From Taiwanofungus camphoratus (taxonomy: Eukaryota > Basidiomycota > Agaricomycetes > Polyporales > Taiwanofungaceae), in assembly GCA_003999685.1 (NCBI GenBank), contig CP021221.1:1550001-1614000 (forward strand): DNA of 64,000 nt. Reading direction: 5' to 3'. Within the stretch, counting starts at the first letter, position 1. The number at the start of each line of letters is the position of its first letter. This document shows positions 1 to 64,000 of the stretch, piece after piece. The translations under genes and the position numbers were made by a program. The notes below the pieces were generated by a model, which searched no databases, was not told the DNA's origin, and was given only the letters and a program-made list of their open reading frames with translations.

Positions 1-941
1 TGACCCGGCTGTCGTTGAATATAGGTCGTGAACGCTCTACTAACACAACTGGACAAGCTCAAACATAGGAAGAATGTTCTTGTTATGTCGACAAGCAACC
101 TTGCTAAAGCTATCGGTGCGTGTTTGTATACACCACGTTGTTCTTGGTGGTTTCTAATCATCCCGCATACTATCGGCCTGCGACTATGTACGGCAGACTC
201 GGCCTTCGTTGACCGTGCCGATATTGTTCAATACATCGATCTTCCACCCCGTGAGGCAATTTACGAGATACTACGGACATGCCTATCAGAGCTTATCGTG
301 AAAGGTATTGTAGTAGGCGTCGTAAGTGTCTACACATTCGATTTATATAGTCCCACACGATAGTAATTAATAGAAATAGGACGTCCCGAGCCTTGCACAA
401 GCTCAACTTTACGAGCGAACCGCGGACTTCTCACCGCTGTCGCCTGTGATTCCTGCTCCTTCCTCACAATCGCTCGGTACCTGTGCTAGTTCACAGTCCA
501 GCTCGCACTTACCCTTTCAACATTCTCAACTGGATCTTCATGAAGATATGGATCACTTGAACGGATATAATCAGAGACTTGACTCGCGAGAGCGCTCAAG
601 GAATGTAGCTTTGAAGCTCCTTGCCCTTGCTGAGAAGTGCCGGGTATGCTTGTACGCCCAAGCTGGCTGTACAGTGAGCTAATTCAAGCTTCGTTACTCA
701 GGCTCAAGGTATGTCAGGTCGCTCCCTTAGGCGATTGCCGGTTCTCGCGCATGCTCGCTACATCGGAACACTACCTATGTTCTCAGCAAGCAAACGTGCT
801 ACACATGTTAACGGCACGGACAAAATGAAGAAAATACTTACCGAGGGAGCAGGTACTGTGACAGAGGTTGAAGTGTGGCTGAATGCAATGGGGCGTGTAG
901 TCGAGGCACAAGCGACCGAAAGAAGCAGATTGGAGCGGTGA
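1..941 (+). CDS. PCH2: Pachytene checkpoint protein 2 / TRIP13 AAA+ ATPase (3' part; 5' end outside window)
   Basis: The family is a hexameric AAA+ ATPase that remodels HORMA-domain proteins such as Hop1 and Mad2 in the meiotic and spindle checkpoints. The window opens in an intron whose acceptor AG is at 23-24. Exons read about 25-115, 197-321, 380-643 and 702-941. The first carries [20 protein letters not shown], the arm before the sensor region; the second carries [18 protein letters not shown], where TRIP13 has its arginine-finger region; the last carries [19 protein letters not shown], matching the sensor-2 helix of TRIP13 (GLSGR.LRKLPFLAHA). The Walker A and B exons lie left of the window. 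The third exon has a Ser/Gln-rich loop (about residues 25-70 of that exon), longer than I recall from animal TRIP13. Splice sites were inferred by eye; the family call is secure. Confidence 0.88.
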
Positions 942-3166
942 TGATAGTACTAGCTGCTATGATTTGCTGTCGGTGGTATGACCGTTAGTCTCTGGACTTG
1001 TCGTTATAGGGAAATGCCTATATCCCTCATACTTGGTGGGTATCATACATGCGCTCGAACTACGATGCTGGATGACAAACCCCAACTTCGTGTGCACCAC
1101 ATGAGCTATATATTCTCTTAGTCATCACCGAAGAACGCAGCAGCGAACGTCCTCAATGTGCGATGAAAAAAGTGTATAGAATGCACTGAGGGCTAAGAAA
1201 ACAATCATCGTCCCCGTAGAATTGTTGATCAACCGTTTGAATCAGGCTGTCTATCTCAGGCTTGACGGCTGCAACATCGATCGGCGTCGTGAAAGGGAGC
1301 ACCCTAAGGCATTGACAGTCTCTAACGATAGTGCATTTAGGTCAAGTCGCACGCATCTGGCGAGACTTCTCTTTATAATCGATAGCCAGTGATCTGGTAA
1401 GGGTTGCACCTTCTTCAGTGTGAGTGTATTATCCGCTCCAAGGACCGTGCAGTCCTGCAATCTCCATAAAATAGGTATCATTTTAGTGCACTGTATGTTG
1501 GAAGACAACCAGAGTTTTCGAAGAATATTACAAACGGTGTTGATACGCACAGTGAGCGCTGCTTCTGCTAATGCGAAGAGCGGAGTGAAAATGCGAATTT
1601 GTAGCACAAGTTAGCCGTCTATGTACAGAGTTGCCAATGACCCTGAAGACCAAAACGGCGAGTTCGTGCGCAGCCCCAAATTGAACACTTGCACCTAAAC
1701 CGACACCTGCAGAGCGTGCGACTAAGAGGTACCCCTCACCTATAGGATATGTAAGATATTGGCTACTCCAGCGATTAAAATACCATCAACATGTCTAGTT
1801 TGATATGAAGAAGCCCAAATTCTTACACTAGAGAAGCTCTCAGACAGTGCGGCAGTAGTCCCAGATGCACCACTCACACAGGGTAGAAAACACGATTACT
1901 TCACTAAGCCTTAATCGAACACGTCGCCACAACATAATTAATTTGATGCTACTAAGCATCTGTAAGAGGGTATGATGTATCCAACAATTGATGGATGACC
2001 CTCGCTTCCTAGCAACGCCGCAGGATATCGATACAACCCACGAGTCTCGCCCTCGTCACTCGTAAGGTAAACCTACCAAAGATCTGATATCTTGATATTG
2101 GCGCCATTTTCCCTCGGCGCCCCTGTAACGCCAGATCGAGAAGAAAGTATACATCCATGCACGAAGTAAAGGGTGCTCCAGGTATCCCTACGTAAACTGA
2201 ACAAGGCAAGTAAGAACAAGCAAGGCGAAGATGAGAACTCTGAGCCTGCGACATAAGCGCCATCTAGAGCTGAATGTCGTATCCCTAAACTGATGCGAAA
2301 CCTGGAGAAGAGTAGGGATGGGATTGGAGAATACATTACACGATAGGCCTATAAGCTTTCAGGGTCTGCTTGGAAACTTCATGGATGTATTCTGCGACGA
2401 CCTCCCCGATAATGACATACAGTAATTCCCACGGGAAGCACTGCAGTCCGTCGGTGATGATCCGGGGACTCTTCGCAGTTTGTGGTCAGTACATAGAAAT
2501 TTATGGAGGATAAGAAAACAAGAATCGTTACACTGTAAGTGCAACAAAGACAAAATTTGCTGACGCTAATCAGCCGTTGCAATCGCTCCATGTAAGTGAA
2601 ATCGTGGACTAGGCGTGTTGCTCACTACAGCAGGGCCTTCCGCGATAAAATTTGTTGGTATTGAGGTCGTATACGCTTCCATAGCAATGATATATTGCTC
2701 GAATGTAGCCCCCAAGAGTATCAGTAGTTGGTAGATGCAATCACAAGCGTGAACCGGGAGCACATCCAGTCCACTGGTTTCGCTTCTGTATAAGCCGCCC
2801 ATGGGACTTGGGTATTGGCAGCATGTATTGAATGGCCAGCCTGAGTATCAATCGTGTACCAGTCAATAATTACCGCTGTGGGTGGATATGGCAGCCTAAT
2901 GTTGCTAATTACAGGGTAGCAGAGTCAAAATAAGCGCCTGTTGCAGGTCCCCAAGATCGCAGGCGCTCTGGCTTCTTTGCAACCCCTTACGACTGCTACG
3001 AGCGACACGGTGCTGTTAGCTTTCAAGCACAAAATTGCTTTTAACAAAGTCCCAAGTTCAAAGAATGGCATATGTCTCGATAGAGTCTGACGATGTGAGC
3101 TTCTTTTAAGGTCCTAAGCTACAATATGTCCTCATGGTATTAATGGCAGTCTTGCCCTCTTAGCGG
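942..3166. other. 2.2 kb without a recognisable gene
   Basis: Only short open frames occur here, none over 120 codons. None gives a family motif, and I could not chain neighbouring frames by splice sites as I could for the flanking genes. No terminal repeats or RNA gene were noticed. It may hold the TRIP13 3' UTR, the promoter of the Yip1 gene at its right end, and decayed sequence. Confidence 0.5.
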
Positions 3167-4353
3167 ATGGAAGAAGGACCTGAAGGTCTCCAGTTCCAAT
3201 GTGCGCTCGAATGCTCTCTTAACCTTAGATGGACGGAAGTCCTCAAACACTTCCTCTGTGTCTTCCCCAGCGTTTCTAGAAACTGATGCTCGTGCTGCTG
3301 ATCAGAATGGAAGGAACAATGCTGCGCGAGGTATGTTATGTATATTGCTCTGTGCGAGTGTACTGAAGTACACGCTGCAACGTGTGTATGTGTGCGTTGA
3401 CTGGCATCTTACACTAACTTCTGTGTCTTGCGCGCTTCGAACAGGCTATATCCCAGACCGTGGTGCAGGGCGCGTCAGCCCTTACGGACTCTGGACGCTT
3501 GATTACTTCCAACCTTACTTCGATGTTGACACCAAAACCGTAAGCCACCGTGTCTCAGACTGCCATTTGTTCTTCCTACCACTGATGGCCGCACGATTGT
3601 TCTCAGGTAATCCGCCGCTGCTATCTCACCCTCTTCCCGCCTGCAGCCTCTTCCTACTTGCACACGCATTTAACGCCTGCCGCTGATATGTACGGGCCTT
3701 TTTGGACGCTCACCACACTCATCTTTGCTCTCTGTGTTTGCTCCTCTCTTTCTTCTGCTGTCGCTACGTACCTTTCACATCCCGACGCTGCCGCGGAGGT
3801 TGCATACGACTTCCGGCTGTTCTCGACGGCCGTGGGACTGGTGTATGCCTATGGGCTTGGCGTTCCGGTGTTACTGTGGTTTGCACTTAGATATCTTGGT
3901 GTGGGTGAATGGAGTGTGGTTGAAGCGATGGCGGTGTGGGGATATGGTCAATTCGTATGGATCCCAGTGGCGGTAAGTTATGCTATGTTTGCTCTGAGTA
4001 TGTGTCTAACGAGACGATGTATAGCTTCTATGTGTGATCCCAGTCCCGCTATTGCGCTGGATCTTGGTTGGTCTCGCATTTCTTCTGTCGGGATTTTTCC
4101 TTGTAGCAAATGTGTACCCGATACTTGCTTCGGTAAGTGTGCCCATTCTTCGCATGTTGCCTAGGTTTGATTCTTTGTCACTACCCGACATGTTTGACAG
4201 GCCGACGCGAAAGCAGTCCGACTCATCATCATTCTCCTCGTTGCTTTGCATGCGGCCCTTGCGCTAAGCTTCAAAGTCCTTTTCTTCGATTACTACGTGG
4301 TGAAGGAAATTGGTCCTCAGGATCCAGTGCCGGGTTTTACTACTTTGTCTTGA
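3167..4353 (+). CDS. Yip1-domain Golgi membrane protein (YIPF1/YIPF2 type)
   Basis: Yip1-family proteins are five-span membrane proteins of the Golgi and ER that bind Rab GTPases. The soluble N-terminus is Ser-rich and leads into SPYGLWTLDYFQPYFDVDT, a hallmark of the YIPF1/2 branch. Then come DMYGPFWTLTTLIFALCV and several hydrophobic spans, ending FFDYYVVKEIGPQDPVPG before the stop at 4351-4353. Introns are seen at about 3332-3444, 3973-4024 and 4132-4200. The start is my choice: ATG 3167 gives MEEGPEGLQFQ, which resembles the N-terminus of family members, but it joins the main frame only if 3201-3228 is a 28-nt intron. Otherwise the first exon lies further upstream. The stop of the downstream rhomboid gene faces it tail to tail. 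Confidence 0.85.
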
Positions 4354-4871
4354 GGCTGCTTCGAGACTGATTTGTCAGTATGTTATCCTATATCTCTAGT
4401 CCGCTAGGATGCATGTCGGACCAATGGTCCGAGTTTGTAGTCCTATCCAACTGAACAAGCAAGTAATCTGTAAACCCAAGAAGACCTAAGCAATAATATT
4501 GAGCTGCTAGAACTTTAGTGGACTCCTGATCATGTAGTTGCCGGAAATGTGTTTGGACAAGGCTAGCAGGCCACCGTCGACGAGCAGAATGGTGGTCCTC
4601 TTCACATCAATCGCTGACTGTGGTTGACATCGACTAAAAGGTGTAGAAGCTCAGGGAACTAGAGCTTACTCGCGTTTCGCAGTGTATAGAATTTTGATGG
4701 AGACACAACCGCTAGGGTGTTCATGTAGTCGCATGCAAAAAATCTGTTGCGCTGTTACATCCATGCCATTTAGCTTTAAGCGTGAGACTCTCAGTGTCAG
4801 GAGTTCCGATTTGAAAGATGCGGTAACGAATGAAAAGTGTAGATAGAGATATACCATTTGAAAAATGCATT
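4354..4871. other. Intergenic, two converging gene ends
   Basis: This 518-bp stretch lies between the stops of the Yip1 gene and the rhomboid gene. It should hold both 3' UTRs. No open frame that looks real, repeat or RNA gene was seen. Confidence 0.6.
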
Positions 4872-6205
4872 CTAGAACATACGGAATCGCAGACCAAGAT
4901 AATATCCAATGCCAGCAAGCAAACCTGCGACATGGCCCGCAGTATCGGTCCGCCCGCGCTATTATCCCAATTTCAATGATAGAGCGGGTGAAGAGGGAAG
5001 TCAAGCACGAACCATGTCCGCTATCGCGCTATAACCGTCCAATAAGAAGACGCCAGTAACGAATGCCCACGCAGGCATCGGGATGATGCCAAACAAGGCA
5101 AACTTCGCATTTGGTGCAAGGCAGGCGAGGAACGATACGACAGCATAGATTGCACCTTAACAGAACCGGAACCATCAATTTCAAAGATGCCTGAAAATGT
5201 GGAGACGAAAACTACATACCGCTGGCACCATGCGAGCTATAGTTTGGATTTCTGTTTTTGACGCGGTTATGCCAGAGCAGACTTGCTAGACTGCTGGCGA
5301 CGCCCCCTTCACATATGTCCATCAGATATCAGCACTTGCGGTAGGCAGCCAAGTATGTATGCACCTCCAAGATACAGAGCCAGGAATCGCGTATTTCCCA
5401 ACACAGATTGCACGGCGGGCGCCATGAAGTAAAATGTGAATGCATTGACAAACAAATGCCCGGTCATCTCGTGTGAGAAACAGGAAGTAAGGAGTGTCCA
5501 TCTACAACGACACACGACAATAAGGGCACCGGCCACGAGGGCTAGAAAGCAATACGAACATCCGACCTGCTTTCACGTTGTCCATAGACACAGGAAAGTT
5601 AGCCTGCATCCAGGCATGAAAACTTCGATCCCCAGTACTTCTCTTCAATGTCATTTTAAACGTAAATCAGTAAGTCTTTGTAGACTAATACAACATGGGA
5701 GCGGCACGGATTGGAGACGACGACGTACGTAATTGAAATATGCAAGGTTCCAAGCCACATATACTGCTCCATTCAGGGCAAGTATACTCCAGAAAATAGC
5801 TGCATTTGGAATTGCATCCAGCTGCTCGCGGAAGCGCTGCCATGCACCCTGCGGTCCGCGTGGTGGGATCGGCCCTCGGGATTGCGCACGGCCTGCATTA
5901 AAAGGAATTCTTGATATTCTTGACGACCGGTGTGTTGCATATCGAGCTTTGTTAGGAACGAATCGAAGGATAGATGGCAACGACGGTCTTGGAATTAGCC
6001 AGTTCAGGTGACGAGCTGCAGAGAATGTATGACTCCATCGGTGAAACAGGAAAGGATCGGACGCAATTAGGATGGCAGAGCGAGGAGTTGAATAGGACAC
6101 TCTTGCATGGTTGAGAAGACCATGTTGTGGGCTACGAGATATGTTCTGCAAAGAGGCTGCGAAACAGCGCGAGAACAGCAAAGAGTTCGCCAACTGAGTA
6201 TTCAT
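4872..6205 (-). CDS. PCP1: Mitochondrial rhomboid protease (Pcp1/PARL type)
   Basis: Rhomboids are serine proteases that cut within the membrane; the mitochondrial form processes inner-membrane proteins. The N-terminus from ATG 6205 is Arg/Ser-rich with few acidic residues, as expected of a mitochondrial presequence. After the first span comes FSHEMTGHLFVNAFTFYF, which fits the rhomboid HxxxN motif. The active-site serine is in SHGASG, just before an intron (about 5157-5221). The next exon continues AIYAVVSFLACLAPNAKFAL. After a last intron (starting GTTCGTGC near 5009) comes TDTAGHVAGLLAGIGYYLG, whose His completes the Ser-His dyad. The stop is TAG at 4872-4874. Its start is only 129 bp from that of sedlin on the other strand, so the two probably share a promoter. 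Confidence 0.9.
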
Positions 6206-6334
6206 CGAAACTTGAGTGTCGAGGCAGCGAAGCCCTAACCTTAGTATAGGATACTCAGGTCTACAGTTTCTACGATCACGTGACCAAATACTACTACAAC
6301 CGGAGGTACTGCAGTCGACCAGGCTAAGATTACC
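6206..6334. promoter_or_regulatory. Short bidirectional promoter, rhomboid / sedlin
   Basis: Only 129 bp separate the two start codons, so this interval must hold the 5' UTRs and core promoters of both genes, unless transcription starts inside the neighbouring gene. It contains ATCACGTGAC at about 6275, a CACGTG E-box of the sort bound by bHLH factors. No clear TATA box was seen. Confidence 0.55.
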
Positions 6335-7052
6335 ATGTCACATCACCTCTTCCTACTCTCTCCATCGGATACTCCTCTATATAGTCTCACCCATTACTCC
6401 TCAAAACCTTCGCAGGCTACAACGAGTTCACCGTTGGCTTCGAATCTTCCGAGCTGGTCGACTTCTGCCTTTGCAGGAACCTTGACGGCCTTATCTGGGG
6501 CCACAAGTGCAACTCAAGCGCATCATGTACAGGGAGGAACAGTACGAATAGGCGGAGGACAGGATAGGCATGTCATTCAGATGATCGCGAACGCCAGCCT
6601 GGATGTCATTGAGGAGGTTATGCGGAAGGAGAATGTGATGTTCGTATCCATCCCACGTCGCTTCCTGCTTCTCGTGGTCAGCAGGCTCACCCTCTCTCAG
6701 GTACTTGAAGTCTGTAGACAAATTCAACGAATGGACGGTCTCGGCGTTCGTCACGCCAGGAAGTGAGAACCAGACCGTTGCTCAGTTCTTCAGTGGTCTG
6801 AGATTATTTTGGGCAGATATGAAGTTCGTGTTGCTACACGAGGCACGTAACGACGATGGAATCAAGGCCTTCTTCAGCGATGTTTGGGAATTGTACGTGA
6901 AGGTAAGATGCGCGTTTCAGCCACTGGTGTCCGGAGGTCGCACCCTCATGCGCGCTCAGACAATGCTCAACCCGTTCCATACCGCTCACACTCCCATACG
7001 GAGCTCTGTGTTCGATGCCAGAGTTAGGGCCAGCGCAAAAAAGCACCTGTGA
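6335..7052 (+). CDS. TRS20: Sedlin / TRAPPC2, TRAPP complex subunit
   Basis: Sedlin is a small longin-fold subunit of the TRAPP tethering complexes that act on Ypt1/Rab1 in ER-to-Golgi traffic. ATG 6335 opens [18 protein letters not shown], matching the family start (I.SP.D.PLYE). A Ser/Thr/Ala-rich loop follows that animal sedlin lacks. Then come [52 protein letters not shown] and the C-terminal [18 protein letters not shown]. Introns begin with GTTCGTATCC near 6642, GTGAGAACC near 6763 and GTAAGATGC near 6903; each restores the frame of the sedlin alignment. The stop is TGA 7050-7052. Confidence 0.92.
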
Positions 7053-7945
7053 TCTGTCGAAAACAAGGTATTCCGAGGAACCGAAAGACAAAGCAGAACA
7101 CAAACAAAGCAGGACCACGTTGTATAAAGTTCGACGTCGGGTTGATCGCGGCTGGCGGCTGCAGGCGGGTCTGACGCTACTCTCTTTTGTTCTCGCCCGG
7201 CGTAGAGCGGCAGACCGGGCGGTGCTCCTGACACGGGGCTGGTCATTTTCTGAAGCTGACTGAGGTGGCTGGAGTAGGTTCACGCTAGTATAGGTCTAGT
7301 ACCTGGTAGATTCGGTACAACGGCGACTATGGTAGGATGAGCGTAGAATGAGAATAGATCCCGAGAGTATGAAAGTCAGCGCTGATTCAGTCATGAGCCT
7401 CATGCAGGCGAGTTGCCGGGGTCCCACTGGGCTGGTGGCTATACTCAAAGCTCACCGTTTTGATCTTTGTCGTCTCTCTCTCTTACCGCTTGGTGGCCTC
7501 TTTCTCGCTTGTTCCTCTGTCTCTCTCTGTCTTCACCTTTAGGATATATATCTCTCTATCATCTTTATATACGCGCCAAAATTCAGGTTTTCTCGGCCCA
7601 ATTTTCCTAATCGCCTATCCGGCACTTCACATCGCAGGTCTCTCTGCAGTCTTCCAGCCTCCATCCTCCACCGTGTCGCTCCAGAGAGAGAGATAGACGT
7701 GTCCTTTTAACTCCCGATTGTTGGACATCCTCAATTTTGAGCCCTCGCCAGGTACTGTCTTTACCCTTTGCGACCTCGGGAATGCCACGCTCTAACATGA
7801 TTCCATGATGCTGGCCACATCGGCCAATTACATCCAATCTTTTGTAGCTGTATTCCTCCACCGTTTATTCAGCATTGTCACCTCTTCCATAGTCTTTCTC
7901 GGCTCGATATCTCTGTAACTCTTCGCCTGTTCCATTTGCATACCA
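7053..7945. promoter_or_regulatory. Pyrimidine-rich leader upstream of the 7946 gene
   Basis: No gene was recognised. From about 7455 to 7690 the plus strand is rich in TCTCT runs (for example 7468-7483 and 7516-7532), followed by TA-rich spots at 7544-7550 and 7565-7572. CT-rich tracts before the transcription start are common in highly expressed fungal genes. Frames on either strand here look like products of this simple sequence. Confidence 0.45.
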
Positions 7946-9447
7946 ATGGCTACCACACCAGCCCCCAATCCCCGTGCCTCTCTCCTCGCCGGTCTTCGCA
8001 CTGGAGGTGTACGTTCAACTTCTGGTCCTACAAGCAATGTCCCCCATACCGCTGCTCCAGGTGGAGCCTTCAACGTCCCGCGCTTTGTTCCAAATTCCCA
8101 CAACGACGCACTTTTCTCGCATGAGGAAGAGGATGAGCTCTCCGACATGATGGCGCAGAACCTGTACATCAAGAACAATGTTAGCCGCTTCCAGCAGCAC
8201 CCAATGACTGCTGCTGTGGATGGCGCAGCGAACAGGTTCTCCAACCAGCAGGCCATAGGTATGAATGGCATGGGCTTCAACTCAATGACTCCTGCCGCTG
8301 CCCAGAATCAGCTGCAAGCTCTCCAATTGCAGATGATGCAGATGGAGATCGCGAGGCTGCAGGTAAGCTGGCATACTGTTATGGTGCCAGTCTGATCCAA
8401 TCACGTCATACCATGAAACTGATTTTGCCTTGTTAGGCTCTTCAAGCTCAGCAGTACCAGGCTGAGCTCCTCGCACAGGTGCAAGCTCAGGCTCAACGTC
8501 AACGTCAGGCTCAGCAGCCATTGAGGCGCACTACTGTCGGTTTTGTCCCGCCTGCCTCTGCTGGTCCTACCCAGGGCATGTTCGACATGGGTGCAGCATC
8601 GATGAACGCACAGATGCGTCGAGCTAATCAAGCAGAACTCTTACGCGCCAAGCTCGGTGTCGGGGCTGAAGAACAAGTTCCGATGACAGCCGCGCTGGGT
8701 GGCAAGTTCGGGAGCCGTTTGTCGTCGAGATATGAGTCAGATGAAGATGACCTTTCTTCGACTAGGGCAAAGCCACCCTTGACGCCCAACTACACCACCG
8801 TCATCAGTGGTGGCACTTCCCTCGGCCATCCCGCGTCTAACAACATCAGTGGTAATGGCAGTGCTCTTGGTCCTTCTAAATCTGATGCTGCTGTGTCATG
8901 GAGACGCAGTAACACCAATCATTCGATGTTAGGCGGAAACCGCGCCGCATCGTCACCATTGGTCAAGATCACTCCTCCACCTGGAGAGCCATCCTCCCCT
9001 GGTTCGGCCAAAGCCCGTCCCCATGCTCTCCAACTGAGTGTAGCTGCGTCTCAGCCCTTACCCGCCACCATTGTCATTGACAATTCCGAGGGCACAGACG
9101 GAGAGGATTCGTCATCGATGTCGTCCAGATCCAACTCTTCCCCCAGCACGCCCCAGACTGCCAGCTCTAGCGACGTTCCTCCCCTTTCGCCACGCGAGGA
9201 AGCGGTCAAAAAGCTATACGAAGGCCTTGGGTTAGGCCGTCCAACACCCACCATCGCCATAACGGCCCCGCAGGACGCGCCTGTGCAGAGGCTTGTCAGC
9301 CAGCCGGTGCGCCAACCACGCGGTCCACCTTCGAACAACGACGATCTCCTCCCAAAGAACTTTGCCACCCGGAGCAGACGCAAAGCCATTGGTGCCCTCG
9401 GCGCCCTTATGGGCGCGCGCGAGCGTCGCGAGGTCGAGGTTTTTTGA
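7946..9447 (+). CDS. Hypothetical low-complexity protein
   Basis: I do not recognise a named family. ATG 7946 opens MATTPAPNPRASLLAGLRTGG. One intron (about 8363-8436) is removed within a Gln/Ala/Met-rich helix, where QLQALQLQMMQMEIARLQ continues into repeated QAQ units; this could form a coiled coil. The middle is Ser/Pro-rich and disordered, with an acidic ESDEDD patch. The C-terminus has two more conserved-looking blocks: SPREEAVKKLYEGLGLGRP and RSRRKAIGALGALMGARERR. There is no signal peptide or membrane span. The total is about 475 residues. The long open frame, the clear intron and the strong bias for C/G in third positions make it a real gene. A cytosolic or nuclear scaffold role is only a guess. 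Confidence 0.8.
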
Positions 9448-10158
9448 AACATACTTTGGCACGATTGCATCGCCAGTTGGCGCAATGGTAAGGCTGTATG
9501 ATATGTAAACCCCTATTGACGAATGCCCACTTTCCTTCTAAATCCGTCGGTAGCTGAAATTTCTGTCTTTGCTTCTTCACTATCTTATTTACGAGTGTAT
9601 TCTGAACCGGACACTTAGTGCTCGTCAGATACTTCGTGCCTTCCCCTCCCTTTATGATGATTTCCTTCACCTTCATTCTTTCTCCGGCCCTGTCTTTCTC
9701 TCGCAGTCTGTTGGTCAGCGTAAGGGAGCTTGGTGACAGTCGGACTGGGGTTCGTGTGGATCCAGGCTTACGATTGAGGCTTACAGTTACTGCATCGCGA
9801 TGTATAGGACGGCGCAGGGAAGCAGTGCTTCCCCAGGTCGAGAAGCTCCAGGTGGTGATCGCTGAGGACGGGGATGACTCGCATAGGAGACACCCCTTGT
9901 CAGGATATTCACGTTGCGTTTGTACCCTATATCGTTGCATGCAATACAGTCGCCTCCCCCCGAGAAAACTGGCGTAGTTGTACGTTCACAGCGAAGCCGT
10001 AGCAGATCAACAACAACGGTGAATCAAGAAAGATAAAGGGAAATTCGCTGGCATCAAATCTATGCGTAATAATGTACACATTAATCAACACTTGAGTGTA
10101 CATTGACAGATCTCTGATACAGGATACAGCTGTTTGTGAATGTCTTCGCCATTCTCAC
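9448..10158. other. Intergenic, two converging gene ends
   Basis: This 711-bp stretch lies between the stops of the 7946 gene and Arp4. Frames on both strands are short and have no family motif. Nothing else was seen. Confidence 0.55.
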
Positions 10159-11990
10159 TTACACCGCTGACCAACAATCGGCTTTCCATGTTCCTATGAA
10201 GATTGAATTGTTTGAGTTCAGACATTCACAAGGGTGGGAAATTCACGTACTTGCCACTCCTCCCTGCTGATCCACAGTTGATGAAAGGTGCCCAAACTTG
10301 CAAGAATACTCCCACCGAGCCATCCGCCGTATCTTCGCTCAGTGGGGTTTCCTGGAGCATGGATTTTCGACTAGTCGAGCGAAGATAGCGTCAACGACCG
10401 CGTAGCAAATGGAGTTATGACGGATGATCAAGCACTCACGTGGGGAAAGTTCCTTGACAGCTCGGTCTGCAGACGGTCGACAAATCCGGGGAACAAGCTC
10501 CCTCCGCCAGTGAGTACGACATTACCCATGAGGACCTGGCGAATTTCTGGATCGCAAGTACCGAGGGAAGTGCTGATTAATGCTGGTATGGTTTTAGGAA
10601 GGCTCGGGTTTGAGGCCTGTTATGAGAAGTGTAAGGATGACTAGATTTGACAATAGATGAGAATGAAAGGCTCACAATTAATTGCGGAGAGTGTGTGAAG
10701 AATTGCTCGCCGACTGAGTACCGCTCGACAGCGCTAAAGTAGCAGTTGTAGCCAGTCGGGAATTCATAGTGTCTGAGTCCTCGCTGGTTCGCAGCCCTGC
10801 GATACACGATATAGTGGATATAGACTTGTCAACGGATAAGTATGACAGACTCACTGCTCGTTCCAACCCTGGTCAAGTACACCAGCAACGCTTTGAATCC
10901 ATTCATCTACCTCTCGCGCCTCCGCCCAAGCTCTCCAACTATCTGTAGTACCAGCCACGCGATCTTGCCGCAGTTCAAACCGCGGTGCCACTCCTGCATC
11001 TACGGGCTTAAGAATGGGAGGGCTGTTTCACAATATGATTCCACAATTGATTGGAATGGTGCATACCAATTTACTTGCAATGAGCTGATGTGGGAGTAGC
11101 TGAACTGGAGAGCGTCTTGGAGTCGGTGTGGTGAGAAGATGCTTGGAGTGGGCGTGCACGAGCTGCGGCAGGGCAGAGTGAACGAGAGCTGGGTATCAGA
11201 TCAGTGAGCGAAGAGCTGTGCATAAGGCTAAAAGACCTCTTCTCATTACGAATCCGTCGATAACCGGAGTGACACTCGCTGTCGAATGCCCAATGTCAAT
11301 CACGTATGCCGAACCTTTACCTGCCGCAAAACTTGGAGAAATCCGTTGTGAGAACTTGATCGATCGAATCATGCTTTCAACATACGCATTTAGTACACTT
11401 GTATTTGATATGTAGAAAGCAGGAACGTCGAATTCCTCGAAAAGAATTTCCGCCATGCGCTCTCTGTTAGCTGGCGTATTCCATGCTGGCTCAGTAACAA
11501 GAACGGGATGTTCTGTGGGGTTGGTCCGCATGACTTCTTCAAAGGCATATCTCACAAGTGGACCTATAGGATCGAAGTTGTTGACTGTAACAAATAGGCT
11601 GTGGAGTGGATATTCTCTCAGTTTCAATCATCTAAATCTGCACTCACTTATTCCATTCTGTACTGGGTTATCGACATGCATGCCTTCTCGCCACATCGAA
11701 GGGCCATTTTGACCTATATAGAGCTTGGCCTTCTTCTGCTCTTTCTTGCCCTCTTCACCGCCTTCTGATGCTTCTGTCATCATAACATCACCATCCCCAA
11801 AAGCATCCTCTATGTATCCATATGCAGTCGGTATGATAGCTTTGGGAGTATCATCCCCCGCATAACCTGCGCGCAATGAGGACGACCCAATATCGAGGAC
11901 TAAGGCAGAGACTTCATCTGCACGTCGTGTTAAAATGCATGGTTGGAATCAATGAGGAGCAAGATGTATACCTCCTCCGTAGTTTACCAT
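10159..11990 (-). CDS. ARP4: Actin-related protein 4 (Arp4)
   Basis: Arp4 is a nuclear actin-related protein shared by the NuA4, SWR1 and INO80 chromatin complexes. ATG 11990 gives MVNYGG, then after an intron [20 protein letters not shown], the first phosphate loop of the actin fold with the Arp4-type start. The next exons give an acidic insert ([16 protein letters not shown]), [20 protein letters not shown], and [19 protein letters not shown], the second phosphate loop. Near the end are [20 protein letters not shown] and the terminal [11 protein letters not shown], matching the Arp4 tail. The stop is at 10159-10161. At least eight introns are present. It is divergent from ERB1 with 253 bp between the starts. 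Confidence 0.9.
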
Positions 11991-12243
11991 CCTGTGCGAT
12001 AATGATGGTAGAGATAAGTAGGACAGCCACCGTGACCGTGTATGGCCTAGGACACGAGCGCGTTCACACTTCCAGTTGAAGAGACCACGAGATGGAATCT
12101 GGGACCCGATTTCATCTGTGCGAAAACCACGTGAGAGCAACTGGGAAATTTAGTTTGGCTCGCTTTCTCGATCTGCGTGCTGCATCCGCCTCAATTCTCC
12201 CAAAGTAAAAGTAACAACTATTTGCCGTTTTACTGTTGGCACT
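11991..12243. promoter_or_regulatory. Bidirectional promoter, Arp4 / Erb1
   Basis: The 253 bp between the two start codons must drive both a chromatin gene and a ribosome biogenesis gene. A CCACGTG sequence lies at about 12128-12134. I saw no TATA box close to either start. Confidence 0.5.
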
Positions 12244-14992
12244 ATGGTAGCGGAGGACGTTGGCAAGAAGTCTAAAAAGCGACGTGCGGCCTCCGAAGAA
12301 GCCCCCGCACCGTCGATCTTCTCACAAAATGTTGGGCTGGAAATGCAGAGTGAGGACGAAGGGGCAGGCGACGAGGACGCGTCCGATGACGGAGAAATAG
12401 ACGAATTTCCAGAGATTGATACAAGGAGTGATAGCGATGAAGAGGACGACGCGGGCAGCGAAGACGAGGAAGACGAGGAGGATGAAGACGAGGAGGATGA
12501 GGATGAAGACGAGGAAGACGAGGAAGAAAACGAAGACGAATCGGACGATTCCTTACACCCCTTCCCAAAAGCAAAAACAGTAATTTCAGACATCACCGGT
12601 CAACCAAAACGCGTTTACCCCGAGATCGAGCCAGACTACGACTCGGATTCGTCAACCGAAGACGTATGGTTGCCGTCCACTTTTGTTTATTGAAGGTCTC
12701 TGAATGTTATGCAACTATGTCACAGACCCCCAATCGCGTCGGAAATATACCTATGCATTGGTACGACGATCTACCACATGTAGGCTACGATATTAACGGC
12801 AAGAAGGTTTTGCGTCCTGCGCGAGGAGACGAACTCGACAAGTTCCTCGAGACAGTTGAGGATCCTTCGTCGTGGTATGTTGTGCTGCAGAAACTTTCTG
12901 CATTCGGTTTGACTGAACCACGGCTAGGACCACTGCCTTCGACAAGAAAGCCCAGATGGATAAACCTCTCACACCAGAGGAACTTGACTTGATTCGGAGA
13001 CTGCAAGAAAATGAAATACCCGATGCTCAGTATGATCCTTATGAGCCAACTGTAGAATGGTTTACTGGAAAGGGTAAAGAAGAGGTCATGCCTCTTTCCG
13101 CCGCGCCTGAGCCCAAGCGGAGATGGGTGCCCAGTAAATGGGAGAAACAAAAAGTCTGTCTCATCATATATAGTCACATTCGGAGTGAAACTTACCATCT
13201 GTCTATTTTTACAGGTCATGAAGATTGTCCGTGCAATCCGCCAAGGCCGAATAATTCCCAACAAACCCAAAACTGCCTCCACACAACCACAATTCTATGC
13301 TATTTGGAATGAGGAGCCATCCGCCCATCCCGCACCCCTGCCCGCTCCTAAGCCTCGCCTCCCCACGCATGCCGAGTCCTACAACCCACCAGAAGAGTAT
13401 CTGCCTACAGAGGAAGAGCGCAAACAATGGGAGGAGACGGATAAGGAGGATCGCGAGCGCGATTTCCTCCCCCAGAAACATAGCGCGCTGCGCTTGGTGC
13501 CCGCATACGACCAGTTTATCCAGGAGCGCTTTAGCCGGCAGCTCGATCTCTACCTCGCGCCGCGTATCCAGCGCGTGAAGCTCCAGATTGATCCGGACAG
13601 CCTGATCCCGAAACTGCCGAGCCCGGGCAGCCTGAAGCCGTTCCCAGTATACAGGGCGCTGAGGGTAGCCCACGAGGGGCATCGAGTGCGGAGCGTAAGC
13701 GTCAGTCCTGATGGACAGTGGGTAGTGAGTGGAGACGAAAGCGGTGTAGCGAGGCTGTGGGAGGTAATGGTGGGCAAGGAGGTGAAGCAGTGGAAACTCC
13801 AGGGAAAGATCGGCTCTGTGGAGTGGTGTCCAAGGACGGATGTCAGCTTCTTCATTGTCGGGGTGTAAGCCGATGTCTGCTGCTCCATTGCATCTCTTGA
13901 CCCTCTCCTTCCAGTGATGAACACCTGCATTTCTTGATTCCGCCAAATTTGCCGCCAGCCATTCTCACCGCGACTCAATCCCTTCTGGCTCCTGCTACTA
14001 TGCCTCCCCAGCCTGCGACGCCATCACCGGTTAAATGGGCATCCACGTCTACCGCTGCTTCGACATCCGATTCGCCCATTCTTACACTGACAATGCCACC
14101 ATCCTCTGGTTTGCCAAAACAAATTGTCTGGCACCGGAGGGGAGACTACCTTGCAACAGTCTGTAAGTGACACGGCTGCTCGTTAGCTACCATGTGCTGA
14201 TAATTTAATTCTCGCAGCGGGTACCGAAGGACAGGGTGGTGTCTGGATACATCAGCTCTCGCGCAGGCACTCGCAGGCACCGTTCAAGAAGGTCAAGGGC
14301 TCCATCCAGCTGGTGCTCTTCCATCCCACAAAGCCGTATTTCTTTGTTGCAGTAAGTGTTGCATTTTTTTCCCTTTGTTCTTAGGGCTTTGAGATTAACG
14401 GCGGTTCTGCAGACACAGCGATACGTGCGGATGTACAACCTTGCAGAGCAGAAACTGCTGAAAACGCTCACTCCGGGTATCCGGTGGATATCCTCGATGG
14501 ACGTGCACCCTTCGGGCGACCACCTCATCGTAGGCGGGTATGACCGTAAGCTCTGCTGGTTCGACCTAGAGCTCAGCGACAAGCCGTACAAAGTCCTTCG
14601 GTACGTCTTGCCGCGCTTCGCATCTTAAGATTTCCTTCGACTGCGGTCTGCCGTAAACTTTCATTGTGACCCGTTCTCATCCATTGCCGTATCACCTAAA
14701 CTGACATTATCACGTATCGGTATCCAGGTACCACACGCGGGCGCTGCGCTCGGTGCACTTCCATCCCACGTATCCGCTGTTCGCTTCCTCGTCGGACGAC
14801 GGCTCGATCCAGATATTCCACGCGAGGGTGTACAACGACCTGATGACGAATCCGCTCATTGTGCCGCTGAAGATCCTGCGCGGGCACGGTGTGAAGGAGG
14901 GACTCGGCGTGCTGCAGGTGAAGTGGGCGCCGAGGCAGCCGTGGCTTGTTAGTGCAGGGGCGGACGGGCAGGTCGCGGTGTGGTGCAGCTAG
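12244..14992 (+). CDS. ERB1: Ribosome biogenesis protein Erb1/BOP1
   Basis: Erb1 works with Ytm1 and Nop7 in the nucleolus to mature 25S and 5.8S rRNA. ATG 12244 opens a Lys-rich start followed by a very long Asp/Glu run (about residues 35-100, largely GAGGAN codons). Then comes the BOP1NT domain: [60 protein letters not shown] and [17 protein letters not shown]40 repeats begin at [20 protein letters not shown] and end with the last strand QVAVWCS before the stop at 14990-14992. Introns are visible near 12666, 12876, 13155, 13866, 14164, 14351 and 14600; each joins the frame. All family blocks are present, so it looks intact. Confidence 0.93.
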
Positions 14993-15919
14993 TCAAGGAT
15001 GAGAGCCAGGGGTGGCCCACGCCTGTCATTGCGTGCGCCTTGTGTGTACTTGGACGTAATTGGGGGCCAATCTGTAGCCTTGTATTCGGTTGGCGCCCAC
15101 CATCGGTTGGAGGACGGCGGCGGCTCCGCAAGTGATCCGCGGTGAGATGCCTATTCTGTAGCTGAAGTGCGTATTCGAAAGGCTCGAAGGACTGGGGACC
15201 GGGGTTATGCGTGTTGCACGGTGTCCCGGTGCATTTGGGAGCAGCGTCAATTTCGCTTTTCCATCTGAACGTGTGCCGTACAATGAGTAAGCTCATCATT
15301 CTTGGGCTATTTGCTCAACCGCTCGGGCGGTCTGTGTGGCTGGTCTGCAGTGGCCTTGAAGCAAGAACTCGGATGGTATTGACGTTCACGAGTCCAAATA
15401 AGCGTGGTTGCATATCCTGACGTTCTTCGTTGGATAAGCGACGCATTCCGTCAAGGGGACACATGGAGTGTATACTTTTGAATATTGAGGTCGCCCGCTT
15501 CGACAGCAGCCAATCAGAGTCGGACGTTGGTGATCGGAACTCGACATCCCGATATGGAATTCCTCGCAGACCATTGCTTTCAGCACTGAGCAATCGCTCG
15601 AATAAGGTCAACGCTCCAGCTCAGCAGACACTCAGTGATATGAGACGCGCCGCGACTCGGAGAAGAAAACGGACAGTCGGCAGCGGGCAGCAGGCGAAGC
15701 GATTAGTGGATGGCAAACACGGGAAGGAGACGTAAGAGGAAGGCGCTGTCCCTGCTTCATTTCCTGCAGCAATGTGTTTTGGCGCTCTGCACGTGTCTGT
15801 CAATCGCCGCTCTGCAGAAGCATCCCATCCCAATATTTCAAGCCCGGTCGCCGGTGGATGTGTCGGTCGTCTGTTCTCTCCCGACCTCCATCTGTCCGTG
15901 TGCAGGTCCTCTGCCCGGC
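14993..15919. other. Intergenic between Erb1 and a membrane protein gene
   Basis: This 927-bp stretch should hold the Erb1 3' UTR and the promoter of the 15920 gene. Open frames occur on both strands but share no motif with known families, and several are mirror shadows of each other. No repeat or RNA gene was noticed. Confidence 0.5.
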
Positions 15920-17801
15920 ATGGTCGACTGGTCATCCCCGTCCCAGCTCGCAAAGGACTCGGGTAAGCGCTCCCGATCCCCTACACTCACGGTTTCCAAC
16001 TGCCTGATCTGCTCATATCATCCAGACTCCTTCAGCAAACTAGTTTGTGCTCTCTTTGGCGTCTATGTCTGGGAGATCTTCCAAACCTCTTCATTCGAGT
16101 GGTCTCTTCTCACCGGAAGGCGTAAATTCTCCTGGCCATTGGTGCGCCATATCATCCTCCCTCGTAGTCTCACGATGTTCATGCTGCTTTCTCTAGAGTC
16201 AGTGCTTTCTGTATCCCGATATTTTTCTTGTCACTGTAATATGTATTCTGCGACAGTTTTCTTTTTTCTGTGTCGATATTGTCTGCTTTTTGCCTTGATT
16301 GGCATGTGAGTTTGCGCTCATCTTACCCTCCGTAGCATTGGACTGACAATAAATCAGACTGATTTCCATGGCGATGACAGAAAGGGTGATGCATGCTGCG
16401 ACTAGCTTAACGTTCTGACTTACATTTGACTGTTGCTCAGATCAATTGCCAAGCGTTGTATACTTTCAACTCGGTAGGCTTTGCCACAGTCGCACCCGAC
16501 GTCGTCTATGCCAACGGTTTGATATGTAATGTTACAGTGGGCAGGGAATATGGCCATTCTCTGCGCCTCAACATCCCTCATGCTCCGAACGTATATCATT
16601 ACTACTTGTGTGAATTGTCCGACTCTTACCAGTGCTTCATTTGTACAGGATTGCCATTTGGGAACGTCAGTTAAAAATCGCGATCCCACTCATGATCCTG
16701 TGCCTCGCGCACTGGGCACTCCTATGGCGTGGCATGTTCGTGGTCAACGCTTCGTATTCGCCAACGTCCAGCTCGTGCGTCGTGACGTCCACGGATCATG
16801 TATTTTTGAACATCACATTCTTCATGAGTGCGTTCGCATATTTCCAGAGACCCCCGTCTCATACTGACTGATTCTTCCATCAGCCATGGGTTTCGACTTG
16901 ATCATCCTCCTATTCACCATGTTGGCGCTGATTCCCCTAAGGAGGGACTCCGGCTTGTGGAACCTGCTCTTCCAGGACGGTCTGGTGTACTTCATAATCG
17001 CCTTCTTTTGCAATGCTCTCCCTGCTGTAAGTGCATGCACAGCTTGTACATGACACAGGCATAATTAACTAATATTATGCTTGCTTACTAGATCTTCAAT
17101 GTGATCGATCTTAACGGTGTGCATTAGATTGCTATGTATGCCTTTACAATTCGCTACAGGATTACTGATGGTCCTGTGCATTCTCAAGTCGTGATGAATA
17201 TGTGAGTTTGGACCTGACGGCCGTAAAGGATCATTCATCACGCTGACATCGTACACCGTTTCATCATAGCATCGCCACTGTACGTCTTGACGTTCTTCCC
17301 GATACTCGTTTCATACTTCCTTGCTTACGAGATACGACAGGTCCCTGCAGCAACCTTCTCGTGCGTCTCGTATCAACAGATTTCTCGTCGGTCTATCACT
17401 GATACATGGTGTCTGGCGCCCGTACAGCGCCATTGCGGCCTGCCGCGCGGTCATCCGCCTGCATGAATTCACTCACACCGATGTCTATGTGCACAGTGCG
17501 ACGCAGATGGTGCCGAAATTGCGTGGCAATAATGCTGAACGATCGTTAAGGGCGCAGGCGGCCATGTTCGCGCGTCCGGAGGTGCACGTCACGATGGACC
17601 ATATTATCATGGAAGACTTCTCGTGCGTCCTGTGGTTGTCTGGATGAATCAGACCCTCTCAGTCTCACTGTTCGTCGGTCCTGATGTGTATATAGGCCCT
17701 CGGCAGATACCCACGAGGCGAAGGGGTGCGATCTCGAGGCGTTGGGGATCGGAAACAAGGAGTCGCCTAGGAGAGATTATGTCATGGGCATGGCCGTTTA
17801 A
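15920..17801 (+). CDS. Basidiomycete multi-span integral membrane protein
   Basis: This resembles a large family of uncharacterised seven-span proteins of mushroom-forming fungi. ATG 15920 gives MVDWSSPSQLAKDS; after an intron comes KLVCALFGVYVWEIFQTSSF, then EWSLLTGRRKFSWPL, the usual first span and loop. Further exons give YCLLFALIGM, then IAIWERQLKIAIPLMILCL, LLWRGMFVVNASYSP, FDLIILLFTMLALIPLRR, DGLVYFIIAFFCNALPA and a last span near 17290-17340. The cytosolic tail reads VHVTMDHIIMEDFSPSAD and ends at TAA 17799-17801. About ten short introns cut it. Some members have been compared to GPCRs, but no ligand or role is known to me. Exact borders of the middle exons are uncertain. Confidence 0.75.
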
Positions 17802-18227
17802 AGTGCACCACATTACGACTTCCCAGAGAAGAGGTAAGGATTTGGAGATGGCGTGCTGCAGCTACTATAGTAGTAGCTGTGCTCACGAAGCGAATAGAGC
17901 GCTTGGGAATGTGTAGATAAGTAGTGTACTATAACTCGGTAATACTCACAGAATTGTCGTCGAAAACTGGATTACAACCATGTATCGTTCTTTCTATTGC
18001 AGTAACCCTGAGCGGAAGCTCCCCTTCGCGCATAATGTACTCATTTGCAGTCGAACTGGTTTACGCAAGAGCTTTGAAGACCATGTGGCTTGTAAATCGG
18101 AAGCATGAACATGAGGCAGACGTATGCATCAATATACTGGCATTACACATCGTACTTTTGGTCACAAGGAAGAAACCAATACAATAAATACTCGAACGTG
18201 AACGTACAACACAAAACCCAATTTGAG
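17802..18227. other. Intergenic, two converging gene ends
   Basis: This 426-bp, AT-richer stretch lies between the membrane protein stop and the LLPH-like gene stop. Nothing was recognised. Confidence 0.55.
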
Positions 18228-19116
18228 TCATCGCCTTCGTTGAGATCGACCTGCCTTCCGCCGCGCCGCGATGCCCCCTTGCCTGTTCATCCCTTTCGAT
18301 ACGGGACGTGGCGCCAAGCCCTTTGATGATCGCCATTGTTCCCTCCGTGAACCGCGAGGACCATGCGTCGATATCCGTTTTGACGAGATTGCCGACGCGC
18401 TCAGGTCGAGCTCCATAGCGTCTGTGGCGGGTGACACGAGAGCGTCGGACCAGTGGGGGACATGGCGAAGTCAAGAGTGGGAAAATGAGAAAGTACATGA
18501 TGCCAGTATTGTGGTAGGGGATGTTCGTTGTGAAGAATACAGAAGTCCGAGTATGAATAAAATAGTGGGGAAAAAAGGCTCGAGTACGGACCTCCATCTT
18601 CTCCAGTATTTCCGGCTCCATTTGGGAGACCTGTAGAGAAATAGATGTCAATCATCGTGGTCCAGAACCCACTTCAAGAGGAAGGCCCAGGAAAAGATGA
18701 TCGAAGGAGGCGTGATCGTTGGTCCTGTCGCTATTCCTGCATTGTAGCCTGCCCCTATCCCTTCCCTTTCGTCTCAGCGCGCTTGTCCCACTTGCAACAG
18801 CGGAAGCATTTTTGGTATACAAGCGTTCCATGGATGCCATGCTTTCCGCAGTGACATCTCGAGGGTCAAAGAGCCCGAAACTAGCAAACCAGCACCAACC
18901 TGGTAGCTGCTCCCCGCCCTCTACCTGCTCATCACTGAAGGTGTCAACCTCTTCTTCCGGTATATCAACGTCTCCATCTGCGTCCTTTGTCGTGAGGACC
19001 TTGAGTTTCTGATGCAGCCGGTTGAGTCGCGCTGCCTCCGTCGCCGCGTAAACGCCTTCCTGTCGCTTTTTAGCACGGAAATGACGCTTGACTTTTGAGC
19101 GAGTTGATTTTGCCAT
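18228..19116 (-). CDS. LLP-homolog (DUF2423) ribosome biogenesis protein
   Basis: ATG 19116 gives MAKSTRSKVKRHFRAKKRQE, the signature of the LLP homolog / yeast Ybl028c family, small basic nucleolar proteins linked to 60S assembly. An acidic stretch (PEEEVDTFSDEQVEGGEQ) and PGWCWFASFGLFDPRDVTAE follow. After one or more introns (between about 18440 and 18820) the last exon reads KRISTHGPRGSRREQWRSSK and ends with a basic tail, AGRSQRRR, at the stop 18228-18230. An earlier in-frame ATG at 19185 exists, but the conserved start decides for 19116. Codon use is like its neighbours. I could not fix the middle splice sites. Confidence 0.85.
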
Positions 19117-20271
19117 GGCTGAGTGCACGGTAAACGGTAAACTCAGACTTGTGAAGGTGGGAGGTTGTGATGGTCTGAAAGACAAGAAGAAACTCCGGTT
19201 ATAATAGGAGACCAGAGCGCGGCTCCAGTACTTACCAAAAAGCTGTGCGGACTTGTGAATTACGTCACGTGCCTGTTGCGGAAGGTGGACATGCGGATGG
19301 TGAGTCGCTCGTTACACACAGTTCCAAGTTTTCTGCCAATTTCTTATCTCATATGTTATGAACGTATGCAAACTCAGAGTCTGACAGAACATATACTAGA
19401 TGATGTACGCAGCTGTGAGCGTTGTGATAAATATGGTCATATGTGCTGTAATTCTGGCGCCCGTCCATTCGCTCGCTCGTCCACCTTCCATGCTAGCCAT
19501 ATTGGCCTATCGAGTATGTCTCAACGTCCCGGAAGTTTGTTTATGTGGTCATTCAGTCGAAAGCGTGTGCGTAGGGCGGTATTGCCTACTTGGACCGCTC
19601 CACGCCGATGGTAATCCGAGGATCTCCAATGCGAGAGGTGGTACTTGAACCGGTGAGCAGGCCTTTTGGTTCAGCATCAAAACGCATAGTGAATGTGATA
19701 AGATCTTCGGAATGTCCTTTACTGCCAACGAAGCGAGCTAGTCGACTTGCGTCTCGAATTGCCCTTCCATTACCTGGTCCAAGCCCACTAACCGGCTCAA
19801 TTTCCGCGATGATCCGATTCCAGTCGTCTCTGGTGTTAATATCATAGATCATCATACAATCCAAAGCATTTCGTCCTCGCACCTACTCGCATCTTTGGAT
19901 CTACAATTTTTACACAGGAATGGAGGCGTCTCGAAGAGGAATGAATGGCATGATTCTATCATTCTCATCCGGTTTCACCATAGTTGCACTAGTGAATCTT
20001 GACAATGACTTGCAACCTTGGAACAACAGGCGCTCTTGTTTGTGATATAAAGTAAACTGGTTTATCTCGTTTGCAGCTCTCCATCCACATCGCTCATTGC
20101 GCTTCAAGGCGTGAGGGTGCTTTATCTGGTCTAGGCTGCCAGTTCTTGATCGATAGTCTTCGTAAATGCTAAACCTCCTGTTATCCTACCCTAACGCTCA
20201 CGATCAGTCGATCCTTACTTAGGCTCAAACTCTCATTCAAGGTCAGATCGGAGAAATCAGCACTCTCAAAC
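19117..20271. other. Intergenic with one doubtful minus-strand frame
   Basis: This stretch holds the LLPH-like promoter at its left and the promoter of the 20272 gene at its right. In between lies the minus-strand frame 19586-19882, listed separately. Nothing else was recognised. Confidence 0.45.
19586..19882 (-). CDS. Possible exon of an unknown gene
   Basis: This 98-codon frame reads ALDCMMIYDINTRDDWNRII then EPVSGLGPGNGRAIRDASRL; the composition is protein-like and the frame is not a shadow of a gene on the other strand. I do not recognise a family. The first codon of the frame may not be a real start. Frames at 19910-20107 on the same strand could be an upstream exon, but I could not find a splice that joins them cleanly. 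Treat it as a hint only. Confidence 0.25.
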   Translation of the reverse strand: MRGRNALDCMMIYDINTRDDWNRIIAEIEPVSGLGPGNGRAIRDASRLARFVGSKGHSEDLITFTMRFDAEPKGLLTGSSTTSRIGDPRITIGVERSK

Positions 20272-21071
20272 ATGCAGTTCCCGTTGTCCTCCGTCCTCAT
20301 GTCCCCAATGCTGAAGATTCCTTTGGTTCTTTCTGGTGCAATCTACACCTCCATCGCCATGACACCTCCCAACCCGCCCGCCAAAGACAGCGATATAGAT
20401 AAATTTGGTGGGCGCGACCCTGGCACCCGTATCGGGCGGCAAGTTCTCGCTTTAGTGAAGGTGAATCAGGAACTTCCTCCTGCAACTATTTTGACAGTTC
20501 TCACAATTTCCTCCAGCCTTTGTATTGGATGGCTCTACTATGTGAAGTGGCTGTCATCGTTGCCGCCCAATACCCTTCTTCGTTATCCGAGACTCTGCAC
20601 GCGATCTTGGTACCTGGGCCTTCGTCGTCGGTTTTCCATGTTTGCATAAGTACGACCTTCCTCATCGGCTGCTTCCTTGTCTGCGCGGGCAGCAGCCTTC
20701 GCATGCTCTGCTTCCGCGCTCTCGGACGCTTTTTCACGTTCGAGCTGTCCGTGCAGGAAGGGCACAAGCTTGTTACATGGGGACCCTACTCCATTGTGCG
20801 CCACCCTAGCTATACTGGCACCCTCATGGTCGCATCTGGTAACCTTCTATGCTGGTTGGGCGAGGGATCGTGGTGGAGAGAATGCGGCCTGCAGAATACG
20901 ATTTGGGGGAGGCTTGTCGCCCTCTTATGGCTTGTATCCTTTGTCCCGTTCTTCATTTCGGTGCCGGTCAGGATCCAAAAGGAGGACAAAATCTTCAGGA
21001 AGGAATTTGGGGCTGAGTGGGATGCATGGGCGAAGAAGACGCCGCAAAAACTGATCCCTTGCATTTACTAG
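20272..21071 (+). CDS. Isoprenylcysteine carboxyl methyltransferase-like membrane protein
   Basis: The ICMT/PEMT fold methylates the C-terminal prenylcysteine of Ras-type GTPases and pheromones in the ER. The N-terminus has a hydrophobic stretch (FPLSSVLMSPMLKIPLVLSG). One intron (about 20460-20515) joins VLALVK to PLYWMALLCEVAVIVA. Two more spans lead to the SAM-binding part, GPYSIVRHPSYTGTLM, the RHPxYxG motif of the family, and a last region with KIFRKEFGAEWDAWAKKT. The stop is at 21069-21071; total about 248 residues, close to family size. Mushroom genomes carry several ICMT-like paralogues, so whether this one acts on Ras or pheromone is not decided by sequence. Confidence 0.85.
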
Positions 21072-21407
21072 ACTGAGAAAGTCTGAGATTAATGTAATGG
21101 ACGCAATATCAAGGCCGACAGGGGGTGGTGTCCAGTGCGAACCCGACAACAGCGAACGGGCTCGAGACGCGGCACGTGTAGAGTTGATTGTACGGCGAGT
21201 CGTGCAGTCCTGTGTTCTTATATATTATACTACATGTCTGGTTTTCCCAATCAATGATTTGCCACAACGAGCGATATCGATACTGTCTGACCAACAGGTG
21301 CTAGCCTGTTAAGGGCTAATGACCATGATATGAGTCAGTCCTTACCGCAGCTGCTTTCAACTCCAACTCCATTCTCAATTACAAAATCCTGTTTGTATCC
21401 TTGCATC
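21072..21407. other. Intergenic between ICMT-like and IAH1-like genes
   Basis: This 336-bp stretch has a TATATTATA sequence at about 21220-21229, about 185 bp before the next start codon. No gene was seen. Confidence 0.5.
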
Positions 21408-22420
21408 ATGGCCTCCAATGTTCAGGATGCAATCATGCTTTTCGGCGACTCACTAAGCCAGCGCGGGTGGGAACCGCACGGTATTGCTCAAAGACTAGCA
21501 TGTTAGTGTTTCGATTATCCCTGAATTCGCGCCTAACGTAGAACGCAGACGCCTATAACAGAAAGCTAGACATCATTAACCGGGGGATGTCAGGCTACAA
21601 TACAGAGTGGGCCATTCCGGTGCTCGAGCAAGCAAGCCGTTCCTCCCTGTCTGAGCCTGCTACCAGTGGCGTGCTGACAGCACCTCACCCTCACTGCAGT
21701 GCTTCGCAACGCAGGATGAGCGGCAGCACGTCCCCAAGGTGCGCATACTGACCATTTGGCTCGGCGCGAATGACGCCGCGCTCCCCGGCTCGCGGTTCCA
21801 CGTCCCGCTTCCCGCGTACGCTGCGAACATATCCAGGCTCGTTCGCATGATCACGGACCCCTTGTCGAAGTGGTACTCTCCCGAAACGCACGTCGTACTC
21901 CTCACGCCACCACCTGTGAACACGCAACAGTGGCGCGCCCACCAAGAGGCGCAAGAACCACCGCAGGAGCTCGACCGTGACTTTGAGATGGCAAGAACAT
22001 ATGCGAAGAAGGTGAAAGAGGTGGGCGCAAAGGAGAATGTCCCCGTTGTCGATCTGTGGACACACTTCTGGGACGCGTGCGGTCATGTCGAGGAGAATTT
22101 TAGTGAATATTCCCCTGATGGGCTGCATCTCGGAGAGCGAGGATATGCTGTGAGTGGTCTGGTCGCCTACACGGGGGGACGCTGGCCGACTGAGGTTGGA
22201 AGATTGTGTTCGAAGAGCTCATGAAGACAATCAGCGAGAACTACCCAGAGTTGCACTATGACAGGCTCCAGGCAGTATTTGTACCGTGCGTAGCCTTATG
22301 CCGTCCGCAATGTGTATATAGGCGGTTGCTCATACCATTTCTCTGTACAGTCACGACCAAGTCGATCTGGAGAACCCTCGATCCACACTGGGGAAGAGGA
22401 GCATCTTTGGCAATCAATAG
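21408..22420 (+). CDS. IAH1: IAH1-type SGNH/GDSL esterase
   Basis: The family includes yeast isoamyl acetate-hydrolysing esterase. ATG 21408 gives MASNVQDAIMLFGDSLSQRG, block I with the nucleophile Ser in GDS. After an intron comes NRGMSGYNTEWAIPVLEQ, with the block II Gly. The next exon has ILTIWLGANDAALPG, block III (GAND, Asn of the oxyanion hole), and ends SPDGLHLGERGYA, block V with catalytic Asp and His. Two further exons give the C-terminus, ending SIFGNQ at TAG 22418-22420. Introns: about 21502-21547, 21630-21698, 22150-22204 and 22289-22351. All catalytic residues are present, so it looks active. Confidence 0.9.
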
Positions 22421-23188
22421 TTTGCTGACAGAATCAGGTCTATGGTCTGTCGGAACTTCTCCACGAGGCTGGTGATTTCTGTATGAAGACACAACACCTC
22501 CAGAAATTAGGTATGCGGTCGTCAGGTAATTTGATGTTTGCATCAGCAGAATGCTATCGAAGCATAACATGGTTACAGTGTGGGGCAGTGGCCTCCGTTC
22601 GAGACCATGAATTTGGACGGCTGGGACCAGTCTTGAATGTTCCGAGCAATCCTGATACACGACAACGGTGGTCCTAGTTGCCTACAGCTACCCAATTGTT
22701 TAATTAATCCAGCTGGACAGCGTGTCGCACGTACACTGGTGGGAGCTGTTACAGCAATCCTAAGAACGATAGCAAGTTTTGAGAAAAAAATGCAATGGAG
22801 CCCAGGTGGTGCCGGCGAGCACGGCGCGCGGGGAGCGATCTCGAGCGAGCAGTGACCGCCGCGCCCACCGGTGGCGACGACGAGTAGAGGAAAATCTATG
22901 ATAAAATTCTATAGAATAGATGATGACACAGACTAGCCACTAATATATGAGCAAGTCCGAATAGAGGCTCCGTTGCATTTTTTCTCACAACGCGCTATCG
23001 TTTTCAGGATTGCTGTAATTGTATGCACCCCATGACCGTGGACCGGAATGTCACATTGCCTTTCCGAAAGGGCGCCAGTGTCCATTCTCCTCCGAGTCTT
23101 TGTTCCAGGTCCCAAGTCCTCGAAATAATCGATACCCAACGCTGACGAAATACAGGTATCCTTGCTGGAGCCATAATAGTTGTGTGCT
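22421..23188. other. Intergenic holding the MITE
   Basis: Apart from the MITE, this stretch should hold the 3' UTR of the esterase gene and the 170-bp proximal promoter of the isomerase gene. No other feature was seen. Confidence 0.5.
22752..23015. mobile_element. 264-bp MITE with 50-bp inverted ends, Tc1/mariner-like
   Basis: The left end 22752-22802 and right end 22966-23015 are inverted copies of each other, with about six mismatches and one length difference over 50 bp. Each outer end reads CAGCAATCC from the outside and is flanked by TA (22750-22751 and 23016-23017), as expected of a Tc1/mariner-type target duplication. The middle (22803-22965) is GC-rich on its left half and codes for nothing. 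Such elements are moved by the transposase of a larger relative elsewhere in the genome. It sits between the IAH1-like and enoyl-CoA isomerase genes. Confidence 0.85.
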
Positions 23189-24348
23189 ATGTCTTACCCT
23201 CTCAGTCTACCCTCCGAGCAACCGCTGGTCACACTCACACACCGTTCGTTCTACCATTCTGTCCTGTGCCAATTGGTTCCAATACATGCTGAATCTCATC
23301 AGCCACATCCGTGACATGGCTCATTGAACTACACAATGGCGAAGACAGCCGCTTCAATGAACATTTTATTAACAAAGCCTTCATGCCTGTCCTCAACGCG
23401 GTAGAGCGACACTGGCGTGAACAGTGGCGAGAAGCACAGGCGACTAAGAGCGGAGAAGGCGGAGGTGGAGCACTCATCATTGTAGGGAAGAGGAAGCAGA
23501 ACAAATTTTTTAGCAATGGTGCGTGGTTAGCGTGTTATTTTGCGAGTAAGCGTCCAACGATCTCATCCTTCCCTTGGAAGGACTTGATTATGACAACTTG
23601 GTCAAGAATCCGCATTTTGCCACAAACTTCATCCCTCGTGCGTACTCGATTGTCCTCATTAGGAGAAGGCAGTAGCATTCATAGTCACTGAACTAGTTGT
23701 CCTCAATCCAATGTATAGGAGGCTTCTCACGTTTCCCAGTAAGATTTTTGGAAGCCGTTCTTAGGTTGAGTAGCGAATGATCATCTCCAGTACCAACCAT
23801 TGCTGCTATCAATGGACACTGTTTTGCCGCTGCCATGATACTTTCGCTGTGCTGTGATTATCGGGTCATGACGGACGGCAGCCGCAGAAACGCCTGGATG
23901 TGCATGAATGAAGTGAACACACTTCGTTTACCCAAGGGACCGAATTAACGAATTGCTATAGATCCATTTCGGCGCTGCTTGGCCACTGTCATTGGCTGGG
24001 ATTGTACGTGCGAAGGTGTCTGATGCCACGTTGCACCGCAAAATCGCCCTGGAAGGCCATCGCTTCACGCCACCCGAAGCTTTTCAGGCTGGCCTTGTGG
24101 ATTATCTCGTAGAAGGAGACACGGAAGCCGTGATCGTCAAAGCGCTCGACGTGGCTAGATCTGTCAGCGGACTGGCGAAGACAGGGGCTTGGGGGGTTAT
24201 CAAGGTACTGTCCTCCCTTCATGCTGGTGCTAGTCCTGATTAGATTCCTCAGCATGATTTATATCGAGATGCAGTTGAGACGTCCGCTAGGGACGTATTG
24301 CCACTCAATGTCGGATCCGAGGATGCTGCGGCGAAGTCTAGGTTGTGA
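23189..24348 (+). CDS. ECI1: Peroxisomal delta3,delta2-enoyl-CoA isomerase
   Basis: This crotonase-fold enzyme moves double bonds so that unsaturated fatty acids can enter beta-oxidation. ATG 23189 gives MSYPLSLPSEQPLVTLTH; an intron joins this to SVTWLIELHNGEDSRFNEHF. Then come ALIIVGKRKQNKFFSNG, LDYDNLVKNPHFATNFIP, PTIAAINGHCFAAAMILSLC (oxyanion-hole Gly) and NAWMCMNEIHFGAAWPLS, with the likely catalytic Glu in MNE. The last exon begins HDLYRDAVETSARDV and ends SRL at TGA 24346-24348; SRL fits the peroxisomal PTS1 signal. Six or seven introns are present. The frame is continuous once spliced, so it appears whole. Confidence 0.9.
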
Positions 24349-24872
24349 CTGTCCCTTTTGACCTACCTTCCTCAGCATCCAAGTATCTTGTAGTGTAACA
24401 CAAGGTGCCCCCGTATCTTTTGTTTGATTAGGGATATAAATGTGGGAATCAATATGTTGCTTGACCGTATTATTCAGTCAACATGACATCGTCTTTACTG
24501 AAATGGAAGGGCCCGCTCAACGAGTTAAGCGTATTGTGAGGGCAATCACTGCATAAACAGCTCATGGATTTGTCGAAATTGTATCGGTCCCGCCAATACC
24601 GGTCTCCTCTTCAACATAGTGATGTGGTATGCAACAATTCCCGAGCGAGGGCAAGATAGGACTTCATTTGGTCATCTCAGTCAGGGCTTGAACCGTAAGG
24701 ACTGCTCGTCCAGGAACTAAAATAAAATTACTATTTTGAAATGGTGGAAGCCATTCCGGCAAGATATGACCAGCGAGATACTATGACAATGTGATGAGAC
24801 CGATGACACTAACAAATCATGCACGGCGTCAGACGTTTATCGGGGAGCTGAGAAGTGAAACACCAATACCTG
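24349..24872. other. Intergenic, two converging gene ends
   Basis: This 524-bp stretch lies between the isomerase stop and the stop of the small minus-strand gene. Nothing was recognised. Confidence 0.55.
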
Positions 24873-25370
24873 CTATGAACGTGACTCATGATCCCTCTTC
24901 AAGTGACTTTCAATCCTCTCCGCTTCATCCTCCAAGACTTCCAGTCCTGGTTTCCCCCTGCCCTCAATGCCATAGAGTGCCTGCAGTACTGTCCTCTCCC
25001 TCTTTCTCCTGCCCTCACTCCACTCGCTGTCCTCGGACAACCTCGCTTGCGGGGCCTCGCCAATCTTAGGCTGGGCCTTTCGCATTCTCATCTCATCAAG
25101 GAGCACCCGGTACGACGTTTCTGGAGACATTACTGCCGACTGTTTTGAGGGCTCAGTAATGAAGGCACGGTCGATCGCCTCAGACAGGTTTTGGGGGGTT
25201 ATGAAGGTTTCAGTTTCGTGGTAGAGCGAGACGAGGGCACGCATCTTCTCCCGAGACAGGCGGTCTGATGCTGGTGCACCTATTTTCGATGAAGATGTAA
25301 ATGATACATAGCGTCGAGAGGAGGCCATTCGACGGAGATTTCTCCGTACCACATTTGAGGTCGCCGACAT
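24873..25370 (-). CDS. Small hypothetical protein, probably mitochondrial
   Basis: ATG 25370 gives MSATSNVVRRNLRRMASSRR, an Arg/Ser-rich start without acidic residues that fits a mitochondrial presequence. An earlier ATG in frame (25418) is less likely. The body has KMRALVSLYHETETFITPQN and SPETSYRVLLDEMRMRKAQP, then a charged helical tail ending in ESRS. It is about 165 residues in a single exon. I believe similar short proteins occur in other mushroom genomes, but I know no function. It lies 184 bp from the start of the divergent MYND gene. Confidence 0.6.
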   Translation of the reverse strand: MSATSNVVRRNLRRMASSRRYVSFTSSSKIGAPASDRLSREKMRALVSLYHETETFITPQNLSEAIDRAFITEPSKQSAVMSPETSYRVLLDEMRMRKAQPKIGEAPQARLSEDSEWSEGRRKRERTVLQALYGIEGRGKPGLEVLEDEAERIESHLKRDHESRS

Positions 25371-25554
25371 GGCAGCAGAAAGAAATAAGTATAGTTTCAC
25401 GTGTGATGAAAGTGTCATCCAAATTGTGACGCCGTGACACTATATTTTCACGTGAAATATCACACCGCGTTATATATCATAAGTCGTTTGATCAAGTGGG
25501 TCGCACATTTACTCGCGCTAGAAAGCAAAATCTTTGGTAGGGGAAAACGGCACT

Positions 25555-27035
25555 ATGAATAGACGTCTTGGCGTGGAGAATGTTTTGGGTGTCGGAGGGG
25601 GGGCGATATCAAGGGAGGCACAGAAAAAGTAGACGTCTCCTCATTCTTGGTCAAGGAAACCCTCTTACTCATCACGTCTGCAGTTTGGATAAGGCAGAGG
25701 ATCTCTGTCGAAGGAACAAACCTGAAAAAGCCCTTCCGTTCCTTTTTAAAGCCCTGGAAGATGGCAACAATCTCGACGCCGCAGTGCAAATGGCCTTCCT
25801 GATGCCCAACCTCGATCTTTCCATGAGAGTATTGGAAGGTGCGGAGCAAAGAGGTACAGTCAAGCGCACTTTCGTTTGACATATATTTAAGGCCTGCCGA
25901 ACCGTTCACGTACGTAGGACGCGCCATTCTAGTGAGCCTGTTCGGTCCCAAGAGTTTTGACGACGATGGCGAACAAGTCGGCCATTTTTGGGGTCTTATT
26001 GAAACCCGACCGTATATGCGCGTCCTCCAAGCAATTGTCCGCATTGCTTTTGAGAAAAAAGACTATGACAAGTCTGCGTGCGTTTCAATACCATGGCCTC
26101 ATCATCATTAAGCCTTGCTTACGTGTTCTGCTAGGAATACAATCATTGAGATGCTACGCCTTTGCCCTGGAGATAACATGGGCCAGCGTGACTGGCTCGG
26201 ATCTGTGCTTCTCAAGGCAGGCCGTTCGGAACAGGCACTTTCCTTTGCACAGGCATGGCTAGCACCAGAGACCGTACGCGTCGGCGTGCCACCAGAACGT
26301 GGCGGCTGCACATTCGAGCCGCCGTCCAAGGAGCCTTTCACCGAGGAGCGTTATAAAAAGCTCTGTAAGTTTTGCAGCGCGGAGTTGGCGTACACTGGCG
26401 CACTAGCTACTTTCAAGCTGTGGGGTAACTGTGAGCTCGCACGACAATACTTGAGCATTGCAGCCAGGAACAATCCACATGTTCTGCTGAAGATTCTTGC
26501 AAAGATAGAACAACCACGTTAGTCGTTATACAGTCAACCTTAGAATCTGATACTTAATCATAGGCTGCAGGCAATCTGAACATGATGCCGCGAACCTTCA
26601 ACGGGCCAGAGCAGGCGCACGACTACCTTTGGCTTACCCAGGACCTCTGGATGGCCCCAGACGTATGGGCGTGGGCAGACGGTGACGTGGACGCAAAGGG
26701 ATGTGTACTCAAGACGTGCTCTCGCGAAGGTTGCGGGAAGCGCGAAGAAAAAGTAGCTGGATTCAAGCGTTGCGGTGCCTGCAAAGATGCCGTATACTGC
26801 GGGCAGGAATGCCAAAAAGAAGACTGGAAAACGCACAAGCCGAGTACACCCATCTCCAAGCCTGCCACCATTGATTGCATTTACTAATGCTACTTCTGTT
26901 GCAGAGTGTCAACAGCATCAAAGTATCAAGGAGACGATGCGTGCCATGTCGCTCGGCAAACCCACGTCCAAGGATGGGCCAGTAGCTGCTGCCGCCGATT
27001 TCTCTTCGGAAGGGATTGCGACAAAGTTCTTCTGA
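25555..27035 (+). CDS. MYND zinc-finger protein with helical repeat region
   Basis: ATG 25555 gives MNRRLGVENVLGVGGGAISR, then an intron (about 25628-25682). The body has TPR-like helices: LDKAEDLCRRNKPEKALPFL, VGRAILVSLFGPKSFDDDGE, ARNTIIEMLRLCPGDN, WLGSVLLKAGRSEQALSFAQ and YTGALATFKLWGNCELARQY. This order recalls ST7-type repeats. The C-terminal MYND finger is CSREGCGKREEKVAGFKRCG followed by CKDAVYCGQECQKEDWKTHK; with the Cys of the next exon (PECQQH) all zinc ligands are present. MYND fingers bind short Pro-rich peptides. Ends at TGA 27033-27035. About five introns. No SET domain is present, so a methyltransferase role is unlikely. Confidence 0.85.
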
Positions 27036-27487
27036 AAGATGTTCGCACGCTATCGTGTTTTCTGTCCCAGTCTGATAACCGCTTTGTCGGTACATCCCCT
27101 ATTTTTTCCTACATGCAATTAATGATTACGATCTATATACTTTGTATAAATGTACTATTGTGTATATATAACTACCTACGTGTAGACAAGAGCATGAAGC
27201 TGCAATGTGCAAATCGGCAGATGGGACATAGCAAGAAGTAAACAAGAGACAAACAGAAGTAATCGGATCGAACAAGAAGAATACGAAAACAGTGTGTAGA
27301 CGCCATGGAGCGAATAAGTTAGCAGCCAATGACAAAGGCGTGCAGGACAGGTAAGGAATATGCCACAGAAACAAAGGTGCATCATTTGAACGGTGCTATC
27401 GAGGAACAGTGCTTGGATATTTCGTGATTTCGGGCGCAAGAAAGCCGCATGAAGAGCGCGTCGCCAGGCGAATGTGTCAAATGGGGA
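27036..27487. other. Intergenic, two converging gene ends
   Basis: This 452-bp stretch lies between the stops of the MYND and F-box genes. It is AT-rich near 27120-27180 (TATATA runs), as expected of 3' UTRs. Nothing else was seen. Confidence 0.55.
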
Positions 27488-28673
27488 TCAATACGACCAT
27501 TCCATGAACGCCTCGCCCAATTCGAAATCGCGATCGTTCCTGTCCTCCAGTTCTACGCGGAACTCGGCCACACGCGGAGTCACAGGCGGTGAGACCCATT
27601 CCTTCTCGATGCACCCATGCACGCCGACAAACGGCGAGGACTTCGGGCGCGCCTCCCAATGCATACCTGAAAGTTCGAACGAGGCAAGGGCAGGGAGGGA
27701 CGCGAGCGCCGCAGAGATGCGTGCGTAGAGAGTCTGTAAGAACAGGAACGAGCAGTATAAGCATAGCGTCTAGTAACGTGAGTAAAAGAAGGGAACGGAC
27801 CATGTCTGGCGCCTCCCAGAACGCGCACGTCGTCATGAGTCGTAGACAAACGAGTTTTGGATAGGCGCGCGCGAGGGCCTCGAGCAATTGTGCGGGCGGA
27901 GCGCTCGTGATGGCGCTCAGCACCTGCACCTGCGCAACTGCGTCTTTGTTATCTTTTGTTTCTCCATCCGGGGACGCAAGCCAATTTGCCGTTTCATAAA
28001 AGTCTGGGGGTGGTTCTCCTACGGGCAGAGCGCCTGATGTTCCAGGGATATCTACGGCGGTCAAGTCACCCGAAAGGTGAAGCGTCGTGAGCGGGCGCGG
28101 AGAGAGGAGGGGTAGTAAAGAGCCAGGGCCGGTGTACGACTCTAGAAGGGGTATGTATGAGCTTGGCAAGAGAGATGTGTTCGGCGGCGCAGGCGCGGAG
28201 AGCTGCAGGGAGCGCAGTGAAGGTAAGCGGCCGAGAAAGGCAGAAAGATGTGCATCAAGGGGAAAGGAGCACGCGAAATGCTCGAGGCATCGGTATTCGA
28301 GGTCGCAGTCGACGCCTGGGAGCATCCAACTGGCATGTGTATCCACGAGGAGCTCCAGCGAAGCGAGTTGCGGCATGCGCCGTAATGCAGTCTGCAGTTG
28401 CTTGTACAGCGGGTGGAGCGCAGTTTCGGCTTCATCGAGAGTAATGGAGAAAGTATGGACGAGGCGGGCAAGGGCGGGACGAGCGGCTAGAGTGCCAACG
28501 ACAGGAAGGTTGCGAGCATGTGTGGAGACTGAGAGAGTACGATACAGGAGGCGAGTAACACTGGGGTTCACGGCAGTGGAGGTGAGGGCAAGACTTGAGA
28601 GTGTAGATGGGTCGGTTGCAAGAGGCTCGCAGATGGCGTCGAGGAGCTCGACAGGGAGAGTCGTTATGGACAT
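27488..28673 (-). CDS. F-box-like protein
   Basis: ATG 28673 gives MSITTLPVELLDAICEPL, an F-box start, followed by LSSLALTSTAVNPSVTRLLY and RTLSV. The rest is Leu-rich and repeat-like (PQLASLELLVDTHASW, LPSLRSLQLSAPAP, RPLTTLHLSGDLTAVD), as in F-box proteins that display substrate-binding Leu-rich repeats for the SCF ubiquitin ligase. One intron (GTCCGTTCC to TTACAG, about 27733-27801) switches to the true C-terminus TLYARISAALASLPALASFE, ending AFMEWSY at 27488-27490. About 370 residues. Such families are large and variable in Agaricomycetes; the substrate is unknown. Confidence 0.78.
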
Positions 28674-29941
28674 GGCGACTCGCTGAAAGAGCAAGGGACA
28701 GCGAGAGGGCTTATAAGTAGAACATGTAATTCTTATGAGCTAAACGGGCATCCGACGATCATTAAATAGGGTTGGAGGGCTGATCTGGGTGAATGCGGGG
28801 GGATAAGATTGGATTGAAAGGAGTAGACCAGGCTTGTGGTAATATTTGCCGAGCACGGTGGTATTTTATATAAGTGATAATCCGGGCAACTCGAGGCAAG
28901 GAAGTTGTTCTGGGTTCACGGCATGTGGGCTGGACTTGGGCGAGGAAGACAAGAGCGAGGCAGAATGGCGTCTTATATGGTCAAGACTACCAGCGCTGTT
29001 TGTGCTGAACTGAGGGCCAGAAAAGAAACGCACGTGATTGCGCGCCTGCCCATCTCTCTGCATGCTCACGACTACCCAATCCCTGCCAACTAATTTCCCC
29101 CTTCGTACGCCATATTGACTCGTCTTCCGAGCAACGCTCTGTGTCTTCCGCGTTATCACCTCGGCCTTGCTCGTCTCGCCTGGGTTCATCCCATTTCCTC
29201 TGCTGTCTTTCATGACGTCGGCGTCTTCTAGCTTGAGGGCTCGCGGGCACTTTTGACGACTGGTCCCAAACTGGTTCCGCTACCTGGGCGAATCCATCGA
29301 TCCAGTGATCATCTATCGTCCCGCGGGCAACAACACCCAAGCGCCCTTACAACTTCCGGTCTTGGACACCACGCATGCTGCTGTCGCTGGTCCTGTGGAA
29401 TTTGCAAGCCAACGAGGCACGAAGTTGCCAGCGTAGCGCGGCTCCACACGCAGCCTCGCGCTGCCATGAGCCTGCACGACCGGCACCGCAGTAATACATA
29501 AGGTGCAGTCCCGCATTCAACCCAAAATACGTTCTCCGCTGCCGCGACTATTGCCGCCTACCTTATCACTGTTCTCTGCTAGTTCCGTGTCTCTTCTCCT
29601 TGACGTCAACCACTATACTCGTCATCATGTACCTTGTAGATTCGTACCTTCCTCTATTCTCGATGAAATACACACCATTCTTAATCGATATCGCCTCGAG
29701 CGTCATCGAGAAGACCTTAACAAAAAGATTGCTCGGTGGATGCCTGTCAGCTGAGATGCGCTGATCAACATCTCACGACTAATTAGTGCTCTCGAGCCCG
29801 TAATATATTCAGCTTAGAGGCAGATTCCACACCAAGGAACCCTTTGGGGATACATAGACAGCCACATTTCATGCCGAGTCGCTGCCTATAAGTGATCACA
29901 TGATAGACCAGCGACTTCTGGCAGTCATCGGCTGAAAAATA
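28674..29941. other. 1.27 kb divergent intergenic region
   Basis: This lies between the F-box start and the bL19m start. It has TATTTTATATAAG at 28861-28873 and several short open frames, the longest a plus-strand frame at 29503-29754 without a family motif. It could contain an undetected gene with small exons, but I cannot support one. Confidence 0.45.
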
Positions 29942-30499
29942 ATGGAATTCAGTCGACGACCTACATACATGTTCTTCAACACCATACGAACATGCGCGAG
30001 AGCCCTATCAACAGCGGCTCAGCCATACCCATTCTCTAGCGTTGTAAAAGTCCCCACCATACCCGCCACTCCTCCCCCAGCACCACTTCTTCAGGGCAAG
30101 GGCCTGATGGCCTACCTCGCACAAACCCTCCCTAGCCCCGAAAAGCAAAAGCTGCTCTCCACTTACTTCTCACGGCGGCATCCCCTACGCATCTTGCCCG
30201 GGTCCGTGCTTACCGTGACGCTGGCCCACGCGCCGACCACATTCACTGGTGTGCTCATGTCGGTGCGAAGGCGCGGGCTCGACACGTCGTTCGTCCTTCG
30301 CAACGTACTCAATCGCACCGGCGTTGAGATGCAATTCTACGTGTGTTCGCCACTCCTCAAGACCATCAAGATCGTGCAGCGTGCAGGTGGTGGTAGTGGT
30401 GGTGGCAAGACAGGCAGGCGCATGCGGCGGGCAAAGTTGTTCTATCTGAGGGACGCACCGGAGAAAATGACTGCCATCTCAGCGGGCGTGCGAGGCTAG
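29942..30499 (+). CDS. MRPL19: Mitochondrial large-subunit ribosomal protein bL19m
   Basis: A component of the mitochondrial 54S subunit. ATG 29942 opens a presequence-like region (MFFNTIRTCARALSTAAQPY). The L19 domain follows: RRHPLRILPGSVLTVTLAHA, GVLMSVRRRGLDTSFVLRNV, GVEMQFYVCSPLLKTIKIVQ and the basic RRMRRAKLFYLRDAPEK. It ends AGVRG at TAG 30497-30499. It is a single exon of 185 codons. The Gly/Ser-rich loop before RRMRR is a small insertion. Start choice: an in-frame ATG at codon 10 (MFFNTI) would also give a good presequence. Confidence 0.9.
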   Translation: MEFSRRPTYMFFNTIRTCARALSTAAQPYPFSSVVKVPTIPATPPPAPLLQGKGLMAYLAQTLPSPEKQKLLSTYFSRRHPLRILPGSVLTVTLAHAPTTFTGVLMSVRRRGLDTSFVLRNVLNRTGVEMQFYVCSPLLKTIKIVQRAGGGSGGGKTGRRMRRAKLFYLRDAPEKMTAISAGVRG

Positions 30500-31865
30500 A
30501 TCGGTACGTGCTGTGGCCGTTTGTCCTACACATTCATGTAATCTCACGGGTCCATCGGTCTTATCTTATGTTCAGGGCGTACGTGAGAGCTACAGTCATG
30601 CTTATAACGCTACGGCCCCGCTGGATTCGCCGATATTTGACATCGGGAAGAGAGGGGGTCGTTAGACCGGTCGAGTTCATGCTAGTCTGTCCCGCGATCG
30701 TGTATTCTCATTACTCAAGTCCGAAAGTTACTGGACGGGCACCAGCGCGTTGTACTCACACTCCAATCGATTTATATTTCAGGGTTGTGATATTGTTCCC
30801 GTATGCGGCAGTGACCTACACTTTCTACAGCACCCCTTTCACAAGAGCGCCCCAACCGTTGAGTCTGCCTGTCTGGAGACCGCCAAGTGCGGACGTTCAT
30901 CACGATCGGAAGAACGCTGTTAGCCGCTGGACGACCGTTCCGAGTGCATTTAGGCACTGTCAACTGACATGGGGCGTGCCGTAAGTAGTTGTCCCAAGAC
31001 CTGTGGTATTGACTTGGAAGAACTTCTCGACTCAGATCGATGAAGGGGGGTCGTCCGTAGGAGGCAAGTAAACAAGGTTCATTGCTTCGTGGCAGCTATT
31101 GCGGAGCGAAATGAGGCTTCGATGTATAAGCCGTGCGGAATTACTGGGAACGGTTGCTCTTCGCAGTGTCTGAACACCAAACATCATACATATTCATAGC
31201 CGGAGATCGCTTTGAATTGGCTCGAGATGCCATCCTGAGAATACGAAATCAGTGCCCTGGCTCGGGCTGGCTTCTGTCCACCCGACTGCATTGTTAGCAC
31301 TGGAAACGAGGCGGTCAGCTCCTCCGCTAGCGGCTTCGAGTTCGTATATCTCCGGGCCACGACCTGCGATGGGAGCCGTAAGGAGAAACGGGGAGAAACT
31401 GAGCGCAGGACTCGTTCCGAGCAACCGTCTCTCTCCGCCTGCCCGTTGCCCATGGCAGAGGCACGTACGTCCGAAGTCTCCGAGATGTCGAGATGATAGC
31501 TGTGCAGCGGCAGCCCACGAGGCGACACTTGACATGGGTGAGCTGCGCGCGTGAATACCCAGCTGCCCTGCTTCGTGTGCGCGAGAAACGCAAGAAGCAG
31601 GAGAAGAGCAAATCTGAGAAGGCGAAAGCAGGGGTTCTGACGGTTGTCTTCACATAACGAGGCTTGGGAGAAGGAAGTGGCCAGAGTGAGAGAAAGTGAG
31701 CAAGGGGACCGAGCGAGCGAGCGAGCGTAAGCGTGCTCAGCCACCGGACTGGCCCACGCGTTCCGGTCTCAGGCACGGCCTCTGAAATCTGCCCTGCCTA
31801 CATCCGCCGCACGCATCCGATCTTTACCAGATCTCTTCTTTCCTCTCCTCCTTCATATACTCGCC
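30500..31865. other. 1.37 kb upstream region of a transcription factor gene
   Basis: It carries the 3' UTR of bL19m and the promoter of the 31866 gene. A GAGC repeat of about four units lies near 31708-31725 (GAGCGAGCGAGCGAGC). The overlapping open frames of 31.2-31.8 kb on both strands reflect high GC and lack family motifs. The final 100 bp before ATG 31866 are pyrimidine-rich. Confidence 0.5.
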
Positions 31866-34800
31866 ATGACTGAAGCTCGGGTCCTTTCCGACAACAGCGA
31901 CAATCCCGCCATGGTCACCCATCAGTCAAAGAAGAAACGCATCGAGGACCAGCCTGTCCCCCCTGACATTGGCCTCAAGCCAGTCCAACTCCAGAGAAGG
32001 CGCGTCTGGCGAGCATGTGAATCTTGCAGGCAAGTCTTTCGATAACGCTCCTCCATCTAATCTCGACGGGCGGCCTCATCCGAACTCTGTTTCTCCAGGC
32101 GCAAGAAGATCAAGTGCGACGGCAACGAGCCAACATGTTCACAGTGTGCCGCATCCAAGTCCCAGTGTACTTGGCTGCAGACCAAGGACAGAGCGGCACT
32201 CAGCAGACAGTGAGCCCTTCTGTGCCTGTACCCCTTCATCGTGGATACTGATGGAACACGTCAGCTACGTCCAGGAGCTCGAGGCCCGTCTACTCCACAT
32301 GGAGAACCTCTTCCAGCAGGCCGCTCCAATCCTCGAGCAGGTCGGCCAGACGAACGGTCTCGACCTTTCTGCTATCGCACCCTCGTCCGCCACATCACGT
32401 CCAGACGGGTCGATCCCCAACCCCCTCCAGTCTGTCCTTCCCAAGCTCAAGGACTTCTCCCGCAGTAGCAGCGCCGATGATTCATCCAGTGCCGATAGCG
32501 GTACGTCGGTCAAGGTCGAGGACGACGTATCCGAGTCGTTCGGCCAGCTCGCTCTCGATGAGCACGGGCACATGCACTGGATTGGTGGCTCGTCCACCAT
32601 GTCGCTCATCCAGTCCTTCCGCGCGATAACATCTTCCCCACTCCATCGCGTCTCACCAATGGAAGAGGACCCTTCCGCGCCAGGACCGAGCGTCAACAAG
32701 CTGTACTTCCCTGCTTCTGTGTTCTTTGGGAAGGTACGTGCTCTGCCACGCCCGGAGGAAGTCGAATACCCGGATCGCGACCTTGCGGACAAGCTAGTGA
32801 GTCCATGTGGGTTATGTCGATCAACCATGTGATTACTAAGAAGCGGCAGGTCGAAACATATTTTGCAAGATTTCACTTTTTGATGCCTGTCATCGACAAG
32901 CCGTCGTTCATGCGGCGGTATGTCTATCTCATGGATCACACCAACGATGCCGAGCTCGCCCGGAGGCAGACCGCTTTCATCGCTCTGGTGTGTGCGCTTT
33001 TTGCCGTTGCCGCGAGGTTCGTGGACGATCCACGATTATCGAGAGCAGACAACCTGGACGATGCTGGCATGGGTATGGTATACTATGAACGGTAGATACC
33101 TCATTCAAAACGCTTCGGAATGCCCGCTGACGATGTCCTTGATCCAGTGCTTTAATATTGCACTATATCAGTCATGCGTCGACTCAAATTGAACATGTGC
33201 AATGTTTCCTACTCATGTCTTCGTTCTTATGCTCCGTAAATTGTTTGCCGCAAGCTTGGCTCCTAGTTGGGCAAGCTGTTAGGACAGCTCAAGATATAGG
33301 TCTCCACGTGCGTTATCTACGCTACCTTCCTTGTGCTTATGGTTGATTTCGCCCCCAGCGTTCCCCACGCCGCCTTCTGGTGCACCCCATTGAGAAGGAG
33401 ACCCGCCGCAAGGTCTGGTGGGGCGTATACACGCTAGACAGGATGCTGGCACTCGCCTTGGGGCGACCGCTTGCCATTGAGGACTCTGATTGCGACGTGG
33501 AACTGCCAGTTGACGTTGACGACGAGAATTTGCCAAAATACTTCTCTGGCGCTACTCTCACGCGGACATCGCCGTCGCTCATGAAGGGCTTTATCGAACT
33601 CACATCCCTGTACAAGATTGCTGGCCAGGTTCTCCGGCAGGTCTATGCGCTTGACAAGTGTCGAGATAATCTCGAGCCTGACAAGCGAGCTGAACTGAAC
33701 CGCTCGGTGGAGTCGCTCGACAAGGCTCTAACTAAGTGGTGTGACGACCTCCCCGCTGTCTTTAAATCCCGCCCTATGACCGAGCAACAGGTATCCATGG
33801 GCGCCGTCCTATGCAGCCATTATTACTCGATCCTGACTACTCTACATCGCAACTTCCTCCCTGTAAGGCGGGACCAGCTCGTCGCGCCGCGGTCGACGAC
33901 GAAAGCACTGCAAACCGCGCGTGCATGTATCCGGCTCGCACCATCAATTAGGAATGTTGTTCCCCCGAGCCACCATCTCGCGTTCTTCATCCAGAACCTC
34001 TTTAGCTCTGCTGTCATTATCTTGCTTTATGCGATGCATACAGCGGAACCCGCCTCATCGCAGACGGCAATGGACGAAGCGACGAGCTGCCTATCTGTCT
34101 TGGAGTCGTGGGAAGGCCACTGGCCTGGCGCGCGCAAGTGCAAGGAACTGCTGGAGGACCTGACTGCTACCGCACGCGATGCAATCAGAACCGCCGCCAG
34201 TGGACAAGCTAACGGTGCTTCTGTTTCTGCGTCTTCTGGTTATGTGGATGGACGCCTGTCAAATGCGGTGCCTATGCCTGTCTCCGAGAGGTTGATTCGG
34301 GGAAAGCCACGGCGCACTCGATCTCGTGATCCCCGTTTGTCCCCACATCAAACACCTGCAGGTTTGCAGTTCCGTCCAGACTGTGAGTTTTGTATATACT
34401 ATTCAACGCTGCGTGTCTGACTTGTAACTTTCGTTGCTTCTAGCGCAGAGAGCAAGATCGACATCGCGGAAGCGTCCGCACGACGAAGATCTCTTTGAGT
34501 CTGGGAACTCCTCTTACAGCCTCCTGTCCAGCTCGTACCCGGGCCGCTCGAGCCTCAGTACTCACAGTTCTCCTGCGTCTGCCAACAGCCAACCTTCACC
34601 TTCGGGCCCAGTCCTGGAGTTTCCCGCCGAGCCAAGTCCGCGAATGGTGCCGACTTCCTCATTTGGACCTGTGAACATTCCCCAATCTCCCACCGTTGCA
34701 GTACCATCACAACGCTTCGATTACGACTTTGGCCTATCCCAAAGCCCACCGGACAGGTGGAATGCGCCCAACGGAGATGCAAATGGCCTGAAATTTTTCC

Positions 34801-35159
34801 CCTCCGGTTCGCAGACGCAGCAACCACGGCATCCGTATTCTCCAACCTCATTTGTTCTGCAGCAGTCTTCCACGCTCGACCCGACATATCTTAACTACGA
34901 CGGGACAGGGACAGACCCCGCAATGGGTCTGTTCGGCATGTCGAGCTCCCCGCCTTCTTCTGCTGGCTTTGCTGCACCAGGATTACCGTTTCGTGGCCTT
35001 GACTTCATCCGAAATTACAACCCCGCAGGCTATTCTGTAGGAAACGAGCAAGAGTTATGGCAGATGTTCGATCCTGGTGCTTTTGGATATGATCCTGAGA
35101 TTCCGTTTACGCTTGGTGATCTTAATAATGACGGACAGCGCTGGCATGATGGACAGTGA
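31866..35159 (+). CDS. Zn2Cys6 transcription factor with fungal-specific regulatory domain
   Basis: ATG 31866 gives MTEARVLSDNSDNPAMVTHQ. The zinc cluster reads CESCRRKKIKCDGNEPTC then SQCAASKSQC, a perfect C-x2-C-x6-C-x6-C-x2-C-x6-C pattern, split by an intron with a GC donor (see findings). A linker and coiled coil follow (YVQELEARLLHMENLFQQAA). The middle is the fungal transcription-factor domain: FHFLMPVIDKPSFMRRY, AWLLVGQAVRTAQDIGLH and EKETRRKVWWGVYTLDRMLA. The C-terminal 300 residues are Ser/Pro-rich, then rich in Asn/Asp/Phe, and may activate transcription. At least six introns. The stop is 35157-35159. The target genes cannot be told; it lies 360 bp before an acyl-CoA dehydrogenase gene, which is suggestive only. 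Confidence 0.9.
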
Positions 35160-35518
35160 TGGCTGTGTATGGTGAGGTTCGGTCTACTACAGTACTAATG
35201 TAAGAAGAGCGCACACGTTCTTGGTGGATTATGACGGTCACGACTGCCATGTATTATAAGTTCCCGTGTATCAGTACTCTTGTCCTGTCTTTAGTCTATA
35301 CTAGTTTCTGCTAGTTCTACTACTATGCCCACAGTCTACATCGCTTGACATCTGTATTCATGGAGGATTGGTTGTTCAGAGGATTTCGAATTCAGGTGTG
35401 ACTACCAGTTTACTACTAGCGGAACGATCAACAGTGGTCAACTGATCAAGAGCACTTCCCCACAATAAAAGCCGCCGATGATGCACAGACATCGTCCTCG
35501 CACTCAAGATACCCCAGC
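35160..35518. other. Intergenic between TF and ACAD genes
   Basis: This 359-bp stretch should hold the TF 3' UTR and the ACAD promoter. No gene or repeat was seen. Confidence 0.5.
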
Positions 35519-37579
35519 ATGGCATCCCATCCTATCGTTGAGTTGACTTCACCGGCGTCATGGGCAATGGTACGGCTTGGACAATGAGACTGTTGTTGTC
35601 ACGCTGAATGGTTGAACAGGTGGAGGACAAGTTCTCGCCCTATGCCAAGGAGACGCTTGCAACGCTCATTTCCTTCGTTTATGTCAGTCAACCTGTTCAG
35701 CAATCGCATCTTCTAATTGACTGGTCCATATTCAGGATGAGGTCCTCCCAGCTACCAAGTTAGCTCATGCCCAGCTACCTGCTGACGCGTCGAGGTGGAA
35801 GACAGAGATTCCGATAGTGGCAGAGCTCAAAGCGAAAGCTCGAAAGCTGGGATTGTGGAATCTCTTCCTTAGCAAGGCGCATTATCCTGAGTTTGGAGTG
35901 CCTCTGACTAATCTCGAAGTATGAAAGTCGCTTCTCTTTCTCTTCGTCTCATAGCTGACTTGCACGACCTTAGTATGCGTTGATGGCGGAAGTACTTGGA
36001 CGTGGTGGGCAGATGGCCTCCGAAGCTGTCAACTGTTCAGCACCCGATACTGGAAACATGGGTTAGCACTGATCGTTTTTGTCCCGGACCTTATTTTCAG
36101 GGCTATGTACAGAGGTTTTGGCTAGGTATGGGTCTCCCGAACAGCAGGAAAAATGGCTGGTTCCTCTCTTGAACGGCAAGACTCGCTCAGCCTTCTCCAT
36201 GACTGAAAGATTTAGTATGCTTATTGTACTTCGTATCAGAGAGGAAAATCGTAACCTATCCATGCCAGTTGCCTCCTCAGATGCGACCAACATACGGACA
36301 ACAATTCGTCAAGAAGGAGATAATATTGTTATCAATGGGCACAAGTGGTCGGTCGCTTTTTCACTTCACCCGGTGTCTCGATGTTCTCAATGTTTCATTG
36401 TGTAGGTACATCAGCGGTGCTGGTGACCCCAGATGTGCCCTGCATCTAGTCCTGGGCAAGAGCGATCCAGATAATTCAGATCGTTACAGGCAGCAGAGTA
36501 TCGTCATCGTTCCTGCGAATGCTCCTGGTGTGAAGGTCGTTCGTGCCATGCACGTCCTCGGGTACGACGATGCCCCAGAAGGCCATTGTGAGATTATATA
36601 TGACAATGTCCGAGTGCCCCTCAGCAACTTGGTCCTGGGCTGGGGAAAGGGCTTTGAGGTACTTCATCTCCCCTTCAGCCAAAGTCAACTGGGCTCTCAC
36701 TGCCGGACCGTTTGTAGATTATTCAAGGCCGCCTAGGGTGCTTGAAGTTCTCAGCCTCATGCTTATGTTGTACTTACGTTATTCTAGACCAGGGCGTATT
36801 CACCACTGCATGCGTTCAATCGGGGCCGCTTCATACGCGTTAGACCTCATGATACAGCGTGTAACTGACCCAGCGAAGAAGACATTTGGCAAGTATTTGT
36901 ATGAGCACGGTCAGTCATCCCAAGCATGTGTTATTCGGCCCTAGTGACGAAGGGTTGGATGATAGGCACTGTTGTTGCTGACATTGCGCGTATGCGTGCT
37001 GAGATCGAGTCTGCTAGACTTCTAGTACTTAGTGCAGCTTTGCAGGTCTGACTAGGGGCAAACTAATTTATAATACCAATTTTCACTCACGTTGTTCGTG
37101 ACAGATAGATAAGGCCAAAGCGAAGGGTGCACTCAAAGAAATTGGCATCGCTAAGGTGAGGTTTTGAGTTTGTCGGTCGAGGACAGAGTCTGACATGACC
37201 TAGTTTGTGGTACCATCGATGGCCTGTGGAGTGGTAGATTGTGTCATGCAAGCATTTGGCGCGGAAGGCCTCAGCCAAGACACGGAACTTGCGCATCTTT
37301 ACGCCACACTGAGAACGCTACGCATAGCGGATGTATGTTCTTGTCCTGCTTTCAGTCGCCAGCTGTTGATAATTTACATTTGTTAGGGACCTGATGCTGT
37401 ATGTATCTTTATCCTCGCCATACTGGAGTACCCACTGTTCCCTGGCATTGTAGGTTCATATTCAGCAAATTGGCCAGAGAGAATTAAGGCGAGCACCCAC
37501 ACTCATAAGACAGGCCATGGAAGTCAGGAAGAAGGAGAAGTTACTTCTGGAGAAGCATGGTCTCTCAGCAAAACTCTGA
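35519..37579 (+). CDS. Acyl-CoA dehydrogenase, ACAD10/11-like, probably peroxisomal
   Basis: FAD enzyme that desaturates acyl-CoA; the ACAD10/11 branch handles unusual substrates such as 4-hydroxy acids. ATG 35519 gives [17 protein letters not shown]. Family blocks: [129 protein letters not shown] and a C-terminal helix domain. About eleven introns restore the frame. The flavin loop reads MTERFIASSDATN where relatives have MTEPxVASSD, a local departure that may be real or reflect a splice choice. It ends AKL at TGA 37577-37579, fitting PTS1. Codon use shifts to AT-richer just after the gene. Confidence 0.87.
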
Positions 37580-37952
37580 ATGTGTGAAAAAACTTCACCA
37601 TATGTAATTATGCTGATGTGTACTATGAATGAACCTCACCTTGTTTGTTCTATCAGCTTGAGAATGTAGAAATCAGTTCATCTGATGTCCCTGTGAATGA
37701 TAATGCTAAAATAATTCATGTCTGCATGTAAGACATAAATGCAATGAACTATGATCAATGCACTGAACATTTTTCTATACCTCAAATCAGATTACATGCT
37801 TGGATTCAAAGTTATATCATAAGCATTGTTTCTTATATGTACTATAAAAATACATTGTTAAAAAGAAGTGTGCCTTACATGGATAGAAGCCTTTCACATA
37901 GAATTATACAAGTCTATGAAGTGTTAGCCCCAGAAGCCTGATGTGAAGTGGT

Positions 37953-39984
37953 TCAAATACTGAGAGTGAATGCTCCTTTAAGTATGTGATTCATTTTGAT
38001 GAAAGCAATGCCAATAAGAGCTATGATTATTCCAATTGACAGTTTGAACAGTTTGCCTGGCATTTCAGTGACCAAGACCAACATATGGATCACCAATAAA
38101 AGCATAGACCAGAACATCAGTGCCCTTGGGAAACTGTATATCAATGCAACAGGTGCAAAGCCTAATTTGGGGTGTTGAATCCTTGCCATATGATCAGCCT
38201 ACATGTTTTTTATGTCAGTTGAACTGAATGATATCAATCAATAGCTTTAAACAGACCACTGTAACAGCATTCATATCCACAGCACCTGAGTACCACTGCA
38301 AAAGGGTAACACCAGACAGAAGAGCACTTGTAGATAGAATAGTTGATGCTAGACCAGTAGATGTGCTTATGAAGCCACGGGATATGACCAAAAAGCCTGC
38401 ATTAGCACTACAATTAATGGTCAGTATATTCATACAGATTTCAACTATATAATACTTGACTAACACAAGGAGACCTGCGGACTTGATTTGGAGACATAGT
38501 AAATACATTGTCATGGACATTTGTTGAATACATCTTACCAGTAGTGACGACTCTTGCCAATTAGATATTGCTGCACTTGCAAATTTGCGCCAGTGCATGG
38601 TATACAGTAAATTGTGAATGAAGAGCAGTTCCATCTCCGCCTTGACTGCTTTCGGAAACCCAAACAGGAGTGACGAGCAGAACGTCACTATTATAGAGCT
38701 CTCAACAAGTGGCAACTCAAGTCGCCTTTGGTCACGTCCGAGGCGCGCCGAGTCCTCTCCATAGTAGTTATCAAACCTGTGACGGGCTAAACAATTCTCA
38801 ATTGGGTTATAGCAGGCAAATCCATGATTCAGACGTACAAATCGTCACCCAGATCCTTGCTGAATGAAATGGTAAGCCAGCTATCATGCACACAAAACGA
38901 ATATTATGGCGCATACCAATCACGCAAGTCATGTACGTGGTACACGCCGCTGAAATCACAATGTTATTGAGGCACGCAACGCGAAATCGTCAACGACGTA
39001 CTGTTCACGTTGATCAATTCAATGAACTTGGCGCACTGATCCGCGTCGTATGGAAAGGTGGATGTGTCGGACGTCAACTGATCTAAAGCAGTAGGGTGTT
39101 GGACATAGCATGTGCTACAGTGGACAAGGTTGCTAGCGTTCAACGCACCTGCTCGAGCATGACGTAAGATATCAACGAGCTCCTCACGTACTTCGTTCGC
39201 TATAGGGCGGTATGGGAAGTACTCAACATGAGTCCAGTAATGTTCCTGTAACACGAATTCTGCAACAACTCAATACACGCTGAGACCATGGCGAATAAGC
39301 CTTACTCAAATGTTCAATGGACGCGACTTGTGGAATTCCCAAAGAGTATGAATCAACTTCCTCCAGCCAGAATTCTGTCCGACTGCTATGATCTATGAGA
39401 TAGTAACTGCAACCGCAGTTGTCGTCGTTGAGATTAATATAGAGCTCGATGTCCTTGGGCAAAATTATTCCCAGTGTTTTAATCGCTAATTGAATATTCT
39501 CGATGAGTGTGAGGAGCTTCTCCGAAAAGTTCGGGTTCTGTAGAGCTATATCCGTGACAACGTGAAGAGACTCGAGGTCTTTCACGTAAAAACAAGTCCC
39601 TTCTGGGTTCCAATGCTGTGTCCAACCTTCGGGAAGGTAGGGGGGACTGCTCGAAATATTAGCCCACGTATTTGGATGGAACTGCGGTAGAAAGACTGAC
39701 TTTGGTAAGCACATCCTAGAGTGCAGTCCCGGTTTGATGTTAATGTACTGTGGATGAACTCTACAACAACACAGTTGGACTATGATAATGAGGCACGACG
39801 CGACAGCATACCGGACATCTTTGTCGTATCTTTTGTTTTGAACAGCAGTGGCAGCCTGCAAGGATTTTTCCTCGCTGTATGCAGGGGCTCGCTCTTCGAC
39901 AGTTATGTTCTTCCCTGACAGGTAGAGAGGCATATCTATTACAACATCGGTGTTGGAGCGGGCGATAACTTGACATTCAGACAT
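37953..39984 (-). CDS. Basidiomycete WW-like, multi-span membrane protein
   Basis: Two regions with open frames belong to one gene. ATG 39984 gives MSECQVIARSNTDVVIDMPL. Next comes LPEGWTQHWNPEGTCFYV, a WW-like motif keeping the first Trp and the aromatic centre. Further blocks: CGCSYYLIDHSSRTEFWLEE, LQEHYWTHVEYFPYRPIANE and STFPYDADQCAKFIELI. The lower part reads CLARHRFDNYYGEDSARLGR, LLFGFPKAVKAEMELLF, several hydrophobic spans and KLGFAPVALIYSFPRALMFW, ending FTLSI at 37953-37955. I recall this layout from uncharacterised mushroom proteins. The lower half has AT-rich codons, unlike its neighbours. One junction (about 38800-38960) I could not resolve, so damage there is possible. Function unknown. 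Confidence 0.68.
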
Positions 39985-42428
39985 GTTTGAAGAATATTGC
40001 TCAGTTCAGAGCTACAGATGAGGGTGAAAGAAGAATCACACCAATAATTATACATCATCAGAGGTTTTTAAACCATCCGAGGGAGAAAAGAGGCACTGCA
40101 TATCATCTATGATTTGACGTCGTAAACAAATCTCGGCAGACGCAAGAAATCATAATGAAAGAAAATTCGAGCTTGAACACAATTAACGCGGTAACTAGAA
40201 TGTATATCAGAATGGAATGAGCTGAACCACCATCGCGCATTCGTAACGATGGCGCTCGGGAGCTGGCAATCAAGACATGTCTGCTTATCGAACTTGTGGC
40301 AGTTCTGCATCGCCTCGGGGCATGGTACGAGGATCACATATAACTGTTATTGAAGAATGCGATGCCACATACTAAATGATGAGAAGCCTTCTGGAACACT
40401 TGACGGGGGTATTGGTCTCTCCCTGGACCCGGACATTGAGCCATACTAGGCAACTCTCTAGAGGCGCTGTGCGCTGAGTTCATGGCATTGAATGGAAAGC
40501 ATGTTTCACATACTATGAATTATAAGGGATCGCCGCTACCTATGGAGCGCCTGCAGCGTAAAGCACCTGGGCACGTGCTTGACATGCTTCTGACTCGGAG
40601 ATACTTGTACAGCCGTACTTGGATTCCTGGCAGTAGCAACCCTTTCCTCAGTACTCCTGTACTCGGGCTTCTCGACTAGTAATGGTCCCCTTTCGAAAGC
40701 TGTACAGTGCTGCCCCATCGATTCTGAGCATGCGTCTTATTCCACGCTGCTGCGGCGTCCAAATAGATTGAGCTTGTTGGTTGTCTACGAAGCTATCAAA
40801 GTGCAGCCCCACAGCGCTGAAGTGTTCAACCTTCAGCTTTTTCACCGGGAGCCACTGCACAATAACCAAACAGGTTACTGCTGAATCTTTCATTATCTGA
40901 CAATATTTCCTCTTGCCTAGTTCCGCGGGCTACCTGATGAATGTAGATAATGCTTCAGCAACGAAGGCGCAAATAAGCTTCTGCGAAATGGGAGACAAGC
41001 AATGTTGCCCAAGGAGAAGCAGTAAATCCAACAATGACCTGAATACGGCCCTATTCGGGCGATATTAATGATATAATGGGAGAGAAAAGTGAACTTTCTT
41101 TCCTGGACGTGCCTTCAGATCACCGGCAAGCAATTGCGATACTCTGCTAAAGCTACTCAACTGTGTAAGGGGGCGGTGCATCAGCGCTGTCGAAGTAGGG
41201 CACCGAATGGTGGACACTAACTTAGAAATTACTGGAGTCTGGAGAACGATTTGCAACGTAAACGGAAGTCATCAGGTGGAACTTAGTCTAACAGGAAATC
41301 AGTACATGCCCGTTCCAAAGACTTCTCAGTCAACGTGACAGAGCATCTCCGTCAAACCCAAAGATGGGAAAAGGCCTACTGACAACCAATCATCACCAGA
41401 ATTCTAAATACCAGCATCCTGACGTTAAGTACTCGCTCACAACGCACTTTGGGAGTCTGACTTTGTTAAAACAAAGCATGATTCCAGAGTTCCATCAACG
41501 GTTATAACTCACGAGTTAGGACGGTTTCTAAAGCTCGCCAGCTTTGTGACCAGTTTTGACTCCTTAGACATGGAGAGCTTGAAGAGAAGAGAATGGCGCG
41601 GAGATTGAACATCCCACCGTTCAACTTAGACCAATGGCCAGATTCCGATTCACTATCCAACTCTGTCTGAGCAGCTTGACGCTCAGTGCGTCCTCGCCTC
41701 CACCATCCACCAGCGAATCAACATAGCAGCATTAGTCATAAACGACGCATCCACCCTCTTGATGCCTTCGATCCAGAAACTCAGACGTTCGTAGGGAGTT
41801 CAGGTAAGTTAGCGTGCATTTGTTATTTCGATATGATGATTGGCCGATCAATCCGACACTCGCATTTCCGTCTTACAGCTTTTCATCAGCTATCATGGGG
41901 TGTGAGTGAGCCGAACGGCATTCATGTGATAAGTTAAAATAATGCTCAATCCTGGAGATGCGAGCCGCTTTATACCACGGACTTCGAGGGATGGACTTAC
42001 AAAAGCCCTAGAAAGTTAATGTTGACCAAAGGACTATGTGAGCACGTATTCAGACGCACAAACATAATCGCCATGTTTCCATACGTCGGTGTGACAGGCG
42101 ACTATTGACGGCGAAGAGTGGAGCCAGGGTCTTCTGTAGTGGCGACAGCACGGCGACTTAGGTCTAGGACCTGTTGAATCAATCAGCTTCACAAAAGAGT
42201 CGAGATCGTTAGCTCAGTCCAGCCAATCACATAACAGCAATTGCAAGATGTCAAAAGAAGCTGACAATCATCAGAATAGCTAGTGGTGGAAGACAATTCT
42301 CATATGACCCCTCTGGAGCTGCGGAATTGCTGTATATAAAGGGCCCTGCTCACGAGCACTGAACGTCAGTCCTCGACTACTTACTCATACAACCACTCAC
42401 ATCACAACACTCCATTCCTCAGTTCACA
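39985..42428. other. 2.4 kb without a recognisable gene
   Basis: Frames are short and scattered on both strands and I found no family motif, terminal repeat or RNA gene. The right end (from about 42290) is the promoter of the tiny cysteine-rich gene. The rest may be decayed repeats. Confidence 0.5.
42333..42340 (+). promoter_or_regulatory. TATA box of the cysteine-rich small gene
   Basis: TATATAAA stands 89 bp before ATG 42429, followed by a CA-rich leader (CACATCACAACACTCC) typical of strongly expressed fungal genes. It is one of the best TATA boxes in the window. Confidence 0.7.
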
Positions 42429-42579
42429 ATGTCTGTGAGTATAGTTCAAGGTATACCGAGTATCTTTATCATGGCTGAACCGTTTGCAGGACACCGTGAA
42501 GTGCGCTAACGTCGAGGCTAACGGCGGCACCTGCTCGTGGCCCACCTGCGGCTGCGCTGAACCCCCAAAGAGCAAGTAA
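42429..42579 (+). CDS. 31-residue cysteine-containing protein, two exons
   Basis: Exon 1 is only ATGTCT (42429-42434); a GTGAGT...TTTGCAG intron (42435-42489) follows; exon 2 (42490-42579) ends in TAA. The product is MSDTVKCANVEANGGTCSWP followed by TCGCAEPPKSK. Four Cys lie at residues 7, 17, 21 and 23, with a CGC at the end, compatible with metal binding; it is poorer in Cys than classic copper metallothioneins. Exon 2 is rich in C-ending codons (AAC, GGC, ACC, TGC), a sign of high expression. With the TATA box and leader it looks like a genuine, strongly expressed mini-gene. It has no signal peptide and no CAAX end, so it is not a secreted effector or a mating pheromone. Metallothionein-like is an inference. 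Confidence 0.65.
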
Positions 42580-43638
42580 TTGCTGTTCTACATGTGATAG
42601 CTGTAGATGGTGGTATGTGGACAGTTGTTGGACCTCACTATCTACATACTAAGTGTGATTAGAAGCAGCCAAGCCTGTTGAACAGACGTACAAGGTGGAG
42701 ACGTACGAGGTGGAGATAGTGCTTGCTCCGTAGCGATATTTCTTGATTGATCCCAGTATGCGATGAGGTTTCCATTGCCAATCCTATTACGCATGAAACG
42801 ATAAAGGAGTGTGAAATTAATTCTTGACTAAGAAGTTCAACCCTTGTATTGGTACGGTGAGGTCAATTCAACAGCAATTTCTGGGGTGGATGTTCGGGAC
42901 CCCAGGGCCCTTTCGCCATGGCTTCTGTCAAGTGCCTCACTACATGTAAAATAAGTACTCAACTGTATTATTTCTCGTGGGAGGAGCACATTATAAGCGT
43001 TCAAACGTAATGTTTTTGCGATGTCACCAAGTGCTTCCGAATTTGTCTTCACTTTTCTCGTTCCCGGTGCATGCAGGCGCTGCGTTATGTTCAATTGATG
43101 GTTCAGTTTGGCAGGATGCGTTGCAGAAAGTGAAGATACACCATACCTCCTGATGCTTTCTCCTTTCCTTCCAATACGCCAAAACCTGCTGACCTCGGAT
43201 ACAGATTGCTCAGAATAATGGGTCATGCACTTCATGTTTGTTCTGGTGATTCCGATACGAAGTGTTAGGTGCTTAGCAGGACGTGACCCACATGCTTTCA
43301 GGCCTATGGAACAAAACAGGTGCAGAGCGCGATGCTATGTTCATTCAGTCTGTCGAAGAGTAACTTCTATAGTGTTCCAGTAGAGATACCAGTGACCGCC
43401 GTTTTTGGGCATCTCTGAGAGGCTGATTCTGGGGTGGCTTATAGCTGAAACTGAAACAGGACAAGAAGCTGGATAGAACCTTGTCATCGTAAATCCAAGA
43501 CTTGGGACGAACTACTATTAGCTAATCGAGGCGGCTCACGCGGAATCACGTGGCTATGTTCAGGTCACACAGCTATCGTGAAAACGCACTTGCACGAAAC
43601 TTTCTGCTTCGCCTAGCTTTTTGCCACCAGCTTTCGCC
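42580..43638. other. Intergenic, no recognised gene
   Basis: This 1.06 kb stretch holds a minus-strand frame of 132 codons (42837-43235) without a family motif or splice partners. The right end is the promoter of the PABPN1-like gene. Nothing else was seen. Confidence 0.45.
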
Positions 43639-44555
43639 ATGACCGACATAGCGGCCACGACACCTACAAATGTCGCATCGGACCCTACACTAGACGACGG
43701 CGAGGAGGAGGAATCTAAGGTTCGCTGCTGACTATCTCATTGAGTCGCAAGAGTGCTAAAGAACAATGCCTATGGTCTGTACCAAATAGGAGATTCTACT
43801 CATGAAACAGCGGGTGGAGGAGATGGAGCGGGAGGCAAATAAGCTACGAGAGTTGCAAGCTGCAGCGGAAAAGGCTGAACGGGCGTCTGTAGAGGCGGGA
43901 GATGCTAGCGTGCCAATGGAAACGGAGGAAGATAAAGCTGCGGCGGACGGTCGAAGTGTCTTTGTGGGCAATGTAAGTTCGGATTAGGGCATCTCATTCC
44001 AGCGCTTTGTCGTCCTTTCGCTCATTTGTTTGCCACAGGTCGACTACTCCGCAACACCAGAAGAAATTCAGATGCACTTCCAAGCATGTGGTGTGATTAA
44101 CAGAGTTACCATTCTATGCGACAAATTCACAGGACATCCAAAAGGGTGGGTTCATAACCGAATGGATGGAATACTTCAATGCAGCTGACAAGCTGGATAA
44201 TGCTTTCATCAGGTATGCGTACGTAGAATTTGCAGAAGCCGAGCATGTAGATGCGGCATTAGCTATGGACAACTCGCTATTCCGTGGCCGCCTTATCAAG
44301 GTTTGTTCCCACTCAGATACCATGCGGTCTCATTTTTGACAAGGGGTAACAGGTCACAGCAAAACGGACAAACATTCCTGGCTTCAATCGCGGCCGAGGG
44401 AGAGGAGGCTATCGCGGTGGTTATCGAGGCGGATATCGGGGAGGCTCCTATGGCTACAACCCCTACCGGGCGCGCGGCAGGTAAGTAGTATATCAAACGG
44501 AGTATCGAACATCACTGAACCGTCGTACGTCAGGGGAAGAGGACGAGGTTTTTGA
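43639..44555 (+). CDS. Nuclear poly(A)-binding protein 2 (PABPN1-like)
   Basis: PABPN1 binds nascent poly(A) tails in the nucleus and controls their length. ATG 43639 opens an acidic start (DDGEEEESK), then a coiled-coil helix, [20 protein letters not shown]. The single RRM follows: RNP2 as [38 protein letters not shown], and RNP1 [18 protein letters not shown], split by an intron. The tail is an Arg/Gly region ([20 protein letters not shown]) ending RGRGRGF at TGA 44553-44555, as in PABPN1. Five introns at about 43720, 43974, 44147, 44300 and 44481. The order acidic-coil-RRM-RGG is complete. The LINE insertion starts 255 bp after its stop. Confidence 0.92.
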
Positions 44556-44795
44556 CTTCCAAAACGGACAGAGATTCGCATGTCTCGCTCTGCTTTGTAT
44601 TGTTGGTATTATCAATTGTAATATTGGGCGTAGACGTCTTCTTAGTCTGATCAGGATACGTTCATGTGCATTTTTGAGATTCTGTATAGGCTAATCGAGA
44701 AGGTTTCGATTTTCGGACCGCATGCAACAAGAGAGCGGGACATCTGTGGTCAGCTCGCCTCCGCTGCAGCTGCTCATCAATATCTGTGTTCCTTA

Positions 44796-44809
44796 AGACT
44801 CCTTCCATT
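44796..44809. repeat. Target-site duplication of the LINE, left copy
   Basis: AGACTCCTTCCATT here is identical to 53612-53625. The pair flanks the LINE and shows it arrived as one insertion. The last two T bases merge with the T run that represents the element's A tail. Confidence 0.85.
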
Positions 44810-45119
44810 TTTTTTTTTTTTTTAATTCCTCAAGTTTATACTCCATACGACGTAGGTACATGTAGAGTAATAATGATAATGAGTGGGCATCCGCGCCCGC
44901 ATGAGCGGCACACCTACAGGTTTCAGTGGCCTCGTTATGTGGCGTGGGCATATAATCCAGTTAGGCCTGCAAAAAGAAAGATATAGTCATCCATAGGACG
45001 CCATACCTAACCCCCGCCCGACCCACTTTTTCACGCTCTATGTGTTTACCCGGCCCGGTCATCCCGTTCCGTCAGTAAATCACCTAGGGAACTGAGTCTA
45101 GCCCTACAGGTTTCGGGCC

Positions 45120-45893
45120 TCAGTTATCATTTGGGTATACGGGGGGGTCGTCGCGGATACTGGGTTCCGCTATCCCCTCGTCTATCCAATTATGGTACAT
45201 TTCAAATGCCTTTGCTTCAGCGTCATACCACTCACAGAAATCCCGGTATTTTCCACCCAGGGCGGTGGTCATACCAGGATCTAGATGTTGGTCCGCATGG
45301 AACTGCTGCCAGGCCGCTTGTCTTCCGACAGTGTGGCACATAAGACGGGCACGAGTGAATGTTCTCGTGCGCGCAGCTTCAGCTTCAAGCAGAGATTCTG
45401 CCAGAATCTCCGCCCAATCAAAGGTGGAGACCATCGGGTTGAGCCGAAGGAACTCCATAATGTCATCCGGGGTCCAACCCCTTTGTTCAGGGGGCCCCAT
45501 CAGAAGCGGATCACGAGGACCCTGTTGGCACTTCGTCCTGATCCAGAATGGACAGTTGAAGAGCACATGTTCCCTGGTTTCCTCCGCTCCGCACAAACAG
45601 AGGTGAGGGCCAGAGATATTGAACCTAGAGCGGTATTCACCGCCTGGGAAATGGTTGGTGAGCACACGACATACGCGTGCTACCTCCTTATTGGACTTGC
45701 CAGCTGCCTTTAAGACCCACGTGCCCTTGTCCGTAGTTCCGTGCAGCGGTAGGGCGTCCTCAGTTACTTTCCATAACCTTCGGCCGCGATAGCTAGGGTT
45801 ATCGACTAGCGTCCCCCAGCGCTTTTTGACCCTTGCCTTGACACGAGCAAGGGCCATTGATTGTGAGATGAATTCCGGTTGGGGGTCATCCAA
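45120..45893 (-). CDS. LINE C-terminal region with Cys/His motif
   Basis: This continues the LINE frame past an in-frame TGA. It begins just after FWVPSHKGIFQNEFVDELAK, which carries the last RNase H residues (His and Asp). It then has a Trp/Arg-rich part and CLCGAEETREHVLFNC, the C-x-C-x6-H-x4-C motif found at the C-terminus of many LINE proteins and thought to bind nucleic acid. It ends VYPNDN at 45120-45122. It is not a separate gene. Confidence 0.8.
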   Translation of the reverse strand: MDDPQPEFISQSMALARVKARVKKRWGTLVDNPSYRGRRLWKVTEDALPLHGTTDKGTWVLKAAGKSNKEVARVCRVLTNHFPGGEYRSRFNISGPHLCLCGAEETREHVLFNCPFWIRTKCQQGPRDPLLMGPPEQRGWTPDDIMEFLRLNPMVSTFDWAEILAESLLEAEAARTRTFTRARLMCHTVGRQAAWQQFHADQHLDPGMTTALGGKYRDFCEWYDAEAKAFEMYHNWIDEGIAEPSIRDDPPVYPNDN

Positions 45894-45971
45894 TGCCTTC
45901 TTCGCGAGTTCGTCAACGAACTCATTCTGAAAAATGCCTTTATGGGATGGGACCCAAAAAAGGACAATACG

Positions 45972-47320
45972 TCAGCGTTCATCTGCATCGAGGAACGCTT
46001 GTACGTGTTGAGAAGCCATGACCGCCGCCATCTGCGACGGTCCGACTTCCGACTTGAAAATTTGGTCGAGTGCCGATTGGTTATCGGAACAGACTATAAG
46101 AGTGGTGATGTGGGCAGGGACGTCACGGACCGCTTCACGCAGCCCGCGCGCCAATGCCAGCATCTCCACATCAAAGCTCTGGACCTTGCCGGCCCCGAAC
46201 CTCCCATGGGCAACGTGATCTTCCCCGTCAATGACGAGCCACGCGCTCCCAGATCTCACTTGTGGCGCATTTGCATACGATCCATCAGTGAATAGCATTC
46301 GCCCTTCTGGCTGGGCCAACTGGCACCGGAATTCCGGCCACCAGGTGAACTCCAACCAGTCGGCAAATTCTGGTGAGCTTTTGTTTGGACCTTTTCCGTC
46401 CAGGAACACCCGCTCGAAGTGATCAATGTACCGATCCACGACCCGATCACCGGACCGCGCCTCCAGGTGGAGGGGTGCAAAGTCTTCTGATGACTGCCGC
46501 CCGATGCAATCTATGAACGTCATGGGGGTGACAGCCTGTTTTCTGCCACGGCGCGAGTTAAGCGGCCATGGCGCAGTGATATTGGTGACGTTAGTCGCCC
46601 AATAAGGTGGGAGAGCGGCCCTCAACGGGTGCCCTTCATGAACTTGCCGCACTCGAAGCGCAGCTTTCTCCATGTATCGGTCGATCTGGATACGGATGGG
46701 GACCAACCCACCCAACATCTCCATCGCCCCGATCAGTGTGGTCTTGAAACAGCCGGTGATCCACCTAGCTGCTCTCGACTGAGCGGTCTGCAATTCTTTT
46801 GCAGCCCATTTGAGGCCCTTCCACTGTGGGTTCCACCACAGTTGAGCGCCATATAACATCAACGGAACGACGTGCGCTATATAGAGCCGCCGTTTGTTGA
46901 TGGGATGGAATCCGCGTGCCGAATTGCCGAGCATGCGAAGTGCATTGCACGTGCTGGCCACCTTGTTGGCGTAAAACCGCACGTGTGCATGGAAGCTAAG
47001 CTTGGGGTCTAAAAAGAACCCAAGGTAGCGCATCGTGTCCTTTGCTCGCAAAGTGACATCATGTCCATCAGTCCGGATGGTTAGATCTGGTCCAAGTGGT
47101 CGGGAAGTTGAATACCCTTTCTGGCGCTTCCAAAAGTGCATCAACTCCAACTTGTCTCCTTCGACGCCTAAACCTAAACGGTTCAGATCGCCAATGAGAT
47201 CATGGAAAACATCCGCCAAAATGGCGTTGTTCTTCAAAACAAGGGCTTGCGGGCTGTCGTCAACAGCCTTCGGCGAAGCTGCCATGATGAGACCGTCGTC
47301 CACATAGAACTGAGTCCCGG
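45972..47320 (-). CDS. LINE reverse transcriptase (YVDD box) and RNase H
   Basis: Just inside the border of the left nested element the frame reads GTQFYVDDGLIMAA, the RT catalytic YVDD box. Then come the thumb (LGLGVEGDKLELMHFWKR, MRYLGFFLDPKLSFHAHV) and RNase H: LFTDGSYA (first Asp), DVEMLALARGL (Glu) and LIVCSDNQSALDQIF (Asp). The frame ends at TGA 45972-45974, with the rest of RNase H continuing beyond in the same frame. Upstream RT parts lie across the nested insertions. Confidence 0.85.
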
Positions 47321-49015
47321 TGATGAGTCCCATAGCCTCCTGGGCCCCGAATCGCGATTTTAGGAGCTTTCTAATCCCCCAACCGACCACTCTAAGACTC
47401 TCCTACAGCCTACGACAGGAGGGATAGGTTCCTATAATATTCCTAACGCCCCCTCTCCTTCCTAAACCCTCCTAACACCCTACGAAGTCTTGCGAAGTCA
47501 CATGAGGTGCTACGAGATTTCGAATGCTAGACGCGAAGTCTCTAACTCCTGCTAAGTCCACTATCGGACACTGCCGGCCCTCCCATACTGTTCCATTGGA
47601 TCTAGGTCCTATCTACTACGTCACTCATCCCGGACTTAGCTAAGAAGTCTTAGCTAAGTCTCTCCTAGCTCTTGTGATTGCAGCTACCTCCGATAGGCTC
47701 CGAAACGGTCCGAAGTTCTGGAAGTTGGACTTAGGAAGCCTTGTGCACCCCCATGGGTCTCGATCCTATGCCATAAGGTCATCCTAGGGCGTACCCATAT
47801 GACCCTCCACCCATTTAGGACACCTCCTGCCCCGATTAGACCAAGTCCCGCTGCTAAGGACTTCGTGCGCTCTTAGCCCACTAAGATAGGTGATCACGGC
47901 GCATGGCTGCTCTCGGATAGTCATCCCGCCCTCGTGAATGAACTTGGTCACCTTTCTACCGTACGTAGTTCCCCTGTTTCAGTTCCTAATTAGTTCCTAT
48001 CCTCCTCGTGTTCACTTCGGAGTCCATGCGCTTTAGTACACATTTCGGACTCGTAAGGATCGCTTCGCGCAAGATTAGTTCACCTCACGTTCCCCTATTT
48101 AGTCAGAGGTAGTTTACTATGTACAAGAGAGACCCCTCCGTGCACGCTTCTCTCTTTGGAATACCAGTTCCCCTGTAGCTCCGATCTCAGGAAAGCGCCG
48201 TGAGTACAACCTTAGGAACGGTCCCAAGGTCCCTAAGTCTCCACCCCAGCTCCGTTTCAGTACCTTTGAACTACGTCTACGCTCACGATATATCTACGAA
48301 CCACGTCTACGATTCCCGAACTACGCACTACGATCTACGAAGTCGCCGTGACTTTGTGCCCTTCAGCACCTCTTATAGCACCTATCCGGTGGGCCTCCGC
48401 CTTAGTTATACCCTTAGGCTCACGTTGCGTCATCCCTACGTCCTACGAATAACCCTACGACTCCCCCATAGCCTTCATTACAGGCTATAGTACATCTCTC
48501 TACGCCCTCGAACTCTCCGACCCACACCTCGACGTCATCAGACACTTCAGAGCTTCCAGCAACCTCGTTCCCTCATTTCTATTAAGTATTAGCTCTCCGA
48601 ACCATCCGACCTCTCCTACAAGTCTCCTACGCTAGCCAAACCTCGCCTGCCTCGCTCTAACAAACCTCTAAGCCTTACGCCCTTTAGCTAACTCTAGCTA
48701 AAAGGACTTCGCAGCATCTACGAAGTCAGCTCACGCGATTTAGCTAAAACTTCGAAGGACTTCGCAAAACTTCGAAGAACTTCGCGTACTTCGGAGGGCC
48801 TCGCAAGGCCTTAGGGATAGTATAGCACTTAGGAACAAGATCCTGTTGTGCAGGACCCTTGACCCCTTACTCCCCTACTTACAAAAACAAGACATACAGG
48901 TTTCCCGGTATCATACAGGTTGTAGCTCCTACCCTCACACCCTCACAGTTATCACACTACCCCCAGCCACGTTGCGGAGCACTCCCTAGGTACCAGGGTC
49001 CCCTAGGTCGTATCA
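47321..49015 (-). mobile_element. Nested 1.7 kb element, left copy; solo-LTR-like, unclassified
   Basis: This copy separates the LINE's RT centre from its YVDD box. Read on the minus strand it begins TGATACGACC and ends GGACTCATCA, so it has TG...CA ends as LTRs do. It is flanked by CCGG(T) at 47317-47321 and 49016-49020, a likely target duplication. The interior is full of short GAAGTC/CTTCG-type repeats and has no coding domain I recognise. A solo LTR is my best guess, but 1.7 kb is long for one. It is younger than the LINE it interrupts. The inverted partner lies at 49445-51208. Confidence 0.6.
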
Positions 49016-49444
49016 CCGGTTCGGCCCGGTTGTACCAAATGGACTGGCGCCCACTTGTGTATGACCGGTGCAATGTAGACCCCAGATAAAATCGGGGATA
49101 AACTTGATCCTTGACCGACTCCGACATCAAAGTCAGATGGATCAGTCAATGTACCATTGAACAGGAATCGGGTTTTTCGCCCGATCAAGTAATTTGCCAT
49201 GAAATTACAGAGCTTGCTATTGAAGCCCTGCTTTCGCATGATTCCTACCAGCGCATCATGGTTGATGGACGGGTAGAACTGTGACACATCGAGCAATAGC
49301 ACCGATGGGATAAGGTTGCACGCCCATGCCTCTTTGACATTGTGCACTAGTTGAATACCAGCATCAGTGGTGCTATGCTGCATAGCCCCACCGAACTGGC
49401 ATGGGTGTAGGATTCCCCACTTCTGGGCATCCCACTGCATTTGT
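49016..49444 (-). CDS. LINE reverse transcriptase centre, stranded between two insertions
   Basis: On the minus strand this 429-bp piece reads GILHPCQFGGAMQHSTTDAG, SVLLLDVSQFYPSINHDALV (RT motif A with catalytic Asp) and FDVGVGQGSSLSPILSGVYI (motif B). It is in the same orientation as the rest of the LINE and forms the loop of the palindrome. Its ends abut the nested elements directly. Confidence 0.85.
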
Positions 49445-51208
49445 TGATACGACCTAGGGGACCCTGGTACCTAGGGAGTGCTCCGCAACGTGGCTGTGGG
49501 GTAGTGTGATAACTGTGAGGATATGAGGGTAGGAGCTACAACCTGTACGATACCGGGAAACCTGTATGTCTTGTTTTTGTAAGTGGGGGAGTAAGGGGTC
49601 AAGGGTCCTGCACAACAGGATCTTGTTCCTAAGTGCTATACAATCCCTAAGGCCTTGCGAGGCCCTCCGAAGTACGCGAAGTCCTTCGAGATTCCGCGAA
49701 GTCCTTCGAAGTTTTAGCTAAATCGCGCGAGCTGACTTCGTAGGCTGTATAGAGTTAGGGAGCAATAAGCCAATGGACTATAATTTCTACTAAGCAGCAG
49801 AGGGTACGAGACTGCTGCGAAGTCCTTTTAGCTAGAGTTAGCTAAAGGGCGTAAGGCTTAGAGGTTTGTTAGAGCGAGGCAGGCGAGGTTTGGCTAGCGT
49901 AGGAGACTTGTAGGAGAGGTCGGATGGTTCGGAGAGCTAATACTTAATAGAAATGAGGGAACGAGGTTGCTGGAAGCTCTGAAGTGTCTGATGACGTCGA
50001 GGTGTGGGTCGGAGAGTTCGAGGGCGTAGAGAGATGTACTATAGCCTGTAATGAAGGCTATGGGGGAGTCGTAGGGTTATTCGTAGGACGTAGGGATGAC
50101 GCAACGTGAGCCTAAGGGTATAACTAAGGCGGAGGCCCACCGGATAGGTGCTATAAGAGGTGCTGAAGGGCACAAAGTCACGGCGACTTCGTAGATCGTA
50201 GTGCGTAGTTCGGGAATCGTAGACGTGGTTCGTAGATATATCGTGAGCGTAGACGTAGTTCAAAGGTACTGAAACGGAGCTGGGGTGGAGACTTAGGGAC
50301 CTTGGGACCGTTCCTAAGGTTGTACTCACGGCGCTTTCCTGAGATCGGAGCTACAGGGGAACTGGTATTCCAAAGAGAGAAGCGTGCACGGAGGGGTCTC
50401 TCTTGTACATAGTAAACTACCTCTGACTAAATAGGGGAACGTGAGGTGAACTAATCTTGCGCGAAGCGATCCTTACGAGTCCGAAATGTGTACTAAAGCG
50501 CATGGACTCCGAAGTGAACACGAGGAGGATAGGAACTAATTAGGAACTGAAACAGGGGAACTACGTACGGTAGAAAGGTGACCAAGTTCATTCACGAGGG
50601 CGGGATGACTATCCGAGAGCAGCCATGCGCCGTGATCACCTATCTTAGTGGGCTAAGAGCGCACGAAGTCCTTAGCAGCGGGACTTGGTCTAATCGGGGC
50701 AGGAGGTGTCCTAAATGGGTGGAGGGTCATATGGGTACGCCCTAGGATGACCTTATGGCATAGGATCGAGACCCATGGGGGTGCACAAGGCTTCCTAAGT
50801 CCAACTTCCAGAACTTCGGACCGTTTCGGAGCCTATCGGAGGTAGCTGCAATCACAAGAGCTAGGAGAGACTTAGCTAAGACTTCTTAGCTAAGTCCGGG
50901 ATGAGTGACGTAGTAGATAGGACCTAGATCCAATGGAACAGTATGGGAGGGCCGGCAGTGTCCGATAGTGGACTTAGCAGGAGTTAGAGACTTCGCGTCT
51001 AGCATTCAAAATCTCGTAGCACCTCATGTGACTTCGCAAGACTTCGTAGGGTGTTAGGAGGGTTTAGGAAGGAGAGGGGGCGTTAGGAATATTATAGGAA
51101 CCTATCCCTCCTGTCGTAGGCTGTAGGAGAGTCTTAGAGTGGTCGGTTGGGGGATTAGAAAGCTCCTAAAATCGCGATTCGGGGCCCAGGAGGCTACAGG
51201 ACTCATCA
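49445..51208 (+). mobile_element. Nested 1.7 kb element, right copy, inverted
   Basis: This is the inverted twin of 47321-49015, from TGATACGACC to GGACTCATCA on the plus strand. Long stretches are identical, including a 291-bp frame found in both (48200-48490 and 50039-50329). It is about 69 bp longer than the left copy because of extra sequence near 49742-49812. I see no clear target duplication at its borders (TTTGT on one side, TCGTT on the other). It interrupts the LINE between its first RT part and motif A. Confidence 0.6.
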
Positions 51209-53557
51209 TCGTTTGGCAATGATCTTTTTGAACAATTTGCCAAAGCAATTGAGCAAGCAGATAGGCCTGTAGGCCTTCGCTAGCGTATAGTCCGGTTTGT
51301 TCGGTTTGGGTAAAACCACCGTGACAGACCGCTTGAAGATGCTCAGATAAACCTTGAAATCGAGGCAAGCATTATAATACGCGCGCAGCCATTGCCGCAC
51401 GTGTATACCGAGATCGGTCTCGATGCCCTCCTCAGAGCGCTCGATCCGGTCCACCATCCAATTTATCCACATCCAGTTCACGTGATCAGGACCGGGTGCA
51501 GACGTATTGCTAGTGGATTTGAGATTCTCGCGAATCTCAAACTCACTAATGTCTGGTAAAGTCAACTCCTCCCTTTGAGGAATTTCGTCCACAAATGACA
51601 GATCCACCGGCCGTGGGTTGGCAGGCGTGAACTGAGCTTGGAAGGCACGACTGAGATCAGCCGCACTTTGGACTGGCGCACCGTCAGCTTGCCGCAGCTG
51701 AATAGTGGCCTCTTGTCGTCTCGGCTTTGTCCAGGCGACAAAATCCGAGATTAGTTGGGGATTGGATTCATCCATGATCCGATCAAAGTGTGCGCGCTTC
51801 GCCCGCTTCGTGGCAAGGCGGAGTGTTGCACGTTGTTTATGCCGTTCGGACCGGAGTTCGGCGGCAACATCATATGCGTCTGCAGTGGCCTGAGCGCCAG
51901 GTCCCAACTGATGATGTAGGTAGCGATACTGCCCAGACGCTGCACTAAGGCGGTGCTGGGTGTTCGCCAGTTTAGTGGCCGCACGGGAGCATGCAGCATC
52001 CCACCACGACTTTGAGCGTTTGGATGGGCGTTTTACTGACGAAAACTCCATCCATAATCGTTGGAGGTCTCGCTCGAGGCGGTCCCCCATTCTTTCAACG
52101 CCTTGGGCGCTGCTGAAGTGTGTAGGGTAATCGGCAAACAATTTCGCCGTTGCTGTCACGAATAGTTGGGCCGCGTCGCCGGTACGAGGAATACCCCGCA
52201 CCGGTTCTGGCTCAACCTCAATCGGCATCTCCCACCGCAGGACCGCATGGTCGCTATTGTGGCGATGTGACATGAGTACCTGAAGGTTTTGGCCTTCATA
52301 GTACACTGGGTCGATCCACACCAAGTCTATGACTCCAGGCGTAAGAGCGATGTTGTGGGAACGCCAGGTGACTGGACCGTCCTGGGCGTTCATCAAGACC
52401 AAATCGAGTTCGGCCTGGGCCAACTCAATAAGGCAATTAGAATCGGCGTAGTGCGGAGGCCGCACCTGAGATCTCGCAGCTCGTGTATCTCATAATGGGT
52501 GGCGGAGATTGAAATCCCCACACATACACGCAATGGGTGGAAGCGCGTGTACACGTGTTTCCAAATATCGGACAGCATCAAAAGTGTTGCTGTCGTTGTA
52601 CACGTTCAGGACATTAAAGTCTCCGGACGGAAGCTTGAGCGCTACCATAAGGCAATCCTTATGGGAGACGCTGTGAGTTACAACTTGTGGAGAGGCCGAA
52701 GCCCACCGCTTGTTGACATACACAGCGACCCGGGAATCTTTCGATGCCCCGAGGCACTTGAACGAGGCATGGGCAGACGTATTCTCATACGCTTCCCCGT
52801 CCCGTGACTTAGCGGAGGCCACATTCTTGATGCGGCCCCAGAATATCTCTTGAACACAGACAATGTCGGTGTCCCTATATCTCTCAAGTAGAATGCTCAT
52901 ATTCTCCGCAGATTTCTGAACATTCACACTTATGCATGTGAGTACGGGCCTAGTAGGTTCGTCTCTCAGATTGTCGCCCTCAGTCGCAGGACTGGGCGTA
53001 CGGGAGGGGTCCGCTTCCACTACCATGGGGGAGCCGGGCCGTTCATTGGGTTGTAAAGCCGGCGGAGTTCCAAACGGTGGGGCCGAAGCACCGTCAGAAG
53101 AGTCCGGTTCACACACTGACTCACTAAGCCCATAAGGGTTTATTGGCTCTAGTCCCGAACTGGTGTGCCATGCACTTCCAGCGTGGGCAGGGGGCATGGA
53201 GACAGCAAGGCTGTCTTCAATGCCATCGTATTCGTTGCCCCCTCCCTGAGAGAAAGAGGGCCTACTGTGAATCCTTTGCGAATCGTCTAGCACAATGGCC
53301 GTCAATTCTAAGAGAGGACCTCCCGAGAAGGAGGAACTCGAAGTGGATCTCTCCCCATGATAGGGTGAGATCAAAGGTGTGTCCAGAGGACGAGAGCTTG
53401 GGTGGTCCGAGTCGGCTTGAGTGCGATGAGCAGGGCAGCCGCCATGCACCGACATCGCACTCGACAAGGTGGGTGCACCATCAGTCCTAAGACCAACAGC
53501 GGCTATAGGGGCACCAGTATGGGGGGAAAAGGGAAGGGAGCGATGGGATTTAGACAT
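51209..53557 (-). CDS. LINE endonuclease and start of reverse transcriptase
   Basis: From ATG 53557 the frame has a Ser/Pro-rich head of about 210 residues, then the APE-type endonuclease: TCISVNVQKSAENMSILLER, DIVCVQEIFWG (catalytic Glu), and CMCGDFNLRHPL (Asp/Asn). An in-frame TGA follows at about 52490-52492. The same frame goes on with IDLVWIDPVYYEGQNLQ, NSDHAVLRWEM (SDH motif of the endonuclease), a basic linker and the RT fingers (LPKPNKPDYTLAKAYRPICL). It stops where the right nested element begins. Confidence 0.85.
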
Positions 53558-53611
53558 GCTGGGCACGGGCGCTAAATCGAGATGGTGGTGGTACTGGTTC
53601 AAGAAGCGGCG

Positions 53612-53625
53612 AGACTCCTTCCATT
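53612..53625. repeat. Target-site duplication of the LINE, right copy
   Basis: AGACTCCTTCCATT, identical to 44796-44809. It marks the 5' end of the LINE at 53611 and leaves a leader of about 54 nt before ATG 53557. Confidence 0.85.
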
Positions 53626-54483
53626 GACCCCGCGATATCCACGTCATGCGACCCACTCTGGGAAATCAGGAAGCTGCAAAAGACTGCCAAGAGGCGTGCA
53701 CCGACGGACCCGGGCAACAGAAAGCCTAGAATAAGTTTTCGCCTTGGTTCTACCATGACGCCTGCGACTTGCAAGCGTATGCTAAGGGCGGGTAGATTCT
53801 GCCAGATATTGATGTATCAAAGAGTGCATCAAAGGACTCGTACTACGCATCATTGCTAGGAAATGCCAGTGGATGCCGGATGCCGGATGCAGAGCCACGT
53901 GGTACATCGCGTAAGCCTGACCCGCATGCACCATACGGTGCTTCGATTGTGGCTGTGCTTCTCAATGTTCAACACAAATGTAATTCGTCTAGAGTGTCGA
54001 AATAACTGATCATCCTCGGTGGCCTGTATGGCAAACATCGCGATTGTTCACTTGGAGCGAATCCCGTAGGCCAAATATCCGTAGCATGCTTTCGGCGCGT
54101 CACTCACTAAAGACGCGGTTTAGACTTCCAAGTCTCCACCGGCGGGAGAGCTCATCTTGGTGATCGAGTAGTCGCTGTGGTGGTGGTTCGGATCATAATC
54201 GCGCTGCTCGTGCTGCAGTATTGCTATGGAGATAACGAGTTGAAGTTGTCGCCTCACCTCCAGCTTCCAAGCATGACACGCATGGATATGACCTTCGAAT
54301 GTGCGTCAATCTCAGGGGTCTTGCATCCCTTCCACATTACGCGCGTGGGCGCCCTGGACAAGCATGTGGGTTCTCCGTACACATCCTCTATAAAGGTGGA
54401 TTCGCCTAGTCGAGGATGGCCATCAGGTCCTCCCCTGTTCCCAACCACTTGGTTTTTTGGCCTATTCTGTCTCGGCGTTCGAT
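53626..54483. promoter_or_regulatory. Promoter region of the aspartic protease gene
   Basis: Before the LINE arrived, this stretch was joined to the sequence left of 44796. It has TATAAA at 54389-54394, 90 bp before the protease start. GGATGCCGGATGCCGGATGC near 53874-53890 is a short tandem repeat. No gene was recognised. Confidence 0.55.
54389..54394 (+). promoter_or_regulatory. TATA box of the aspartic protease gene
   Basis: TATAAA lies 90 bp before ATG 54484, a normal distance for fungal genes with a short leader. Confidence 0.6.
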
Positions 54484-56028
<1,545 letters not shown>

Positions 56029-56171
56029 ACTATCGAGTATTTATGTTGCTGTATTCATATCAAAGCGCGTTTGTGGTACAATGAGTGTGAAGTAACAGCA
56101 AATGAAATATTGAATCGTCTAGGGAATAGTCCCTCCTTCGGTAGCTCAGGTTCTAAATGTCCCTAGGTTGT

Positions 56172-56723
56172 CTACTTCTTTGTCTTCTGTGATGAGCTTT
56201 GCCCTTTCGTCCCGTCAGCGGCCCCAGTTGTACGTGTCTTGGTGTCACCTCCGGAAGACTTTTGGCGAGCTTGGTCAGTATTCACGGTCGTACTTGTCCC
56301 TGTCCCGACTGGCGATGCTGATGATTGACTCCCGCCTGTGTAGACGGCAGATTGTAGGTTGGCGCGGCCCCTGGGACGCCAGCCCCGGAACTCAGACATC
56401 TCTCTGCAGCGTACTTCCTTGTCAGCCACATTGTGACCGCGTGCGGCTCACAATACGTACGTAGGCTCAGCGGGGTTAGATTTGACTTGGAGCATAGTAG
56501 CCACAACTGCAACTGTAGGAGACTCATCGCTGTTCCTGACATGAGGACATTGAAAACATGAACGCTGACAAAGTGACGCTGAATTCACTTACCGACCATT
56601 GGTAGTCACATTCAGAGAAGGGACAGCGTTCTCCTCGGGAATGTTAGTTGTGTTGTCCAAGAGAATAGTACTGTCGTCTTGTTCGGGATGGGGGGGGCGG
56701 TAGTAATACCTGCTTCTCGTCAT
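56172..56723 (-). CDS. Possible small gene of unknown function
   Basis: ATG 56723 gives MTRSRYYYRPPHPEQDDSTI; a GTAAGT intron leads to NSDESPTVAVVATMLQVKSN. A third part could end either at 56282 or, in another frame, in a Ser/Thr/Gly-rich tail ending SSSQKTKK at 56172. Splice signals fit, but no family is recognised and the frame of the last exon is uncertain. It is tail to tail with the protease. Confidence 0.3.
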
Positions 56724-57500
56724 GTTCTTGATCTGCTTTGACCTTGTTAGTAATTGTTACCACAAGTCGGCATACAGAAACCAACGGAAGTAGATGGGTG
56801 GGGTGAAAATAAAGGTGCCCACCTTGGAGATGCATTTTCCACACCTTTGACATTGAACGAGTGCCTTGAAGGGCAAATAACCTCTGAAACGCAAACCTTA
56901 TATAAGGTATCGCTATTCGGAAGTGAACATCTTCACAGGTTCAGAGCCTCACGCGCTCAGCGCTCAAGCCTGGCGACTAACTCAGCCATGGCGCTAGTGT
57001 GTATGTGCAAACATGGCTTCAGCGCATAGCAATAACAGCACCTTCGCCACAGCATGTTGAACAGCTTTTGCAGCTTTTGCAATTGCACTATACATTCAAG
57101 AGATGGCCGGGAAAGGGTCCTCCACATGCACTAATGATCGGCCACTGGCCAACACCAAAATCTTATGCGACAAAACCAGATTATTGAACACAGCAATACC
57201 GCATTATAGGGTAACCATGCGATGCCTAGTGTAGAGAGTATGACAATCAAAGTTTGTATGACTCTGTACGTGAAATCCAAGGAACAAATTGTGGTTGACC
57301 ACGTTTACGCCGCCGATTTTGCTCGTTTCAGGCGCTACGCCAATTAAATCTTCCACTGAGTGTCAACAATCACCAGCGGAGAACATCAGTATAACACAGC
57401 AAAGATGTGAGGTGACAGAGGCTGAGCAGCAAGATCGAGTTGCACTTCAAGAATCACGATGAGACTCGCGCGACTACAGTCAATCACATGATCATTCGTT
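56724..57500. other. Intergenic, no recognised gene
   Basis: This 777-bp stretch holds the promoter of the aspartyl-tRNA synthetase gene at its right end. No repeat, gene or TATA box close to the start was seen. Confidence 0.5.
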
Positions 57501-60500
57501 ATGGCACGAAATTCACTTTCATCTCCACGTCTGAGTCGAGCTGCACTGAGGGTTCGGAGAGGCGTTGCGGTATGTATGCATACCTATAACAATAAATCAC
57601 TCGAACGATGTGACTGAAGTTTCTTGTATCATTTATTCACTTACAGCTGTGAAATTCGAGCATGCAGATCCTCGCTCGAATATCGACTTGGACATTGTCC
57701 TATGTTTCACGGACACATCTAGCGCGCGACTGCTTTGTGCCAGACGTGCCCAACGCTGTTCACCACTCGAGAAGCCATTTTGCTAGACGTGCAAGTAAAA
57801 AGGCTCACACCGACCTTCAGGAAGAGAAGTATCTGAATGAGCTACCGCAAACGGACATAGCATATTGTGGTGCGCCGTTTTTGGAATCATACAGCTGTAA
57901 TACTGGTCTCATCTTAGACTAGCACCGTTCCCAAGACGCACGCATACGTGCGGAGCATTGAGTTCAGTCTATGTAGACTCTAGAGTTGTCTTGACAGGAT
58001 GGCTCCTCCCAGAAAGGTATGTACCGGCCGTCTCGAGCACGACATCAACGTTTTAAACAGATTCTGCACACATCAAGGAAAGTGAACAAGAAACTTTCTT
58101 TTTTTAACGTTAGAGATTCGTCTGGCTCTGTTCAGCTTGTGGTCTCCGCCAATGCCAGTACTGATGTGTTGTCATCAATGCGAGAGGTGCCCACTGAGTC
58201 GACAATACTCGTAGAAGGGATAGTCAGGATGCGAGGCTTGTCTCACCGACGAGAAGTGAGTCATCATTTCAATTTGATATTGGCCTTGGTTTCTCTTGTG
58301 TGTTTATATCCATATTCTGAGACTTGTAATCTGTCAGTACCCTGGAGGAGACATCGAGATAATAGTGGATTCCTTTACGCTCCTTAATCCTGCTGACCGC
58401 AATTTACCATTCATGCCTTCCGACACTGACAATCTGGTATGCATGCTTCAGTTGTAGGGTCTCCAATTTTCCACCGTCCTGACGCTTATTGATCGCGTGA
58501 TGCGACAGGCAAACGAGAATTTAAGATTACGTTACCGGTACTTGGATCTTCGCCGTAGCGAACTCTCAGCCAACCTGAAGAAACGGAGTAACGTCGCTCA
58601 CATCGTTAGGACTGTATTTCATGAAGAAAGTTAGTCCCACCTAACAGGCTGCTCGCAGCTCTCTTGGTTTCTTCAGATGTTCTCTGACCGAATAATGCAT
58701 CTCGTCCAGATTTCACTGAGGTCGAGACACCGATATTGCTTAAGTCCACACCTGAAGGTGCCCGCGAATTTCTTGTTCCAACCCGCATAACGTCTTCGTC
58801 ATCCCTCCCACATGCCGCTCTATCCTCCCAATCTACGTCCCTTCATCCTACCGGAACCGTATCTCAGCCCCTCTTCTACGCCCTACCACAATCCCCTCAG
58901 CAGCCCAAACAGCTTCTCATTGCATCTGGTGCCGTCGACCGTTATTATCAAATCGCACGCTGCTTCCGCGATGAGGATGGGCGTAAAGACAGGCAACCAG
59001 AATTCACTCAGGTCGATTTCGAGATGGCATGGGTCGGATGGGGCGAGCCTGAAGTCATGACTACTATGGCTCCTCCAGATGAGGGACATGCATTGCTGCT
59101 TCATGAACAGCTTCCATCCGCATGGAGGATCGGCGGTCGTGAGGTCCGCGAGGTAGTAGAAAAGCTGGTACGGCGAATTTGGTCTCAAACCGAAGGCATT
59201 GAACTACCGGAACAGTTTCGTGTCATGACCTACGAGGAGGCAATGCGCCGGTATGGTAGTGATAAACCTGATTTGAGGTTTGGTCTCGAGGTGAATGGTG
59301 ACTGGCGACAATTCAACTAGAATTGAGAAAGTTCTCACCAGCTGGTTCTTTTGCAGATAGAGGATATCATGTCTTTCTTGCCCGCTGCCGTACGTACAAA
59401 ACTTGCAGAGCAGGGTGAAATCATAGAAGCGTTAATTGTGCGTAACGAACGGGCATCTGCGGTGCACTTCCTCCGTGCAGCACGGGCTGCTTCGGAGGAT
59501 GACACAACCATCGTGAGTTAATATATATCCACTGTTCCATTCGTGCCCAATGATTGGGTTCTTGAATACTACCCTCGCAGGAGAAAATTGAGGTTGTAAG
59601 AGACACAAACTGGGTGGCACACAGCCAACTCCTACGTGAGGTTTTCGAATCAGCTAATCGGGAGACAGATTCCAGCGATTACGATATGTACGAGAAATTG
59701 AAACTGAAGGAGGGTTCTGTCATGTGGCTCGCAAGACGTCGTCGTAAAGCGGAGGTATACTTCAAGGGATATCAATCCAAAGTTTTGCTAAAGTATATTT
59801 GGGATTCTCTGTAGGGCGGCTCGACGTCTCTTGGTCGCATGCGCCTCCGCCTTGCTACGGAGGCTCAACAGCTCGGCGATCTCGAACTGTCAACAGTCCC
59901 ACAGTTTCTTTGGGTGACTGAATTTCCGTTGTTTACACGCGCGGACGCAGATAAGGAATTCCTAGCGCGGGGTAGATGGAGCAGCTCTCATCATCCATTC
60001 ACGGCGCCCATGTGGCAGGATATTGACAAGATGTACAAGGGTAAGATCGACGAGGTAAGTGACATTCATCTTCTTTCTCAGCGTGATTCATTTTGTGTTT
60101 TGTACGCGCGCTCTCGATGATGATAGGTTCGGGGACAACATTATGACCTGGTTTTGAACGGTGTCGAGATCGGTGGAGGTTCGGTTAGGGTACACGATGC
60201 AGCCATGCAAGAATACATTTTTACCAAGGTTCTCCAGGTAAGGATATCTCTTACATGCGTATCGTAGTACCTCGCATTTTGAGGTCGCAAATTCCCCACA
60301 GCTGGACAATAACGAGAGAACCTCCTTTGGTCATTTGCTCCATGCCCTTCGGTGTGGAGCGCCTCCACATGGAGGTTTTGCCTTCGGTATGTCCACACAC
60401 AATGTACGATAATCTCAAACTATCATTCTGAACTTTTGTCCTGTTTAGGCTTTGATCGCCTGATGGCTATCCTCTGCAAAGCAGAGTCCATCCGAGACGT

Positions 60501-60603
60501 CATTGCCTTCCCTAAGACCGGAGCAGGGACCGACCTGCTTTTCAAGAGCCCCGCTCCGGCAAATTCGGCTGTGCTTGCTCAATATAATATTCGATCACAG
60601 TAA
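57501..60603 (+). CDS. MSD1: Mitochondrial aspartyl-tRNA synthetase
   Basis: Class II synthetase that charges mitochondrial tRNA-Asp. ATG 57501 gives an Arg-rich presequence ([20 protein letters not shown]). The anticodon-binding domain starts [20 protein letters not shown] and TGWLLPER, then [20 protein letters not shown]. The catalytic core has [40 protein letters not shown], motif 2 [20 protein letters not shown] and motif 3 [20 protein letters not shown], and ends with a bacterial-type tail ([15 protein letters not shown]), which marks the organellar form. The stop is 60601-60603. About ten introns. The join from the presequence exon to RRTHTC (across about 57570-57925) does not keep frame with the sites I chose, so the first exon is provisional. 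Confidence 0.9.
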
Positions 60604-60803
60604 TGGCGTGTTGCATTTACAGTCTGGGCTAAAGTAGAGAAGGAATTCCACATATACGCGGGCTCAATTGGGAAAACGAAGTGGTATACTAGTATCTCCG
60701 AATGTAAGAAGAGACGATCGTAAATTACATGAGCACGAACACAACACAGGCGACGTGAGTGTCCACGCATAGATAGATATATGCACAAGCCGTGGTAGCA
60801 AGT

Positions 60804-62693
60804 TCATGTTGTAGGTATAGCAGTTTCATCAGATAGAGGACTGCGGCTGCGTTCTGCGAGAGGTGTACTGTCGCCCTGAAGTGGTGATGTTGGTGATTGC
60901 GCGCGGACGAGGGTAGAATTTCGCGGAGTTAAGCTGTCGTCACCATTTATCGGTTCTTGCTCTCCCAAATGGATATTAAACACCCCCCACGTCCTGGATT
61001 CCGACTCCGGTCTCTCCTTCCCATTCAAGCTAGGAGACACGGATCTTGAGCATATTGATCCCGAGCCCATCGATCCCGAACGGCTCCTTCCGTGCCCATC
61101 CTCTTCTCCGTTTTGCCGTGGGTAGCTCTCGTCAATAACAGACAGTACGCTGCGCAGTTTCGACTCCGACTTGCGGGGTTGATGTGCATATAACGATGAG
61201 CTGGCAGCACCGGCAGGGTGTGAATGCCGTCGGGAGATCATGGACGGTGGGGATGTCGTGCTGGACACATCTGCCGCCTGTGGCAACGCTGTACGCGTAG
61301 GAGAAACAGGCGTAGACATCGAGCTTGATGGTGGTGATGTAGCAGGTGTCGAGACGTCGGCCCAAGCGGCACCCGTGTCAAGGGAAAACCCTCCGGCGCC
61401 TGACACCCAAGAGCTTTTTCCTGACGCAATGCCGTCGCTGCTCTCAAGTTCAGGAGTCGAGGAGGTGATGGGGCTGGGCGACGACGACGGCGCGTTGGCG
61501 ATGACGGAGAGCGGTGGCAAAATGGTGAAGATCTGATCTTCCGCGGGCGGAGGGCCGTACGAGTCAAATGGATCAGGGATTGCCTGTAGCATAGGCTCGA
61601 TGACAGGATCTGAACTGCAGCCGGGGACGCAAAGTCATTCGAAGCTCGAATCGAAAGGTAAGAGATAGGCGCACGCTTTACTTGTGAATCTGTCGAACAC
61701 GTCCATCGTAGAACGGACAACAAGGCAGACCTTCCCTTGCACAAAGTCCCATACTTCCTCCTCATGCTCGATAATTTCCTCGTAGTGCTGCTCCTTCAGC
61801 TCATCAAGCTCGTCCACCTGCCTCTGCAGCACAGTCAAAGCCTCGCGAAAAGTTTGGAGATCTTAAAACGTGCTACTCTTGAGCACCGATATGAAAGTGT
61901 CACTCATTAGCGACTCACTTCTGCCCTTCTTCTTCAGGTTGCCCATCTCAGTCTGCCGAATAATATTGCTCTTCTCGTGCAATGCCTTTTCGTACGTGTT
62001 GGATCGTTCCTGATACGACGATACGCGCATGGGGTAATTGGATAAATTACTATCAAGCGTGAGAGGTACATACGGTCACGATGGTACGGTAGTTCTCAAG
62101 GTGCTGCCGCAAGGGCTTCTCAAATTGTTTGTCAAGGGTTTCAGCCTGACGGGGCATGAAATCTGTCAAGTCATGCTTGCTCATGCACTAGAAGGCACCT
62201 TACCAGGACATGAAAATGATTACTCATGAGATGATGCAATCCAGAGGCGACTTGCAGTCGTGTTCCAGATTCGTAGTTTGGGCCCTTCAGTCTTGATGGC
62301 TTCATGTTAACAAAGTTACTGGCGCAGTCTGACGACTATCACATACCCTGCACACGTCCCCATAGAATCAGCAAATCCAGCAGTCGCCCGAGACATCGTC
62401 AAGAGAGTCGCTCGATAAGCTGCGCATTTGTTCAATAACTAAACGATGGAATCATACGGCGGTCAGAACTCAGCCTGGGAAAGGGAGATATCATACGAGA
62501 AATTGCTCACGTCTTCATATGATTGGAGACTGACTTTGAGGTTGGCACGAGTGATAATCTTCGCTGGACCATCGGGTCCGAAATTAAGTACAGAAGCATT
62601 GGTCGTTTCTGAGAAAGTTGGAGATGACGGCCGGGGAGAAACATCACGTTTGGGTGAAATTGTTTGGGAACGAAGGGAGCGAACGCGGGGCAT
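60804..62693 (-). CDS. IVY1-like IMD/BAR-domain protein
   Basis: Yeast Ivy1 is an inverse-BAR-like protein of the vacuole that binds phospholipids, Ypt7 and Vps33. From ATG 62693 (MPRVRSLRSQTISPKRDVSP) comes KIITRANLKVSLQSYED, then CAAYRATLLTMSRATAGFAD, matching the start of the helical domain. Lower exons give helical stretches near 62270-61930 and LQRQVDELDELKEQHYEEII then EHEEEVWDFVQGKVCLVVRS, the end of the bundle. A Ser/Pro-rich disordered tail of about 250 residues follows (DPVIEPMLQAIPDPFDSYGP) and ends at TGA 60804-60806. A possible extra first exon lies at 62770-62883, with a GTAAGTATT donor, so the N-terminus is uncertain. Similarity to Ivy1 is by pattern of helices. Confidence 0.75.
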
Positions 62694-62952
62694 TGTCCAA
62701 GCCAGTAGATACCAAGTGCCAAATGGGATAGAGGGAATCGGAGACTGAGGCTGCCAAGCAATACTTACTAGGTGAAGAGACAGCTACACCAAACAGGCAC
62801 AGTATAGCGCGTAGCCTATCACGTGGCTTCGAGACTGCCCCACGGGCAACGATAGATCGCGGCTGACATGCACTATCACTCAAGACGAAGGCATAGTATG
62901 GCTACTCGATGTACAAGCGAATGTTGGACATCCAACCGGGTTTACGGCTGCA

Positions 62953-64000
62953 TCAGCTCAGTTCTCGTACAGCTCTATCCATGAAATCCACAGCATTGTA
63001 GACCTTGAGCCATGACCCAGCCGTCCTGGACTCGACTGTACATTCCCCTTCCTGTGGCATCCCGTCACCAATGAACCTCGCCACAACACCCACGTAAGCC
63101 TCCTCTCGTGCACCCTCTGCCCTGCACTGCAGCTGGAATCGAACAAACTTCCATCCGCGTGGAATCACACCGTCGATCCGTACCACATCCCGAGGAACGT
63201 CGTATTCTATGCGCCTGAAATTGAAACCAAGCCCTAGTCCGAGTGCTTTTGTATACGCTTCTTTCAGTGTCCAGATGAGGTAGAAGCGGCGCAGTGCTTC
63301 GGCCTGGGTGAGGGGCGGGGCGGGTGAAGGCGGAAGCAGAATATCACGTTCAAGGGACGTGAGCTGGATTCACCACCCATCAGACCAGAGTCGAGATGGG
63401 GCACGCTGCAGCATAGGGACTGCTCACTTGGTCACTGACGATGTCCACGAACCCAGCAAACGTCTCTCGCCGTGGAAGACGGAGTTGCATGACGTCCAGA
63501 CCTATCCTATAAGCTGGTGGATCCGGATACAGATCGTCGCCGCTCGTAAATGCCATGGCGATTAATCCGCTGTCATGTGTGATGTTGTACCCAATAGGCG
63601 TGTCAAGCCCCTCGGTTGTCTAGCTTCATTGGCAATATCAAAGATCGTTAGCGCATGAATTGATGACTGAAATTGCGGACTCGCTATATACGGTTTCCCA
63701 GCTTCTGTCTTGCTGAACTGCATAGCTCTAGGAGATATACCTCGCTCCTTTAGTAGCATGCGAGGAAGGAGGCGGCCAACGAGACCTCCTGGTGAATGAT
63801 AACACGACATACGCCTAAGGAGCACCAGAAGCCTTCATTTGTGAGCGAACTCACGAACGCTGTCCGCTTTGTGGTAGAACCTCTGGAGACGCTCCCTTGA
63901 TTCAGGATCAACGAGCCTCAGGCCATGCTGGTAGATCTAGGCGAAATTTCATGTCCTTGTACTGCCTGAGAACATTGGAATCGCTCACGTACATTATCCA
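62953..64000 (-). CDS. 4'-phosphopantetheinyl transferase, Sfp type (5' end outside window)
   Basis: These enzymes move phosphopantetheine from CoA to carrier domains of fatty-acid, polyketide and peptide synthases and of Lys2-type reductases. On the minus strand: GLRLVDPESRERLQRFYHKA near 63930, ISPRAMQFSKTEAGKPYI, GYNITHDSGLIAMAFTSGDD, RIGLDVMQLRLPRRETFAGF with the GxD metal site, then FYLIWTLKEAYTKALGLGLG, the W-x-KEAYxK motif. It ends VDFMDRAVRELS at TGA 62953-62955. Introns at about 63362-63429, 63605-63624, 63787-63855 and 63939-63988 (approximate). The first exon runs off the right edge. Motif order is complete for the part seen. Fungi usually have one broad-range PPTase (NpgA type); this could be it. 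Confidence 0.88.

Follow-up and report, generated by a model that had tools for sequence, protein, structure and literature searches.

Gene conversion between palindrome arms on primate Y chromosomes was reportedly described by Rozen 2003 and Hallast 2013, the latter naming multi-kilobase tracts in its title. The locus described here, in a window of 64,000 nucleotides from Taiwanofungus camphoratus (the whole stretch of DNA that was analysed), is like those palindromes in that its inverted-repeat arms were probably copied one into the other, and unlike them in that the arms are short and derive from two separate transposon insertions. Among human LTRs, non-allelic gene conversion takes place between copies, with maximum tracts of 14–450 bp in one study (PMC4921805). 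Compared with it, the present case is alike in putatively involving ectopic gene conversion between LTR copies, whereas the tracts would be ~1.4 kb here (between LTRs A and B, below) and ~9.8 kb in a second pair on contig C3, both between inverted neighbours. In plants, where LTR elements are likewise nested in other elements, one study gives 4-bp target site duplications (TSDs) for 11.6% of elements (PMC6911290). Among the papers listed on solo LTRs and gene conversion, CG targets and nested gypsy elements, none could be linked to the present gypsy family, and none of five terms looked for was present in PMC3248453 (LTR Retrotransposons in Fungi).

The locus is an inverted repeat with arms at 47321-49015 (1695 bp) and 49445-51208 (1764 bp) and a loop of 429 bp, identified by self-BLAST and a repeat search. 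Self-BLAST of the window divided the match in two: an outer part, 47321-48719 against 51208-49809 (1400 columns, 99.7%), and a loop-side part, 48718-49015 against 49743-49445 (299 columns, 96.0%). No other inverted pair was found among matches longer than 60 bp, and the repeat search, run over 45000-53500, agreed with this. Chance origin of the 1.4-kb match is excluded. The preliminary description, which reported inverted 1.7-kb copies around a 429-bp loop and proposed comparing the window with itself, was exact in its coordinates, and that comparison recovered the pair. Its expression 'perfect palindrome' was wrong; 69 bp are present only in the right arm, and the 300 bp nearest the loop are just 96% alike.

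Both arms are complete solo LTRs of a Ty3/gypsy retrotransposon, and the four arm coordinates coincide exactly with the terminal bases of these LTRs. LTR B (47321..49015, + strand, 1695 bp, TGATGAGTCC...GGTCGTATCA) is antisense to the surrounding LINE and lacks the 69-bp block of LTR A (49445..51208, - strand, 1764 bp), which has the LINE's sense orientation. Orientation was set by the coding strand, the label 'U5 end' denoting the TGATACGACC end. Both arms have the termini TGAT...ATCA, each with its own 4-bp TSD: CCGG on either side of B (47317..47320 and 49016..49019), and, beside A, TTGT on the left (49441..49444), decayed from TCGT by one C-to-T change, and TCGT on the right (51209..51212). 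Neither LTR has an internal region, and a search of the window with the internal sequence of one gypsy element gave no match. Other LINE copies aligned without gaps across the empty site of B (22 copies) and across that of A (23 copies); the former read CCGG in 11 of 22 copies, CCTG in 9 and CCAG in 2, and the latter read TCGT in 16 of 24 rows, representing 15 of 23 distinct copies. Having two different TSDs and two empty sites, the palindrome arose from two insertions, and not through inverted duplication. The preliminary description is partly supported, having missed that the arms are solo LTRs with their own TSDs.

The gypsy element that supplied the LTRs is ~12.4 kb long, with 496 LTR-end matches in the 33.2-Mb genome. 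Direct LTR pairs 10,626-10,628 bp apart (e.g., C2:687322/697948 and C9:716914/727540) enclose a coding region, and full-length elements flanked by the LTR carry an internal protease, RT/RNase H and integrase. In the one element copy scanned with Pfam, Asp_protease_2 was located in ORF1, RT_RNaseH_2 in the first part of ORF2 and Integrase_H2C2 in its second part; neither RVT_1 nor rve was reported for this copy. Nor was a chromodomain among its hits (E up to 0.01), and since no C-terminal chromodomain was found in this copy, the element was not classed as a chromovirus. Solved structures matched were Ty3 RT/RNase H (E = 2.5e-16), PFV integrase (E = 3.7e-16) and Ty3 Gag-Pol (E = 2.2e-05), and five proteins had no NCBIfam match over cut-off. 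The domain order, protease to RT to RNase H with integrase last, is that of Ty3/gypsy. Read from the element flanks, a candidate primer-binding site (TGGAGCCC...) lies 4 nt beyond the 5' LTR, and a candidate polypurine tract (AGGGAGGAGG) directly precedes the 3' LTR. The family is like Ty3/gypsy (Metaviridae) in its domains and their order, its structure matches, its TG...CA ends and its 4-bp TSD, and may be so in these two candidate sites; it may be set apart by long LTRs (about 1.6-1.77 kb), a TSD that is almost always NCGN, and two antisense ORFs without Pfam match within the 3' portion of the internal region. The termini and 4-bp TSD had also suggested a TIR DNA transposon, which was dropped because the direct pairs 10.6 kb apart flank gypsy coding sequence.

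The host LINE, putatively of the Tad1/I group, extends over approximately 45120..53665 (- strand) and is interrupted by the two LTRs. On that strand it comprises an endonuclease-like ORF (52490-53665; Exo_endo_phos, 22.0 bits, cut-off 24.5), two RT pieces (51206-52489, no Pfam match; 49003-49470, RVT_1, 35.2 bits, cut-off 29.6), an RNase H-like piece (45972-47402; RVT_3, 21.3 bits, cut-off 21.6) and a downstream ORF (45120-45971, no Pfam match). The domains thus follow one another on one strand from AP-like endonuclease through RT to RNase H, two of the three scoring just below cut-off. The loop (49016..49444, - strand, 429 bp) is the middle of the LINE reverse transcriptase (RVT_1) and includes one TSD copy at either end; 40 of its 91 candidate genomic matches were scored, the window's own included. 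The claim that the palindrome lies inside a LINE was right in that the LINE encloses both arms and contributes the loop, but the arms are not LINE sequence; BLAST and the empty sites ruled out inverted LINE sequence. Near the LINE loop, eight of nine LTRs turned the same end to the loop, a count that was not used as evidence.

The likeness of A and B is mosaic. In the LTR alignment, the putatively converted tract of B (47321..48716, +) differed from the putative donor tract of A (49813..51208, -) at only 3 of 1396 sites, while on the loop side 11 of 298 sites differed (Fisher p = 9e-7) and a 69-bp block of A (49744..49812, -), carried by 18 of the 23 further distinct LTRs in that alignment, was absent in B. 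Judging from the aligned copies, the 11/298 difference is ordinary divergence within the LTR family. Such divergence borders the near-identical tract only towards the loop; at its opposite end the tract stops where the LTR itself does. The nearest other LTR to this tract showed 23 differences in 1396; A and B were mutual nearest neighbours when 47 other LTRs were compared, and had in common four alleles found in none of those 47. The outer tract of B is A's and unlike the inner part of B, which was closest to another LTR length type (2/298) and differed from A's type by 4/298 at best; this is a weak hint. In the first LTR alignment, 8 of 31 rows were duplicates and some ends were misplaced by motif (the 1536-bp, 1607-bp and nested 1695-bp entries); LTRs re-extracted by chained BLAST gave the same result for A and B.

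These patterns are probably the product of two insertions into one LINE, collapse to solo LTRs and subsequent gene conversion of ~1.4 kb between the inverted LTRs. One Ty3/gypsy family integrated twice in a single LINE copy, once at CCGG and once, 429 bp away and oppositely oriented, at TCGT. Each element would later have been reduced to a solo LTR through recombination between its own two LTRs, and gene conversion would afterwards have replaced ~1.4 kb, the outer part of one LTR, probably in the direction A to B. The tract would end at the 69-bp size difference, and by stopping there would have left the loop-side 300 bp with their own sequence. Given uniform placement of 496 LTR ends, ~0.8 such pair is expected within 430 bp, so the inverted arrangement itself is not rare in this genome. 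The layout of A and B is ordinary; their near-identity is suggestive of mutual correction among repeat copies, and the earlier idea that the arms are kept alike by gene conversion gains support from their mosaic likeness. A striking palindrome is thereby resolved into a series of events, two insertions and then probably one conversion, and near-identity of inverted arms is consequently not proof of recent duplication.

Of 12 additional inverted pairs of neighbours examined on contigs C1-C4, three were near-identical, or 4 of 13 with A/B. The remaining 9 of 13 were not homogenised, nor were 6 of 7 further inverted pairs from loci fetched for other reasons, and therefore closeness and inversion are insufficient for near-identity. 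Direct neighbours that had inserted separately were compared in six pairs, none of them near-identical, a number too small to show a role of inversion. One locus (L058, C3:2038011) had no LTR chain >1300 bp and was compared by BLAST only. One of the three near-identical pairs, an independent case on C3 that also favours conversion, has arms of 11 kb. These differ at just 2 positions along ~9.8 kb, whereas their ends have diverged, by 20 substitutions over 883 outer positions and by 4 over the 250 nearest the loop. Here near-identity spans LTR and internal sequence and ends inside the outer LTR; the left element is without a matching target duplication (ACGT vs CTGT), and in each of the two elements the LTRs at either end are of unlike length type. 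It is conceivable, if still somewhat doubtful, that inverted neighbour LTRs of this CpG-targeting gypsy family are local conversion pairs, in which tracts of 1.4 to ~10 kb are copied across LTR and internal sequence once head to head, systematically misleading, in such genomes, both dating by LTR divergence and the recognition of 'recent palindromes'. Should conversion over several kilobases be general among inverted LTR neighbours, the ages of solo LTRs and LTR pairs would need correcting in repeat-rich compact genomes.

Other origins of the near-identity were considered. A and B could descend from closely related RNAs made in a single burst, landing in one LINE by chance, their loop sides having diverged through template switching that joined the U3 of one RNA to the R-U5 of a second. 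The divergent part is indeed the U5 side, adjoining the internal region in coding orientation, where strand transfer could join two RNAs, and the C3 elements each show two LTR length types at their own ends. Yet the closest relatives among the LTRs compared, of hundreds in the genome, must then have landed 429 bp apart by chance, and the C3 pair, with near-identity that crosses LTR and internal sequence and ends inside the outer LTR, goes unexplained; sister insertions are unlikely. Equally unlikely is an artefact in which both LTRs are real and reads of one arm served both during assembly or polishing, equalising the outer parts. Near-identical inverted repeats are difficult to assemble, and differences persist close to unique sequence, on the loop side of A/B and at both ends of the C3 pair. 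Against this, the assembly kept apart many LTRs of the family at 2-3% divergence, the alleles common to A and B are private and not those of the family majority, and a tract of 1.4 kb is short beside long reads, if these were used.

The classical route to a palindrome, in which one LTR and its surroundings are duplicated in inverted orientation, would account for the high arm identity, and such a case may exist on C5 (L047), where two inverted LTRs are separated by a 336-bp spacer that forms a palindrome of its own. At A/B it is refuted: the arms end at LTR termini, and differing TSDs and two LINE empty sites stand in place of one insertion or flank on both sides. It is also improbable, to a greater degree than sister insertions or misassembly, that near-identity was kept for a functional hairpin, a putative read-through dsRNA feeding small RNAs that silence the LTR family and not the LINE. 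The arms are inverted around a short loop, and the genome encodes Piwi, RdRP and Dicer_dimer domains, which makes a small-RNA pathway possible. However, inverted LTR pairs are numerous elsewhere, the majority of the tested ones are not kept alike, and ~500 LTR copies could presumably supply dsRNA anyway. Whatever small RNAs the stem might yield would correspond chiefly to the LTR family, as the LINE part is the unpaired loop, and the earlier suggestion that they could silence the LINE family does not follow.

The target of the gypsy family was highly constrained, with the TSD or target reading NCGN in 55 of 57 U5-side flanks and NTGN in the other two. U3-side flanks (39 of 60 NCGN) were not taken as evidence, since the loose end motif also matched the LINE (window junctions 51905-51908 and 46288). 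In plants, palindromic TSD motifs are reported, with an apparent richness in CG at the centre of 4-bp TSDs (PMC6911290); these are tendencies over many families, whereas in the tested flanks of this one family a central CG is nearly invariant. The NCGN target represents a clean, testable integrase specificity.

Self-comparison of the window by BLAST (matches longer than 60 bp) produced one inverted pair in the whole 64 kb, and the arm coordinates of the preliminary description proved exact. The inverted copies it had reported were both present: the left arm, B, occupied 47321–49015 (1695 bp) on the plus strand, and the right arm, A, occupied 49445–51208 (1764 bp) on the minus strand, which is the sense of the surrounding LINE. 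The match comprised an outer part (47321–48719 against 51208–49809; 1400 columns, 99.7%) and a loop-side part (48718–49015 against 49743–49445; 299 columns, 96.0%), with 69 bp present in A and absent from B. The 429-bp loop (49016–49444) encoded part of a reverse transcriptase (Pfam RVT_1), in agreement with its description as LINE sequence. Adjoining the LINE, and outside the palindrome, a eukaryotic aspartyl protease gene (PF00026) lay in pieces at 54591–55748.

The arms were recognised through a search of the window's own assembly (33,194,378 bases in 15 contigs, designated C1, C2 and so on), whose size and gene content suggest a fungus. With the best 40 of 541 candidates scored, the right arm matched at least 40 places at 97–100% identity over query positions 1–1764 or 5–1764, itself included, and at least seven fragments. 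A search pattern of 23 bases taken from the end of the arm had 496 occurrences in the genome with up to three mismatches, and none when reversed. Direct pairs of the repeat were spaced by 10,626–10,628 bp (e.g., C2:687322/C2:697948 and C9:716914/C9:727540), and in the one copy examined, on C2, the enclosed region encoded an aspartic protease in a 999-aa ORF, and RT/RNase H and integrase domains in a second ORF. Among solved structures, the element matched Ty3 RT/RNase H (E = 2.5e-16), and its integrase part matched PFV integrase (3.7e-16) and Ty3 Gag-Pol (2.2e-05). On these grounds the element is a Ty3/gypsy retrotransposon of about 12.4 kb, and the arms are its LTRs. The single arm ORF scanned (103 aa) had no Pfam match. 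Read along the coding strand, the LTR has the sequence TGATGAGTCC...GGTCGTATCA. A TGGAGCCC-type site, with no tRNA matched to it, lay 4 nt past the 5' LTR, and a purine-rich AGGGAGGAGG stood directly 5' of the 3' LTR. Since the window contained no match to the internal region of the C2 element, both A and B are solo LTRs. In locus L042, two minus-strand ORFs (2402–2995 and 2996–3595; 197 and 199 aa) lay in the 3' portion of the internal region, antisense to the gypsy genes; neither had a Pfam match, and one contained a cysteine cluster.

Each arm carried its own target duplication, CCGG at both edges of B, and TTGT and TCGT at the edges of A. Short LINE flanks were joined at each insertion and compared with other LINE copies. 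The empty site of B was matched without gaps by 22 copies (298–300 bp, 90–96% identical), with CCGG in 11, CCTG in nine and CCAG in two; that of A was matched, also without gaps, by 24 rows representing 23 distinct copies (197–296 bp, 91–95%). The target of A was TCGT in 16 of these rows (15 of 23 copies), so the left TTGT is a decayed TCGT. Given the separate duplications and the empty sites, the palindrome consists of two insertions that entered one LINE independently. Uniform placement of 496 LTR ends would be expected to give about 0.8 inverted pairs in this configuration within 430 bp, and the first 100 exact occurrences of the pattern (C1 to part of C4) included 17 neighbouring pairs inverted within 6 kb. 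Inverted LTR arrangements are not rare in this genome.

Of 31 LTR rows, 16 were correctly delimited with outside sequence on both sides, the remainder being element LTRs, duplicates, and nested or misdelimited copies. Exact 4-bp duplications flanked 13 of the 16, and three showed one C-to-T difference. Outside this set, the LTR at C8:1218370 had flanks that did not match (TCGT and CCGG). Outer flanks agreed in two of three full-length elements (C2, CCGG; C9, ACGG) and were unmatched in the third (C8, GCGG/TCGT). At the U5 end of the fetched loci, A and B excluded, the outside flank was NCGN in 55 of 57 cases and NTGN in two, whereas the CG frequency of the window is 6%; the family therefore seems to integrate nearly exclusively at CG. 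LTRs in three LINE copies (C3:689533, C4:60095 and C7:590554) shared both their orientation and their CCGG site, which is equivalent to 51492–51495 in the window; this is either a hotspot or a case of copies derived one from another.

A and B were most alike in the outer part (A positions 369–1764), where they differed at 3 of 1396 sites; among 23 other distinct LTRs, the nearest differed at 23 and the median was 32. In a wider set with 47 other LTRs they were mutual nearest neighbours, sharing four alleles found in none of the 47. In the loop-side 299 bp, 11 of 298 sites differed between them, in addition to the 69-bp block; the family medians here were 8–9, and B was only the 25th-nearest LTR to A, consistent with ordinary family divergence. 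The contrast between the parts gave a Fisher p of 9e-7. In the outer and the loop-side part alike, the LTRs closest to A were of its own length type. For B, the closest loop-side match was of another length type (2/298 differences; the best LTR of A's type had 4), even though its outer tract was that of A. Gene conversion of B by A over the outer part, with a tract that ended at the 69-bp heterology, would leave such a mosaic; we infer the direction from few copies.

Of the 17 inverted pairs of neighbours, the 13 separated by no more than about 3.2 kb were compared. Four were near-identical: A/B, C3:1639772/1642822 (1/1398 differences), C1:2856909/2859057 (3/1309) and C4:1243126/1249766 (1750 columns, 100%). 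The other nine were not, among them C2:1398492/1401436, with 29/1307 differences yet an identical loop-side 165 bp. Seven further inverted pairs were present in loci retrieved for other purposes (C2:1460834, C3:2419864, C8:746786, another two on C8 near 1.19 and 1.22 Mb, and two on C5), and six were not near-identical (89–98%). The seventh, C5:43928–47369 with C5:47706, was 97.6–99.6% alike; at this locus (L047, C5:43928–49000) one LTR was split by a nested LTR, and the 336-bp spacer was itself palindromic, which suggests an inverted duplication, unlike the pair in the window. None of six direct pairs within 5 kb, excluding LTR pairs of one element, was this alike, the closest differing at 14/1309. 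The C1 and C4 pairs could also be recent sister copies; all three differences in the C1 pair fell inside 19 bp, and one of its LTRs had unmatched flanks (ACGG, GCGG). The other (L055, C1:2856909–2858516) had internal element sequence on both sides, primer-site and polypurine, as in a tandem of two elements with one common LTR.

The near-identical C3 pair, much larger than A/B (C3:1630501–1653788; L052, L053 and L054), consisted of two full-length gypsy elements of about 11 kb each around a 1353-bp spacer. Its arms differed by 20 substitutions and one gap over the outer 883 positions, by two differences over the next 9.8 kb and by four over the loop-side 250 (Fisher, p = 3e-20 and 7e-6). The LTR pair of each element combined two length types (1697 and 1607–1608 bp). 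The right element was flanked by ACGC twice; the unmatched flanks of the left (ACGT, CTGT) speak against a simple history. The distribution of differences along the arms is difficult to account for without either a long conversion tract or a merging of the arms in the assembly. On C8, the two LTRs of one apparent element (1192974–1205365) differed at 17/1398, and one was only 2/1399 from an LTR about 22 kb away (1216608–1218369); with the mismatched outer flanks of the element (GCGG, TCGT), this points to recombination between elements.

Gene conversion between LTRs is already known, as are solo LTRs and nested insertions. Human LTR conversion tracts are reported with maxima of 14–450 bp (PMC4921805), and TSD motif tendencies have been described in plant LTR elements, with 4-bp TSDs apparently CG-rich in their inner part (PMC6911290). 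Less usual in the present case are the length of the tracts and the near-absolute CG target; within a partial coverage of the literature, no published work tied to this gypsy family was found.

Piwi, RdRP and Dicer_dimer domains were found in the genome, so that an RNA hairpin from the palindrome, if transcribed, could be processed. Any small RNAs would address the LTR family, because the stem of such a hairpin consists of LTR sequence and the LINE contributes the loop. DNA methylase domains were also found. When the differences from every pairwise comparison of 20 LTRs were pooled, transitions made up 88% (5434/6182), and 39% lay in CpG/TpG/CpA context (2401/6182); this bias, with the methylase domains, fits methylated, decaying repeats.
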